Below, piece by piece: positions 1-64,000 of a stretch of DNA of 64,000 nucleotides (the stretch's first letter is position 1; every line of letters starts with the position of its first letter). A model generated the notes under the pieces. It was not told the origin of the DNA. It did no database searches and was given only the letters and a program-made list of their open reading frames with translations. The stretch covers positions 22,060,485 through 22,124,484 of the forward strand of contig NC_134027.1 of the NCBI RefSeq assembly GCF_964204645.1. The letters are read 5' to 3'. The translations under genes and the position numbers were made by a program. This DNA is from Tubulanus polymorphus (Eukaryota > Nemertea > Palaeonemertea > Tubulaniformes > Tubulanidae).

Positions 1-306
1 GATCTACCGGTAATCGGGTTATTGTTTTCAGTCCAGGTATACTTGTACCTATATAGAATATGATGTCTAATGCGGGTTTCCCATAAATTTCATGGTCCCA
101 ACCATTCCAAATTAAGTGGGTTCTACTGTAGTATAAACCTAAGCAATATGAAACAATTTTTGATATGATTTCCCGCAAGATTGAGTAATACCCCAAAGAC
201 AGCCCAACACGTGATGACCTTGACGAGGTTTCGCTGTTGATATCTGCGTTGACGGGAAATTGAAAATTAATTGGGTCCAAGACGAATCAGTGAAAAATGT
301 TACCCC
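1..306. other. intergenic, no gene seen
   Basis: AT-rich sequence without a convincing open frame, splice-site pair or repeat structure that I can recognise. Confidence 0.5.
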
Positions 307-417
307 GGGCCCGGTTTTATAGACTGGTATAACCTTTAACCGGCGGGCTAACTCAATTGATAATGAATTGAGTTAGCCCCCGGTTTAAAGGTAATACCAG
401 TCTATAAAACCGGGCCC
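307..417. repeat. foldback element, family A (copy 1)
   Basis: A 111-bp near-perfect inverted repeat. The left arm begins GGGCCCGGTTTTATAGAC and the right arm is its reverse complement, closing on a short centre around TTGATAATGAATT. A second copy of the same family lies at 54631-54738. It has no coding capacity and looks like a MITE or foldback element that would form a long hairpin if transcribed. Confidence 0.85.
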
Positions 418-2017
418 TGTATTATTGATATGATTTTAGTCGGAATCACTGAATCGTATATCAACCCTAAAACTTTCTATCTCTCTAGTGGTAGCTATCG
501 ACGCTTTTATACCGTTCTTAGTCAGGGGTCTCACTCAACAGTCAATGAGGTGATCTCTTCAGGGTCGTTTAATACAGTTGAACCTTATTTACAACGTACT
601 TCATGGGACCAGAGAATCTATTCGGAATAACGGATCGTTGGTTTGTTATATCCAGTATGAAATAAGTTAAGATTTCCTTATTTGCGACAAGATTCTGTGT
701 AATATCATGGCTGTGTATATCGGAGTCTTGTTTTGTCGAGGTTCCTCTATGTGTGGTCTTTGGTACTGAAGTCATTTGTAAAGGTTAGAATTTTTTTCTT
801 GAACAAAACCTTAAGCGAGACCTGCCGAGATCTTCGATATCTTTAGTTCGATAACCTCATCGATGTACTAGTGGCCTCCACGGTTAAACCCTAAAAGTAG
901 TCCCTATATCAATATTATCTAGAAAGCACTGCTTTGAATAACCCCTTCCTATAAAGCGTATCCTTGTTGTAACATAAACGCTCATGCTGTCCGTGTTCAA
1001 TTTCAGAGTTGAATTTTTTCCCCGATATAGCTGTCGAAATAAACAGCAATTGACGTTTTATACTGCAACGAAACTGCACTCCCATATTTGTTTTTGGATT
1101 TTAATTCATTTTTGATTGAGTCAAAATAATCGGGTATTTGAATCCATCAAGGCGTTATGGTTTCGAAGGCAGCTTTCATTTATTTCAACTGCTTGATGTT
1201 GAATTCGGTGTATATTTCACCTGGTCAGAATTTTACGTTGTCAAAGATTACAGCCTATTTACGGATTCAAGTATAGAATCTAGGAACGGTCAACTCGAAA
1301 ATAGGACAAAACGCATGTTACATCAAGAAAAAGACACCTATTTATCATTGAATTTAATTTTAAGTTGGGATTTTTTATACCGGAGGCCGTTTTCGTTGAA
1401 TAGAAAAAACAGATTTTAACTCTTGAATTCGATTTTATTTCGTTCATCGATTCAGCTTTATGTTTAAATCGGATTTGAAGAGTGAATCGTTTTTGTGAAA
1501 CGGGGCCCAGTTTGAGTTTATTGTACATAAATTAAACCGATGAAATAAACTAACCATTATATATATAATATATACGCGTATGATGTATATATTATATATA
1601 CGATATTTATCCCACTTATAAATGATGCTTTATTTTAATCATTGATTTTATCGTCGACGCAGTATACCTCGCCTAACTGCGCACAAACTGGTACTGGCAA
1701 AATTGGTTTTGAGTTATCGATAGAAAAATATGATTAGAAATCGGGAAAATTATTTCGTTTTGTCTGAGCTATTTTTGGCCATATTGTCCGCGTTAGGCAA
1801 AGTTTACTGCACGGTTATTCTGCTGGATTATCAATGTGATTTAACAGTCAACTGCGCTTAACTCCAATCTTTGGGGACCGGTGATTAATTTTATACGGAT
1901 TGAGTGAAATACGAGTGAGGTGACTATCAATTTCCCACTTCCCCTAAGTGATCATACAACCTGTGTTCTGGTGTTTCAATTAACATATCGGCTCTGAATA
2001 AAGTCGACTGTATTCTC
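418..2017. other. intergenic, no gene seen
   Basis: Short open frames here (for example around 1138-1419) show no domain, no codon pattern and no splice context. A small imperfect AT palindrome lies at about 1556-1602. Confidence 0.5.
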
Positions 2018-2467
2018 AGGCGCGGATCCTGACTATCGCACATGCAGCACGTGCGGTAGTCGCAGTTTTCAAATGCGCTTGAAAAATGTTTGTTTCGGGA
2101 AAAAAATAAATAAAAGGGCACACAATTTGTATGCATAAAAAATAATTGCCTTTCTGTACTAGGACTAAAGCAAAATGTGAATGGAAATGAATTGTCCAAA
2201 ATCAATCTAAGGCATTTTCCTTTACTCAAAAGGGCACTATTCTAAAAGAAACATTATTGTTGCTCTAAAACTAATCGAAAAAGGGCAAATTTCGCCAAAA
2301 ATCTTAAAGGCACAAGCAAAGTGAATGTGAAGGCAAATTTAGTGACATGATACCAATGAATGGCACTCAAACTCACTCGCTGGGCATTAATGAATACTGG
2401 CCCTTTTCAAAGTTGGTGCCCTTTTTTCACTGTGCTGTAGTCACCGAATGGCCCTGGATCCGCGCCT
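2018..2467. mobile_element. MITE-like element with AGGCGCGGATCC ends
   Basis: The 12-bp motif AGGCGCGGATCC at 2018-2029 is repeated inverted at 2456-2467, enclosing about 450 bp without coding capacity. Related GGCGGATC-type ends occur elsewhere in the window (about 10263-10484, 19420 and 46970), so this looks like a non-autonomous DNA transposon family. I did not find a clear target duplication. Confidence 0.5.
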
Positions 2468-3367
2468 CAAAAGAATTCCAGAAATTGAAAATCTGAATTT
2501 CCAGAGTTCTGCAGTCTCGCCGCATAATCGGTCAGGGTAAACGATCTCACCAAGCTTAATGGGGAGGTTTGAGTCCAACCCCATGCAAATTTTGAAAATG
2601 GGCTTGTGTTATGGCATCTCGAGATATTCTTTAGGGTTCATCTGATAAATTTGTTTTCGACTGCCACTTCCTTCTATATTTACCGCTTATCATTTTGAAT
2701 GCCTTCTGCGAAATTCACTGCTATTCACCGCCTTTTTCCATTCACTGCTTTCAGTACCTGTAGTGAACTCTGCTTACCATGTAGGTAGGCCTGATTAAAA
2801 ATTCTAGGCTGGTGAATTGTAGATCGAGTTGAAATCAGTGAAAAATTTCAACCGATACGGAATTGGTACTCAAATAATAGATGGAGGAGCATAACAAACT
2901 CAGATAAAACAGTCTTAACCCAGATTTTCATCAAATCGAGACCGTTATTTAGGTACTGTCCATCTCTATACCATCTTCACCCATCTAGGATTCGAACTTA
3001 CTTAGATAAAGCCACTCCCCGAACTGGTGGAAGCGAGATCCGGAGCGATACTGGACCCCTGGCAGGCGAGGATGTCTATATACTTGGATGTACATGTATG
3101 TAAAATATGAAGTCAAGTTTGGATTTCTTAAGTCTTGGATTTCTCAAGTTTGGATTTTCCCAATTGTTCTGGATTAGATGGATTTGACACCACAACAACG
3201 ACAGTCATTTTGCATGGCAACCTATTCTCCGAAACCGTCTTGCTCCTCAATTATATTCCAAAGAATATACCCATAGAACCAAAAATATAGAAGCGAGCAA
3301 TGGAGGTGTGAAGCCTTGTGGGGTGTTTGGGGTTCTCGGCCAAGAAAAGGCTGTCAAAAAGGTAGTT

Positions 3368-3843
3368 CTAATGTCTATTTCAACTTGACTTTAGAGCATA
3401 TTAGCTGGCCTGGTGCAGTCATTTTTGGTGATACCTGAGCACTGGCAGTTGACCTAAAACATTGATTTTTAATATGCATTTCAAACTGTATTGAAGGATA
3501 TCCAAAAAGTCTTCATTGAAAGGGGTTCATGAGAGAAAAAGAGACTCCATGATTTGAAAGTTTAACAATATGTTTCCATGCCTACAGACCAAACTTCAGT
3601 TGGTAGGCATGGAAACATATTGTTAAACTTTCAAATCATGGCGTCAATTTTTTCTCATGAACCCCTTCCAATGCAGACTTTTTGGATATCCTTCAATACA
3701 GTGAAGAATGGATTTAAAAACAATGTTTTAGGTCAACTGCCAGTTCTTTCTTGCCTAAGAAGACTTTTATCAGGTACTATCAAAACAGACTGAGCTAGGC
3801 CACCTGACATGCTCTCAACAAGTCAACTTGAAATAGACATTAG
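3368..3843. repeat. 476-bp palindrome (long inverted repeat)
   Basis: The left half starts CTAATGTCTATTTCAA and the right half ends with its reverse complement. Pairing continues, with some mismatches and gaps, to a nearly perfect central stem of about 40 bp (about 3551-3590 against 3609-3650) separated by a loop of under 20 nt. A transcript would fold into one long hairpin. It may be a foldback transposon or a hairpin-RNA source. I see no coding sequence. Confidence 0.8.
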
Positions 3844-4424
3844 TACATGTAAATATTCAATTCAATTCAATATTTATTTATCATGAAATCTTGCACAATT
3901 GTTGATAAACAGAATAAAATTTACAAAAGAAAGAATAGTGTACATAAAATATTTTTGTACATAGGATAACAATGAAATAGAAACAAATTAACACTAATGC
4001 AAGTTACCAAATCTCAAAATATTTACATGTATGGAAAAAGTGGATATAGAATTAAATCGTGTGCAAGGCTTATAATCCTTGGTCTAAAAATTTTCCTACA
4101 TAACTAGCTAATAGATGATTAGAAAGCAAAATCCTAAATTGGTGTATATGTCGGTGATTGTTGCTTGACTATGGAATACAGTGAAACATACCTTGGATCC
4201 ACGACTGGTTTGGGTAACTTGCTTCTCTCACCTGGGTAACTAACTTACATGCTTGAGTAACTCACTGTGAATTCTTCTTGCCAGTGAAACTCCTTCGAGG
4301 CTGTCTCCCTTCGGTCACTTACTCCAAAGCCATTACTCGCGAAAAGTAACTCACTTTGCAACCATTACTCGTCAGATTTTAATAACCCCCTGAGGATTGG
4401 TATGGGATTTAAGAATTAACACTA
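3844..4424. other. intergenic with a probable retroelement tail
   Basis: At about 3857-3960 there is an ATTCAATTCAATATTTATTT-type stretch rich in AATAAA, resembling the 3' end of a truncated non-LTR element. The rest shows nothing recognisable. Confidence 0.35.
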
Positions 4425-4560
4425 CAGTGGAACCTCGTTACAACGAACTCAGATACAACGATTCATCAGATATAACAAAATACGGTATAGAATTTAGAAA
4501 GTAAGAAAGTTTAATTAGTTAATTTCTGGTTTAGTGAAGTTCTCTGTAATGAGGTTCCAC
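4425..4560. mobile_element. pogo/Tigger-like MITE
   Basis: The left end CAGTGGAACCTCGTTACAAC is matched in inverse at the right end (...GTAATGAGGTTCCAC). The CAGTGGAACCTCGTTA terminus is characteristic of pogo/Tigger-type mariner-superfamily elements. At 136 bp it is an internally deleted, non-autonomous copy. The last two bases of the right terminus are degenerate. Confidence 0.75.
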
Positions 4561-4761
4561 GACCATGTCATAATTTAAGCACCAAGATGGGAAAGTGTTA
4601 TATATATTGTGTACATTTGTCCTTCAAGTGGTTTGCTGGTATGCTTTTTGTGTATAGCCCATGAAAAGCCCTTCAGTTTACCAATTTTATTCGATTTGAA
4701 TATTTCCATTTCAGCATGAAACACTATTCGGGTCAACCAGCATACGATCATGAGCCAACAA

Positions 4762-4765
<4 letters not shown>

Positions 4766-4816
<51 letters not shown>
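4766..4816. repeat. (AT)n microsatellite
   Basis: About 25 uninterrupted AT units. The minus-strand frame across it, rich in IY dipeptides, is an artefact. Confidence 0.9.
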
Positions 4817-4819
<3 letters not shown>

Positions 4820-5897
4820 AACCTAATATCATTTGAGTCGGCATCTGTTATGATGTCATCCACCTTCGATAATCTGCCATCCTCCGGTTTTGTGGCAAAA
4901 TTCCAGATTAGAAAAACGTTTTTGTCTATTGAAATACTATGCGTGGTTATCCCCCACTAAACCATAGGTCCAAACAGTGGCGGGTAAATGAGAGTTGACT
5001 GAATACATTACAGTCCATTCGCGAGTAAGTTCATTTCAAATTCAAAAACCTTGGCCATGTTAATGAAGATAGTGCAACTGAAAATGAATTGTCTACAAGC
5101 GTCACCTGGGAGACACACGGTCCACGCCCACATTCCGCATTCCTCTGAACTCGAATACTTACAAGGTGAATTATCAATTGACTCGAGCACAAATCTTAAG
5201 AATTAAATTGCGTAGTCTAACTAGAACTATTGCCTAACTCAAGATCACAAAATCAAGTCTAATTGAATCAAGTTTGGATGAAATAACTGATCCTGTGTAA
5301 TAGATTGAGTTGACCCTACTACCCATATAAGTGTAAAGGGACAGGATCCTTGAGGTCAAGATATACAGAACATTTTTTGAATGATGAATTGAATTAAATT
5401 CATTTCAACCGCTTTGAGCCATTACTGTAGTCGGAATTGATAACGCTATAGCCTAACTGAAGTGATCTTTACCCCAGACTGTGATAGGATATTTTGTTTT
5501 TTATACATTTTTGGTCAATAAATGCCCGTCCTTTTCTGTTGGTCCTGTCGTCGGAAGTCGCCCCTGGACCTGCCCCATGGCAACGCTGTAATGTAGACTG
5601 CAGTATGCCATATCAAGCAAATCCAACGCATGCCATCCGCGAATTCACTTTTCGACACGGAAAAAAAACTCATTCATATAATCTTATTGTGATGTAAATC
5701 AATTATATTGTTAAAAAAAAAAGATTCCGTAAAAATATTTCCACAAATTCAAATGCAATATTTGGCTCTTTGGTTGAAGTTCGATAATAATTTGAGATTA
5801 GTGTTTTAGCTTGTCCAGCAAGCTTCAGGCAGCACCATTTGATAAGTCATCGTTTTACACAGGAAGGTCACTCGTGATTTCGCGTGGAGACAGCTAG
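4817..5897. other. intergenic, no gene seen
   Basis: No frame, motif or repeat that I can defend. Confidence 0.45.
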
Positions 5898-6231
5898 AAA
5901 CAATAGGGGGCGGTCACGTGCCACAGAACTTATAATCTCCGGTACTCCTCGAATTTCACCCACAAAATGATTGTGATATTTTGAACAATAGGGGGCAGTC
6001 ACGTGCCACTGAACATATAACTCCGGTACTCCTCGAATTTCACCCACAAAATGAATGATATTTTCAACAATAGGGGGCAGTCGAGTGCCACAGAACTTAT
6101 AACGCCCGTACTCCTCGAATTTTACTCACAAAATGAATGATATTTTCAACAATAGGGGGCAGTCGAGTGCCACAGAACTTATAACTCCGGTACTCCTCGA
6201 ATTTCACCCGCAAAATGAATGATATTTTGAA
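5898..6231. repeat. four-copy tandem repeat, unit about 82 bp
   Basis: Four units begin at about 5898, 5984, 6066 and 6148, each starting ACAATAGGGGGC and ending with AAAATGA...GATATTTT. The first two carry an intact CACGTG palindrome (a canonical E-box core) after the G-run; in the last two it has changed to CGAGTG. Each unit also contains TCCTCGAATTT. A satellite is the simplest reading; a regulatory array is possible because a CpG-rich stretch follows. Confidence 0.8.
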
Positions 6232-7900
6232 CACTATTTGAATTCTGGAACCGGTCGCATAGACCCACAATCACTCAACACACATTTTAATGAATCGTTA
6301 CTCCGCGTGGTCAAATTGAACAACAATTTCTATGATAAACACGCTGAAAATAATATCTAGGCATTCCTTCTTGAAACGATTTTAGATTATAAGCCATTTT
6401 ATCCGTTATTCGAAGCACCGACGCACTTGAGAACTGAACTGAACAGGCACAGGGAGCAACGCTAAGGTCATCGTACACGAAATCCGGACGGATACTCACA
6501 CACACACACAATTCCCGAGCGGCAACAACTAACTCCACCTGCAGTGAATAAATCACACTAAAGAACTATTTTAAGACACTGATTTTTAAGCTTTAATTTT
6601 CGTTCGAGAACAATCGCGGCTTCCACACACTTTTCATTCCGAATACTTGGCGTCACGTTGAACCATGACGACAGGAGCACAATAATCATCGGTTACTAAG
6701 ACAACGGCGTCACAATAACTATTCCGATATTAGACATGTGTATTGAGAGAACAGAAGCGACATTGGGGGTGTCAGTGATTTCTATATAGATAATAGATTA
6801 TTATATACGTAATATATATATATATATATGAACTCACACTGAGGATCACATGCATTTTGCGTATTTACATTTTATCCAGCATTGATTGAGAGATTGAGAT
6901 ATATCTAGAGACTTCGCTGCACACACTTTTTTTCTTTTTAAACACATCCATTTTAAGAGACGCGCAACACACTTTATATGAATCTTACATAGTTCACACT
7001 AAACACTAATTTAATGTTCATCGCACAACTTTCCTCGGTCAGCGGCGAACACGACGAAAACGTTCATTTGTATATTCCGCGCTTTTCGATTATTTATTTC
7101 CGATAGTCCCGATCGAAAAATGGTAGTAATCGCAATCGGAGGCTATGTATATACGACTACCCCGTTCCTGAACGTGTAAAGTTCCGCTGTGAGAACGCAA
7201 ACGAAATCCTGGTATCGCAGATGCTGTCTTGACGGTAGTAAGCAGTTCCGCACCACGAGAACGATGTCGTCAATCGACGAAAAACACAAAATCAATAGAG
7301 CCGGTTTCGTCACGACGGCGGCGAACACAACGCGACGAACGTTCTTTCAACGCGGCTTAAAAACTCGCGTCAGCGCAATATTTCACCGAGTTCCGCTATC
7401 GCCGTTGCGAAAACGCAACTTATAAACCGGTTGATTTAACGTAGCCGAGCCGATTATACAACGACGACGGTAAAGTTTCAGAACGAACAAATGACACCTT
7501 CATCCGCATTTCTTTATAAATATGGCGGCACAATATATTAATATATATATATTCACAGAGTAGTTCATAACTTGCCGAGTCCCTCACTTATCACTTATTT
7601 ATCCGATGAAACAGTTTCTGAACACATTTATATATTCCGATTGTACAGGAAACTTCTTATCAGTTGAAACGATGTCGTCTCGTCATAACATGGCGCCATC
7701 TCTCTGCAGGAGGTGAGATCAGCTTCCGGGTTTACATATATATTTACAGATTTACTCAAATACACGTGTACAATATTCATTGATTTACGACGACATCAAT
7801 TCATGACAATCGAACTTATGATCGATCTCTTAGATTTTTATCAAAATACAAGGGGACTTGGTTAAGTCATCATCAGATTAGTCGTTATACGACTTGTGTC
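6232..7900. other. CpG-rich non-coding stretch
   Basis: About 7030-7480 is richer in CG dinucleotides than its surroundings and may be a promoter or the 5' exon of a gene I cannot resolve. Open frames on both strands (for example 7143-7328 and 7189-7425) overlap each other and show no domain. An (AT)n run lies at about 6810-6830. Confidence 0.35.
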
Positions 7901-8124
7901 GTTACTCGGTGTTCTCCACAACAGGTTTTAGAGGGGCCGCCACCCCTTTCATTTTAACATCCACCCCTCTGAAAATCAGCCACCCCTTACAAGATATCTG
8001 CAGTAAATAAGTGTTAATAAGTGCGTTGAAAAATGTATCAAATTAATGTGAAAAATAGAAGATTACACCAAAATCAAGCTTAAATTTCCTGTATTTCCAG
8101 GGGGATCGAAAGCCTTGGTTACTT

Positions 8125-8309
8125 CAGCAGTGTTTTCAATAAGAGCCAGGTCCCGGGTCCCAGACCCGTCAGTCATTTTTTAAGGACCCACCTGTTTTTT
8201 CAAACCAGCTTTCTGAAACCAGCTTTCGGACTGTGACATATCATGGGACCCTCCTGTTTTTCGAAGGGACCTGGCTTGTTAATTTCTTGCTAAAAACACT
8301 GTTCAGCAG
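8125..8309. repeat. foldback element
   Basis: CAGCAGTGTTTTCAA...GCCAGGTCCC on the left is matched inverted by GGGACCTGGC...AACACTGTTCAGCAG on the right. It sits between a further inverted pair, ACTCGGTGTTCTC (about 7909) and GAGAACACCGAGT (about 8347), so it may be nested in an older element of about 460 bp. Confidence 0.6.
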
Positions 8310-8904
8310 CCACGATGTCATAATGCAGCCCATTCCAGCATATCGAGAACACCGAGTATAAGCCGTCATTTGGATTATTTCATCCGCATAATGATCGTCT
8401 AAGCTCTGATGATTTAAATAAGTTTGATCGTAGGAGAAAGTAGTCGGGACGGTTTTACAAAAAAATCGAAAGTTTAGTTAGACAAAGCAAGATCATCAAA
8501 ACTTAACTGCTTCATATCGAAAATTCATGTGAAACCGGACCAAGTAAGTTGTGGTCAGTTATTCAAGTATGTCAGGTATCGGACAAAAATGATAATGTTA
8601 TCGTTATTGTTTGCGTGAAAACTGGCGGAGATCACGTGATGAATTACACCATTCGAATAAAATCAAAATGAAATTAACCAAACTTTACAGGAATCATACG
8701 ATTTGGTTTTCAAGAACTTGGAACAGCAAAGATCAGAAATTGTCGAATTTACGCTAGTCTAAGGATGGTCGGGGTTAAGAATTAACATGATAATAAATAA
8801 TACAAAGTCCGGCAAATTTAGGTATGTACTTAAACACATTAGTATACATCATAGATTAATACACTGATCAGCAATACATAGTATCAGTAGTAATCATAGG
8901 CGTC

Positions 8905-9195
8905 GCCAGTGCAAGGCTCTAATTTGGCAGTATCCTGGACCCAGTTCCACAGTTGTGGTTAGAGTTAATTCTGAGTGTTAACTCTTGAGTTTAAGTTCAT
9001 TTTCAATGAGTTAACTCTAGAGTTAACTCGGAAGGTGCTAGGTGCCAGTGCAAGGCTCTAATTTGGCAGTATCAGGGACCCAGTTCCACAGTTGTGGTTA
9101 GAGTTAATTCTGAGTGTTAACTCTTGAGTTAAAGTTCATTTTCAATGAGTTAACTAAAGAGTTAAATCTTAACTCGGAACTGTGGAACTGGACCC
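8905..9195. repeat. tandemly duplicated foldback element, family B
   Basis: A 138-bp unit beginning GCCAGTGCAAGGCTC is present at 8905 and again at 9043. Each contains the family-B left end GACCCAGTTCCACAG followed by AGTTAACTC-type repeats; the second copy runs to the inverted end AACTGTGGAACTGGACCC at about 9195. Family B recurs at about 16731, 49402, 55158 and 62951. Confidence 0.75.
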
Positions 9196-10047
9196 TGGTA
9201 TCCAGAGGGGGCACTAGATTTATTGTTGGGGTACTTAAAATTGAAATTGACATTATATAATGACAAGATACAAGAAATTTCTGATGTTCAATTGAATTCT
9301 TTCCAGTGTTTTCATGATTTAAAATTGAAGGCAAACCGTGATACCAAACACTGACACCGATGATAGAGGATCTAGTGTCCCTTGGAGATACTCTCTAGAA
9401 TTCCGGGCTGCCAACTGCTGAAAAGGGCTATGAGTAATGAATTGAATTTTTTCAGTAACATTTCATCGAAATATAATATGAAAGAAAATTAATCAGTAAT
9501 CAACAGTAAGACCTACAGTAATATCTATTCATATTTCTAACAAATCAAATCAGTATATCTCGTAAAATAGTAACAAATACTGAAAATCAGGAACAGTTGG
9601 CAGCTCTGGGAATTGTATACAAATCACGCCTCCCAAAGGAGTTCGGGGCCTGCGAATAAACCATCTTTTTCTCTTGGTCATCATTTTTTACAATGAATAT
9701 TCTTGATTCAGTTTCAATTTCAAACATTTGGTTGAGGCTGTCATGACATGAACATGCAAAAAAAATCCAAAACCCCTTCAAAAATTCCTGGCTGATGCCT
9801 ATGATTATAAAAGGAAAACCTTCAGATTTAACGAGTTGAATTTTCAAAATCAACCAAATACGATCAGTTAATTCAGCGTAAGAAGTGTCTTCAATATTTC
9901 TGAAACAGAACCAAACAACATTTAGTTAATAGTAGCAAAACCTGATTACCTTCGTATCTACGTTGTAGTAATTTCAGCACAAATGACAGAAACTGAACTT
10001 AAATTATTGCGATTTTGAGAATTTTTTCATAATCTTCATAGTAACTA
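9196..10047. other. intergenic, no gene seen
   Basis: No supported gene. Antisense frames near 9104-9334 and 9587-9853 lack domains and splice context. Confidence 0.45.
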
Positions 10048-10217
10048 CAGTCAACCACCGATATACCGACCTCCCATTTACCACGATCCTCGCTTACCGC
10101 CAGGTTTTCTCAATGTACATCTCAATACAAATACATAGTAAAACACCTCTGATATACCGCCATACTCTCTATACCGCCAAAATTCACTGATGTGGGCGGT
10201 ATATCGGGGGTTGACTG
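10048..10217. mobile_element. pogo/mariner-like MITE, 170 bp, TA target site
   Basis: CAGTCAACCACCGATATACC at the left is inverted at the right as GGTATATCGGGGGTTGACTG. Both ends are flanked by TA, the target duplication of mariner-superfamily elements. The interior repeats the motif ATACCGCC and has no coding capacity. Confidence 0.8.
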
Positions 10218-10262
10218 TAGTAATATCAAGTAACTAAAATAGAAGAGGTAGTAGGGTCTGTA

Positions 10263-10484
10263 GCAGGGGCAGATTTCCAAAGAGGTTGCCCTTTTCATCG
10301 AGACAAAGATGGTTTAAACCTGAAAATCTGGCACGCATCATCTCAGAATTCATATCTTTTAGTGCGTATTTCTTCAAAGATGCCAAGCGTAGGACCCGGG
10401 ACGTATCTTTGACACGGCTGGCTTAGAAACACTTTTTATTCACTTTCGGACCCGGACCATCCCATTTTCCCTAGATCCGCCTGC
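10263..10484. mobile_element. possible MITE with GCAGG...GATC ends
   Basis: GCAGGGGCAGATTTCC on the left is imperfectly inverted as CTAGATCCGCCTGC on the right, about 220 bp. The ends resemble the element at 2018-2467. The arm match is short and imperfect. Confidence 0.4.
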
Positions 10485-10715
10485 GTAGTTGACCGGCGAC
10501 GAATTAATTCGTGATGCGAGACTAAAAACAACTCACCACATCGACGGCTGGCTCCTATAGTTTGACTATTCCGTTACGAATTCACGAATTCAAGGTGTGC
10601 GTGGATGGTGCGTGTCGCCGAGGTGCGTGAGCGCGCGGCGTGGTCGGTATAAATCTCTTAAACTAATCGCGTGAGCCTCGATATCTCATTATTATAATTT
10701 AAACGCTACATCGAT

Positions 10716-10718
<3 letters not shown>

Positions 10719-10762
<44 letters not shown>
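10719..10762. repeat. (AT)n microsatellite
   Basis: Uninterrupted TA repeats followed by TTTATT, which on the minus strand is an AATAAA about 750 bp beyond the RBM15 stop. A nearer minus-strand AATAAA lies at about 11207-11212. Confidence 0.85.
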
Positions 10763-10767
<5 letters not shown>

Positions 10768-11284
10768 TACACGTACGTTAACAACAGTTTCTACATTTCG
10801 AATGTCATTCCTATCTACAAACCAATAAAATATATACGTAAAATCAAAAATCGTCTTTCAATGATGCTAAAAATAATTTTCTCTTTTTCGATATCGTTTT
10901 TTGTACCCTCAATTATTGAGTTAGACGTCGTTCGCATTTTTTTTGGGATCCGATCGTATATTCGTTTAAACATTTAAATCATGATTTTCGTGCGAGTTAT
11001 ACTTTTCATTCGTCATGGGATACCGGCAATCGCCAGATGGCACCAAAATCACCGGGTCGTTCGTAGTGAAGATCAGTTCATTTTCGAAGTAATTTCAACT
11101 TGATTTCTAGGATTCCAAATCCAAAAATTATCAAAGGAGTCATCGGATAGATACACGAGTACCTTTCTCAATCAGTGTACGGTATTGATTTCACCGAAAA
11201 TTGATATTTATTATTTACTAATTGGAAAAGTTGCCTCAAATTTTTAAGATATGTAGAAGGCAATTGACGTAACCCAGGGCCACT

Positions 11285-11443
11285 AGGGCCAACTTCGGTT
11301 ATCTGAGTTAGTCGACTAAAGTCGAACTAAGTGAAACCAAATTTAAGTTAGTCGCAACTATATTCCATAAATATTTCGCAGAGCGCATTCGGTTATTAGT
11401 TCCGACCACTAGTCGAGCGGATACGAAAACCGAATTTGGCCTA
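11285..11443. mobile_element. MITE-like element with GGCCAA..TTCGGTT ends
   Basis: AGGGCCAACTTCGGTT on the left and AACCGAATTTGGCCT on the right form imperfect terminal inverted repeats around about 130 bp. It lies just downstream of the RBM15 stop and could fall in its 3' UTR. Confidence 0.5.
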
Positions 11444-11514
11444 GGGCAGATTATCGCTGAATCCTCGCTTGCCCCAGTAGCGATGCCGGTACCCCATTAT
11501 TCCCCGAATAGCAT

Positions 11515-13944
11515 TTACGCGGGGCCTTTCACGACGACGATGACGACGTGGTCGTCCTTAGCCGGCTCCGGGCCCAAATTCGGCGCGCGCTCGTACAGGA
11601 ACTCGTGCCCGAAATGGCACGGCGGAAACGCGTGCAGCACGCCGACGGCGTCCTTATCCTTCGGCGCGGACGGCGGCAACGTCACGACGCCGGCCGCGTC
11701 TTTTTGTTTTAAATACGACACGAGGTTCTTCAACGGTCGCTGCTGAATCGACTCGTCGACCGGCTGCGACGACGTCGGCACCGCCAGCAGTATGCAATGC
11801 CCGTGCGGACCGGCGGCGCTGATTCGCTGGCCGACGTCTTCCAGTTTCGGCTGGTCCAAACGCAGACGCTGCGTGATGCGCAAACACGACACCTCGGCCG
11901 TGTGGTCCTTCATCAAACTGTCGACAAGTTTCATGTCGCCGCGAACTAAATGCATCCTCGACGGAAAGCCGCTGTTCTTCAACACGAGCACGCCGCTCCA
12001 AACCATCGGCAAACACTTCACCAACTCGGAGAATTTCGTCACGTGTTTCAAGACGTCGTCGGGTTTCGGTTTTCGTGACGACGACGACGAATCGGGATGG
12101 AGGTTCTCCGACGAGTGGTACGAGCGTCGACGAGGCGAGCCGGCGTCGCGATCGTTATAACCACCGGCGCCGCCGCCGCGTTCGCGCGAATTATTCAACG
12201 GGCTGTCGAAACCTCGATTGTCGTCGGGCATCGGCGTTCTCTTTCCCTCGCAGTTCTCGTCCAGTTCGCCGTACTCGGGCGGCGGTCCGCCGCAATCCGT
12301 CGGATTGTCCGGGTTGCGATAACGATCGTTCGGATCGCGTCGCCGCGAGCCGCCGTCTTTCGCGTGAACGCCGTCGACGCCACCAGGTGGCGCCGCGTCT
12401 CTCGTCGGGTTTTCCAACTTTGCCGTGACGGCCGGGTCGATGAACTCGGGATTCGCGAAGTCGATGCGCAGCCGACGATCGGGTCCGCCGAGCGGGAAAC
12501 CGCGCATCTCCTGATTAGCGGCCTGCGCCGCGTCGATGCTGTCGTACAACACATACGCGTAATTCTTACCGGCCGTCCACTCGATCTTATTGATCACGCC
12601 GAAACGATCGAACTCGCGCTCGAGCGTTTCCAACGTCACCCACGGCCCGAGACTGCCGACCCATAAGCAAGTCGTCGGCGTCACTTTACCGTAGCCGATC
12701 TTACACTGGAAACGGCCGATGTGCTGGCCGGACATGTCCGATTTGGCGCGGTACGCCATGTCCAACGTGAGAAACCGTATGAACGCGTACGCGTTACCTT
12801 GATTCGGGTTCATCGGCCGTTTGATGTCGACGTCCTCGATGCAGCCGTATCGTTCGAAGATGTTGTACAGCTCCATGTCGTCGGTTTCGATGTCTAGATT
12901 GCCGACGAACAACGTCCGCGTCGCCTTGTCGTCCTCTTCGGGCGGGATGTGAATCAAGTGATGCGGGAATTTCGGTTCTTTGCCGCCTCCGCCGCGCGTT
13001 TTCTCCTGACCGCCGCCGGTGGTGCCGTTGTTGTCGTGGTGGTGGTCTCGGTACGGCGGGCGATCTTGGTGAAAGTTGCCCCTGATCGGCGGGCGGTCGT
13101 CGCCGCGCGGCAGGCGCCCGCGTAGCGAGTTGTTCCGCGGCGGTGGCGGCGGCGAGATACTGCGCGTCGAGTACGCGTCCAAGTGGTCGCGATACTCGGG
13201 CGTTAAACTTCGACGCACGCCTCCGCGCACGTTCCCGCGCGAAGGCGGTATCATGCGCTCGGTCCGATATCGGGAACCGGGCCCGGCGCCCGATCCGCGC
13301 GGGTACACCGGCTCCACGCGTACGTCGCAGTCGAACAACAGAAACTTCGGTTTATCGTGCAGCGCGGCTTGCGCGTCGTCCGGAAACCGGAAATTAATAT
13401 ACGCCAAGCGTTGATGGCCCATGTGCACGATTTTGATGTTGAATTCGCCGTAGCGTTTGAATATCGGGATCAACGCGTCCTTGACCTCCACGTCCGACGG
13501 ATCGGGGTCGATTTTACTGACGCAAAGCGATCGAAACTCGTTCATGTCACGATCGAGCGGTATGGAATCGGGCGACACGGATCTCGGCCGCGCTGGTCCT
13601 CGGTGATAATCGCGGTCCATCCTCGGCGGCAGGGGCGGGTAATCGGGCGGCGTCCGATCGACCATTCCGCGCGAGCCGTAATAAGGATCGACTTCGCGGC
13701 TGCGTCTTTTACCCGACGCGCGTTCGATGTCGTAATCGTAATCCGATCTGCCGCGGGGGTGAGGGGGTGGAGGCGAGGGCGATAGATCTCGTTTCATACG
13801 GGGCGGCAGCGGCCGCGATTCGCGTATCTCTCCCCGAGGATCGCCGTCCGGACTGACGCGTTCTCTCATCAGATTATCCCGACTAGAGTAACCTCTAGAT
13901 CGTTTACTACGCGGAGAATGGTCTAAGTCTTGTTGGCGTTTCAT
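11515..13944 (-). CDS. RBM15: RBM15/RBM15B-like protein (Spenito)
   Basis: An intact, intronless 809-residue frame from ATG at 13944 to TAA at 11515. Order: a basic Arg/Ser/Pro-rich N-terminus (1-135) with RSxS-type motifs; RRM1 (about 137-216); an RG/Pro-rich linker; RRM2 (about 343-420) with RNP2 LFVGNL and RNP1-like NAYAFIRF; RRM3 (about 424-500) with LWVGSL and KNYAYVLY; a low-complexity linker; and a C-terminal SPOC domain (about 632-809). Three RRMs plus SPOC in about 800 residues fit RBM15/15B rather than the far longer Spen/SHARP. Known family role: a nuclear adaptor of the m6A methyltransferase complex that directs methylation and affects splicing and RNA export. The frame is much richer in G+C than its surroundings, as expected for conserved coding sequence. 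RBM15 against RBM15B cannot be separated here; invertebrates usually have one gene (nito). Confidence 0.95.
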   Translation of the reverse strand: MKRQQDLDHSPRSKRSRGYSSRDNLMRERVSPDGDPRGEIRESRPLPPRMKRDLSPSPPPPHPRGRSDYDYDIERASGKRRSREVDPYYGSRGMVDRTPPDYPPLPPRMDRDYHRGPARPRSVSPDSIPLDRDMNEFRSLCVSKIDPDPSDVEVKDALIPIFKRYGEFNIKIVHMGHQRLAYINFRFPDDAQAALHDKPKFLLFDCDVRVEPVYPRGSGAGPGSRYRTERMIPPSRGNVRGGVRRSLTPEYRDHLDAYSTRSISPPPPPRNNSLRGRLPRGDDRPPIRGNFHQDRPPYRDHHHDNNGTTGGGQEKTRGGGGKEPKFPHHLIHIPPEEDDKATRTLFVGNLDIETDDMELYNIFERYGCIEDVDIKRPMNPNQGNAYAFIRFLTLDMAYRAKSDMSGQHIGRFQCKIGYGKVTPTTCLWVGSLGPWVTLETLEREFDRFGVINKIEWTAGKNYAYVLYDSIDAAQAANQEMRGFPLGGPDRRLRIDFANPEFIDPAVTAKLENPTRDAAPPGGVDGVHAKDGGSRRRDPNDRYRNPDNPTDCGGPPPEYGELDENCEGKRTPMPDDNRGFDSPLNNSRERGGGAGGYNDRDAGSPRRRSYHSSENLHPDSSSSSRKPKPDDVLKHVTKFSELVKCLPMVWSGVLVLKNSGFPSRMHLVRGDMKLVDSLMKDHTAEVSCLRITQRLRLDQPKLEDVGQRISAAGPHGHCILLAVPTSSQPVDESIQQRPLKNLVSYLKQKDAAGVVTLPPSAPKDKDAVGVLHAFPPCHFGHEFLYERAPNLGPEPAKDDHVVIVVVKGPA

Positions 13945-14612
13945 TTTCGTTTGCTGAACGACGGGAAAACCATGAATTTGGGCCGGAATTTGTGGTAAAA
14001 TATGCAGACTTTGGCAAATTTAACACTCGGCGGCCATCTTTGATAGTAAACATGTATTAATACGCTGAGTGATGCGGTCAGGGTGTTGGTCGTGATGCGG
14101 CGTCCAATTCAATTTAATAATATTCATTATTTTCGCTAATTTTATTCCATTTTTTACCAGCGACCCATAACCATCATTATTTGATTATTCAATCTATTAT
14201 TTATCTCGCAACGCCATTGTTTTGAAGTTCAAGTTAACAAAAACTGTAATTCAACGAACAATTTATCAAAATTTTGGCTTTTCACTTTTACTAGTTTGGA
14301 CATAAGTTTTTGAAAATCGTTTTGCGGAATCAACGGTTCATACGTCTATTTTCCTGAACATTTGTTTTTTTAATTAACATTTTCGGGGTAGATGCGAATA
14401 CGACTTGGACCGCGCGTCTACAGTCAAGTGTGGAGACTACAAAATGGAGGCAATTTCGATAGCATTTCGATAAGCACATTTTTCGATCTGATGGCGTAAA
14501 AGGTACAAGTTAATTTCTACTTTCTAACAATATTCAATTTGGAGACGTGCCGTGTGTTTCTTTGATTCTGGCACCATTGCTTTCACTGCAGGTCTATGAA
14601 AAAACTATTAGG
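13945..14612. other. upstream region of RBM15
   Basis: Apart from the YY1/TISU-like site, an AT-rich stretch without coding capacity. It presumably holds the RBM15 promoter. Confidence 0.4.
14020..14040 (-). promoter_or_regulatory. YY1/TISU-like ATG with five-codon uORF upstream of RBM15
   Basis: On the minus strand AAAGATGGCCGCCGAG lies about 90 bp before the RBM15 ATG. It matches the YY1 core (AAGATGGC) and resembles the TISU initiator of short 5' UTRs. The ATG would open a minimal frame (Met-Ala-Ala-Glu-Cys-stop, 14037 down to 14020). Whether it is in the transcript depends on the start site, which cannot be seen. Confidence 0.45.
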
Positions 14613-15315
14613 CCTATTGCGAGCAACAACAGATGAGGAGAGAATCCCATTAATAAAAAGTCCGAAAATGAAACTTCGAGATAGTAGTTTATTCAACGTT
14701 TCGACTATATCCTAATAGTCATCTTCATCCTAATAGTCATCTTCAGGAATAATGAGATACTACACTTACTAATGAGATTCTACTAATGGTTTTTCACCCC
14801 ATAATAAACTTATATCAAAATTCCTCTGTAAACTGGTTAAACTCAACACTTGATTTCCCCTTTGATTATTTGTTATTTGTTCTCTCATCAATTTCGTCTC
14901 TGACTTAACTTGTATTCACCTTTGTTTTAATTTAAGTGCCCCCTAGTTTGTCTTTCTTTTTACTACTGACTTTAAGTTTCATTTATATTTATACTCACTA
15001 TTGTTGTTTATAATCACCCCTTAGTTTGCTTCCCTTTAATCTATTTTAGCGTGTAACTGTTTCTACGTTAATTTTCCTTTAGTTTGTATCATCTCTGATT
15101 ACTTGAATTAGTCTCTTTGTCCCTGGATTGTATATATATCTCATAATTTCTGTAGTATCTCATTATTCCTGAAGATGACTATTAGGATATAGTTGAAACG
15201 TTGAATAAACTACTATCTCGAAGTTTCATTTTCGGACTTTTTATTATCATTGTGGGATTCTCTCCTCATCGCGTCAACACGGATATTGTGTTTTACCTAT
15301 CGTGAGCAACAACAG
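14613..15315. mobile_element. composite inverted-repeat element with about 20-bp target duplication
   Basis: Arms of about 120 bp (14632-14763 and 15152-15270) are inverted copies; the outer ends read GATGAGGAGAGAATCCCA and its complement. The left arm has an internal 18-bp duplication (ATCCTAATAGTCATCTTC twice). The flanks CCTATTGCGAGCAACAACAG (14613) and CCTATCGTGAGCAACAACAG (15296) look like a target duplication with two differences; 26 bp beyond the right arm lies inside it. Each arm carries CTGAAGA, then a GACTA/TAGTC-type hairpin, then GAAAC, resembling the hammerhead-like core of Penelope-like retroelement repeats. No reverse transcriptase is present. Confidence 0.6.
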
Positions 15316-15319
15316 TTTT

Positions 15320-15748
15320 TAATGATTTTTTTAAAACGAAGTGGCTACTCGTACGGACCCGTACGAATAATTCCGGTAGGCTATTCGTACGCACCCGTCG
15401 GATAACTCTGGAATTATGTGTACGGGAAGGGATAGGGTTAGGGTAAGGTGAGGCTATATGTAGTTAAAACATTCGACCGACTCAGCGAGCTCGGTGGTCT
15501 AGTGGTATGATGCTGCGCTAGTAATTTACTGGCCCGGGTTCGAGTCTCGCTCTATCCACAATTTTTCTCTAATTCTATTCTACACACTTTCCTTGAATTT
15601 TCCAAGTCGTGCACTCCCTGTACGCATGCGCGGCGTTAATCGCCCAATCAGCGACAGTTATTAGCGTACAGATCCTAGTCCCGTACGAATAGCCTCCAGA
15701 GTAATCCGTACGGGTCCGTACGAGTAGCCACAGCGTTTTTAAAAATGT
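15320..15748. mobile_element. TIR element carrying a tRNA-like segment
   Basis: Left arm GTGGCTACTCGTACGGACCC (15341) is inverted at the right ending at 15731. Arm similarity extends about 60 bp inwards (CTATTCGTACG / CGTACGAATAG) and some 20 bp outwards through a T-rich stretch. The interior holds a tRNA-like sequence (15488-15558) but no open frame. A non-autonomous DNA transposon that captured a tRNA-like sequence is my reading. Confidence 0.65.
15488..15558 (+). pseudogene. tRNA-like sequence (degenerate)
   Basis: An A-box-like TGGTCTAGTGG and a B-box-like GGTTCGAGTCT are spaced as in a tRNA. Laid on the tRNA frame, the T-arm keeps four of five pairs, but the acceptor pairs at only about four of seven positions and the anticodon arm is unclear. 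It is therefore a tRNA-derived pseudogene or SINE head rather than a working tRNA. The internal promoter boxes could still recruit RNA polymerase III. Confidence 0.55.
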
Positions 15749-17891
15749 TTAATGTTGGGGGGGTCGGTATGCAGCAGGTGGGTATTAGGCTGGCTAGGGC
15801 TTTTAGCACAGGTCCAACATCGGGAAGGTCCGAAAATTGTTGTTGGACCAATGGCAATATGTCCAATAATAATGAAAAACATGGAACTTTTGAAAATTCT
15901 TAGAATGTCTAATCTCACATACAATTTAACAAGTAAATTGGAAGAAATGGTCCAAAAACTGCCGAATCTGTTTTTAGAATAGGTGGTACAAATGCCCATG
16001 ACCATTTAGCTAAATCCAATCCTTATTAACATAAACACCATAGGCCTATAGAAACTGCAGTTGGAGTGACTTTTTACCCAAGACATTGAGCAAGAAATTA
16101 TCGTTGTAGCATAGGCCTACTCATGAAATATAGGCCTACTCAACAGTTGAAAATTAATCAAATGTATGGTAGGCCTAAAGCCTAGTTGCAATTCTTTATA
16201 CAAAATGGGAGCCTTATAAAATATTTTGCATAACCCCCCTGAAGCTAATATACGAACATCTATAGGCCTATATGCATTAACAATATAGGCCTAACCTATT
16301 TGAGAAATGAGAGGCTAAAACACAATTTTTTCCTTGAATAAACTCCTACATCGTTACAAATAAACTTCAAAGAAAGCGTCAGACCCTTCAAATTCTTTCT
16401 GCAGGTTGTAGATCGAATTTCGAATTTTTTTTGTGTTTTCTCAGATAAAAGTTTTCTAATAGTCGAATGTATGTGGATGTTTGAAAAAAAGTGAAGCATC
16501 AATGGTTATTATCATAGAAAACTCTCAAGTGAGCGGTGTTGAAAAAGGTTTTTACAGCGTTCATATCTCTGCTAGTTCAATTTGCGGACAGGTTTTAAAT
16601 CGTAATAAATCGGGATATTTTCTCCATCTGAATGCAGCAGTATTGAATACCCGGTAGGCCTAATTGTTTATGGTAAATTTCTTCTCTTAATTAGTCTTCA
16701 TGTTCTGTGGGCCTCTCATAATTTTGTTTAGGACCCAGTACCACAATTTTGAGTTAAGCATTACCAACTTTGTTGATCACACAACAATGCGCATGCTCAT
16801 GAACAACGATCAACAAAACTAAAAAGTGCCTATTAAAATATGAAAGGATGTTTCAAAACGAATTGTATCGGAATGTGATGCACGGCAATTTAGATTGAAA
16901 GAAGATTCCATTATTTTAAATTGCGAACATTCGATCTGTGTAATTTTCAAATTTGAAGAAAATACTTTTTATATTGACATTTTGCATTTGAAAATTAAGA
17001 CATTTTCCCATTCAGAATGCGAGTTCAACCGTCAAGTCCTGACTATGCCCGAATTCACAAAATTTTCAGCGCGCTTTAAGTTGGCTTTACGATGGCCTGG
17101 CGACCGTTTGAAAGCGGTTTTAGAATATTTCGAATGTGCTCATTTTAACGATATCAAATAGGCCTATGTTACCCTTTAAGAATATTTTATCGTTGACATT
17201 TTTTGTCTGAAAATAGCATGTTCAGGGGCTGTAAGTCGATGGGCAATTAGAAATGAACTCAAAGTCAGCAGATTTCGTTTATCATATATATATGAATGAA
17301 AACTTCAGAACATCTATCTCCAAAAATAAAAAGGTTTTACGCTGGTGACCGTTTTTAAGTCATGTTTTTCTAAAAAGAACAATCACTCCATTTTGAAAAA
17401 AACGGATCACTGTTGCTACGCTACAAGGTCCGCAACAATCGAATACAAATCAATGGCAGTGCGTGCAGCGGCCAGATATTGCACTATTATGACCGAAATA
17501 GTTGGTAATGATTTGACTAGAGTGAACTCTGGATTTTAATTCGGAGCTATAACTCACAACTGTGGAACTGGGTCCCAAAGATCACTAATGGGACCATTCA
17601 TTTATTACGTATACGCACGTTTTAATGTCTGAATGCATACAAGTCTGTACCGGGGAGGTGGGGGGTCAAATTATATGTTGTATGTACACTGATATGTCAT
17701 CTGTACGAGTAATCTGTAAGCTGAAAATACTAAAAATTAACAAGTTAATTTCAAAGGAAACAATAAACATATTTTCCCACGTACATACGCAGGAGGGGAA
17801 GGGGGTGGCTCTGAAGTTATGCTTGTATACAGGGGGAGGCGGGGTTACAAATTGGAATTTTATGCGTACATAATAAATGAATGGTCCCAAT
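15749..17891. other. intergenic with split foldback element ends
   Basis: No gene seen. About 16020-16290 is dotted with ATAGGCCTA words. Family-B foldback ends occur at 16731 (GGACCCAGTACCACAA) and inverted at 17576 (CTGTGGAACTGGGTCC), 846 bp apart, suggesting an old element enlarged by insertion. Small frames at 16895-17161 and 17345-17539 show no domain. Confidence 0.45.
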
Positions 17892-18126
17892 AGCCGCGAT
17901 CACATGGTTGCCAAATTTGGCCCGGCCACAACTGTTCACACGGTTGCCAAATCTCAAATTTAGCCGGAACCAGATATGTCGGACCAGGCCCGAGCCAAAT
18001 TTTTAGTAACGAGTGAGTGGTTTGTGTACGTGAGTTGCATTCTCAAATAAGGCGCTGGCCAAATTTGGTAAGGGCCTGATCCGTGCCAATTTGGGCGGGC
18101 CAAATCCTCCCCATGTGATCATGGCT
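17892..18126. mobile_element. GCGATCACAC-family MITE (copy 1)
   Basis: Starts AGCCGCGATCACATGG and ends in the inverted form, with internal GCCAAATTTGGCCC-type palindromes typical of this family. No coding capacity. Confidence 0.75.
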
Positions 18127-18241
18127 TTGGCTGATAGGATAAAGCCTTTAAGAGTCAAAACATGAAATTTAGTAGCCATGGCCTGAGAGACCAGTCAGTT
18201 ACAATGGTGCTCTAAATGGTGCACTAAGCCTGTCAGACATA

Positions 18242-18543
18242 AGCCGCGATCACATGGAGACGATTTGGCCTGGGCCAAATTGGCACTGATCGGGCCTGAG
18301 TCAAATTTGACCTGTGCCTGATTAGAGAGCGCGTTCACACGTAAACCACTCACTCGATACTAAACAATGCTCAAACAAAGCGAAGTGGATCATTTCCGGT
18401 ACCAGTTGCAATTCAATCGCAATCATTTGTCTAGTGCTAAAATTTGTCTCCCTGGTCCAACGTCTTTGGTCATGCCAAATTTGGCCCATTTGGCTGCAGA
18501 TGCCAAATGGGCCGGAGCCAAAAATGCTCGTGTGATCGCGGTT
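18242..18543. mobile_element. GCGATCACAC-family MITE (copy 2)
   Basis: About 302 bp from AGCCGCGATCACATGG to TCGTGTGATCGCGGTT, one of the most complete copies. Diagnostic internal words: GGGCCAAATTGGCAC, CACTCGATACTAAACAATGC and GCGAAGTGGATCATTTCC. Confidence 0.85.
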
Positions 18544-20671
18544 ACAGTGCACATCCTCTTAAAAATAATTATTAGTATAGTATAGTATTTATTTTCCACT
18601 TGGTTGTTACATTATTGATATTGCATAATATAAAGTGAAAAAATGTAACAAGTAAATGTGGGCTACACGGAGAGATCACAAGGATCTATCGGAGCCGCGC
18701 CACCCAAAAAAAATAAAATTATTGAAATTTATCGAGTAACATAAGAGTCGGGAAATATATGTTCGAATACAAAATAAATGCCGAAATTCGCAATTGTAAT
18801 TCTTATTTTTCAAATGCCAATATTGATAACATATTGCACATCGACTCGAACAGAACCCCTTAAATAACGCGTGGAAGTTATCAATAATTTCGAAGCGTAC
18901 ATGTAAACATTGTTGTAATGGTTCGGTTTTTACGGCGTCAAAAAAAAATAATCCTTGAACTGTCAAGTCGTCGGAAAATGAGTAATGTATTAATCTTATC
19001 GCGGCGGTGTTGTTCGCGTCGAACTTGGATTTCGAGAATCCGGCGAGTGTTAAGATCTCTCAGGTGGAATTCTGCGTGTGTGTGTGTGTGTGTGTTTGAA
19101 GACATAGTTGGATGATTGGTCATCTCTCCTCGGCAGCAACAGCAGAAGCAGTTACATTCCCGCATCCTGTTTGCGATGATGAAAATACTTCATCATCATC
19201 GTCATTATCATCATCATCCGCTCTCTAAACACGAGATGCTCTTCGGATTGGAGGAGTCTGTATCTCCGACATAAAAATGTTCTATTCGTTTCGACGCGTT
19301 GTTTGTAGATAAGATTGTAAAATAGCTGAGCAGAGAGATCGATTTGGGCGTCTTCTGACTGGAGATATTCTTAACCGCGTTCACGCTGCATTTTGAAAAT
19401 GTTCTGAATTTAGTCCAGGGCCGGATCTAAGGTCTGATTCAGGGAGGGGTGCACCCCTGAAATAGCGTGCATACAATTAAATCATCGGAAATATGAACTC
19501 ATTTTTGGAAATAGAAGACTAGCCCCATGACATTTGTGGGGGAGGGGGGTACGCATCCACTCAAACAATTAATTATCAAAAAGTTACGGAAATTTATCTT
19601 GTCATGAAATATGTTTAATTACATAACCAAATAAATGCTAAAATTCACAATTGTCTTTTTTATTTTTCGCACCCTCTCCTTGGATCTCACCATGTAGTTC
19701 GTTCCATTATAAGAAAAATTCTTCAAATTCTTTAAATTGGCCCGTGTAATTTTAGAATGGACCAACTTAAATAGACTAACGAAAAAGTCGGACGCAATAG
19801 TTTTAGAATGGACCATTTCTCTGTGTATGAATGGAAACTGCTTGATAAGTCGAGATGGTACATACAATTTCATGATTAATAAACTAGAAAATCCGACAAT
19901 AAGCCCGAAAAAAATGACGAAATGATCGGGGATTTCTACTTAAACTTCGCTTTAATTGCCTGTCAGTCATAATGTTGCGTCTTACTAGACGACAGCGACA
20001 GCAGATATTGAAAAAGGGTGTGAATGCATGACGTTGATTTGGACCATTCTAAAGCCGAACTCAGATTGGTTGCAATCAGATCCGATCATCTCCGATTCGG
20101 TCTTTTTACTGTTGCTAACCGCCGTTTTGTTTAGCAACTTTTGTCCTGCATTTTTGAATCATATTATTCTCTTTTTAAAAACTATTCGTGATGCGTGTTT
20201 GATCGTGTTTGATCATGTTTCATCGGACAAAAGATAGATTTCGACGATTTTGGCAACGTTCAAACCGTGTGAATCTAGTTTTCGGTTTGTCAAATTCGTT
20301 TCTCAAATTCGCGACAACGCGACATGAGAGCGATAAAAAAACCTCTGGCAAGTTTTTGCCGCTAGCGTAAAAATTCGGAGCGCTCAACTTTGAAGTTCGT
20401 TATTTTTAGAAACAAATTTCGAAATAATTCAAATATTTCAGGAAATGTGCGCATCAGGTGTGCATAAACGTCCCCTTTCAAGTAAAATTCAAAATTTGAA
20501 GATATCTTGCCAAGTTTTCATTCTACTTTACAGCAGCACGTCTATTGCCATTCTGGGTTTTGGTGCTGTTTTTATGCGTGTATTTCAGTATACGGGTGTT
20601 ACTTTCTATTTTCACCGCTAAGTTTCAGCACGGGCTTAAAATGCTCATGCGATTGAAATGAAATAAAATTT
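18544..20671. other. intergenic with retroelement-like fragments
   Basis: About 18575-18690 resembles a truncated retroelement tail. 18700-18910 and 19550-19670 are single diverged copies of the unit tandemly repeated at 20672-21085 (AAATAAATGC..AAATTC.CAATTGT). A (GT)n run lies at about 19074-19093 and a G-run at 19540. No gene seen. Confidence 0.45.
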
Positions 20672-21085
20672 GTGAAATATATTCGATTAAAAAATAAATG
20701 CCAAAATTCGCAATTGTCATTTTTATTTTTGAAACCCTGATATTGATGACATAACTCAAACAATTAATGATCGAAAAGTCAAGGAAATTTATCTAGCCAT
20801 GAAATATGTTTAATTACATAACCAAATAAATGCTAAAATTCACAATTGTCATTTGTGTTATTTTTGAAACACTGATATTGATGACATAGTGCGCATCCAC
20901 CTTAAACAATTAATTATCGAAAAGTCACGGAAATTTATCTAGCCATGAAATATGTTTAATTACGTAACCAAATAAATGCTAAAATTCACAATTGTCTTTT
21001 TTATTTTTGAAACGCTAATATTGATGATGTAGTGCACATCGACTCACACAGAACCCCTCGTATAACGCATAGTAGTTATCAATGT
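20672..21085. repeat. three-copy tandem repeat, unit about 120-135 bp
   Basis: The motif AAATAAATGC.AAAATTC.CAATTGT, followed by TATTTTTGAAAC, a ...ATTGATGA word and ACAATTAATTATCGAAAAGTC, recurs three times. Related single copies lie at about 18765 and 19630. Confidence 0.7.
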
Positions 21086-21199
21086 ATATAAACATTATTG
21101 TAACGGTTTTTACCGCGTCAAAAAACCATTGGAAATATATTCAACCGAAGAAGTATTTAACTGGACCAACATGAGGATGTTCATCTTTTAAAGCCGGCT

Positions 21200-21579
21200 A
21201 ATTTCTAATCTATTTACAGATGTCGATAATACGCATGTCTGCGTATGGGCCTACGATCATCAGCGTGCGATTAACGCAGTCCGTCTCATCGTGATTATTG
21301 TTGACTAATAAAAGCGGACTAGACGACGACGAGTCAGACAGACGGACCGACGCATTGATCCGTTATCGTGAGATGGTCCCCGTTGAGTTTATCAGCGAGA
21401 TATGTGTGGTGCGTCTGGTGGGTTACTGTTCAGCACTCAGTAATACACTCTCTGAACGAGCGGATCATTACATACAACGCGACTCCTCACCCAGTCTGGC
21501 TGATTTTATATATATATATATATATATATACATATATATGTGTGTGAGATTTATCGCTGCTTATCCCGATTGAATTGAG
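21200..21579 (+). other. possible 5' non-coding exon
   Basis: A stretch with more CG dinucleotides than its surroundings (21240-21500) ends in a strong splice donor, ATTGAG|GTAAGT at 21579/21580, after an (AT)n run (about 21508-21540). No supported reading frame. It may belong to a gene whose coding exons I cannot identify, or be chance. Confidence 0.2.
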
Positions 21580-21585
21580 GTAAGT

Positions 21586-23240
21586 TTTTCTTTTCGTCGA
21601 AAAAAAAGTCTACACGTAGCATGTATTGTTTTACGAGAGCATTTTCTAGTAAATGGGTACGATAGTAGTTTTAATGTTGTTCGAGAAATGTTGAATGAAC
21701 GGTAAGCAGTTCATGTATTACGCGGGTGCTTCTGGTGAATGTAAACATTCTTCTGCTCCTCCTCGCCGCTGATGTCGGCAGAAATTCTCGGAATGAATGA
21801 AGCCGCTTTTCGTCGAGCGGCTCGATATAGTTACGCTGGCTATATAACGCTTTTTTCGAGTTGAACATGGTCCCTGCCTGTTGAAAGAGGCCGACAGGGC
21901 AAAGTCCTTCAACCCATAAGAGATAAGAGCTTTCGGTTTTATTGGTATCCGATTCTTGAGTTATGTCTGTATACTTGTTATAGGCATTGTCAGCCGGCAT
22001 AGGTATATCTATAAGGTTTCAAAGTAAAGATAAGGCCATATTGTTGATCAGCTGGATAGGATTATTTAGTGGGTGTAGGTCAAGGGTTTGTTGGCTACCT
22101 ACCTTCTTAATACAAAGGCTTGAAATATGTTGTATATATTCAAAGATGATAAATTCGATTTGACGTTTTGAGCTATTTTTCTGTAAGATTTCTTCCAAAA
22201 ACGGAAGATTTCTTCCAAAAACGGAAGATGGTAACCGGCCTAAAACGTCCGAAACCAAAACAGAAATTGAATCCGCTCCAGTGGTGTACTGAATAATAAC
22301 CTACTTTTAGGCTTAACAAAAATGATACCTTGTTTCTACACAGCGGCCGGGTCATTTTTATAAAATATGATAGAATTTGTAATTAATTCATTTCTATAGG
22401 CCTAGCTGCCATGTCAGTTATGGTAAAATTGATCACGATTTAAAAAAAGTAATGACTTTATGTACAGGGTAGACTTTTAAGCTCAACAGAGCGCAGAAAC
22501 AAGGTATCAATTTTTTCTAGCCTTAGATGGGCTGAAAGTATCTTTTAGTGAATAGTCGGGTGGAAAAAGCAAGTCATAAGTTACGTCATTCGAAGTTATT
22601 CTCGATAGTTATTAGATTGAGTTGTAATGTGTGCAGCCTATGTAATGAATCTCTAGTGGCTTTAATTGAGTAAGGTATAAAGTTGAAGTCTATATAGAGA
22701 ATGTATTGATTCGTACTCGATGTTGATCACACACTCACACCACACACCGCACTCACTCCAGTTACTGATAAAACCTGCGTTGCGTGGTTCTCTCTCGCCC
22801 TCTCTCCTCGCCCTTGCCAGTAATATCAAACTTAATTTATTGCCATTTCTAGATTATCTTGTAAAGTGTATTGACTTGTGTTATAAAGCAGGTACGAGAT
22901 AGGCCTTAATTTCTTCGCGGGTCTCCATCTTGTAAGAGTTCTCTATCTCGAGGTTGGTTCGACGAAGTAGGCTGCAGTATCTGGTGGTATAATGGGGGCT
23001 ATTTTCTACCTTCTATGATACTGAACTAGTTTTAAATTGGTTTGAAAAAATGGGCTTTTCTCAGGGTGCTATTGAAAAATGTAGCTGTGTGGGATTCAAC
23101 ATTCCGATTCCAGCGTTAAAATCCCGAGTTTCAGTAATAGAATGAAAAATGAACAAAATTTGACTTTGGGCTGACAGCGAATTCATATCAAAATAAGAAA
23201 CTGGGGGCTTATCAGCACCATTTCTGGGAATTACTGATCA
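21586..23240. other. intergenic, no gene seen
   Basis: A short direct duplication (GAAGATTTCTTCCAAAAACG, about 22184-22225) is the only structure that stands out. Confidence 0.4.
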
Positions 23241-23585
23241 TAAGGCTTATAGCCGCGATCACACGATCCTGGACTAAATTTCGCCCAGAGCACCTGTTCA
23301 CACGGGTGCCAAAGTGGCCCGTACTGATTTGGTCAGTGCCTATTCGACCAGACCAATAACGTTTCAACATACCGCGTCAAATTTTGAAACGGGACAAATT
23401 ATTGCGTATGAATCGCTACAGTTTCGGGAAATAACTCACTTAAATTTGTTTAAGCATTGTTTAGTATCGAGTGAGTGGTTTGTGTGTGAACGCGCTCTCT
23501 AATCAGGCACAGGCCAAATTTGACTCAGGCCTGATCTGTATCGATTTGCCCCCCCCCCCCCCCCCCCCGGGCAAGATCGCTGTTA
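23241..23585. mobile_element. GCGATCACAC-family MITE (copy 3) with poly-C run
   Basis: Begins AGCCGCGATCACACGATCC. The interior is rearranged relative to the other copies (the GAGTGAGTGGTTTG segment is in reverse orientation) and contains a run of about 20 C at 23549-23568. The right end is degenerate. Confidence 0.65.
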
Positions 23586-26500
23586 GTATGATCATGGCCA
23601 TAACCATAACCTAAGAGTAGACTCATAATTATAGTTGCATAACACTTGTTGTTTAAGTGGGGTCATATTTCCTGGTTGCAAGTTCAACAGTTTAAGAAAG
23701 TCGAACATTGTTTATATTTCAACTTCCTCAATGAAAACCGAAAACTAGGTAAGTTGGCATTTGGATGAGTTCTGTAGTGTATTGTCATACACAATTTATG
23801 AATAAATGAATTCTTAAGATTCTGAAGATGGGGGTTATAGAACTTAGGGTAGTAGCCAGCACTATTCTAATAGTGGTGCCACTTCCATGAAAGCGGAACT
23901 TCTATGAAACTTATATCGCGAGTGCTGACGGCCGAAAATTCTATGAGGTTGGGACCTACCCAAGAAAACATCGAAAAAATAGTCCCTCGATGATGCATTC
24001 CGAGGGGTTATTACGTCACCGCCTTATTTTTCAAATCATTTTCATCACTCGGGAGAAAGGTGTACAGGTATATATTTTGAGCGTATAAACTAACGTACGT
24101 GCGAATTTATATTCGTAACTTCTACGTACGCACACAACACGTATGTAGACCATACAGATTGACTGGTTGTTTGTATTAAAAGGAGTGTTTCTGATGAAGG
24201 TAATCACCGGGTGCTATACTCCCCGACTCAGGTGTTTTTTCTTACCTCTAAGTAATTCATGCTTAGCGCGGCGTAGTTTTCAACTGATTTCATGTCATTA
24301 TCGGTAATCATTATTACGTATCGGAATTACCGGAGAGACGTTGTTTTGGCAATCCTTGACTAGTTTGCATGTTATTAAATATTGTTACGAGAAGTTGCGT
24401 CACACGCGCGATCTCTGTTTCTGGTTTAATAGTTTCAGTTTATTAGTTCCAGTTTATATAATCCATTTTGCGTCAGTGAGGTGTTTATCGAAAAATGTTT
24501 TAGTAAAACGATTTCACGGAAGTTGATATCATGAGGAGACGTCGATCTAATCGGGGGGGGGATGGGGTGATGAAGGAGTGGAGGCCTGTGCAGTGAATCG
24601 GGGAGGGAATAGAGGACGGAGAAATGAATGGTGGTGTCACTAGGGGGTTGGGGGATCCTGTTGTCTAATATACAGTTCTGACCCCTTTTAACTGTTCTAT
24701 TATTGTGGTCAAAGTGGCTCCCGCATCAGTCAATCAATTTGTGGAAGTTGTACTTTCTTTGATATGTTTTATGAACGATTATGTGCTTGAATTCGTGTTA
24801 TGTTCATAGAAAATACACTTTTAATATTGTACAATTTAGGGGTCATTGGTGACCCGGGGTCGTAAAGGGAATTGAATCGGTATCGCCGCCTATGAGTGTC
24901 TACACGAACTAGTAGTGAATTGAAAAACAATAGCATGAATAAACTCGTTGAAAACACTAGAAGTGAAATTCTCGTCTAAAACCGCCGGGTTTAAGTTGGC
25001 TTCAATGAGTTAAGTCATCCCGAATGGTAACGTAAAGGCTGGTGGATGGATACCCCCATCCCCAAAGACACTTGACCACAGGATGGGGAGGTAGTTGATG
25101 TATCGAATTCGGGGATAACACGATAAGATGGTGAGGAGAAGGATTTGGGATTAAGTTTGGAAATAAGTCGTTCGGCAGGACACTACGGCGTGCCGGGTAA
25201 AACATAAAGAAAAGGCATTTGAAATTGAGGAAATACGTAAGTGGCTGGTAGAGACTATGTGTAGGGAACGGAACTGGCAACCTGGAGAGATAAAAGGGAT
25301 TAGTGTAGATAGGTTAGTTCTGGGTGGCCACTTACCTGAAAATCAGGGAAAAGTCCGCAAATCTTCTTCTCTTTGAAAAAGTCAGGGAATGGTCGGGGAA
25401 ATTTGAATTAGCCAAAAATCAGGGAGAAGGATTTATTGGAAATTTGTTGAGGTGGTTAGATGGTGCGTATAATCAGTTTCCTCTAAGTCACATTTCTGTT
25501 TTTTTGCTAAACTCGTTTTTATTATTTACAATTATTTACAAAAACAAAAAACGGAAGTATTTTAGAACATAACAAACGTTATCTTGCCAGTTTAAAAGTT
25601 GGATTTTTTAAAAACGTCGAGGTTCGGTTCCTATAGGTATTTGAATTTCAGTAGTTTTTACGAATAAAACTGAAGTGGCCCCTCTGTAGTGTAGGTGTTT
25701 AAGTACATTTGAAGGAAGGAGAAAAGTCAGGGAAAACAACTAGTATATCAGGGAATGGTCAGGTAAAAGTTAGGGAAAATGAAATCAAACAGAAGTGGTC
25801 TCCTCTAGGGTATGTGAATGGGTACGTTTGGAAGTAGGAGACTGAAGCAGGGTAAGCAGGCTGGCTGTAAAGGGTTAATGTCTGTTATACACTGGTTGAA
25901 TGTGATAATCTGAGTGATGAAATGTAGAAAACAGTAAGACATAATATGAATCATCCTCGCAGCAGCAGCAGCAGCAGCAGGTCGGGGTCGGGTTGATCGA
26001 GATCCGACTGACTGTTCACATCAGAATCTCGCATATTCTACTAACACAAACACGTATTAAACTAACAAGCGGCGCGAGAAAATACCTGAAAAATATCTCT
26101 CTACGCAGATATGATATCATCATCGGGTTCTTATCTGGAACCGATGCTCTATTTACGCTCTGACGGGTCATTTATTTATCGCGAAAACAAAATTCTTACC
26201 CCCTGCATATGCATTTATAAGCATTGCGCATTTTTTATATGAATCTAAAGACCGACGCAAAATAGGCAATTTTTTTCAGTTTCAAAGCAAATACAATTCG
26301 TTGAAATAAATTCTAACATGTATGATGTTACGACTGTGTCTATAGAATGCATTTGAAATGTACATGAGTTCGAGAGCCAGACCAGTGCTACATGGAGAAT
26401 GCTGTTCAACGAAATATGATATCGTTCCTGGTCGAAGATGGCCTGGAACTCTCTCAAACTGCCCACACGTTCACAAATGCAGATATTTATTTGAAGATTG

Positions 26501-27604
26501 TGCCTGAGAACACCAGAACAGTCGAATGGTATTTAGCTCACAATGTACAAGTTATACGGATAGTTTATCAGAAATATATGTACGTGTATACAAGATAGCG
26601 TGACATGGACATTTTAAATACATTTTTTATACATAGTCATAACGGTGATTATCTTTTTTGTCATGCAAACGGAAAAAAGATTTACAAAAATATAGACTCC
26701 CGTGGTAGTGTGCAATACATACATACACGCAGGCGATTTTTAAGCTATTCTCACCGCGAGGGGCAAATTAGTTGTGATTCGATCGCCTACTAGCGTGCAG
26801 CCACTGGGAAGCGTTGTCGGTCGACAAATAGTCACCAGCTACAAGATCACAGTATCTAGCGCGATAGATTGGCGGCAAGTCGCAGTCAGTCGCCTAGCGT
26901 ACGGCTACTAGTAGGCCTAAAGAGTCGAATTCTGAACAGTGAATCAGGGCAGTGATTGAAATTGCACGAGATTCGCAAAATGGCGGCCTTTTGAAGTAAA
27001 GTGGCACATACAACTGTAGACGACACGCTGCGACCTGTGATTCAGTCGCAAAAATCTCATTGTATGACATGCAGCCAATTGTTGCTAGGTCTAACCAACT
27101 CATGAGTAACTGGCCCCAGATTGTATCTCGGGGAACCCCCCATACCTCCTATGTGATGCTGTGATACTGGACTGAGCAGTAATCTGAAATTGAGGCTGGA
27201 CCAACCACTGGGCATGACCGCAAAAAGTACCGGTGTGATCGCGACTATAGCGTTCAGGGAGATCGAAATTTGAAAATCAGAAGGGCCTGTTGATTTTACG
27301 TTGAGTTGAGCGTCTGTTGTGCGGCCAGCGTTTACGCCCGGTGTGGACGGGCGATTTTTTTCGTGCGATCATAGCGCGACTGAGATGTTGCTTGAAAATC
27401 ACGGCGACGCGTCGCTCGTTAGCACTTCATGCGACCACAACACTGATCATCAGAAAATAATCATCTACTTTTTTCAATTAATATTGGTAATATTTTTTGG
27501 GGATTTATATTCATATCTTCTTATTCTATAAAGTGGCATATGATGTCTAATCCTTTCACGCTTGCTAGTTGCGTGCATGCGCACGCGTGTAATCGCAAAT
27601 TTCT
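23586..27604. other. long gene-poor stretch
   Basis: No supported coding exon. Contents: AATCAGGGAAAAGTC-type degenerate repeats at about 25330-25790, common in marine invertebrate repeats; a short (CAG)n at about 25959-25980; G- and C-rich runs near 24556; and an isolated MITE end (GTGTGATCGCGACTATAG) at about 27230. Small frames such as 26392-26598 show no domain. Confidence 0.4.
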
Positions 27605-27728
27605 TCTGGGCCCAGTTTCACGAAAAAGTTTAACTAAAATGTTTGGTGTAATGGCTATCGGTTACTTCATGTTTTCCACAACAATTCGAACTTAACCATT
27701 TTAAGCTCGAACCTTTTCGTGCCCTTGG
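27605..27728. mobile_element. foldback element with GGCCCAGTTTCACGAAAA end
   Basis: GGGCCCAGTTTCACGAAAAA on the left is imperfectly inverted as AACCTTTTCGTGCCCTTGG on the right. The terminal GGGCCCAGTT resembles the foldback families A and B. Confidence 0.55.
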
Positions 27729-28500
27729 TCTATATAATCGCTCCCATCTGCCCCCCCCCCGCGCATTTAGATACTAGTTTCATTGAGTCTCTCGTAGAAT
27801 ACCATCGCAGGTAATACAGGTATGTTATATGCTACACCTGGTAGACACGCGGGTTTCAGTGTGTATGCATGCCTGTGCACGGGAGAGAGAGAGGGCATGG
27901 GAAAATCTGATCATTCCAGCTGATTATATAGCTCAACGCGCGCACCTTCAGCGAATGATGCAGCAAAATTCCTCAATTCTGGAATACGAGTACTCGATAG
28001 AAATGAATGCATTTTTTTTTCTTTTAATTGATAATCAATCAAGTTTAACGATCAATTCCTATCAATCGAGTCATCAAAACATGATAATGAACTCGATATA
28101 GGACAAACTGGAAAGCTGATGAGAAAATTTCAAGTGTTATCGTGTATACTGGATATTTGTTTTGATTTGATGTCCCTCACAAACCCACAACACCTGCCAG
28201 GAGCGAAATGGGGGGTGATTTTGAAATCATATGTTAGATATTAGCAAGGATGTCCCTCCCTGATATTTTACAAGAAAAACCTGAAACAAGAATATGCGTT
28301 TAAATGTTTATTTTTCTCGTAGACTGCGAAGAAGCATGCTTAAACAAACCTACAACGCCACCTGGCGATAAGAAAAGTGTCTAACAATATCATAATGGCT
28401 GTGCTTTTGATCAGTCATATGATCAGCTTGTCACTGATTGGTTGTGTCAATGTTTCTTGTAAAGCAACTTCTGTAACATCGCACGTAGCGATCAGCATGA
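27729..28500. other. intergenic, no gene seen
   Basis: No frame, splice context or repeat that I can defend. Confidence 0.4.
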
Positions 28501-28504
28501 TGTT

Positions 28505-29506
28505 TCTTGTTTCAGGCCAGAAACAACGTTCGCATTAACAGTGTTTCTTGTTTCATCATAAATTGCGATACAACCCATTAAAAGATTGTAGATTTGGGTT
28601 TTCTGTAAAGAGTTTTGAAGCCTACGTGCAGCTTTTTTGTTATTTCGTTTGTTCTTTCATTAAGATTACCTCTTTGAATTAAGAGTGTCAAAATGTTACA
28701 GGCATCCTCAGTTCCGCACCTTTCAACATACCATATTCTCTATGCAAGTATTTCTCGGGTTGGGAACATTGATTTGTAGCTTGTTTGTGTAGTGAGAATA
28801 CATGCGTGTTGGAGTAGCCTAAATCATATATTTATAAGAAATTTGTGCTATACATTTGTAATCATTAGGCAAAATACACAGACCAGCACTATATAGAAAT
28901 AATAGAATGAATCGTAACTGGAAACTGGTAAATGGTGACATTCCATCGGGCCATCTCTCCATGGATTTTGTATGAGAATCTGTCAGGGGCCAACATTTAT
29001 CTACTTCTTGAAGTTATTTTCTTCAGGACAGAGGTGTGGATCCAGATTTATGCGAAGAAAGTATTTGGCAATCTTTGGCAGTGGGTAGTATGGCACCCTG
29101 CATCTCTGGGAGATCCACGGATATTCTCGGGCAATGATTACTGTTATTCGCGGTTAAAAATATGAAAACTCTGCTCAATCAATATAAATATAGGGGCACA
29201 TGAGCGAATTTTTTTGCCCGATGGCAGCGAATTTATATATATATTTATATGTAATTTTTTTATATCGTGTGATTTGTTAACTCTCTCACACTAAGTGGTG
29301 GTCGCTGACCAAATTTCGGTTTGATCGCTATGTGAAAAAATACGCTTGTGTGTCCCCTTACCTTGAAGGCTTAGTAATGATACGACATTCAGATGGGGTG
29401 TGCATTTGTTACATCATATATTGGTCATATTCAGATATCCCCATGCAGGACTGGCTTTTGCAGCCTGTAGTAATGTAGTAGAAATGATCGCCGCGAGGGT
29501 CAGGTG
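28505..29506. repeat. receptor-array downstream module, copy 1 (diverged)
   Basis: Related to the segments at about 32020-33245, 35050-36095 and 38520-39545 (shared words: TTGATTTGTAGCT, CAAAATACACAGACCAGCAC, GGACAGAG.TGTGGATCCA) and, in its right part, to 37930-38372. It lies downstream of receptor copy 1 and marks the edge of the duplicated array. Confidence 0.7.
29192..29358. mobile_element. small insertion absent from the paralogous module
   Basis: GGGGCACATGAGCGAATTTT on the left is imperfectly inverted as AAAAAATACGCTTGTGTGTCCCC on the right. The sister sequence near 38215 reads straight through (TTTATATCAAGGCTTAG), giving an empty site. A related sequence occurs at about 53930-53960. 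Confidence 0.65.
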
Positions 29507-29509
29507 TTA

Positions 29510-30331
29510 AGGCTGGCTTATGTCGACAAGCGACGCGACACCTACCGACTCCTACCGACGCAACTGAGAGCAACCGCGATCGCAGCCCAGCTTATGTCGA
29601 CTGCGCTCCGATTCGCAGCAACTGAAGCCGACTAGCGGGATACGAGATCCTCCCAGTTGCTTCCCTGCTTATGTCGGTTACGATTACTGGCAACTGCAAT
29701 GGCTCAGATGGTCACGTGATAAACATTTTGAGAATAAATTTGAATTATTTTGAATTATTGGGAAATATATTTCTATTAGAAAAGCTATATCTTTATGATC
29801 TTTATCTTTCTGATTCTGTTTTGAATACAATGTGCTAGCGACATCATATAAAGATGGCCGCTCACACCATAATTCTACGAATTTCGTTTCTAGATCTTCG
29901 GTCCAGTCATCTGCCGTGCTGAATGTTTGGTTTACGTTTTGAACTACTTGAATTTGAAAGTTTATGACTAATTAAGAATGACGCAAACTGGCGGTGATAA
30001 TTTGTACTATGTATATGCGGTCTCTTATTGGCTGGAACCCCTGCGCTCAGTTCAGTCGCGTCGCAGATAAGCTTATGTCAGTTGCGATTGAAAGCAACTG
30101 TCCACCTACCGTAGGCCGGAGTAGAACATGGGCAACTAGCCGGATACGGCTTGCGACGAGTTGGTAGGCGTCGGGTTGCCGACGCAAGCCGGCTTATGTC
30201 GAACCGATAGAGCAGATACTGGCGGCCTCTCGTAGGCCGCCTACCGACGCAACTGGGTTTATCGCCGATTAGCGGCGATAAACCCAGTTGCGTTGGTAGG
30301 CGTCGCGTTGCTTGTCGACATAAGCCAGCCT
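29510..30331. mobile_element. Harbinger-like non-autonomous element with TTA target duplication
   Basis: An 822-bp insertion with inverted ends AGGCTGGCTTATGTCGACAA of about 50 bp, flanked by TTA (29507-29509 and 30332-30334). The paralogous sequence at 38371 reads GGTGTTAGTTTTGCGG with a single TTA, a clean empty site. Three-base TTA duplications are typical of PIF/Harbinger elements. The interior has several CTTATGTCG-type subrepeats and no transposase. Near its right end (30238-30302) a hairpin with about 30-bp arms spans the stop codon of receptor copy 1, so the element contributes coding sequence to that gene. Confidence 0.85.
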
Positions 30332-31362
30332 TTAGTTTTGCGGCTGCACATGAATTTCACCGTCGACCGAAATTGTTTGCTGACGAGCAGATAAATTACG
30401 CAATTGATCGCCGAATCGATCGGCGTCAAATTGTCGAAAATCAAAAACAGCAAACCCTTAACTTGCGGGTCCCATTTGACTTGTATGAAGTAGTTGCACA
30501 CTCTCGAAAGGAGGGTCGGCAATTCGCAAACCAAGTATACAGATGTTGTAATTAAAACTAGCTGCGTTGCTTTGGTTTTCGCGGCCGAACCGTCGTTTCC
30601 CTTTTTGGTGGTCATCGACTTTCGTCGCCGGCTGGACCTAAATACCGACCACAACAGAACGACGTTGGCGAACATGATGAACACCGCCGGGATGCATATA
30701 GTCATTAACATGTATATCCAAGTGCTCGAGTAATCCATCGAGCTGCTTTTCACGAATTCTCCGAAGCGTGGAAAGTCCGGCGGAGCGCCTTCGCATTTCA
30801 ACATAACGATTCTGGCGCCGAAGTAACGCGGGACATACACGACGGCCGAAACGAAGACGACGATCGCCGTGCCGATATAAACGCGTTTCTTGTCGATGCA
30901 GCGCCGCGACCAGAATGGAAACAGCACGTGTAGACATCGGACGACCACGGTGAGAACGATCACCCAATTGCGTATTGTTACCGTCGATTTGTAGCTGGCG
31001 ATTCGAATCCAGTTCCACAACGGGAAAATCGCGTAGTCCGACCATCGACGGAATAGTAGATCTCCGTAGAGCGCTCGATGTATTAGGTGACGGAACGGGC
31101 CGTCTAAGAACGTATTCATTAAATAGATAATATCAGAAAGCGCCACGAGGATGAGAAGGCGAATGGCTTGCCCGCTTTCGGGCATTCTCCGAAAAACGAG
31201 TATGCTGAATGCATTGAAGCATACGCCGATAATACATACTGGAAGAATGAAGTAGATTTGAATGAAATGCGTTCGTGGCTTGTCCTTTATCAACGGGCAG
31301 ACGTATTCCTCCGTAGTAACGAAAGCGTCGGTGCTAGCTACTGCGGTTACGCCTTTGCCCAT
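30259..31362 (-). CDS. rhodopsin-like (class A) receptor, array copy 1
   Basis: Intronless, ATG at 31362, TAA at 30259, 367 residues, seven membrane segments at about 35-58, 67-90, 114-146, 162-178, 214-241, 264-287 and 302-327. Class A landmarks: N in TM1 (GVCFN), D in TM2 (LVALSD), R at the end of TM3 (VVRC in place of DRY), CELP in TM6 (for CWxP) and NCVIY in TM7 (for NPxxY). No cysteine is visible at the start of TM3, although ECL2 has one (MLKC) and the N-terminus another (EYVC). The sequence style is that of the large lophotrochozoan receptor expansions annotated as FMRFamide-receptor-like; the ligand is unknown. The last about 24 residues, after CSRKT, are encoded by an inserted transposon end; sister copies stop two residues after CSRKT. 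Confidence 0.85.
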   Translation of the reverse strand: MGKGVTAVASTDAFVTTEEYVCPLIKDKPRTHFIQIYFILPVCIIGVCFNAFSILVFRRMPESGQAIRLLILVALSDIIYLMNTFLDGPFRHLIHRALYGDLLFRRWSDYAIFPLWNWIRIASYKSTVTIRNWVIVLTVVVRCLHVLFPFWSRRCIDKKRVYIGTAIVVFVSAVVYVPRYFGARIVMLKCEGAPPDFPRFGEFVKSSSMDYSSTWIYMLMTICIPAVFIMFANVVLLWSVFRSSRRRKSMTTKKGNDGSAAKTKATQLVLITTSVYLVCELPTLLSRVCNYFIQVKWDPQVKGLLFLIFDNLTPIDSAINCVIYLLVSKQFRSTVKFMCSRKTKGWLMSTSNATPTNATGFIAANRR

Positions 31363-31660
31363 ACTGAAGTCGTCCTCAGTTTGCGATTATTGCCGAATCT
31401 GCGAAAATTATTTGAAAGATTGACATGGCTTGCGTTATCAAATAAAAAAACAACAAGAACTTTGCTACGACAAAATTTTGCATCGATTTTTTCCGTGACA
31501 TTCTACGCCTGGTTGAAGTTGCGCGCCTATATTATTTGTAGATCTAGATAGAGCATTGCTATACAGGGATTTGCCTCGAGTGTTTCTGTAGAATGTACGT
31601 CTATAGCTGGAAATTCAGACTTCAGAATGGCCTCATGCATTATCTACATAGTGGGACTAT

Positions 31661-31950
31661 AGCCGCGATCACACGGACACTATTTGGCCCGGGCCAAATT
31701 GGCACGAATCAGGCTCGGGCCAAATTTGGCCCGTGCCTAGTTAGTGAGTGAGCTCACACGCAAACCATTCACTCGATACTAAACAATGCTCAAACAAAGC
31801 GAAGTGGATCATTTCCAGTGCCAGTTCAAACGCAATCATTTGTCTGGTGCTAAAATTTGGCTCGGGCCTGGTATGACGTTTTTGGTCAGGCCAAATTTGG
31901 CCCTTTTGGCACTCGTGTGAACAGTTGTTCCGGGCCAAAAGATCGCGGCT
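31661..31950. mobile_element. GCGATCACAC-family MITE (copy 4)
   Basis: From AGCCGCGATCACACGG to GATCGCGGCTTA, nearly full length, with the CACTCGATACTAAACAATGC core. A second family fragment (GTGTGAACAATTGTTCCGGG) follows at about 31977-32020. Confidence 0.85.
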
Positions 31951-32019
31951 TAAATAGGGAAATGGATCATTTGACACCCGTGTGAACAATTGTTCCGGGC
32001 CGAGACCGGGCTAAAAATG

Positions 32020-33245
32020 CTTGTTTCAGGAAACAACGTTCGCAGTGAAACAGTGTTTCTTGTTATGTTTATAATTTATTACAATACAACCCAGAAAGAG
32101 ATTTCTGTTTTCTGCAAAGATTTTTGAAGCCTATGACTAGTTTTTTTTTAAATTTTCATGTGCTATTTCGGTAAGAAATTTGTGTGTCTTTTGAATTAAG
32201 AATTTAAAAGTCTTGCAGGCATCCTAGTTCTACATAAAATACCATATACTCTATGAGTGGTTACGGAACATTGATTTGTAGCTGGTTTGTTTAGTGAGAA
32301 TACATTCGTGTCGTGTCGGAGTAAATCATATGTATTATAAGATATTTGTCTATATGTTTGTTTTCATGAGGCAAAATACACAGACCAGCACTAAATAGAA
32401 ATAATAGAAGGAATCGTAACTGGAAACTAGTAACTAGTGACTTAACAAGACCATCTCTCACTGAATTTTTTTAGAGAATCATTTGTCAAGGGTCAACATT
32501 AAGCTATGCCTACATTAGCTCATTGAACCCGGGTTTCGATGTAGACCTACGTACACAGGTTTTCGACAAAAACCCACATTTGCTGTGAGTAGCGTCTAAC
32601 TCAGCTTTAGTAGTATGAATCCACGTCCGTAGTTCAAGATCAAGGTCAATTGTGGAGCTCAAATGCTGCATTGAACACTGAATGACTATCCTAGAAAAAA
32701 TGCCAAGTCGGATGCAAATGTGGGTTTAATGCGGGCTAAACTCTTCTTTTTCAAGGAGCGTTTCTAAAATGTAGGTTTAATGTTGAACTCTATATTCTCA
32801 GGCTCTAAGAAGCAAGTGTAGATAAGGCTGTACTTCTTGATATCATTTCCTTCTGGACAGAGCTATGGATCCAGGGAGAAACATACTAGCTAATAGGATG
32901 GTTATATCAAAGCTGTGGGTAGTTGGGTGTTGAAGTGGGTAGTGTAGTGTGATCTGTGTGCATTTGTGGCCAGCACACAGATCAGAACGATCATAGTTAG
33001 TGTAGTAATAATATATGTCCAGGGAGAAACTACATGTGAAATATGTGGAAAAATATCAATATTTCAAGGGCAATACGTCCAGATGCCAAGACATTTGGCA
33101 ATTTCAGCCATTAGGATTAGGGGTAACAGCGGAAGCGTCCGCAGCTATTGTAAATTGGGCAACTTCACTGTTGAAGCAGTCCTGTCATAAGTTGATTGCT
33201 CAGTGCAGTTGATATGTTACATCAGATATTTGTCTTATTGAAATC
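32020..33245. repeat. receptor-array downstream module, copy 2
   Basis: Homologous to 35050-36095 and 38520-39545. It includes a segment of about 330 bp (about 32500-32830, ends AAGCTATGCCTACATTAGCT / GTAGATAAGGCTGTAC) that is missing from the modules at 29.0 and 37.98 kb, so it looks like an insertion carried by three modules. The module would be the 3' flank of a receptor gene, but the receptor body upstream of it is gone. Confidence 0.75.
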
Positions 33246-33249
33246 TTAA

Positions 33250-33671
33250 CCCATTAGCACTCAGAAATTGCACTTTGTAGTGTCAATTACTCCTCAAAAA
33301 AGTTCATCACGATACTGAATAGCTCAGTTGCTGTTTATTTCCATGCATCACCATGTAAGAGTTGATGAGGTGGGCCACCAAAATCGTGTCCTTTTAGCCC
33401 CTAGAAATTCATCCAAACTTACTTGGATTTGAAGTGAGCGCTCAGATGTGTCATGTTCGTATTCGAAATACTCGAGAAATTGAAATAGGAGGATGTTGAT
33501 TTCTGTTCAGTATTTTGAGGACTTAGCTGTCTAATTTATCATACGCTATTGGGTTCGAATCCCACTATAACCGTTTTCATGCAGCATATGAAAAAAGTGT
33601 CGGGCGGATTCGGGCAGCTTGAGGAGTAAGTAATAGGCAGGGCGGATACGGGCGGCTTGAGTGCTAATGGG
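33250..33671. mobile_element. piggyBac-like MITE with TTAA target duplication
   Basis: CCCATTAGCACTCA at the left is inverted as TGAGTGCTAATGGG at the right, each end flanked by TTAA (33246-33249 and 33672-33675). TTAA plus a CCC start is diagnostic of piggyBac-type elements. At 422 bp without a transposase it is non-autonomous. It sits exactly between a receptor 3' flank and a receptor N-terminal scrap. Confidence 0.85.
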
Positions 33672-33675
33672 TTAA

Positions 33676-33747
33676 AACCGGGCAGACATACTCCTCAGTA
33701 GTAACAGTAACAGCAGTGCTAGTTATGGCAGTTAGGTTTCTGCTCAT
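33676..33747 (-). pseudogene. receptor N-terminal scrap
   Basis: Reads on the minus strand as about 24 codons, MSRNLTAIT...TTEEYVCP, the N-terminus shared by receptor copies 3 and 4, and then ends at the TTAA of the piggyBac-like MITE. The remaining about 320 codons are missing. Confidence 0.85.
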
Positions 33748-33876
33748 ACTGAAGAACTCGTGATTATTATTGCTGAATCCGAGGAGTGTACTGAAGAACT
33801 CGTGATTATTATTGCTGAATCCGAGGAGTGTACTGAAGAACTCGTGATTATTATTGCTGAATCCGCGACAATGATT
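33748..33876. repeat. 42-bp start-codon repeat, three units
   Basis: Three units of ACTGAAGAACTCGTGATTAT..GAATCCGAGGAGTGT (42 bp) directly abut the start codon of the receptor scrap. The same unit occurs five times at receptor copy 3 and once at copy 4. Confidence 0.85.
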
Positions 33877-34016
33877 TGAAAGTGTGAAGCAGTCAAGTCA
33901 TAAGCTGAATTCATGGAACGATTGATAAACATCAGATATTTGTCGAGTATTAAAATCTAAACACAGGAATAGACTCGGGTTCGGACCAATCGCCCGTCGA
34001 AATCATTCATCAAGGT

Positions 34017-35046
34017 TCAGGTGACAGTTTTGCGACTGCACATGATTTTCACCGTCGACCGATATTGTTTGCTGGCGATCAGATAGATTACGCAATTGAC
34101 CGCCGAATCGACCGGGGTCAAGTTGTCAAAAATGAAAAAAAAGCATATTCATAACAAGGTGGTCTCCTTTGACGCAGCCAAAATAGTTGCAAACTCGAGA
34201 AAAGAGGGTCGGCAATTCGCACACCAAATATATAGATGTCGTTATCAAAACTAGTTGCGTTGCTTTTGTTTTCGCGGCCGAACCGTCATTCGCAGTTTTC
34301 GTGGCCATCGACTTTCGTAGCCAACTGGACCTAAATACCAACCACAACAGAACGATATTCGCGGACATGATGAAGGCCGCCGGGATGGATACAGTTAGCA
34401 ACATATATATCCAAGTGCTTATAAAATCTATCGACTGATCTTTCGAAAATTTTCCATAGCGCGGGTAGTCCGGCGGAGCGCCGCTGCATTTTAACATTTC
34501 GATTCTGGCGCCGAAGTAACGCGGGACGTAGACGACGGCCGAGACGAAGACAACGATCGCCGTGCCGATATAAATGCGTTTCTTGTCGATGCAGCGCCGC
34601 GACCAGAACGGAAACAGCACGTGAAAACATCTGACGACCGCAGTGAGAACGATCATCCAATTGCGTATCATGACAGTCGACTTGTAGCTGGCGATTCGAA
34701 TCCAGTTCCACAGCGGGAAAACGGCGTAGTCCGACCATCGACGGAATAGTAAATCTCCGTAGAGCGCTCGATGTACCAGGTGACGGAACGGACCATCGAA
34801 GAACGTATTCGATAAATATATGATATCAGAAACCGCCACGAGGATGAGAAGGCGAATGGCTTGCCCGCTTTCGGGCATTCTCAGAAAAACGAGTATGCTG
34901 AATACGTTGAAGCATACGCCCATAATACATACGGGAAGAATGAAGTCGATTTGCAAGTAATGCTTTCCCGGTTTGTTTATTCCCGGTTTGCTGACGATTG
35001 GGTCAAATTTGGCCTGACCAAAAACGTCCGACCAGGCCCAATGCAA
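34017..35046 (-). pseudogene. rhodopsin-like receptor pseudogene, array copy 2
   Basis: Very similar to copies 3 and 4 from TM1 to TM6 but broken in two ways. At the 5' end the normal N-terminus (MxRNLTAIT...EYVCPL) is replaced by a fragment of the GCGATCACAC-family MITE joined through a piece of receptor C-tail (reading IVSKPG), and no ATG precedes TM1. Near TM7, a run of eight T (minus strand, about 34125-34132) against seven in copies 3 and 4 shifts the frame after MLFF and stops it at once; the TM7 sequence down to the ancestral stop (34017) is present in another frame. A homopolymer error could explain the frameshift but not the lost start. Confidence 0.85.
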
Positions 35047-35092
35047 ATTTTAGTGCAATACAAACGATTTCGCCTGAACAGTGAAGATTTCT
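34990..35092. mobile_element. GCGATCACAC-family MITE fragment at a receptor junction
   Basis: GGTCAAATTTGGCCTGACCA through AATGCAAATTTTAGTGC. The junction with receptor sequence (TTTGCTGACGAT) is the same as at 38434, so both derive from one insertion that was later duplicated. Confidence 0.8.
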
Positions 35093-36095
35093 GTTTTGTG
35101 ATTTCTATAAAGATTCTTGAAGCCCTACGATCAGTTTTGAAAAAAAATTTGCACGTGCTATCTCAGTAAGAATGCGTCTTTTCAATTAAGAATATAAAAG
35201 TCTTGCAGGCGTCCTTAGTTCTACATCAAAATACCATATTCTCTTTGGAAATATTTCTTGGGTTGGGAACATTGATTTGTAGCTGGTTTGTTAAGTGAGA
35301 ATACGTGTGTTGTAGTAAATCATATGTATTAGCCTATAAGATATTAGTCAATACGTTTGTTTTTATGAGGCAAAATACACAGACCAGCACAATATAGAAA
35401 TAGCAGAAGAAACTGGGAACTGGTAACTTTTGACTTTGTCGCTGAATTTTTGTAAGAAAATCATTTGGTCAGAGGTCAACATTTAAGCTACTTCTACATT
35501 AGCTCATTGAACCTGGGTTTGGATTCAAGTTCAATGAAAACCGGCGTTCACAGCGAGTAGCGTTTACACTTAACTTGGCTTCAGTTGTACGAATCCACAT
35601 CCCTAGTTCAAGTTCAAGGTCAATTGTGTAGCTCAAAAAATGCATGGAACACTGATTTACCATCTTTATTCGAAAAAAAGCCAAGTCAGATGCGGTGGTG
35701 GGTTTAATGCGGGGTAAACTCTTCTTTTTCAAGGAGCGTTTCTAAAATGCAGGTTTTATGTATAAAGTCTGCATTCTCAGGGTCTAAGAAGCAAGTGTAG
35801 CTAAGGCTGTACTTCTTGATATCATTTCCTTCTGGACAGAGCTATGGATCCATATGTATGCCAAGACATTATTGGGCAATTTTTGGCCATTAGTGGCAAC
35901 AGGGGTAGCTTTCCCAGCTATTGTAAATAGGGCAACTTCCTTGTGAAGCAGTCAAGTCGTAAGCCGAATTCATGGAACGATTGATTGCTCGTTGCAGTTG
36001 TTATGTCACATCAGATATTTGTCTAGTATTAAAATCTAAACACAGGAATAGACTCGGGTTCAGACCAATCGCACGTCAAAATCATTCATCAAGGT
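35093..36095. repeat. receptor-array downstream module, copy 3
   Basis: Downstream flank of receptor copy 3, highly similar to 38520-39545. Contains the insertion segment seen at 32500-32830 (here about 35485-35812). Confidence 0.8.
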
Positions 36096-37130
36096 TCAGG
36101 TTAGAGTTTTGCGACTGCACATGATTTTCACCGTCGACCGATATTGTTTGCTGGCGATCAGATAGATTACGCAATTGACCGCCGAATCGACCGGGGTCAA
36201 GTTGTCAAAAATGAAAAAAAGCATATTCATAACAAGGTGGTCTCCTTTGACGCAGCCAAAATAGTTGCAAACTCGAGAAAAGAGGGTCGGCAATTCGCAC
36301 ACCAAATATATAGATGTCGTTATCAAAACTAGTTGCGTTGCTTTTGTTTTCGCGGCCGAACCGTCATTCGCAGTTTTCGTGGCCATCGACTTTCGTAGCC
36401 AACTGGACCTAAATACCGACCACAACAGAACGATATTCGCGAACATGATGAAGGCCGCCGGGATGGATACAGTTAGCAACATATATATCCAAGTGCTTAT
36501 AAAATCTATCGACTGATCTTTCGAAAATTTTCCATAGCGCGGGTAGTCCGGCGGAGCGCCGCTGCATTTTAACATTTCGATTCTGGCGCCGAAGTAACGC
36601 GGGACGTAGATGACGGCCGAGACGAAGACAACGATCGCCGTGCCGATATAAATGCGTTTCTTGTCGATGCAGCGCCGCGACCAGAACGGAAACAGCACGT
36701 GGAAACATCTGACGACCGCAGTGAGAACGATCATCCAATTGCGTATCATGACAGTCGACTTGTAGCTGGCGATTCGAATCCAGTTCCACAGCGGGAAAAC
36801 GGCGTAGTCCGACCATCGACGGAATAGTAAATCTTCGTAGAGCGCTCGATGTACCAGGTGACGGAACGGACCGTCTAAAAACGTATTCGATAAGTAGATA
36901 ATATCCGAAAGAGCCACGAGGATGAGAAGGCGAATGGCTTGCCCGCTTTCGGGCATTCTCCGAAAAACCAGTATGCTGAATACGTTGAAGCATACGCCCG
37001 TAATACATACGGGTAGAATGAAGTAGATTTGCAAGTAATGCTTTCCCGGTTGGGCTTTTTGCAACGGGCAGACGTACTCCTCAGTAGTAACAGTAACAGC
37101 AATAGTTATGGCAGTTAGGTTTCTGACCAT
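36096..37130 (-). CDS. rhodopsin-like (class A) receptor, array copy 3
   Basis: Intact intronless frame, ATG at 37130, TGA at 36096, 344 residues. Nearly identical to copy 4 and clearly similar to copy 1 in all seven membrane segments, with the same unusual landmarks: VVRC for DRY, CELP in TM6, NCVIY in TM7, and no cysteine before TM3. The N-terminus MVRNLTAITIAV...EEYVCPL has an N-glycosylation sequon (NLT). It ends CSRKTLT, with the stop two residues after the CSRKT shared by the family. Five 42-bp units abut the ATG. Probably a peptide or chemosensory receptor; ligand unknown. Confidence 0.85.
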   Translation of the reverse strand: MVRNLTAITIAVTVTTEEYVCPLQKAQPGKHYLQIYFILPVCITGVCFNVFSILVFRRMPESGQAIRLLILVALSDIIYLSNTFLDGPFRHLVHRALYEDLLFRRWSDYAVFPLWNWIRIASYKSTVMIRNWMIVLTAVVRCFHVLFPFWSRRCIDKKRIYIGTAIVVFVSAVIYVPRYFGARIEMLKCSGAPPDYPRYGKFSKDQSIDFISTWIYMLLTVSIPAAFIMFANIVLLWSVFRSSWLRKSMATKTANDGSAAKTKATQLVLITTSIYLVCELPTLFSRVCNYFGCVKGDHLVMNMLFFIFDNLTPVDSAVNCVIYLIASKQYRSTVKIMCSRKTLT

Positions 37131-37340
37131 ACTGAAGAACTTGTGATCATTGTTGCTGAATCCGAGGAGTGTACTGAAGAACTCGTGATTATTATCGCTG
37201 AATCCGAGGAGTGTACTGAAGAACTCGTGATTATTATCGCTGAATCCGAGGAGTGTACGGAAGAACTTGTGATTATCATTGCTGAATCAGAGGAGTGTAC
37301 TGAAGAACTCGTGATTATCATTGATGAATCCGCGACAATG
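37131..37340. repeat. 42-bp start-codon repeat, five units
   Basis: Five units (42 bp = 14 codons) immediately upstream of the receptor copy 3 ATG. On the minus strand one frame stays open through all units (14-residue unit IIITSSSVHSSDSA), begins at an ATG about 37319-37321 and overlaps the receptor start, ending at 37115. The receptor frame itself (14-residue unit TLLGFSNNNHEFFS) is broken by a TGA in one unit. Confidence 0.85.
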
Positions 37341-37690
37341 ATTTGAAAGAGTGACGTGGCAAGACACGAATTGTTTGATACGTTTTAGTGTCGCATCTCT
37401 GTAACCTCTATTCGCAGTTGTAGTCGCCCGCCTATGTAATAATTTGTAAACGTTGAGGATTGCTACACACGTATTTACCCCGAGGCGTTTCGTTGAAATA
37501 TACTATATGCGAAAATTCCGAATTTTGATATAGCCTATTGCATCATCTACACATCTAGCCCAAAAACTCGAGTTTTCAGGCTTCGTAGTGGGCCTTGAAA
37601 TCCTTGGATAGCCTTAGATTATCGAAAGGATATTCAAGGCCTTGAAATGCTGTGAATTCAGATCTTCTTAGGTCTTGAAAATGGATTTGG
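37341..37690. repeat. receptor upstream flank, duplicated
   Basis: Matches about 40625-40930 (shared GTGACGTGGCAAGACACG and GTATTTACCCCGAGGCG). This is the region 5' of the receptors and would hold their promoters; no TATA box is obvious. Confidence 0.65.
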
Positions 37691-37956
37691 TTACCGCGCT
37701 TCAATTTCCTCTACATCGATCGATTAAATTCGAGTCAACTTTTCCGATTAGTCGATCAATTTTTGGTGAGATCAATACCATACACTGAGAGAGAGCGGAT
37801 ATCTTATATCTATTCGATGACTCGTTTGATAATTTGCGGATTTGGAAGCCTAAGAATAATGTTCAAATTTCATTAGAAATGAACTGATTTTCACTACGAA
37901 TAACCCAGTGTTTTGTTGCGCCATCTGGTGTTGCCGGTATGCCATTACTCGCGTCT
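37691..37956. repeat. direct repeat of 42006-42257
   Basis: About 260 bp from TTACCGCGCTTCAATTTC to CCATTACTCGCGTC, found again 4.3 kb away at 42006-42257 with few differences. It marks the outer part of the segmental duplication. Confidence 0.8.
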
Positions 37957-38373
37957 TTTAGAGAATCTATCAGGGGTCAACATTTACCTCTCATTTTCTT
38001 CGGGACAGAGATGTGGATCCAGATTAAATGCCAAGAAAGTATTTGGCAATCTTTGGCAGTCGCTATAGTATGGCACCCTGCATCTCTGGGAGATGCAAGG
38101 AGCACCAGATGCGACACTATAGCATTGATCGGAGGGGGGCATCCACGGATTTTCTGGGGCAATGATTACTGTTGTCTGTTGTTGGCGAAAAGAAAATATG
38201 AAAACACTGCTCAATTTATATCAAGGCTTAGTAATGATACGACATTCAGATGGGGTGCATATGTTACAACATGTATTGGTCATTTATTCAGATCCCACAG
38301 AGGACTGGGTTTTACGGCTTGTAGTAGTCATCCGTCGAAATGATCGCCCCCCCCCCCCCCGAGGATTAGGTGT
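37957..38373. repeat. receptor-array module, partial copy
   Basis: Matches 28960-29506 (GGACAGAGATGTGGATCCAG, TATGGCACCCTGCATCTCTGG, TAATGATACGACATTCAGAT). It lacks both insertions found there (29192-29358 and 29510-30331). A run of about 14 C lies at 38347-38360. Confidence 0.8.
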
Positions 38374-38434
38374 TAGTTTTGCGGCTGCACATGATTTTCT
38401 CTGTCGACCGATATTGTGGTTTGCTGACGATCCG
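38374..38434 (-). pseudogene. receptor C-terminal scrap
   Basis: On the minus strand it reads IVSKPQYRSTEKIMCSRKT then two residues and a stop, matching the end of TM7 and the C-tail of the array receptors. It is joined directly to a MITE fragment; everything from the N-terminus to TM7 is missing. It supplies the empty site for the transposon in receptor copy 1. Confidence 0.8.
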
Positions 38435-38519
38435 GTCAAATTTGGCCTGACCAAAAATGTCGGAACAAGCCCGATCCAAATTTTAGCACAATACAAATGA
38501 TTTCGCCTGAACAGTGTTT
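38435..38519. mobile_element. GCGATCACAC-family MITE fragment
   Basis: GGTCAAATTTGGCCTGACCA through CCAAATTTTAGCACAATAC, same breakpoint as the fragment at 34990. Confidence 0.8.
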
Positions 38520-39545
38520 CTTGTTTTGCTGTACATGGCAATACAACCCAGAAAGAAGATTTCTGTTTTGTGATTTCTATAAAGATTCTTGAAGCCCTAC
38601 GATCAGTTTAGAAAAAAAATTTGCATGTGCTATCTCAGTAAGAATGCGTCTTTTCAATTAAGAATATAAAAGTCTTGCAGGCATCCTCAGTTCTACACCA
38701 AACTACCATATTCTCTATGGAAATATTTCTTGGGTTGGGAACATTGATTTGTAGCTGGTTTGTTTAGTGAGAATACGTGTGTTGTAGTAAATCATATGTA
38801 TTAGCCTATAAGATATTAGTCAATACGTTTGTTTTTATGAGGCAAAATACACAGACCAGCACAATATAGAAATAGCAGAAGGAACTGGGAACTGGTAACT
38901 TTTGACTTTGTCGCTGAATTTTTGTAAGAAAATCATTTGGTCAGAGGTCAACATTTAAGCTACGTCTACATTAGCTCATTGAACTTGCGTTCAACGAAAA
39001 CCCGCGTTCACAGCGAGTAGCTCTACACTTAACTCGGCCTCGGTTGTACGAATACACATCCGTAGTTCAAGTTCAAGGTCAATTGTGGAGCTTAAAAGCT
39101 GCATGGAACACTGATTTACCATCTTCATTCGAAAAAATGCCAAGTCGGATGCGGTGGTGGGTTTAATGCGGGGTAAACTCTTCTTTTTCGAGGAGCGTTT
39201 CTAAAATGTTTTATGTATAAAGTCTGCATTCTCAGGGTCTTAGAAGCAAGTGCAGCTAAGGCTGTACTTCTTGATATCATTTCCTTCTGGACAGAGCTAT
39301 GGATCCATATGTATGCCAAGACATTATTTGGCAATTTTTGGCCATTAGTGGCAACAAAAGCTTTCCCAGCTATTGTACATAGGGCAACTTCCTTGTGAAG
39401 CAGTCAAGTCGTAAGCTGAATTCATGGAACGATTGATTGCTCGGTGCAATTGATATGTAACATCAGATATTTGTCGAGTATTAAAATCTAAACACAGGAA
39501 TAGACTCGGGTTTGGACCAATCGCCCATCGAAATCATTCTAAGGT
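38520..39545. repeat. receptor-array downstream module, copy 4
   Basis: Downstream flank of receptor copy 4, highly similar to 35093-36095, with the insertion segment at about 38959-39266. Confidence 0.8.
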
Positions 39546-40583
39546 TCAGGTGACAGTTTTGCGACTGCACATGATTTTCACCGTCGACCGATATTGTTTG
39601 CTGGCGATCAGATAGATTACGCAATTGACCGCCGAATCGACCGGGGTCAAGTTGTCAAAAATGAAAAAAAGCATATTCATTACGTAGGGGTTTCCTTTGA
39701 CGCAGCCAAAATAGTTGCAAACTCTAGAAAAGAGGGTCGGCAATTCGCACACCAAATATATAGATGTCGTTATCAAAACTAGCTGCGTCGCTTTTGTTTT
39801 CGTGGCTGAACCGTCATTTGCGGTTTTCGTGGCCATCGACTTTCGTAGCCAACTGGACCTAAATACCGAGCACAACAGAACGATATTCGCGAACATGATG
39901 AAAACCGCCGGGATGGATACAGTTAGCAACATATATATCCAAGTGCTTATATAATCTATCGACCGATCTTTCGAAAATTTTGCATAGCGCGGGTAGTCCG
40001 GCGGAGCGCCGCTGCATTTTAACATTTCGATTCTGGCGCCGAAGTAACGCGGGACGTAGACGACGGCCGAGACGAAGACAACGATCGCCGTGCCGATATA
40101 AATGCGTTTCTTGTCGATGCAGCGCCGCGACCAGAACGGAAACAGCACGTGAAAACATCTGACGACCGCAGTGAGAACGATCATCCAATTGCGTATCGTG
40201 ACCGTCGACTTGTAGCTGGCGATTCGAATCCAGTTCCACAGCGGGAAAACGGCGTAGTCCGACCATCGACGGAATAGTAAATCTCCGTAGAGCGCTCGAT
40301 GTACCAGGTGACGGAACGGACCGTCTAAAAACGTATTCGATAAGTAGATAATATCCGAAAGAGCCACGAGGATGAGAAGGCGAATGGCTTGCCCGCTTTC
40401 GGGCATTCTCCGAAAAACCAGTATGCTGAATACGTTGAAGCATACGCCCATAATACATACAGGTAGAATGAAGTAGATTTGCAAGTAATGCTTTCCCGGT
40501 TGGGCTTTTTGCAACGGGCAGAGGTACTCCTCGGTAATAACAGGAACAGCAGTGCTAGTTATGGCAGTTAGGTTTCTACCCAT
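39546..40583 (-). CDS. rhodopsin-like (class A) receptor, array copy 4
   Basis: Intact intronless frame, TGA at 39546. I choose ATG at 40583 (MGRNLTAITS...) by analogy with copies 1 and 3, giving 345 residues. The frame stays open further upstream through one 42-bp unit, but its farthest codon is GTG and no upstream ATG is conserved. Seven membrane segments and landmarks as in copy 3 (VVRC, CELP, NCVIY), ending CSRKTVT. It differs from copy 3 at few positions, mainly in the N-terminus and the third extracellular loop, consistent with a recent duplication of a unit of about 3.45 kb. Ligand unknown. Confidence 0.85.
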   Translation of the reverse strand: MGRNLTAITSTAVPVITEEYLCPLQKAQPGKHYLQIYFILPVCIMGVCFNVFSILVFRRMPESGQAIRLLILVALSDIIYLSNTFLDGPFRHLVHRALYGDLLFRRWSDYAVFPLWNWIRIASYKSTVTIRNWMIVLTAVVRCFHVLFPFWSRRCIDKKRIYIGTAIVVFVSAVVYVPRYFGARIEMLKCSGAPPDYPRYAKFSKDRSIDYISTWIYMLLTVSIPAVFIMFANIVLLCSVFRSSWLRKSMATKTANDGSATKTKATQLVLITTSIYLVCELPTLFSRVCNYFGCVKGNPYVMNMLFFIFDNLTPVDSAVNCVIYLIASKQYRSTVKIMCSRKTVT

Positions 40584-40625
40584 ACTGAAGAACTTGTGAT
40601 TATTATTGCTGAATCCGCGACAATG
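40584..40625. repeat. 42-bp start-codon repeat, single unit
   Basis: ACTGAAGAACTTGTGATTAT..GAATCCGCG abuts the copy 4 start codon. A diverged single unit is also recognisable upstream of copy 1 (31363-31410). Confidence 0.8.
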
Positions 40626-42005
40626 ATTTGAAAGAGTGACGTGGCAAGACACGAATTGTTTGATACGTTTTAGTGTCGCATCTCCGTAACCTCTATTCGC
40701 AGTTGTAGTTGCGCGCCTATGTAATTTGTAAACGTTGAGGATTGCTACACACGTATTTACCCCGAGGCGTTTCGTTGAAATATACTATATGCAAAAATTT
40801 CCGAATTTTGATATAGCCTATTGCATCATCTACACATCTAGCTAGTGGGCCTTGAAATCCTTGAATAGCCTTAGATTATCGAAAGGATATTCAAGGCCTT
40901 GAAACGCCTTGAATTCAGATCTTCTTTGGTCTTGAAAATTGATTTTTTGGGCCTTGAATTTTAAGACTGTCGTGAATCTGTAAGTTCATAATCGTTTTTT
41001 TGCAATGATGATTTTTGCTTTTACTAAAGACCAAATTTTAGACATACAGTCACCAGTCATCACTACACAAAAATGGGATGATGAACGAAAATGTTTTTAA
41101 AGTTGTTTTGAAATAGAAGATACGATGTAGTGGGTGGGATTGTCCTAGTGATGATTTGTTTTGTAAATAGCAATTTCATCTACTAAAGCTAAAAGTTGTT
41201 GGTTTTGGTTATTTTTGAATGAATCGAGGATTTCCTGCCGTAAAAAGACTTTTCTTGAAAGACTCGAAAGCGCTTCTCAAATGGCCTTGAATATTGATTG
41301 TCCTCGAGGCTATGAACCCTGTTTTTCAGCAACATGACATTGAAGATGACCTAATAGCCGAGTAACGGGGTCAAAATCCAAAAAGTTGTCTCGACAAAAT
41401 TTAGCTATTGGCCCTAGATAAAAATATCCAAAATGCAATGGGAACTAACGCATGGTGATTTCGCAGTTCAAGCCTGAGCCCAAGAACAGTTGTCGCCTTT
41501 GGCTTGTTCTAAGAGAGTTAACAAAGAAATGATGATATTGCAAAAAAAGTAAGGTTTGATAGTTGAATAATTTTACTTTCATGCTCTAAATACTGAAACG
41601 CCACATATCATAGCATGGTTTTATTAGGATCAAACTGTGCTGATCGTTATATAATGGTCCTGAGTGTAACTTCTGTTAGCTCTCGGTGCCAATGGATGTA
41701 CACAGCTGATATTTTGTCATTAGGAGGGAAATAGGTGTTGGAATTGACGCGGCGAGGTTCCGTCCATCAGCTCTAAGCCACTTGGAAGTGCTGGGAGAAA
41801 ATTTGCAAAATGTTATTGAATTTTTTCCATATTCTATTTATGCAACATCTCTTCATAAAAAATTACAACTTTTGAATTTAACGTGTGAATTTCGATATCT
41901 ACATCCAAACTATTGGGTGTGAATTTCTTCAATGGGATACCGGCAAGGCTACTGAGGGAAGCAAGGATTCAGTGATAATCCGCCAGGATCGCTAGTTGTA
42001 CTGGG
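40626..42005. other. upstream flank of receptor copy 4 and intergenic DNA
   Basis: The first about 300 bp repeats 37341-37690. About 41000-42000 has no counterpart at the corresponding place after copy 3, so it is an insertion here or a deletion there. No gene seen. Confidence 0.5.
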
Positions 42006-42257
42006 TTACCGCGCTTCAATTTCTTCTATATCGATCGATTGAATTCAAGTCAACTTTAAATTAAATCAATTTTCGGTGAAATCAATACCATACACTGAGA
42101 GCGAAAGGAAATCTCATATCAATTCGATGACTCGTTTGATGATTTTCGGATTTGGAAGCCTAAAAATAATGTTCAAATTTCATCAAAAATGAACTGATTT
42201 TCACTACGAACAACCCAGTGTTTTGTCACGCCATCTGGTATCCCATTACTCGCGTCA
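42006..42257. repeat. direct repeat of 37691-37956
   Basis: Second copy of the 260-bp repeat at the edge of the segmental duplication. Confidence 0.8.
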
Positions 42258-42398
42258 AAACGCGAATTCGTACCCCCTATTGTCCCGCTGCTACATCCCC
42301 TCCACCCACCAACCCACCCCCGGAGTAACGAAGAGCCTGCGTTCTTTCACTGACGGAGATGGAATATTGTATGATTTGCCATTGATGACTAATGTAAG

Positions 42399-42401
<3 letters not shown>

Positions 42402-42436
<35 letters not shown>
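42402..42436. repeat. (AT)n microsatellite
   Basis: About 17 AT units. A (GA)n run of about 27 bp lies nearby at 42601-42627. Confidence 0.9.
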
Positions 42437-42439
<3 letters not shown>

Positions 42440-42596
42440 CAGACAATGGGCATAATAAAAAACAAGATGAGCTTCTACAAAGCCCGACCGGAAAACCGCA
42501 AATTGGCCTAAATTGTAGAGGATATTTTGTACCCTACGATACCGTATGATAATGATACCGACAATACTTAACCGGCTTACACGTGAAAACTCAATC

Positions 42597-42627
<31 letters not shown>

Positions 42628-42631
<4 letters not shown>

Positions 42632-43779
42632 TATGGTTAGTTAGAATATATTATCAAAGTCTTGTCATTTATAGGTGTAAAATGTCACCTCTTTTTATAT
42701 GAATCGTGGTTTACTTGAATTTCCCTTAATCATTAATTAGAAAATGAATTCCAGTGGCAATAAGGGTAATGTGTGAGTGGATGTCCATTCGGTCGTCGAT
42801 TTAGGCTTTGCTAGACTGGTTTCTGGTAATTAGATGAAAAAATCAAATCGTCCATACATACTTGTCACTAAAATATGGGTTAGCCAGTTATCATTGTTGA
42901 CAATATTAAGTGTTATATGCGTTATTTTACGTGGCGTTGCTGAACTTTCGAGGTAATTTTTCTTGATGTCATTTGTTTATTAGCCGCCATCACGCAAGCG
43001 TTTTTAACTCGGAGAAAAATTTGGCCCTACCAAAAAACATCGGAGCAGACGCGAGCCAAATTTTAGCATGGATCAAATCATTGGGCGTGAATTCTTTAGG
43101 ATTTCGACATCGCTCTGCTTTGTTTGAGCATTGTCTAGTATGTAGTGAGTGGTTTACCGATCCGGACCAAATCATATCCGTGCGATCGCGGCTATAGTTA
43201 TCAATCCTTGAGTAATCCAGAGCACGTGAACATGCCTAGGCGATGTTCCCTTCAATCTCGGAAATCACCACCAGTATCAGTAAAACAAGTGGTAAAAGGG
43301 AAGTCAGCATGATAAAAAAAAACAATCGCGCTCGATTTCCTGTTGCTGCTTCCTTTTCAGACATCGTGTCGTTTACTGATACCAGACACTGACTCATTCT
43401 AATATTCTATTTATACGCAGTTTTATAAAAAAATTGCTATTCATATACCATTGAATCAGTAATGAGGGTTCATTCGGTTTTAGTTTCATGTATCAATTGT
43501 TGAATAGTTTATCGATTTGAAATAAATCATCAATATCCGGTTCGTCTGTCTCTCTGCGCTTCCTCGTTTACTACCATCCTGTTGCCTCCATGTTACACCC
43601 ACCCTGTCCGGTGCTTAGAAATCCACTCCCACTCAATCTGCGAATTCGAATTGCTTCGATAACTTAGAAATTCTAGAACTTGTTCATTCTATGGTTGTTA
43701 TTTCGATGCCAATTCCTGTGCGATTACCCCAATTCACCTCAATTCCTTTACTTTAATATTGATACCTTGATCATTTTAC
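42628..43779. other. intergenic, one MITE, no gene seen
   Basis: Apart from the MITE at 42982-43194 no structure is recognisable. Confidence 0.4.
42982..43194. mobile_element. GCGATCACAC-family MITE (copy 5)
   Basis: AGCCGCCATCACGC at the left, GTGCGATCGCGGCTA at the right, with the internal core inverted relative to copy 2 and partly deleted. Confidence 0.75.
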
Positions 43780-44700
43780 CTCTACTGTTACCTCAATACC
43801 TGAATACCTATACCTCTACTATTACCTCAATACCTATACCTCTACCGTTGTTACCTCAGTACCTCTACTATTACCTCAGCATCTACACCTCTACTGTTAC
43901 CTCAATATCTACACCACTATTGTTACCTCAATATCTACACCTCTACTGTTACCTCAGTACCTATACCTCTACTGTTACCTCAGTACCTATACCTATACTG
44001 TTACCTCAGTACCTACACCACTATTGTTACCTCAATATCTACACCTATACTGTTACCTCAGTACCTATATCTCTATTGTTACCTCAGTACCTAAATCTCT
44101 ACTGTTACCTCAGTATCTATACCTCTTCTGTTACCTCAATATCTACACCTCTATTGTTACCTCAGTACCTATATCTCTACTGTTACCTCAATATCTACAC
44201 CTATACTGTTACCTCAATATCTACACCTATACTGTTACCTCAGTACCTATACCTCTTCTGTTACCTCAATATCTATACCTATACTGTTACCTCAGTACCT
44301 ATACCTCTTCTGTTACCTCAATATCTATACCTCTATTGTTACCTCAGTACCTATACCTATACTGTTACCTCAGTACCTATATCTCTATTGTTACCTCAGT
44401 ACCTAAATCTCTACTGTTACCTCAGTATCTATACCTCTTCTGTTACCTCAATATCTACACCTCTATTGTTACCTCAGTACCTATATCTCTACTGTTACCT
44501 CAATATCTACACCTATACTGTTACCTCAATATCTACACCTATACTGTTACCTCAGTACCTATATCTCTACTGTTACCTCAGTACCTATATCTCTATTGTT
44601 ACCTCAGTATCTATACCTCTTCTGTTACCTCAATATCTATACCTCTATTGTTACCTCAATATCTATACCTCTATTGCTACCTCAGTATTTTTATATTACC
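43780..44700. repeat. 26-bp minisatellite, about 35 units
   Basis: Unit TTACCTCAGTACCTATACCT plus CTACTG, with C/T-rich plus strand. A higher-order period of 312 bp (12 units) is visible: the variant CTAAATCTCT occurs at 44091 and again at 44403 in the same context. Degenerate units continue to about 45000. Because 3 units equal 78 bp and no unit contains a stop, long open frames (372 and 226 codons) arise by chance; they are not genes. Confidence 0.92.
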
Positions 44701-45512
44701 TTGATACATATATATCTGTTGGCTTGATACCTAAACCTTTGTTTCCTCTGAACATACACCTCAACCATTACCTCAGTACTTTTATTTCTATATTTTGATA
44801 CATAAACATCTATTATCGCACATAAACATCTATTGTCATCCCCCCCTCGATTCATTTTCCTCTGTTGGTAGGTTGATAGCTATACTTCTTTCGACCTTGA
44901 TGCCTTTACCTCTATCACACCTAGACACTTATACCTCTATCGTTGCCTTGATACCTCTTTCCTTTTTACTCAATACATCGACCTCTATTACTCTAAGATT
45001 AGACTAAGAAATGAACTGTGTTTACACAACGTTCGATTGAGTAAAGAAATTTTTGATCCTTCGAACCTCCGGTAAATCCCTCAACTTGTAAACAGTAAAC
45101 GGTACTGGCATTCGGTTCTGATGAGTTTAGAGTAAATATTTGTATCATTTTTCCCACTTTCCTATAGGACCCGGTGGCATTTTTGTGTTAACTGTATTTC
45201 GCGCTTTACATTCACTACTTGTCACTAATGTACATATTGCGTATGATATAAGTCGACTGTGTATATAAAACCTCTGTTTGAGGATAAACACGTCCTATCG
45301 TTAACAATTGAGTAACAATTTATCTTATCGTAGATTTCTATGTATGTTGTCATGTCATACTTTTACATTTAGTTATGTTACTATGGTCATTTTCATTCAT
45401 AGTTAATGCAAGTATAGACAGATTTAGTGGACTGGGTGACGTGTTAATGACCTTAAATCTATGATTGGGGCTAACTTTCCCCTTATATGGCATTACGTGA
45501 CCTGATTGATCG
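44701..45512. other. degenerate satellite edge and spacer
   Basis: 44701-45000 holds decayed units of the 26-bp satellite (TTGATACCT, CTCTAT words). 45000-45512 is unique spacer without a gene. Confidence 0.55.
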
Positions 45513-46968
45513 GGGTGCACCACCAACATATTAATGCAGGCATACCACTGATCTGGAACACACTGATCTAGGTGTACCATGAAGATACTGATCCAGGTGT
45601 ACCATGAACACACTGATCTAGGTGTACCATGAACACACTGATCTGGGTGCACCATCAACACACTGATCTGGGTGTACCATCAACACACTGATCTGGGTGT
45701 ACCATCAACTCACTGATCTGGGTGCACCATCAACACACTGAACTGGGTGCACCATCAACACACTGATCTGGGTGTACCATCAACACACTGAACTGGGTGC
45801 ACCATCAACACACTGATCTGGGTGTACCATGAACACACTGAACTGGGTGCACCATCAACACACTGATCTGGGTGCACCATCAACACACTGATCTAGGTGT
45901 ACCATGAACACACTGAACTGGGTGCATCATCAACACACTGATCTGGGTATACCATCAACACACTGAACTGGGTGCACCATCAACACACTGATCTGGGTGT
46001 ACCATGAACACACTGAACTGGGTGCACCATCAACACACTGATCTAGGTATACCATCAACACACTGATCTAGGTATACCATCAACACACTGATCTAGGTAT
46101 ACCATGAACACACTGATGTGGGTATACCATCAACACACTGATCTGGGTGTACCATCAACACACTGATCTGGGTGTACCATGAACACACTGAACTGGGTAC
46201 ATCATCAACACACTGATCTAGGTATACCATCAACACACTGATCTAGGTATACCATCAACACACTGATCTAGGTATACCATGAACACACTGATGTGGGTAT
46301 ACCATCAACACACTGATCTGGGTGTACCATCAACTCACTGATCTGGGTGTACCATGAACACACTGAACTGGGTGTACCATCAACACACTGATCTGGGTGT
46401 ACCATGAACACACTGAACTGGGTGCATCATCAACACACTGATCTGGGTATACCATCAACACATTGAACTGGGTATACCATCAACACACTGATCTGGGTAT
46501 ACCATGAACACACTGATCTGGGTGTACCATCAACACACTGATCTGGGTGCACCATCAACACACTGATCTGGGTGTACCATGAACACACTGAACTGGGTGC
46601 ATCATCAACACACTGATCTGGGTACATCATCAACACACTGATCTGGGTGTACCATGAACACACTGATCTGGGTGTACCATGAACACACTGATCTAGGTGT
46701 ACCATCAACACACTGATCTGGGTGTACCATGAACACACTGATCTAGGTGTACCATGAACACACTGATCTGGGTGTACCATGAACACACTGATCTGGGTGT
46801 ACCATGAACACACTGATCTAGGTGTACCATGAACACACTGATCTGGGTGTACCATCAACACACTGATCTGGGTGCGCCATCAACACACTGATCTGGGTGC
46901 GCCATCAACACACTGATCTGGGTGCACCATCAACACACTGATCTAGGTATACCATCAACCCACTGATC
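45513..46968. repeat. 25-bp minisatellite, about 58 units
   Basis: Unit CAACACACTGATCTGGGTGT plus ACCAT, with variants GATCTAGG, GAACTGGG and GCACC. A higher-order period of 175 bp (7 units) is visible: the rare variant CACTGATGTG occurs at 46111 and 46286. The 143- and 103-codon minus-strand frames with VHPDQC repeats are satellite artefacts. Confidence 0.92.
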
Positions 46969-47357
46969 CAGGAGCGGATCTAGACCATAGCTTCGTCATA
47001 TTGGGAAATACGGTCAAGTGCCTTGTGCCTATCATTCAACATCACTGTCAATTGTAATATAATCTTCGTAAACCTACCAAATACATACAATACAGAATTT
47101 AATCTACTTTCCATGCAAAAATTTCTACTTGGCATTTGGAATTACCGTTTTCAGAAAAAAAGATGTATTTGGTGAGACTTGATGGCAAAAAGTCAGCCAG
47201 TATTGTGTCATATCTGGCAGCTATCGTGCTACGCTCTCGATACAGCGCTCGACTGATCTGATTTCTATCTAGGGAATATAATTAAACGAATCAAATTTTT
47301 CTTTCCCGAGCTAATTTTCTTCCAAGATCTCGCCGGAAACTGATATGACCCGCGTTA
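46969..47357. other. intergenic, no gene seen
   Basis: Begins with a short sequence like the AGGAGCGGATCTAGA element ends seen elsewhere, then nothing recognisable. Confidence 0.4.
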
Positions 47358-47516
47358 AGCCTAGCGCACACGGGCGACGTTTTGCGTGCAATTCGCGAGC
47401 AACCGCCCGATTTGCTCGGTGTCAAAAGGATTTATTTGCTCCTCGTCACCCGAGTGATAGCACACGGGAGACGCCAAGCGATCGATCGCTCGACGGTTGT
47501 GTATGTGCGCCAGGCT
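47358..47516. mobile_element. Harbinger-like MITE, TTA target duplication
   Basis: AGCCTAGCGCACAC on the left is inverted as GTGCGCCAGGCT on the right, flanked by TTA on both sides (47355-47357 and 47517-47519). 159 bp, CpG-rich, non-coding. Confidence 0.75.
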
Positions 47517-47699
47517 TTAGAGGTTTTGGCCTCGCCGAATTGGTCCAACAAACATTAGCTAATGTTTAATGATAGGAAAGCAATTACGCGCATATAGCGC
47601 AGCGGGGTATATACAGTAAGAGCGGGCTATTAACTGGTTTAAAAACTGGGCTAACCAAAGTTGTCGCAATTATCAAATAGCTGTATACGTTAATAGTTG

Positions 47700-48185
47700 A
47701 CGCATGTTTTGATATAAGATTTGCCGGCTGATGTATCGTTGAAATAGTCAACCAATGCTGCAATACACTGTACAGATAAAGATAATTACGAAAATCTGAC
47801 ATTCTTTGACATTGAAGTGTGTTTTGATATAAGATATGCCGGTTATTGTATCATTAGAATAGTCAACTGATGCTGCAATACACTGTACGCTATAAAAACT
47901 GGATAAAGATAATTACGAAAATCTGACATTCTTTGACATTGAAGTGTGTTTTGATATAAGATATGCTGGCTATTGTATCATTAGAATAGTCAACCAATGC
48001 TGCAATACATTGTACGCCATAAAAACTGGAAAAAGATAATTACGAAAACTGACATTCTTCGACATTGTCGCATGTTTTGGTATTAGAATTGCTGACTATT
48101 GTATCATAAGAACAGTTAAGCAATGCTGCAATACAATGTACAGTTTAAAAACTGAAAAAAAACCAGCATGAAAAACTGACATTAC
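47700..48185. repeat. four-copy tandem repeat, unit about 125 bp
   Basis: Units start near 47707, 47821, 47946 and 48072 with TGTTTTGATATAAGAT and include AATGCTGCAATACACTGTAC and AAAATCTGACATTC. The first unit lacks about 11 bp. A short TTCG run follows at about 48201. Confidence 0.85.
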
Positions 48186-49401
48186 TCGTCATCTTTGTCG
48201 TTCGTTCGTTCGTTCGTTCGTTTGAAATTTTTGAACAAAGAATTTTATAGCATCACGCGCACGTTTGTCTCGTATTCCAAAAGTAATTTCGAGTGATTTA
48301 ATCAGCGATGGAATCAATTGAGTAAATAATCGAATCAATTGAGTAAATAATCAAATCAATTGAGTAAATAATAACGTAAACGTTAATGCACAACCCATTC
48401 AAAGCATTCGTTTAGATGAAATCATTTGATTTCAACATCAGTCGCTCCAGGTGTTGACCTAGTGAACGGCTCAACGTTTGCTATGTCAAGGTTTTTCCTG
48501 CAAGTGCACCTTTGATATAAAGCAAGGTAAAGTGTATATTTTTGATTATATATTCTGGCACCCGTAATGTTGCCAGATGTTACATGTGATGTGATGCTGT
48601 ACCTCTACTTTACGGGCTAACAGACTCATCGAATGAGTCAACCGACATCATAGGTGAAGATATTAGGAAAACTTTGCAATCATGAATTTTCAGAATGCTC
48701 GTACTCTATACCAGGTATGGTTCCAGGGGGTGCTTCGCGTTCTAGAGCACCCCCTTCAGAAAGTTTCCGTTGAATTATCTATGATCTGTTTTTCGATGTT
48801 ACATTTCAAAGTACTAGGTACATTTTAGAATGAGATGATCAAGCAGTTAATGAAAATGATGTAAATGCATGAAAATGTGATTTTTCAATATTTTCTGGGC
48901 GATGACCAGCAGATGTGAATCCCTGTTAACATTAAATTTTTGGGTATGTTTTGACTGTGATCTTAGTTCTGATCCCACAATCACAAGATCGAAAAAGTTT
49001 TTAAAAAGTCGAAACTGTTGAAATTTATTGAAAACCCGAATTTTCGTTTTTACGCTAAAAACCATTTTCAAGGAGTAACTACAATCATGGCATATCACAG
49101 AATATATATCAAACAATACATCAGGATTGTGGGATTTATATTCTATTCGTCTCTCGCGATTCATTGCGTAGTTTTACCGCGTTAGTTCTGATGTTTTTTT
49201 CAGCGACTATATTCCGCAATTAGATTCAGCGATTGCTTATTTGCATCGGTACATATTCGGGGTCCAGTTGCACAAAATTCTTTAGGACACATCGAATCGA
49301 TGAGGAAATCAAAGAAATTAAAATTTTTGAGGAAAAACATTTCCAAAATTCAAAATACCCTATAGTCTCGATTCTTAACTGATACACTCTCATAGCTTTC
49401 T
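48186..49401. other. intergenic, no gene seen
   Basis: A small triplication AATCAATTGAGTAAATAAT at about 48312-48370 and an isolated GGGGTCCAGTTGCAC foldback-like end at 49261 are the only structures seen. Confidence 0.4.
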
Positions 49402-49477
49402 GGGCCCGGTTCCACAGTTGTGAGTTAACTCTGAGTTAAAGTTAGTTCATTTTCAATGTTATAACTCCAGAGTCAAA
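49402..49477. repeat. foldback element, family B (left half)
   Basis: GGGCCCGGTTCCACAGTTGT followed by AGTTAACTC words; the right half is missing. Confidence 0.65.
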
Positions 49478-49895
49478 TTTTGTAGTATTGTCTGTTTTGA
49501 CGTAGGGCACTAAGCAGGGCATAGAAATAATTTTGTGTTCAATTAAAAGAGACACTCTCACTGAGATTCCATAGACCATGGACATATTAACTAGATCTAG
49601 TTTAAACGTGTCCATGCATTCTGACCGAACAGCAAGTAATGAATAAAGCAGCCAGTGGTAAGCTAAATGTGAGGCCAGTTTTACAAAGGTTTTTTCACGA
49701 ATTGAATATTTTCTTATTTTGCTGTAGATGACATTTAATGGTTTTTTTTTTGTAGATGATTCTGGGTCAGCGATAAACCTATTTATTCAAAGGCTGAATA
49801 CGAATAACTGCGAATGATTTATGTTCTCTGCGCACTGTTAATATAACTGACTTATGATTTCTCTCACCATGAAATAATCTTATCATATATGCTTG

Positions 49896-50043
<148 letters not shown>

Positions 50044-50336
50044 CACTTAATATCAGCGAATTTAATTTGATACGCCCATAATGCTTAGGTGTACAGACGA
50101 CTATCTTAGAACATTGCGCAGATGGTGTGCAGCAGATTTAAGTTTCTGTTCGTAATGAAGGTAATAGTCTTTCAAGTCAGCATCTCGACCATATTTGGCG
50201 ATACAATCGAGCATTTTCGGCGCGAAGATGCAGGTTCTCTGTTTTGTGACCCCAGAATTCAATCTTATTTTAAAAAAAAATTTTCCTGACAGTATTTTGA
50301 TCAGGCTCGTCGTGTAGACATTTTGTTATTTTGTTA

Positions 50337-50574
50337 TCGGACCCGAGCCAAATTTGGCCCGTGTCTAGAAAGCGTGCGCGCGTTCAGTCACATAAACCAC
50401 TCACTCCGTACTATACAATGCTCAAACAAAGCGAGGCGGGTCATTTCCGGTACCAGTTGCTATTAAAACGCAATCATTTGTCTCGTGCTGAAATTTGGCT
50501 CGGGCCTGGTCCGACATTTTTGGTCGGACCAAACAGGCTCTGGCCCATTTGGCGCCCGTAAGAACAGCCGCTAT
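50337..50574. mobile_element. GCGATCACAC-family MITE (copy 6)
   Basis: CCGAGCCAAATTTGGCCCG through CACTCCGTACTATACAATGC to AACAGCCGCTAT. The left terminus is missing. Confidence 0.75.
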
Positions 50575-50589
50575 CTATAGCGGGTATAC

Positions 50590-50913
50590 ATAGAAAGTTT
50601 GATGATGGGCGTGTATTCAATGTAAGGTTCAGGCTGCTCAGTAATTATGTGTAATTAATTGAACCTATATTTACGGCATGTTTGTATATGTGTGGAGTAT
50701 AGGGGTCCTGTGTGTGTCGCGTGTTTGTACGTTCTCTCGCTCCATCCGCAAAACTGTAATTATCTCTCGCGGGTCTTCCATTCATTGATGACCGACCGAT
50801 TATTCATCATCGGGTTCATCTGCCGCTCTCATGTGACCGAGTACTTTTCACTGTACCGAAAATTACGCGGAAAAAGTTTTACGCACGTACGCGAAGAATA
50901 GTGTTTTACCCGG
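50590..50913 (+). other. possible 5' non-coding exon (plexin?)
   Basis: A stretch without repeats that ends in a good splice donor, TACCCGG|GTAAGA at 50913/50914. The first coding exon of the plexin (55.4 kb) is preceded by a clear acceptor, so an upstream non-coding exon must exist; this is one candidate, unproven. Confidence 0.2.
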
Positions 50914-50919
50914 GTAAGA

Positions 50920-51824
50920 TTTATTTTTGTTTTATTTTTGGCTTAGGCTTATTCTGACGGATTGATTACTGTAAGATCTTTTGTTTTTATCTTAAGTTTA
51001 TTTGCGGTAAAAGCTGAGCGGCCGGTTGTAGCTCCATAACAAACTAAATCACACCCACTGGAGTCAGGCGGGGGACTGATCAGTTTTAGAAAATAGAATA
51101 TTTGAATTTTAAATTACAGGATAATGAAACATAATATAGTAAACTCCAAGCTCCGCTTCAATAGATGTTAAAACATCTTGCGGCCGAGGCGTATTAAAGG
51201 TCTGAATCTGTATAGAGATGTACGAGCGTATTTTTTGTTTCTAAACATGGTTTACATATTGAAACTATGAGGAAAAAGCATTTCAGGATCTTCAACGATT
51301 TTGAAAGTGGAATAGCACCTAGACAGTACGTAATTTTGACGCAAATTTTCGCTTTTCGCGAGAAGTGCTCGCTCGCTTTTCGCAAAAGTGGTCATCGGAA
51401 TCTTTTGACGTTCATTCAATGTCAACCAGTCCTTTTTGGATCGTTTATTAGCAGCATAGATCATCGACCTGAAGGTCGTGGCACTTTGGGTGCTCCTATT
51501 TATTCTGATTCTGGTTGCGGTTAATAACACACTGATTTTGCTGGTAAGTAGCTCGAAAACCACTTATTTTCGACTTAGATAAAAGTTTTTAAAATTTTAG
51601 ATATATTTCATGATTCAATCGGGGAATTTTTGTGCTAGGGTCGTATCGGGGAATTTTTGATTCCCTGATCTGTAAGAACTGTGGCCTTACTTTTGCCTTA
51701 GCCGGCAACTGTGGTCCTACATGGAGAAATTCAGATACTGACGGTATCAAAACAGTATCAAAGCACCTTCACGAGTCTCTGATTGTAGTAAAGAGTTTGT
51801 GTAACCTTGTAGCTTTCCCCCATA
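50920..51824. other. intergenic, no gene seen
   Basis: Overlapping small frames at 51252-51563 and 51267-51524 on opposite strands have no recognisable domain. Confidence 0.4.
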
Positions 51825-52205
51825 GATAAACATTTCACTCGAATACTGAAATGATTTTCTGACCATATCAAATACCAAGTTGGACAAATTTTCATAGTTC
51901 AAGAAAGATCCAACTCGAGTCTTCTGTGTAAACCTGCTGAATCTTTTGAAGGATAAACATTTCACTCGAATACTGAAATGATTTTCTGACCATATCAAAT
52001 ACCAAGTCGGACAAATTTTCATAGTTCAAGAAAGATCCAACGCCAGTCTTCTGTGTAAACCTGCTGAATCTTTTGAAGGATAAACGTTTCACTCGAATAT
52101 TGAAATGATTTTCTGACCATATCAAATACCAAGTCGGACAAATTTTCATAGTTCAAGAAAGATTCAACTCGAGTCTTCTGTGTAAACCTGCTGAATCTTT
52201 TGAAT
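51825..52205. repeat. three-copy tandem repeat, unit 127 bp
   Basis: Units start at about 51825, 51953 and 52080 with ATAAACATTTCACTCGAATA and end with AACCTGCTGAATCTTTTGAA. Very few differences between units. Confidence 0.9.
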
Positions 52206-52858
52206 CATCTTTTAAAGGAAGGAAGGGAAAAAACGTATTCAATTCATTCATCCGAATACTGTGAACTTACGTTCCTGATTTATGCTATGCCGTTACGAAT
52301 TCCGGCATATTTTCAAAACAAAGCCCCCTCGAGTTTCTTCTGCCGGAAAGCTGCGCGCGTTAAACACACCCGCGGTGAATTGCATAACATACGTTCAGTA
52401 GAGACAAAAAATAAATCAGTCTCTCATTAGTAATAGCAGCTACTGTGCGGTTGAGTATGAATGAATGAAAAGCATTATTCATAGTCTCTGACTGACACAG
52501 CCGCGCACAGCGCTGTTCTTTTGTTTGTAGTAAATTTTTAATCTGTTGTTTGAATAAACACCGAAAAACGACACCGGATCGTCTCGTGACTCACCGTCGA
52601 ATTCGCCGTAGCGTGGAATGCGCGGCGTCGGTAATTCGAGGTATGGCATCATCTCTCGCGCTATTTACCGGTAGGAATACGCGTTTACGCTCATCATCGG
52701 TATCCGGCTTACTGCGTTTCTAAGATTTGCGCCACTCGTACCTGTTGGGGACTGATTCTTGTAGCCGCTACGCACGCGGGGCGATTCTAGGGGTATTTGC
52801 GGCGATCGAAGACCCCTGCCTTAACGTTGAGGTTCCCCTTTTCGCCGGGACAGAGATT
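52206..52858. other. intergenic with CpG-rich segment
   Basis: 52570-52790 is richer in CG dinucleotides than the rest and could be a promoter for the plexin on the plus strand. No other evidence. Confidence 0.3.
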
Positions 52859-53127
52859 AGCCGCTAACACACGGAGACGATTTGGCGTGAGCCAAATTGG
52901 CACGGATCAGGCCCGTGTCTTATTAGAGAGAGCATGCTTACACGCAAACTTCTCACTCAATACTAAACAAAGTGAAGTGGGTCATTTCCAGTACCAGTTG
53001 CAATTTAAATGCAATAATTTGGCTCAGGCCTAGTCTGACGTTTTTGGTCGCGCCAAACAGGCTCGGGCCCATTTGACACCCATGTGAACGGTTGCTCCGG
53101 GCCGAAAACACTTGTGTGATCCTGGCT
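52859..53127. mobile_element. GCGATCACAC-family MITE (copy 7)
   Basis: AGCCGCTAACACACGG to TTGTGTGATCCTGGCTAT, with the diagnostic CACTCAATACTAAACAAAG core. Confidence 0.8.
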
Positions 53128-53353
53128 ATTGTCAATACCCTTATTTGACTCATTCCTTCGTAAATTGTATCTTTTCGAATGTACTCATCCGGACTCGTCT
53201 ATCGCTCAGGGGAATGCCTGTTGTGGAGTCCTTCTTTTTCATTCTACTTCAGCCCTCTGATTTTCTGACATCCGCCCACATGTTTCCTACGATTCTTCTC
53301 AATTCTACGACGAAATGATTGCGTCGGAAATCCCATAATCGCCTTTCTATTAA

Positions 53354-53641
53354 CCCTTTCAGTGCGTCTACACTGTAATGCGGTGTATAAATCAGTGATA
53401 GATTTTGCTAGTACGCCGCACTGCAGTGTATTGATGTTATTAGTAATTAGTAATTATCTCTCTTGGAAAATGGCAGCACCTGTCAAACATAGTGAAATAC
53501 TAGTAACTAACGATACACTGCACCGCGATGTAGACGCACTATAGTGGTATTCCCGTTATTCAATACACTAGGGTGGAATTTCTTAAAATTTTCAAATTAT
53601 CTCCAGTACTGTAGGGTATTAACTAGTCAGCACTGAAAGGG
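53354..53641. mobile_element. piggyBac-like MITE with TTAA target duplication
   Basis: CCCTTTCAGTGC at the left is inverted as GCACTGAAAGGG at the right, each flanked by TTAA (53350-53353, 53642-53645). 288 bp, no transposase. Different terminus from the piggyBac-like MITE at 33250. Confidence 0.85.
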
Positions 53642-53645
53642 TTAA

Positions 53646-54630
53646 GCTAGGGGCGCGATTGCGATGATCGAATTCACCAGTGAATTTGTAAATCCGATAC
53701 GAGCGGGCAGACATAGCAGCGATCGAAACGGAAATTCCGACGGCGTACGCTGCTTAGTTGGAGACGGTTAACAAATCACATGATATCAACTATGCGTCTT
53801 ATTGGTGGACAAAAATCGATCGCTCGTCGGAATAATACGCTGAGTGCGGGCAGACGTGTGAATTTGCAGGACGGGCACATGGTTGATTTTTTTTAGGTGA
53901 TTAATCATTTTGCCGCAATCGGGCGAAAAAATACGCTCGTGTGCACCCAAACTTAAGTTTCATAATGAAAAAAAAAAGAAAAAACAATTTGAATCACATC
54001 AAATATTCATAGAATATTTGTGTTATTAATAATTACATTTTTTTCATCAGGCAAATAATTCGTTTTTAGGCTCAGATATTGAGTGAAATGAGGCTCCGTG
54101 TACTTAGTTCAGTGTACTTAGTTCAGCGCATGATAGATGTAGAGAATTTATGTATTAATGTTGTAGGTAGACGCATTTATGAATCAGTGTATTTTTTGTG
54201 TTTAGGTCAATTGTGTTTTTCCTGTTGTTTTCCTGTTATATGCTGACAACTATTTATCATCAACGTCAGGTCATACTAATTGCTCAGGGACCATTTCATA
54301 TCGATAACTCATTCAGTTTAGTTTACATGTCGGGTTTAGTTCTGACTACATAAATATCGTACATGAGGTTTGTCTTTACAAGATATGTTGTACTTCCAGC
54401 TCAGCCAGTACGACTACAACTGTGATCTATGCAGTTCTGACTGGCTTGCTAAAATGAGATATCTCGTACTTCAGAATAGGCCACTATTTAAGATAGCACG
54501 TAGTTCTGTCCTGCCAACAATTAAGGCATCAGATCTCCAGTTTTGCCACCATTACCACTGTGAGATATCTCATACTTCTGGTTTTGCTACCATTGCTACT
54601 GCGGTATCTCTGCTATTGCCACTATAACGT
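53646..54630. other. intergenic with GAGATATCTC repeats
   Basis: From about 54455 to 55140 the self-complementary word GAGATATCTC (or AAGATATCTC) recurs five times, often after GCCACCATTGCCACTG, as a loose degenerate repeat. 53640-53960 may be a decayed inverted-repeat element. No gene seen. Confidence 0.4.
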
Positions 54631-54738
54631 AGGGGCCAGTTTTATAGACTAGTATTACCTTTAACCCACGGGCTAACTCCATTGATAATGAGTTAGCCCC
54701 CGGGTTGAAGGTAATACCAGTCCATAAAACCGGACCCA
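54631..54738. repeat. foldback element, family A (copy 2)
   Basis: GGGCCAGTTTTATAGACTAG on the left, inverted on the right. Same family and size as 307-417. It sits inside the GAGATATCTC repeat field. Confidence 0.85.
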
Positions 54739-55157
54739 GGTTTTAGTATAACCATTACTACTATGGGTATGAGATATCTCATACTGCTGGATCCGATGCT
54801 ATTGCGCCACTAGGAGATATCTCTTCAACAGCGAATTTAGGGGGATGGGCCAGGTGCTGGACCACCACTTCAAAACTCGAATGTGCTGCCCAAAAAGTCT
54901 TTATTAAAAAGAATAAATCCAAATGGGCCCTGATAAGAGCCAGAGAAGCCCCTTTTTTCCTAAATTTTCTGTTGGAGGGCCACCAGAACCTCTGCCCCAA
55001 TGTTTCCCCCTTGCGTGACCAGATCTGCCCTTATCAAATCAATCGCCTTTCAATTTTCAAGTCCACTCCCTTCGAAGTTCCCTACACGCCCTTGCTCTAC
55101 CTTCCAGTTCTGCCACCATTGCCACTGCAAGATATCTCATACTTGTGGAAAAAACCT

Positions 55158-55267
55158 GGGTCCAGTTCCAAAGTTCTGAGTTAACATTTGACTCTGGGTT
55201 AACTCATTGAAAATGAACTAACTTTAGTAGTAGTTTAACTCTAACTCGCGTCTGTGGAACTGGGTCC
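55158..55267. repeat. foldback element, family B
   Basis: GGGTCCAGTTCCAAAGTTCT to TCTGTGGAACTGGGTCC, 110 bp, with AGTTAACTC words; a complete copy, about 115 bp upstream of the plexin splice acceptor. Confidence 0.8.
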
Positions 55268-55382
55268 AGAAAGAGAGATATCCCAATGAATATGGCAGGG
55301 TTTATGACAGAATTTGATGTTTAAACATTTTTCGCGTTTTTCATCTCGAGAGCGATAATACTAGCAGCATCGTATTTTTCAG

Positions 55383-56455
55383 AAAGCTATGGGTTCGATA
55401 CTAATGCACTGATGTCGCATTCACAATGAGGAATGGAGAAAGCGGTTTTATTCGCGACGCTGTTGACCGCAGTCACGATGACGTTGACGACTGCGTCGGT
55501 CTTCAAGTCGACGACCGAATTGACGCGCATGACGCAAGATGGCGCCACCGGTCGCCTGTACGTCGGGGGTCGAAATCGGATTTTTCAGTTGAAACGCGAT
55601 TTACGCTTGGAACATGAAGCGATAACCGGCCCCGGTAACGATCAGTCGGCTGAAACGATCAACTGCTACGGAACGAATGAGGACGATTATAATCAGTTAC
55701 TATTCGTCGTTCGCGAAGACAACGTTTTAGTCTCGTGCGGTACTCAAGACTGGGGCATTTGCGAGAGGCGTAATTTAACGAATATCAGACAGAAATTGAA
55801 CGTCACCTACGAATCGAAGGAAGAAAGAAGAGTCGTTCCCGTACAAGAGTACGGTACGTCGATCGCCGTACTCGTATCGCCCCCTAGCGGTGAAACGAAC
55901 GTATTCATCGCGTCGTCGATCTCGCCGGTGAGGTGCATGCAGACTTCGGTGATCATTTCGAAGCGCAAGAAAAACCTTCAATACGTCGAGTACAAATACG
56001 CCGAACAATTCATGTCGTTCATACGGTCGAAGGAGAAAAAGGAGGTCGACTTGCGATTCGTGAACGGGTTCGAATTTCGTGACTTCGTGTATTTAACGTT
56101 GGTCGTCCATCGAAACGAGTCGCGCGTCGGCCGCGTCTGCATGCGATACGATAATCTGATAAAGACGTACATGGAAACGCGGTTGGTTTGTCGTCGCGGC
56201 GATAAGCGGTTCAACGTTCTGCGAGCGGCGACGATCGCGACGGCCGGTTCCTATTTGAAAACTCGGTTGGGTGTGCACGCGAATGATTCGCTGCTCGTGG
56301 GTTCGTTCAGCGAATTCGCGAACTCTACTGCGTCTGTGATATGTATTTTCGCGCTGAATGATATTAAAAAGACAATGGATTCGAGTCCGTGTACGAGGCT
56401 AGTGACCAGGGATGTGTCGTTCAACGGTGGTAAAAGTGATTGTAGCGGAATAACT
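55383..56455 (+). CDS. plexin exon with start codon (signal peptide, most of Sema)
   Basis: Preceded by a strong acceptor (TATTTTTCAG, 55373-55382), so it is not the first exon of the transcript. Coding from 55433, residues 1-341, donor ACT|GTAAG. A single large exon covering most of the Sema domain. Confidence 0.9.
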
Positions 56456-59400
56456 GTAAGTAGCCATTTTTTCATACATTCATATATCTACGTATATATT
56501 ATATATCATTCAAAATAACCATGGCAGCACCTGGTAGGACAAGAAGTAGAAATCGTGAATTTTGTGAAATTAGTTCAAAGTCTGGAAAAATGTATGTAAA
56601 CGCATAGAAAATAGAAGCCTTTAAGGGGTTAATGTAGTTATTCCGTTTTATGATGTTATGTTTCATATTTGCAGGATAATAATTGCGAAAGTACAGGAAC
56701 TCATCTCAGTGATAAAACACTTCAACAGAACGCCGTTTATGCATCGAACTCCACTCTGACTTCGCTCGTTGCCACGAAGATCAACAATATATCAATTGTT
56801 TACGCTGGAACGAAAAAGGGCCACTTAGAAAAAGTGAGTATTTTACATTTAAGTAATTTGTTTGTTATATAAAGCGGAGGACACGCGCTATGCGAATCTG
56901 TAGACGTGATATACTTGCAGTGAATTTTGATGTGACCTGAACAGGGCGTTACATCACAAATAACGGTTTAGATTTAGGTTCTTTTTCATACCTGCCATGT
57001 TTCTGCGTTGATGAGAATGACAAAGTTTTTTTTTTCTATTTCAGGTTTTGTTATCAAGTTCAGTAGCTGATAGTAAATTGTTATTTGATAATGTGATCGA
57101 GGACAATAAACCAATACAAAGCGATTTACTAATCAGTCCTGATTTCTCGCATATCTACGCGCTGTTACCTTCACAGGTAAGTCACATCATAAGCCATATT
57201 CACACTCGCTAGTCACATAGTCCATTTTGATTTGACCTGTACATGTAATGGATCAGACCCTTGCTGTGCGTTTGCACCGGTTTTTAAATCATAGCTGTCA
57301 TGACTTCAATGCAAAACTGTGATTGACTGGAAATTAGAACAGAGTTTCTATAAATGCTCAAAGAAATGGTCTGTTCTAAAATTTAGAACGCACCTGGATC
57401 TGTCACTTAGATCGGTCGATATTGGTCTGCTCAAAAATGTAATTGACCAATTTAGGACGGAATTTTCGCTGTGAATGCTTGCTCCATTCTACCTAATTTG
57501 GAACAGACTAATAAACTTGGAATGTCTTCTTACCACTTGAGCGAGCGGTGTGTGTGAGTGGTTAGAGCGTTTGACTCTGGGTAGCCAGGTCGAGGGTTTC
57601 GAACCCCGTACATTACCGTAGTGTCCTCGGGCAAGACACTTATCCGCATTGCCTCTCTCCACCCAGGAGTAAATGGGCACCTGGCCTGATAGACCTTAGT
57701 GGTTGCGTGGATGTTGCTTCTCCCCAGGGAGAGATGTTGGGGGTAATAATACCAATTTGGAGCGCATTTGAACTAGACTCTGTTTACAATACCTGCGCTG
57801 TATAAATGACATTTTTATTATTATTGTTATTATTATTATTATTATTATCATCATCTTCTAGGTGGTAATGTCGTCAGTCGAGAATTGTTCAATGTATGAA
57901 ACTTGTGAAACATGCCGACAATCTCGGGATCCACATTGCGGCTGGTGTTCCTTATCCAGTAGGTTAGTATTAGTGAAAGAAGTAGCAGCGTCATATTCCG
58001 TAGTCGTGATCACACGGAGACAGTTTGGCCAAGACTGACGTTCGTATGGATAAGCCACGATATTCACAGAATTACTGTTTGATTATGTTATAGGTGTACA
58101 GTGAAAGAAACCTGCTCAAATTCTGATGATAAAGCTCATTGGTTGGGATTTTATTCAACTCAGTGTGTTGGTATATCTGAGATGGCCCCTATTTCCTGGC
58201 CGATAAAAGAACAGCAAACAGTAAGTAACGTGTCCAATGGAAATGCTCAGAAATACTGGACATAGCTCCAATTGCGGGTTTACTTAAACTCCAGATACAT
58301 TCATAACGCATAGCACGCACAGCAGGACATGAATCCAAAACAGAAATATTTTTCTTGCTTGATTTCATGACTGTACATGTGTTGCTCCACTTTTGATTCT
58401 AGCATATTGTTAACATGCTTGTTTTTCAAACTTTTAATCTCAAACAATCATAGCTTTTTATAAAAACTTTAATTCGGTTTCGTTTTTGTATTTTAGAAAA
58501 TGAAATCTAACACGAAGGTTTATTTTTGCCATGCATTAACATGCAGAATCTAGAACCTTCTAATTCCTAATAAGATTCAATGTCGTGGACATTCAACCTT
58601 TTGAAAAAATTTTGAATTTTTTGTTTCAATCTGATATGTATTGTGATATGTATTATTCAAACCAGATATGTATTGTGTTGTGGATTTATGGGTTTGTATA
58701 TGTGTTAGGCTTTAGTTTTATAAATACGGTGTTTGGATAAATTACCCTTACACCTCGTTCTCAGCATTTCATTTTCAATCTCGGAATTGGTATCAACTGA
58801 CAACTATGCGACTAAGTTCTTAGAAAGTACATGTAATGATTTGAGTAATTACTTCGCAGACTATGCAGCTGACCCTGGTGGAATTCCCTGAAAATGCTGG
58901 TGAACTGTCGTGTGTGTTTGGTGATAATGAATATGAGTCACCAGCCCAGCTTGTACAGAACAAACTGACTTGCGAAACTCCTCGTAAAAACACCATACAA
59001 TTGAAAGATACTCAAAAAGGTAAAAAAAAGGTTTTGTACCAGTATTTATATGGTAGATCATCCTTCATTAGTGAGGATTTGAGCGTGATGACATCACCGC
59101 ACAGCCCCGGAGGAAAAGCAGACCAGCTGGTGCTGAGCTAGTCATATGCATTAGAATATCCATAGCCAATCAGAAATCACACTCATGTGCATGAGTGCAA
59201 AGAGTAGAATAAGTGCGATTCTGTTTCCGAAAATGACCTTAATTGAATACAAGAGACTAAAGAAAGTGTTTCAGCCCTCAGATTGAGTTTGCCCACCTAA
59301 ACCAGCAAATTTGACACTCATACTCTCTCGGAAGTTGCATCTTTTTGGATGGCTTCCTCTGAGGCCTGTCCATTTTCTTTTTGCAACCCATACAGGGTGA

Positions 59401-62400
59401 ACCTGATAAACTCGGGGATCAGAAAACCTAGAAGAATATCAGGCAATATCAGAGAATTTAACAATTTCACCAAAATTTTTTATCCAAAAAATTTGGATAA
59501 TACTATTGACCTCGTGTTTCTTTATAAGTACATGATTCAATGAATGAAATTTTAAACTCAGATGACATGGAAATTAAGGAAATCTTGTATCATTTTGCTT
59601 GTGTCCATATTTTGCGGTTACCATGGTTTACAACACACAGATCGATGAAACGCATTTCATTTCATAATTCATGTTTTCTGATGCTTATTTGTGCCGTACT
59701 TTTACTCTGTATACAATGTATATGAACGAATGAAATATAATTGCAGATCATGTAAGCCTGATGTTACAGATAAAATCTATTCGCACCGGAGCAATAATTA
59801 CCGAGAAAGAGTTTGTGCTGTATGAATGTGGAATTCATTCTACGTAAGTATTCATGAGTACAGTTTTTAAGTTTCCTAGCATTCTCGATGAGAATTCTAT
59901 GTTCGAATGTGGCAATCAAGTATTGCACTCATCGTAGCGAGTTCACTAGCATGTATTTGGACAACGATGCCAGATTTCTTCTCCGATTCAATTAAGGTCT
60001 ATTCATAATTTCTCAAATTTTATCATGGACTTCATTTGAGAATCCTTGATACTATGAATGATGAATAAAAATTGCGCTGTATATGTATACGATGCCTAAA
60101 GATCAATCAAAGTTTTATGAAGAGATTTGATTTTAACTTAATGTCAGAGGCTGAACGCAATTTTGTTTGAATTGTCCTATTGATGTACATGCCATCTAAC
60201 GGGAAAGCAGGGCCCTCGCAAGGGGCCTCGCACCTATGGCATTCACCTTTGCCAAAACCCAATCTATGCCCTTTTTCCTGATACCTGACCAATGGAAAAA
60301 TGAAGGATATGGCGTTGGATAGCATCCTTGAAGACCTGAGCTTACTACAAAAATGGATGACGCAAAGCACGTCAGAAAATATCACATACAATTCCATAAA
60401 ATCAACTTCTTCAGCGGAGGTCAACGAGTGAGCCCAGTCCAGAAACTTAAAATTACCGGACCTGAGATTGGACTTGGGAGTTAAAACATAAATTAACTCA
60501 TAAATAAACTGTAAATCAAGTAATTTCGACTGTAAAACTGTGAATCCACTGCCAGTAGCTAAGTCAGTCATTTTACGGTAAACTAAAAGGAGTTTCTGAT
60601 GAATGAAGGATAAATGTTATCACTTGTAGGTGCGTTCCATGTGTGTCCAGTAACTGGGGTTGCAATTGGTGTATTTCGGACAATCGATGCGTTCACAACG
60701 TTACCCAATGTGACGACCCATCGAGCAAAGTCATCCCAGTAACGGTACGTACAGTAGGCTGAATCATTTTAAAACTTCTTTTTCATGTCACGGCGAGAAT
60801 TGAACATATTATCCATGATAATTCTGCCTGATCCTCAGGTCTCACATGGTCACACAATTGAAGTAAAATTACTATTCACACTCAGGGAATCCGTCTTTTT
60901 GGTTGGTCTTAATGGAATGGACAAATTTGGAACGGACTTATAAGATAAAAATCCACTATGTACAAATTAAAAGAATTTAAAATCGAGAATTTATTTATTC
61001 AAAAAAATCTAAAATGTAAAATACAGGACGTTTCGATCGTGACACCTGACAATGATCTCTAGGGTGAGATCGTAACAACGTCGTGTATTTTACATTTTAG
61101 ATTTTTTGAATGAATAAATTCTCGATTTTAGATTCTTTCGATTTGTACGTAGTGGGTTTTTATCGTATTATCCGCTCACCACGTTCGAGTGTGGTTATTG
61201 TACTCGGAACAGACTGTGAACGGTCGGTCCATTCAAAATTGGAACAGACTAGATTTCGAATGTCACAGTATGACATCACTCCCGTCTTTCATCTTGTAAG
61301 ATGTCACTTCTGCTATGACGTACATTCCGCTGCGACCTCACACCTCCTTCCCTCCTCATTCACTGCTGCCTCGATAGTACCAGTACGTTACTCAGGGATG
61401 AAAATCTTCTGTCCAAAGACGGATTTCCGACCTTTCAGTTTCACTTCCATCATTCTTGAAAACAGTGTAAATCCGGGTCACAAAGTGAGATCGGTAGATC
61501 ACAGCGGCCGTAAAAGCGCTGCGAACCGTAAAAGTGTTCATTTTATGTGTTTTCCGATCTCCATTCAAGAGGACAGTACAAATTGAATTGTACAATTGTA
61601 TCTATTTGAATTGTAAACATTGTATTGATTATACGCACGACACAGAAAAAGCCGATCGCGGACGCAGAACCGGCCCGTGTATCTGCCGTCTGGCCGAGGC
61701 CGGGGCCGGGTTTTAGACTTGTGGCTGCATCCGGGATTGTGACCGTGTTTCAGATGCTACGGGCGCAATTCAATTCAATAGTTGATTTTTTGGCTCAACT
61801 TCGCGGAAATTGTGTCAATTAATGGTAGATTTTTAGAAAATTTTCTAAACACAAGGGGGGGACACCCCCCTCGAGCTGGTCGTTGCGAGCACTAGTTTCT
61901 TTTTCCGACCTTTTGGAATTGCCCGTTTTCATCCCTGGTAACTACTGATGCCACCAGGCTCGAATCCCTGCTCGGTGAGGATGGATTGTTTGCGTGATGC
62001 ATACAAAAATTTTAAGAATCAGTATAAATGCGTTAATCTTAATCATGCTGTTTTGATTATTTACAGAGTTCGTCCGGACAACGGAAAAAAAGAACTGAAT
62101 CTTGTCCTCAAATAGCACCGAGCTCGGCGGAAGTATTGATTCCTTACGGTATCGATCGCAAAGTGGATATACGCGGACACCATTTTCCGGTTCCAACGAA
62201 GGTTAGATCACTTTCCTATCATTGTGATGTGGTTTCGAGTGATTTTGTCTGAATTTGTTTTGCAAATGAAAGCGAAAACAACCTTCGCTCAATTTTACCG
62301 ATCAATCAACTGATTTAATTTCCCCATGTCTTTCGAAGATGTTGTCATCTAAGATTGTGGTACCGATAATTCCATATTCAAGATGGCAGTTTTCAAATTT

Positions 62401-63712
62401 CATAATCTGAGATAACCGTTTTTTTCCTACTGCGCAATTATCTGAAATGATGGTGTAAGATGGTCTGAATGACATCATCCAAGATTCTTGCCCGAACTGT
62501 CAATGCACAATAGGAAAATTATCATCTTGAATTATGAAATGTGAACACCGCCATCTTATATATGGAATTATGGGTACCGCCATTTTAGGTGAAGTCACTT
62601 CCTCTCGCATAAAGTTATATTACTTTACTACCAATATCTTATAATGGCAAAGGTATCGGACCAATAAATACGATATATCTATTTATCTAGTGTGGCAGAA
62701 ATTCTGAAATTGCTGATTTGTTTCGTAATTGTAGGAATACACTTGTTGTGTCGGGTATAACGGAGATTCGGATAAAACGCAAACTCTGAAGGCAACATAC
62801 GTCAATGATTCACTTGTCGTCTGTGATCCGTTTAAGGTAAATATTTACTACTACACTCGTATATGAAAGAGATGGCATTCCCGTCGGCATATCCTTCGCC
62901 TATGGTTGATCTAACAATGAATTCAGCATGGAACCATTCATGATTTTCTGGACCTAGTTCCACAGTTGTGAGTTGGAGTGAGTTTTTTTTTTTTAAACAT
63001 ATAAGCGCCACGCAGGGCTTTGACGAGACCAGTGACCGGCGGCTTAAACCACTCGGCCACTGCGCCTCTCAGTTGGAGTGAGTTCATTTTCAGTGTTTTA
63101 ACTCAGAGTCAAATCTTAACTCGGAACTGTGGAACCGGCCCATTGATGATGCAATGATCGCCTTTTGGTGATTTATGTTCCTCTGACTTAATTAAGTCCT
63201 GTCTTGAAGAAAAACGAAAAGAGCACCAGTTGAAATCAGTTTTGAAATCGGTTTTGGCTTTTAGAATTGAGTAGAACCATAAAATACTTATATATAAGAA
63301 ATCAGTTTTGAATAGGCTTATAGGATTGAGTCAAAACATCAAATACTAGTAAAATACCGGTACTAGTCAAATACTAAATAAAGTTTTACTTTGTATTGTG
63401 GGTAGGTAGCCACTTGTCTATGGAAACCGATAAATTCCCGTACATGAATTATCTTTTCAGTACAAATACGAAGGTGAGCTCAGCACGAAGAATTTCAGTA
63501 TAAGCCTGCTGTGGGATTCGTCGAAGTGGATCGATTATACTTACACGGTAACCGTGTACAAATGTTCGCAGCTCGGTTCGGATTGTAGCCGGTGTACGAG
63601 CCCCGAAATTACTCTGCCGAAATACAATTGTAAATGGTGTAGAAATACGTGTCAATATCAGACGTGTCCGGGACACAGCACGCAAGATTGTCCTGGTCCG
63701 ATCATTACGAAC
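55433..63712 (+). CDS. plexin, 5' part of gene (11 coding exons, runs off window)
   Basis: Semaphorin receptor. Joined exons 55433-56455, 56675-56833, 57045-57176, 57862-57962, 58094-58220, 58860-59019, 59747-59843, 60630-60744, 62067-62201, 62735-62836 and 63461-63712 give one frame of 801 codons with GT-AG junctions throughout. Start at ATG 55433, because it begins a signal peptide (about 1-21) that leads into the Sema domain; an ATG 7 bp upstream is out of frame. Domains: Sema (about 22-440, with [10 protein letters not shown] and [10 protein letters not shown]), PSI1 (about 446-490), PSI2 (about 590-625), PSI3 (about 755-795) and the start of the IPT region between them. Known role: a single-pass membrane receptor controlling axon and cell guidance through a cytoplasmic GAP domain, which lies beyond the window. 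A-type against B-type cannot be decided from this part. Confidence 0.92.
56675..56833 (+). CDS. plexin coding exon 2 (Sema)
   Basis: 159 bp, phase 0, residues 342-394, DNNCESTG...GHLEK. Acceptor TATTTGCAG, donor AAA|GTGAGT. Confidence 0.9.
57045..57176 (+). CDS. plexin coding exon 3 (end of Sema)
   Basis: 132 bp, phase 0, residues 395-438, [10 protein letters not shown]...YALLPSQ. Acceptor CTATTTCAG, donor CAG|GTAAGT. Confidence 0.9.
57545..57855 (+). mobile_element. tRNA-derived SINE with (ATT)n tail in plexin intron 3
   Basis: The head has an A-box-like GAGTGGTTAGAGCG and a B-box-like GGTTTCGAACCCC. The body includes GGGCAAGACACTTATCCGC and CCCAGGAGTAAATGGGCACC. The tail is (ATT)n at about 57810-57848, abutting the polypyrimidine tract of exon 4. 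No clear target duplication. Confidence 0.8.
57862..57962 (+). CDS. plexin coding exon 4 (PSI1)
   Basis: 101 bp, residues 439-472, with the PSI pattern C...C..C....HCGWC. Acceptor TCTTCTAG, donor AG|GTTAGT, ending in phase 2. Confidence 0.9.
58003..58060. mobile_element. GCGATCACAC-family MITE fragment in plexin intron 4
   Basis: GTCGTGATCACACGGAGACA followed by GTTTGGCC; a 5' fragment only. Confidence 0.6.
58094..58220 (+). CDS. plexin coding exon 5 (end of PSI1)
   Basis: 127 bp, completes Arg 472 and runs to residue 514 (CTVKETCSN...WPIKEQQT). Acceptor GTTATAG, donor ACA|GTAAGT. Confidence 0.9.
58860..59019 (+). CDS. plexin coding exon 6
   Basis: 160 bp, phase 0, residues 515-567, [20 protein letters not shown]..., part of an Ig-like segment between PSI1 and PSI2. 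Donor AAG|GTAAAA, ending in phase 1. Confidence 0.88.
59747..59843 (+). CDS. plexin coding exon 7
   Basis: 97 bp, residues from 568, [20 protein letters not shown]..., ending phase 2. Acceptor AATTGCAG, donor TAC|GTAAGT. Confidence 0.88.
60630..60744 (+). CDS. plexin coding exon 8 (PSI2)
   Basis: 115 bp, to residue 638, with the PSI pattern [14 protein letters not shown]. Acceptor ACTTGTAG, donor ACG|GTACGT. Confidence 0.9.
60945..61163. repeat. foldback element in plexin intron 8
   Basis: Arms of about 80 bp pair (ATAAAAATCCACTATGTACA against its complement; ATCTAAAATGTAAAATAC against GTATTTTACATTTTAGAT). The loop region contains CGTTTCGATCG and CCTGACAATGATCTC-tagggt-GAGATCG, an arrangement like the CTGA-hairpin-GAAAC motif in the element at 14613-15315. 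Confidence 0.8.
62067..62201 (+). CDS. plexin coding exon 9
   Basis: 135 bp, phase 0, residues 639-683. Contains [12 protein letters not shown], a furin-type RKKR, then the start of an IPT/TIG domain ([13 protein letters not shown]). Acceptor TTTACAG, donor AAG|GTTAGA. Confidence 0.9.
62336..62603. repeat. foldback element in plexin intron 9
   Basis: GGTACCGATAATTCCATATT-CAAGATGGC on the left pairs with the inverted copy at about 62530-62580, arms about 70 bp with mismatches. Each arm carries AAGATGGC or a close variant. Confidence 0.7.
62735..62836 (+). CDS. plexin coding exon 10 (IPT)
   Basis: 102 bp, phase 0, residues 684-717, [14 protein letters not shown]...VVCDPFK. Acceptor AATTGTAG, donor AAG|GTAAAT. 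Confidence 0.9.
62951..63142. repeat. foldback element, family B, interrupted by a SINE (plexin intron 10)
   Basis: Left end GGACCTAGTTCCACAGTTGT, right end AACTGTGGAACCGGCCC. Split by the insertion at 62985-63070. Confidence 0.8.
62985..63070 (-). mobile_element. short tRNA-derived SINE with 14-bp target duplication
   Basis: The minus strand reads a tRNA-like head, GCAGTGGCCGAGTGGTTTAA, including an A-box, and ends in about 10-12 A (T-run 62983-62994). The host sequence AGTTGGAGTGAGTT is repeated exactly on both sides (62971-62984, 63071-63084), a retroposition target duplication. It is only 86 bp, probably truncated. Confidence 0.85.
63461..63712 (+). CDS. plexin coding exon 11 (IPT end, PSI3)
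   Basis: 252 bp, phase 0, residues 718-801, with [13 protein letters not shown] and NCKWC of PSI3, ending GPIITN. Acceptor TCTTTTCAG, donor AAC|GTAAGC. The next exon is outside the window. Confidence 0.9.
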
Positions 63713-63740
63713 GTAAGCTTTTCTATTTCTCAAGTTCTTC

Positions 63741-63991
63741 AGCCGCAATCATACAAGCATATTTTGACTTGGGCCAAATTTGGGCTGTGCCACATAAGAC
63801 TGAAGCCAACTGTTCACCAAAAAGGTCCGTTCCCGTTTGACACTGGCCAAATTTTGCCTGACAAAACAGTTTCTGACCAAGCCCTTGCAAAATTGATACA
63901 GATTAAATTATTCCATGTGAATGCTGACTGGTTTTGGTCACTTTGCTTACCACAGCAGCGCTTTGATCTTACCACAGCAGCGCTTTGATCG
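63741..63991. mobile_element. GCGATCACAC-family MITE (diverged) in plexin intron 11
   Basis: AGCCGCAATCATACAAGC, then GGGCCAAATTTGGGC and GACACTGGCCAAATTTTGCC. The right part is unlike other copies and ends in a 26-bp direct duplication (TTACCACAGCAGCGCTTTGA twice, at about 63947 and 63973). Confidence 0.6.
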
Positions 63992-64000
63992 TATTTTAGA

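Follow-up and report, generated by a model that had tools for sequence, protein, structure and literature searches.

The window analysed here, i.e. the whole stretch of 64,000 nucleotides of Tubulanus polymorphus DNA (contig NC_134027.1; C3:22060485-22124484), harbours a cluster of single-exon receptor genes on the minus strand, at about 30-41 kb. Copies 1, 3 and 4 have open frames and copy 2 is broken. The receptor frames are as follows:

30259..31362, minus strand: receptor copy 1, single-exon 7TM GPCR ORF of 367 aa including the element-derived tail (ORF list and Pfam)
36096..37130, minus strand: receptor copy 3, which ends CSRKTLT-stop (ORF list)
39546..40652, minus strand: receptor copy 4, ORF as listed, which ends CSRKTVT-stop (GTG start, with an ATG inside, at MGRNLTA)

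Copy 1 is a Srw/rhodopsin-class 7TM GPCR, which matches the Pfam models 7TM_GPCR_Srw (PF10324; 69.5 bits, E 4.1e-19, cut-off 22.2) and 7tm_1 (PF00001; 35.9 bits, E 7.2e-9, cut-off 30.5). Elsewhere in the window, several near-identical repeats of about 57 bp were seen by eye just upstream of the copy 3 start (37141-37330), and a ~1-kb array of 26-bp tandem repeats (43680-44798) gives rise to long open frames of repetitive sequence on the plus strand.

The 3' end of copy 1 is interrupted by a mobile element, with the following features:

29507..29509, unstranded: target-site duplication TTA, low-coordinate side
29509..29549, unstranded: terminal inverted repeat, low side (the first base of the arm is part of the TTA)
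29510..30331, unstranded: non-autonomous inverted-repeat element (MITE), PIF/Harbinger-like, 822 bp
29762..29917, minus strand: MADF-like coding remnant inside the element (PF10545 16.0 bits, E 0.016, below the cut-off of 22)
30292..30332, unstranded: terminal inverted repeat, high side, the minus-strand reading of which is coding sequence
30332..30334, unstranded: target-site duplication TTA on the high-coordinate side, read as TAA by the gene strand, where its second and third bases open the first new codon, AAA
38373..38375, unstranded: empty paralogous site with a single TTA (alignment with the joined copy-1 flanks)

The two 41-nt terminal arms are 93% complementary, and the insertion point lies in the second-last sense codon of copy 1, two codons ahead of the inferred old stop. 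Joined without the element, the copy-1 flanks read, by eye, CSRKT-N-T-stop, and they are 80% identical across the junction to a sister stretch (38223-38430) that reads CSRKTNT-stop. This sister stretch is not an allele; it is a paralogous remnant in which no more than the final ~55 bp of a receptor gene survive, and a genome search for a second allele of the insertion site showed none. The first-pass annotation had described an inverted-repeat element of this length with TTA flanks across the 3' end of copy 1, a sister sequence with one TTA and no insertion, and a stop two residues after CSRKT in copies 3 and 4; these descriptions hold. From these comparisons, and those of the family below, we regard the insertion, the empty paralogous site, the frame and the family as established in the DNA. 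It is extremely improbable that the junction or the hairpin described below is an assembly or sequencing artefact: hairpins are error-prone, but the target-site duplication is clean, the empty site matches, both flanks stand in one piece on a single 27.8-Mb contig, and the low-side flank matches, in the genome search, only itself and the sister stretch.

The element has hundreds of relatives in the genome (267.8 Mb, 77 contigs; the whole-genome search gave 540 first-look candidates, 40 of which were scored). The exact end of the terminal repeat followed by TWA occurs 277 times (159 forward, 118 reverse) and the reversed control pattern not once, so that these ends are not due to chance. A perfect duplication was found at 24 of the 39 fetched loci (13 TTA/TTA and 11 TAA/TAA), not all of them independent since the TTA/TTA loci L009 and L010 have flanks in common; the 15 remaining loci lack a perfect pair, being mixed, altered, truncated or matched in part. 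The element is short (822 bp at copy 1, for a consensus of 806 bp over 31 near-full copies), has inverted ends and no transposase, and occurs in many copies of similar length, as a MITE does. A copy of the MADF remnant related to that in our element, in L070, scored 18.9 bits (E 0.002), also below the PF10545 cut-off of 22. Four places in the genome score identically for the MADF remnant (C1:12713792, C4:14811468, C5:3041047 and C7:8546140), and at C4:14811468 (L104) the related MADF piece lies within a larger repeat.

As described in PMC4482050, TWA target-site duplications are a signature of PIF/Harbinger, for which a second gene of the Myb/SANT/MADF type is also described (PMC4482050, PMC9710019). 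The copy-1 element resembles the PIF/Harbinger elements and MITEs of these accounts by its TWA duplications and, tentatively, by its weak, sub-threshold MADF remnant, and differs from them in that an autonomous partner was not found for it. PF13359 (DDE_Tnp_4) has 150 scored matches in the genome; none of the 20 fetched loci has these terminal repeats on both sides within 1.5 kb, nor has one further candidate, and no TWA-flanked inverted repeat of any kind was found by strict criteria in the 1.5-kb flanks of the same 20 loci. Two candidate partners, the 2.5-kb pair of ends L069 (C3) and the larger repeat L104, were rejected as having no recognised transposase frame, and Harbinger-like transposase fragments beside a MITE copy (L070:1237-3423) were taken as neighbours. 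The earlier reading of the TTA as a PIF/Harbinger mark fits the duplications, but no link to a transposase was found among these candidates. Since the TWA duplications and the sub-threshold MADF remnant both fit PIF/Harbinger, the element likely belongs to this group.

With the element in place, the frame of copy 1 runs from CSRKT into the terminal repeat and reads CSRKT-KGWLMSTSNATPTNATGFIAANRR-stop, KGWLMSTSNATPTNATGFIAANRR replacing N-T-stop:

30262..30333, minus strand: 24 new codons, KGWLMSTSNATPTNATGFIAANRR (two bases of the initial AAA codon also belong to the target-site duplication)
30259..30261, minus strand: TAA stop codon, located within the hairpin's 3' arm (ORF list)

This tail has two NAT motifs and ends NRR, in agreement with the first description of about 24 residues with two NAT and a basic end. 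The idea that the element end is specially open across all reading frames was dropped: its open runs of 19 and 21 codons are matched by 15% and 10% of shuffles and are therefore not unusual. Of the receptor loci fetched, 20 in all, 17 end in short tails and two, copy 1 and L083, in long ones; the remaining one is the broken copy 2. L083 (C5:24267553-24268590), a more distant receptor, carries an independent longer C-tail of 24 residues, which arose by stop loss (TTA where its sister L084 has TGA), so that this receptor family tolerates longer tails.

The stop of copy 1 is embedded in a hairpin, described by the following features:

30238..30302, unstranded: hairpin with 30-nt arms (30238-30267 and 30273-30302), 97% complementary, and a 5-nt loop (30268-30272) that is inverted as compared to the family
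30241..30269, unstranded: template-switched block, the exact reverse complement of the neighbouring consensus arm (equivalent solutions of 32-39 bp within about 30238-30276)
30294..30294, unstranded: T as compared to the consensus C of a CpG (family alignment), changing the codon GAC to AAC and creating the second NAT

As RNA, the hairpin folds with −57.6 kcal/mol (z −11.0; none of 200 shuffles as good). A perfect-looking terminal hairpin around the stop had been noted at the outset; the hairpin is real, but it is subterminal and private to copy 1 rather than a regular component of the terminal repeat. In an alignment of 31 other near-full copies, read in the receptor frame, 6 were dropped for want of a recognisable end: 21 of the 25 readable ones stop after 21 residues, the other four at 59, and copy 1 alone at 24. 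The 21-residue stop of the family is a codon in a short quasi-palindrome. At this quasi-palindrome, copy 1 differs from the family by 18 additional bp, an inverted loop (ATTAG instead of CTAAT on the plus strand), the loss of the TAG and the gain of a TAA three residues on.

The following lines of evidence point to a single template switch. First, a four-point template switch reproduces copy 1 with no mismatch in the copied 32-39 bp and three substitutions outside (20 equivalent placements). Second, when the ancestral flank is reverse-complemented, the 29-nt novel block matches it at 29 of 29 nt, whereas the best of 5000 shuffles reached 10. The perfect arm, 4 bp long in the consensus, measures 21 bp in copy 1 and is followed by one mismatch and 8 further bp. 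This mismatch is position 30294, where the copied sequence remains complementary to the family C, so that the C-to-T change is later than the switch; two other family copies also have T at this position, and this CpG change thus recurs. On these grounds we conclude that the stop and the last residues were made by one template switch, and are not the family's own, and that the switch is fitted by a single event preceding the C-to-T change. Accordingly, the claim that a MITE end became coding sequence is upheld at the sequence level for the 24 in-frame C-terminal codons and the stop, except that the stop and the last residues come from the template switch.

Could the long hairpin have been present already in the source element, so that no second event took place at the copy-1 locus? 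Many relatives lie outside the alignment of the 31 other copies, but none of these 31 carries the hairpin, and a pattern search of the 267.8 Mb, allowing up to three mismatches, found its junction at the copy-1 site only. We therefore regard an inherited hairpin as distinctly unlikely; a switch later than the insertion is the order favoured by the uniqueness of the hairpin in the genome.

With the hairpin masked, the element diverges by 3.05% from the family consensus (median of the other copies, 3.33%); among the aligned relatives, the nearest differs from it by 5.0% and the median one by 6.1%. Of its 24 differences from the consensus, 11 are private and 13 common to at least one other copy. 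Between the receptors, dS is 0.358 for copy 1 versus copy 4 and 0.353 versus copy 3, i.e. about 0.18 per lineage. The ratio 0.0305/0.18 makes the element about one-sixth as old as the split of the receptor copies, a relative date that assumes equal neutral rates. The proposal of a recent and datable insertion is thus borne out by about 3% against a dS of 0.35, but in relative terms only. Dating from haplotypes was set aside, as the 99.88% identity between the contigs C21 and C2 over 10 kb (L074 and L075) says little about diversity; C21 is probably a redundant contig.

The dN/dS of copy 1 is 0.282 versus copy 4 and 0.309 versus copy 3 over 316 codons, values which mostly reflect the time before the insertion. 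After polarisation with two outgroups, copy 1 shows 23 synonymous and 21 nonsynonymous changes over 233 and 715 sites, respectively, and copy 4 shows 26 and 18. In a neutral simulation at 3.05% divergence, the frame remained intact with a probability of 0.30 without indels, 0.057 at half the family indel rate and 0.011 at the full rate (0.008-0.36 across nine settings, any indel being counted as disabling). As the copy-1 element has no indel outside the hairpin, the weaker of these figures deserves weight, and the data suggest, at that strength, that copy 1 may have been constrained after the insertion.

At the RNA level, the gene strand has no AATAAA or ATTAAA from the copy-1 stop down to 28312 (~1.9 kb), whereas in copies 3 and 4 such a signal is reached within about 380-430 nt. 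The family consensus carries a gene-strand AATAAA, found in context in 11 of 30 copies, which was lost at copy 1 by one substitution (29744). This absence of a canonical poly(A) signal counts against easy expression of copy 1, and a hairpin this strong around the stop could lower it too. It is possible, though doubtful, that copy 1 is unexpressed or decaying and that its open frame into the element is incidental: a neutral frame may survive at about 3% divergence (P 0.01-0.30), no canonical poly(A) signal lies within ~1.9 kb and the neighbouring copy 2 is broken, but the ORF of copy 1 is intact and its ratio of synonymous to nonsynonymous changes is like that of copy 4. That the mRNA avoids the tail, by early cleavage or splicing, to produce a receptor without the 24 residues, is unlikely. 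The hairpin and the element could disturb 3' processing, but the nearest relatives of copy 1 are single-exon ORFs, the stretch from the stop to 28312 has no canonical signal, and a cleavage ahead of the stop would yield a non-stop mRNA.

We therefore favour the following account, which we regard, as a whole, as probable. A MITE, probably of the PIF/Harbinger type, inserted with duplication of a TTA into a GPCR gene that was intact and constrained, at its second-last sense codon. Because the element end is open in the receptor frame, the receptor would have gained a C-terminal extension at once, most likely the 21 residues of the family ending in the subterminal quasi-palindrome. Later, and most likely in place, DNA synthesis switched template in this quasi-palindrome, copied 32-39 bp of the adjacent arm in reverse complement and returned, thereby perfecting the hairpin, inverting the loop, removing the TAG and placing a TAA three residues on, to give the 24-residue tail. 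A C-to-T change then turned DAT into NAT. The mRNA would run through the element and the longer receptor would be made.

In 7TM receptors, the C-terminal tail lies in the cytoplasm. The NAT sequons are consequently expected to be irrelevant, and glycosylation at these sites was ruled out by the topology. If produced, the receptor would most likely differ in its cytoplasmic tail, to which the sequence STSNATPTNAT adds six Ser/Thr-rich positions. This tail contains two Ser/Thr patterns of the PxPxxP type (STSNAT and TPTNAT), whereas none of seven comparison tails has any after the cysteine; patterns of this type are described as used for arrestin recruitment (PMC10412580). Other copies of the MITE family encode the same patterns, which were therefore not selected at copy 1. 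It is a highly speculative and improbable idea that the element end is a ready-made regulatory tail, by which a short-tailed GPCR could become arrestin-regulated through one insertion, with translation tuned by the template-switched hairpin around the stop.

A human leptin receptor isoform reportedly has an LTR-derived C-terminus; copy 1 is similar in that a mobile element provides a new receptor C-terminus, whereas the leptin receptor would acquire it from a retroviral LTR and by splicing. In CSB-PGBD3, the product of a host gene takes its 3' end and C-terminus from a DNA transposon; as reported in PMC2268245, this occurs through an alternatively spliced transposase exon, an arrangement conserved for at least 43 Myr, and the protein was shown. 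In contrast, copy 1 involves an unspliced insertion, the end of a non-autonomous element and 24 predicted residues. The switch itself is of the same type as that described for yeast REG2 (PMC8604942), where one event perfected an inverted repeat (arm from 5 to 16 bp) and inverted the spacer in coding DNA; at copy 1 the coding sequence is transposon-derived, the arm went from 4 to about 30 bp, 18 bp were added and the stop was moved. Template switches also turn imperfect inverted repeats into perfect ones in transcribed yeast DNA (PMC3820800), in what is presented there as an experimental reporter, without a transposon or a new protein end. A sceptical study argues that exonic non-autonomous elements are often not coding, which fits our caution on the copy-1 tail. 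No case of a MITE end combined with a template switch in one gene end was found in a search of one open-access collection. Protein ends made by transposons have precedents, and so have template-switched codons; their combination at copy 1 appears to be new.

Together, these data lay out at one locus a traceable order of events, i.e. insertion, use of the element end in frame, and a copying error relocating the stop, where the other family copies provide the ancestral state and the order can be read from the two hairpin arms. Production of the longer receptor would be expected to yield peptide fragments of the GWLMSTSNATPTNATGFIAANR type, and, if copy 1 is expressed, the locus would make it possible to test directly whether the behaviour of a receptor is altered by a young tail of transposon origin.
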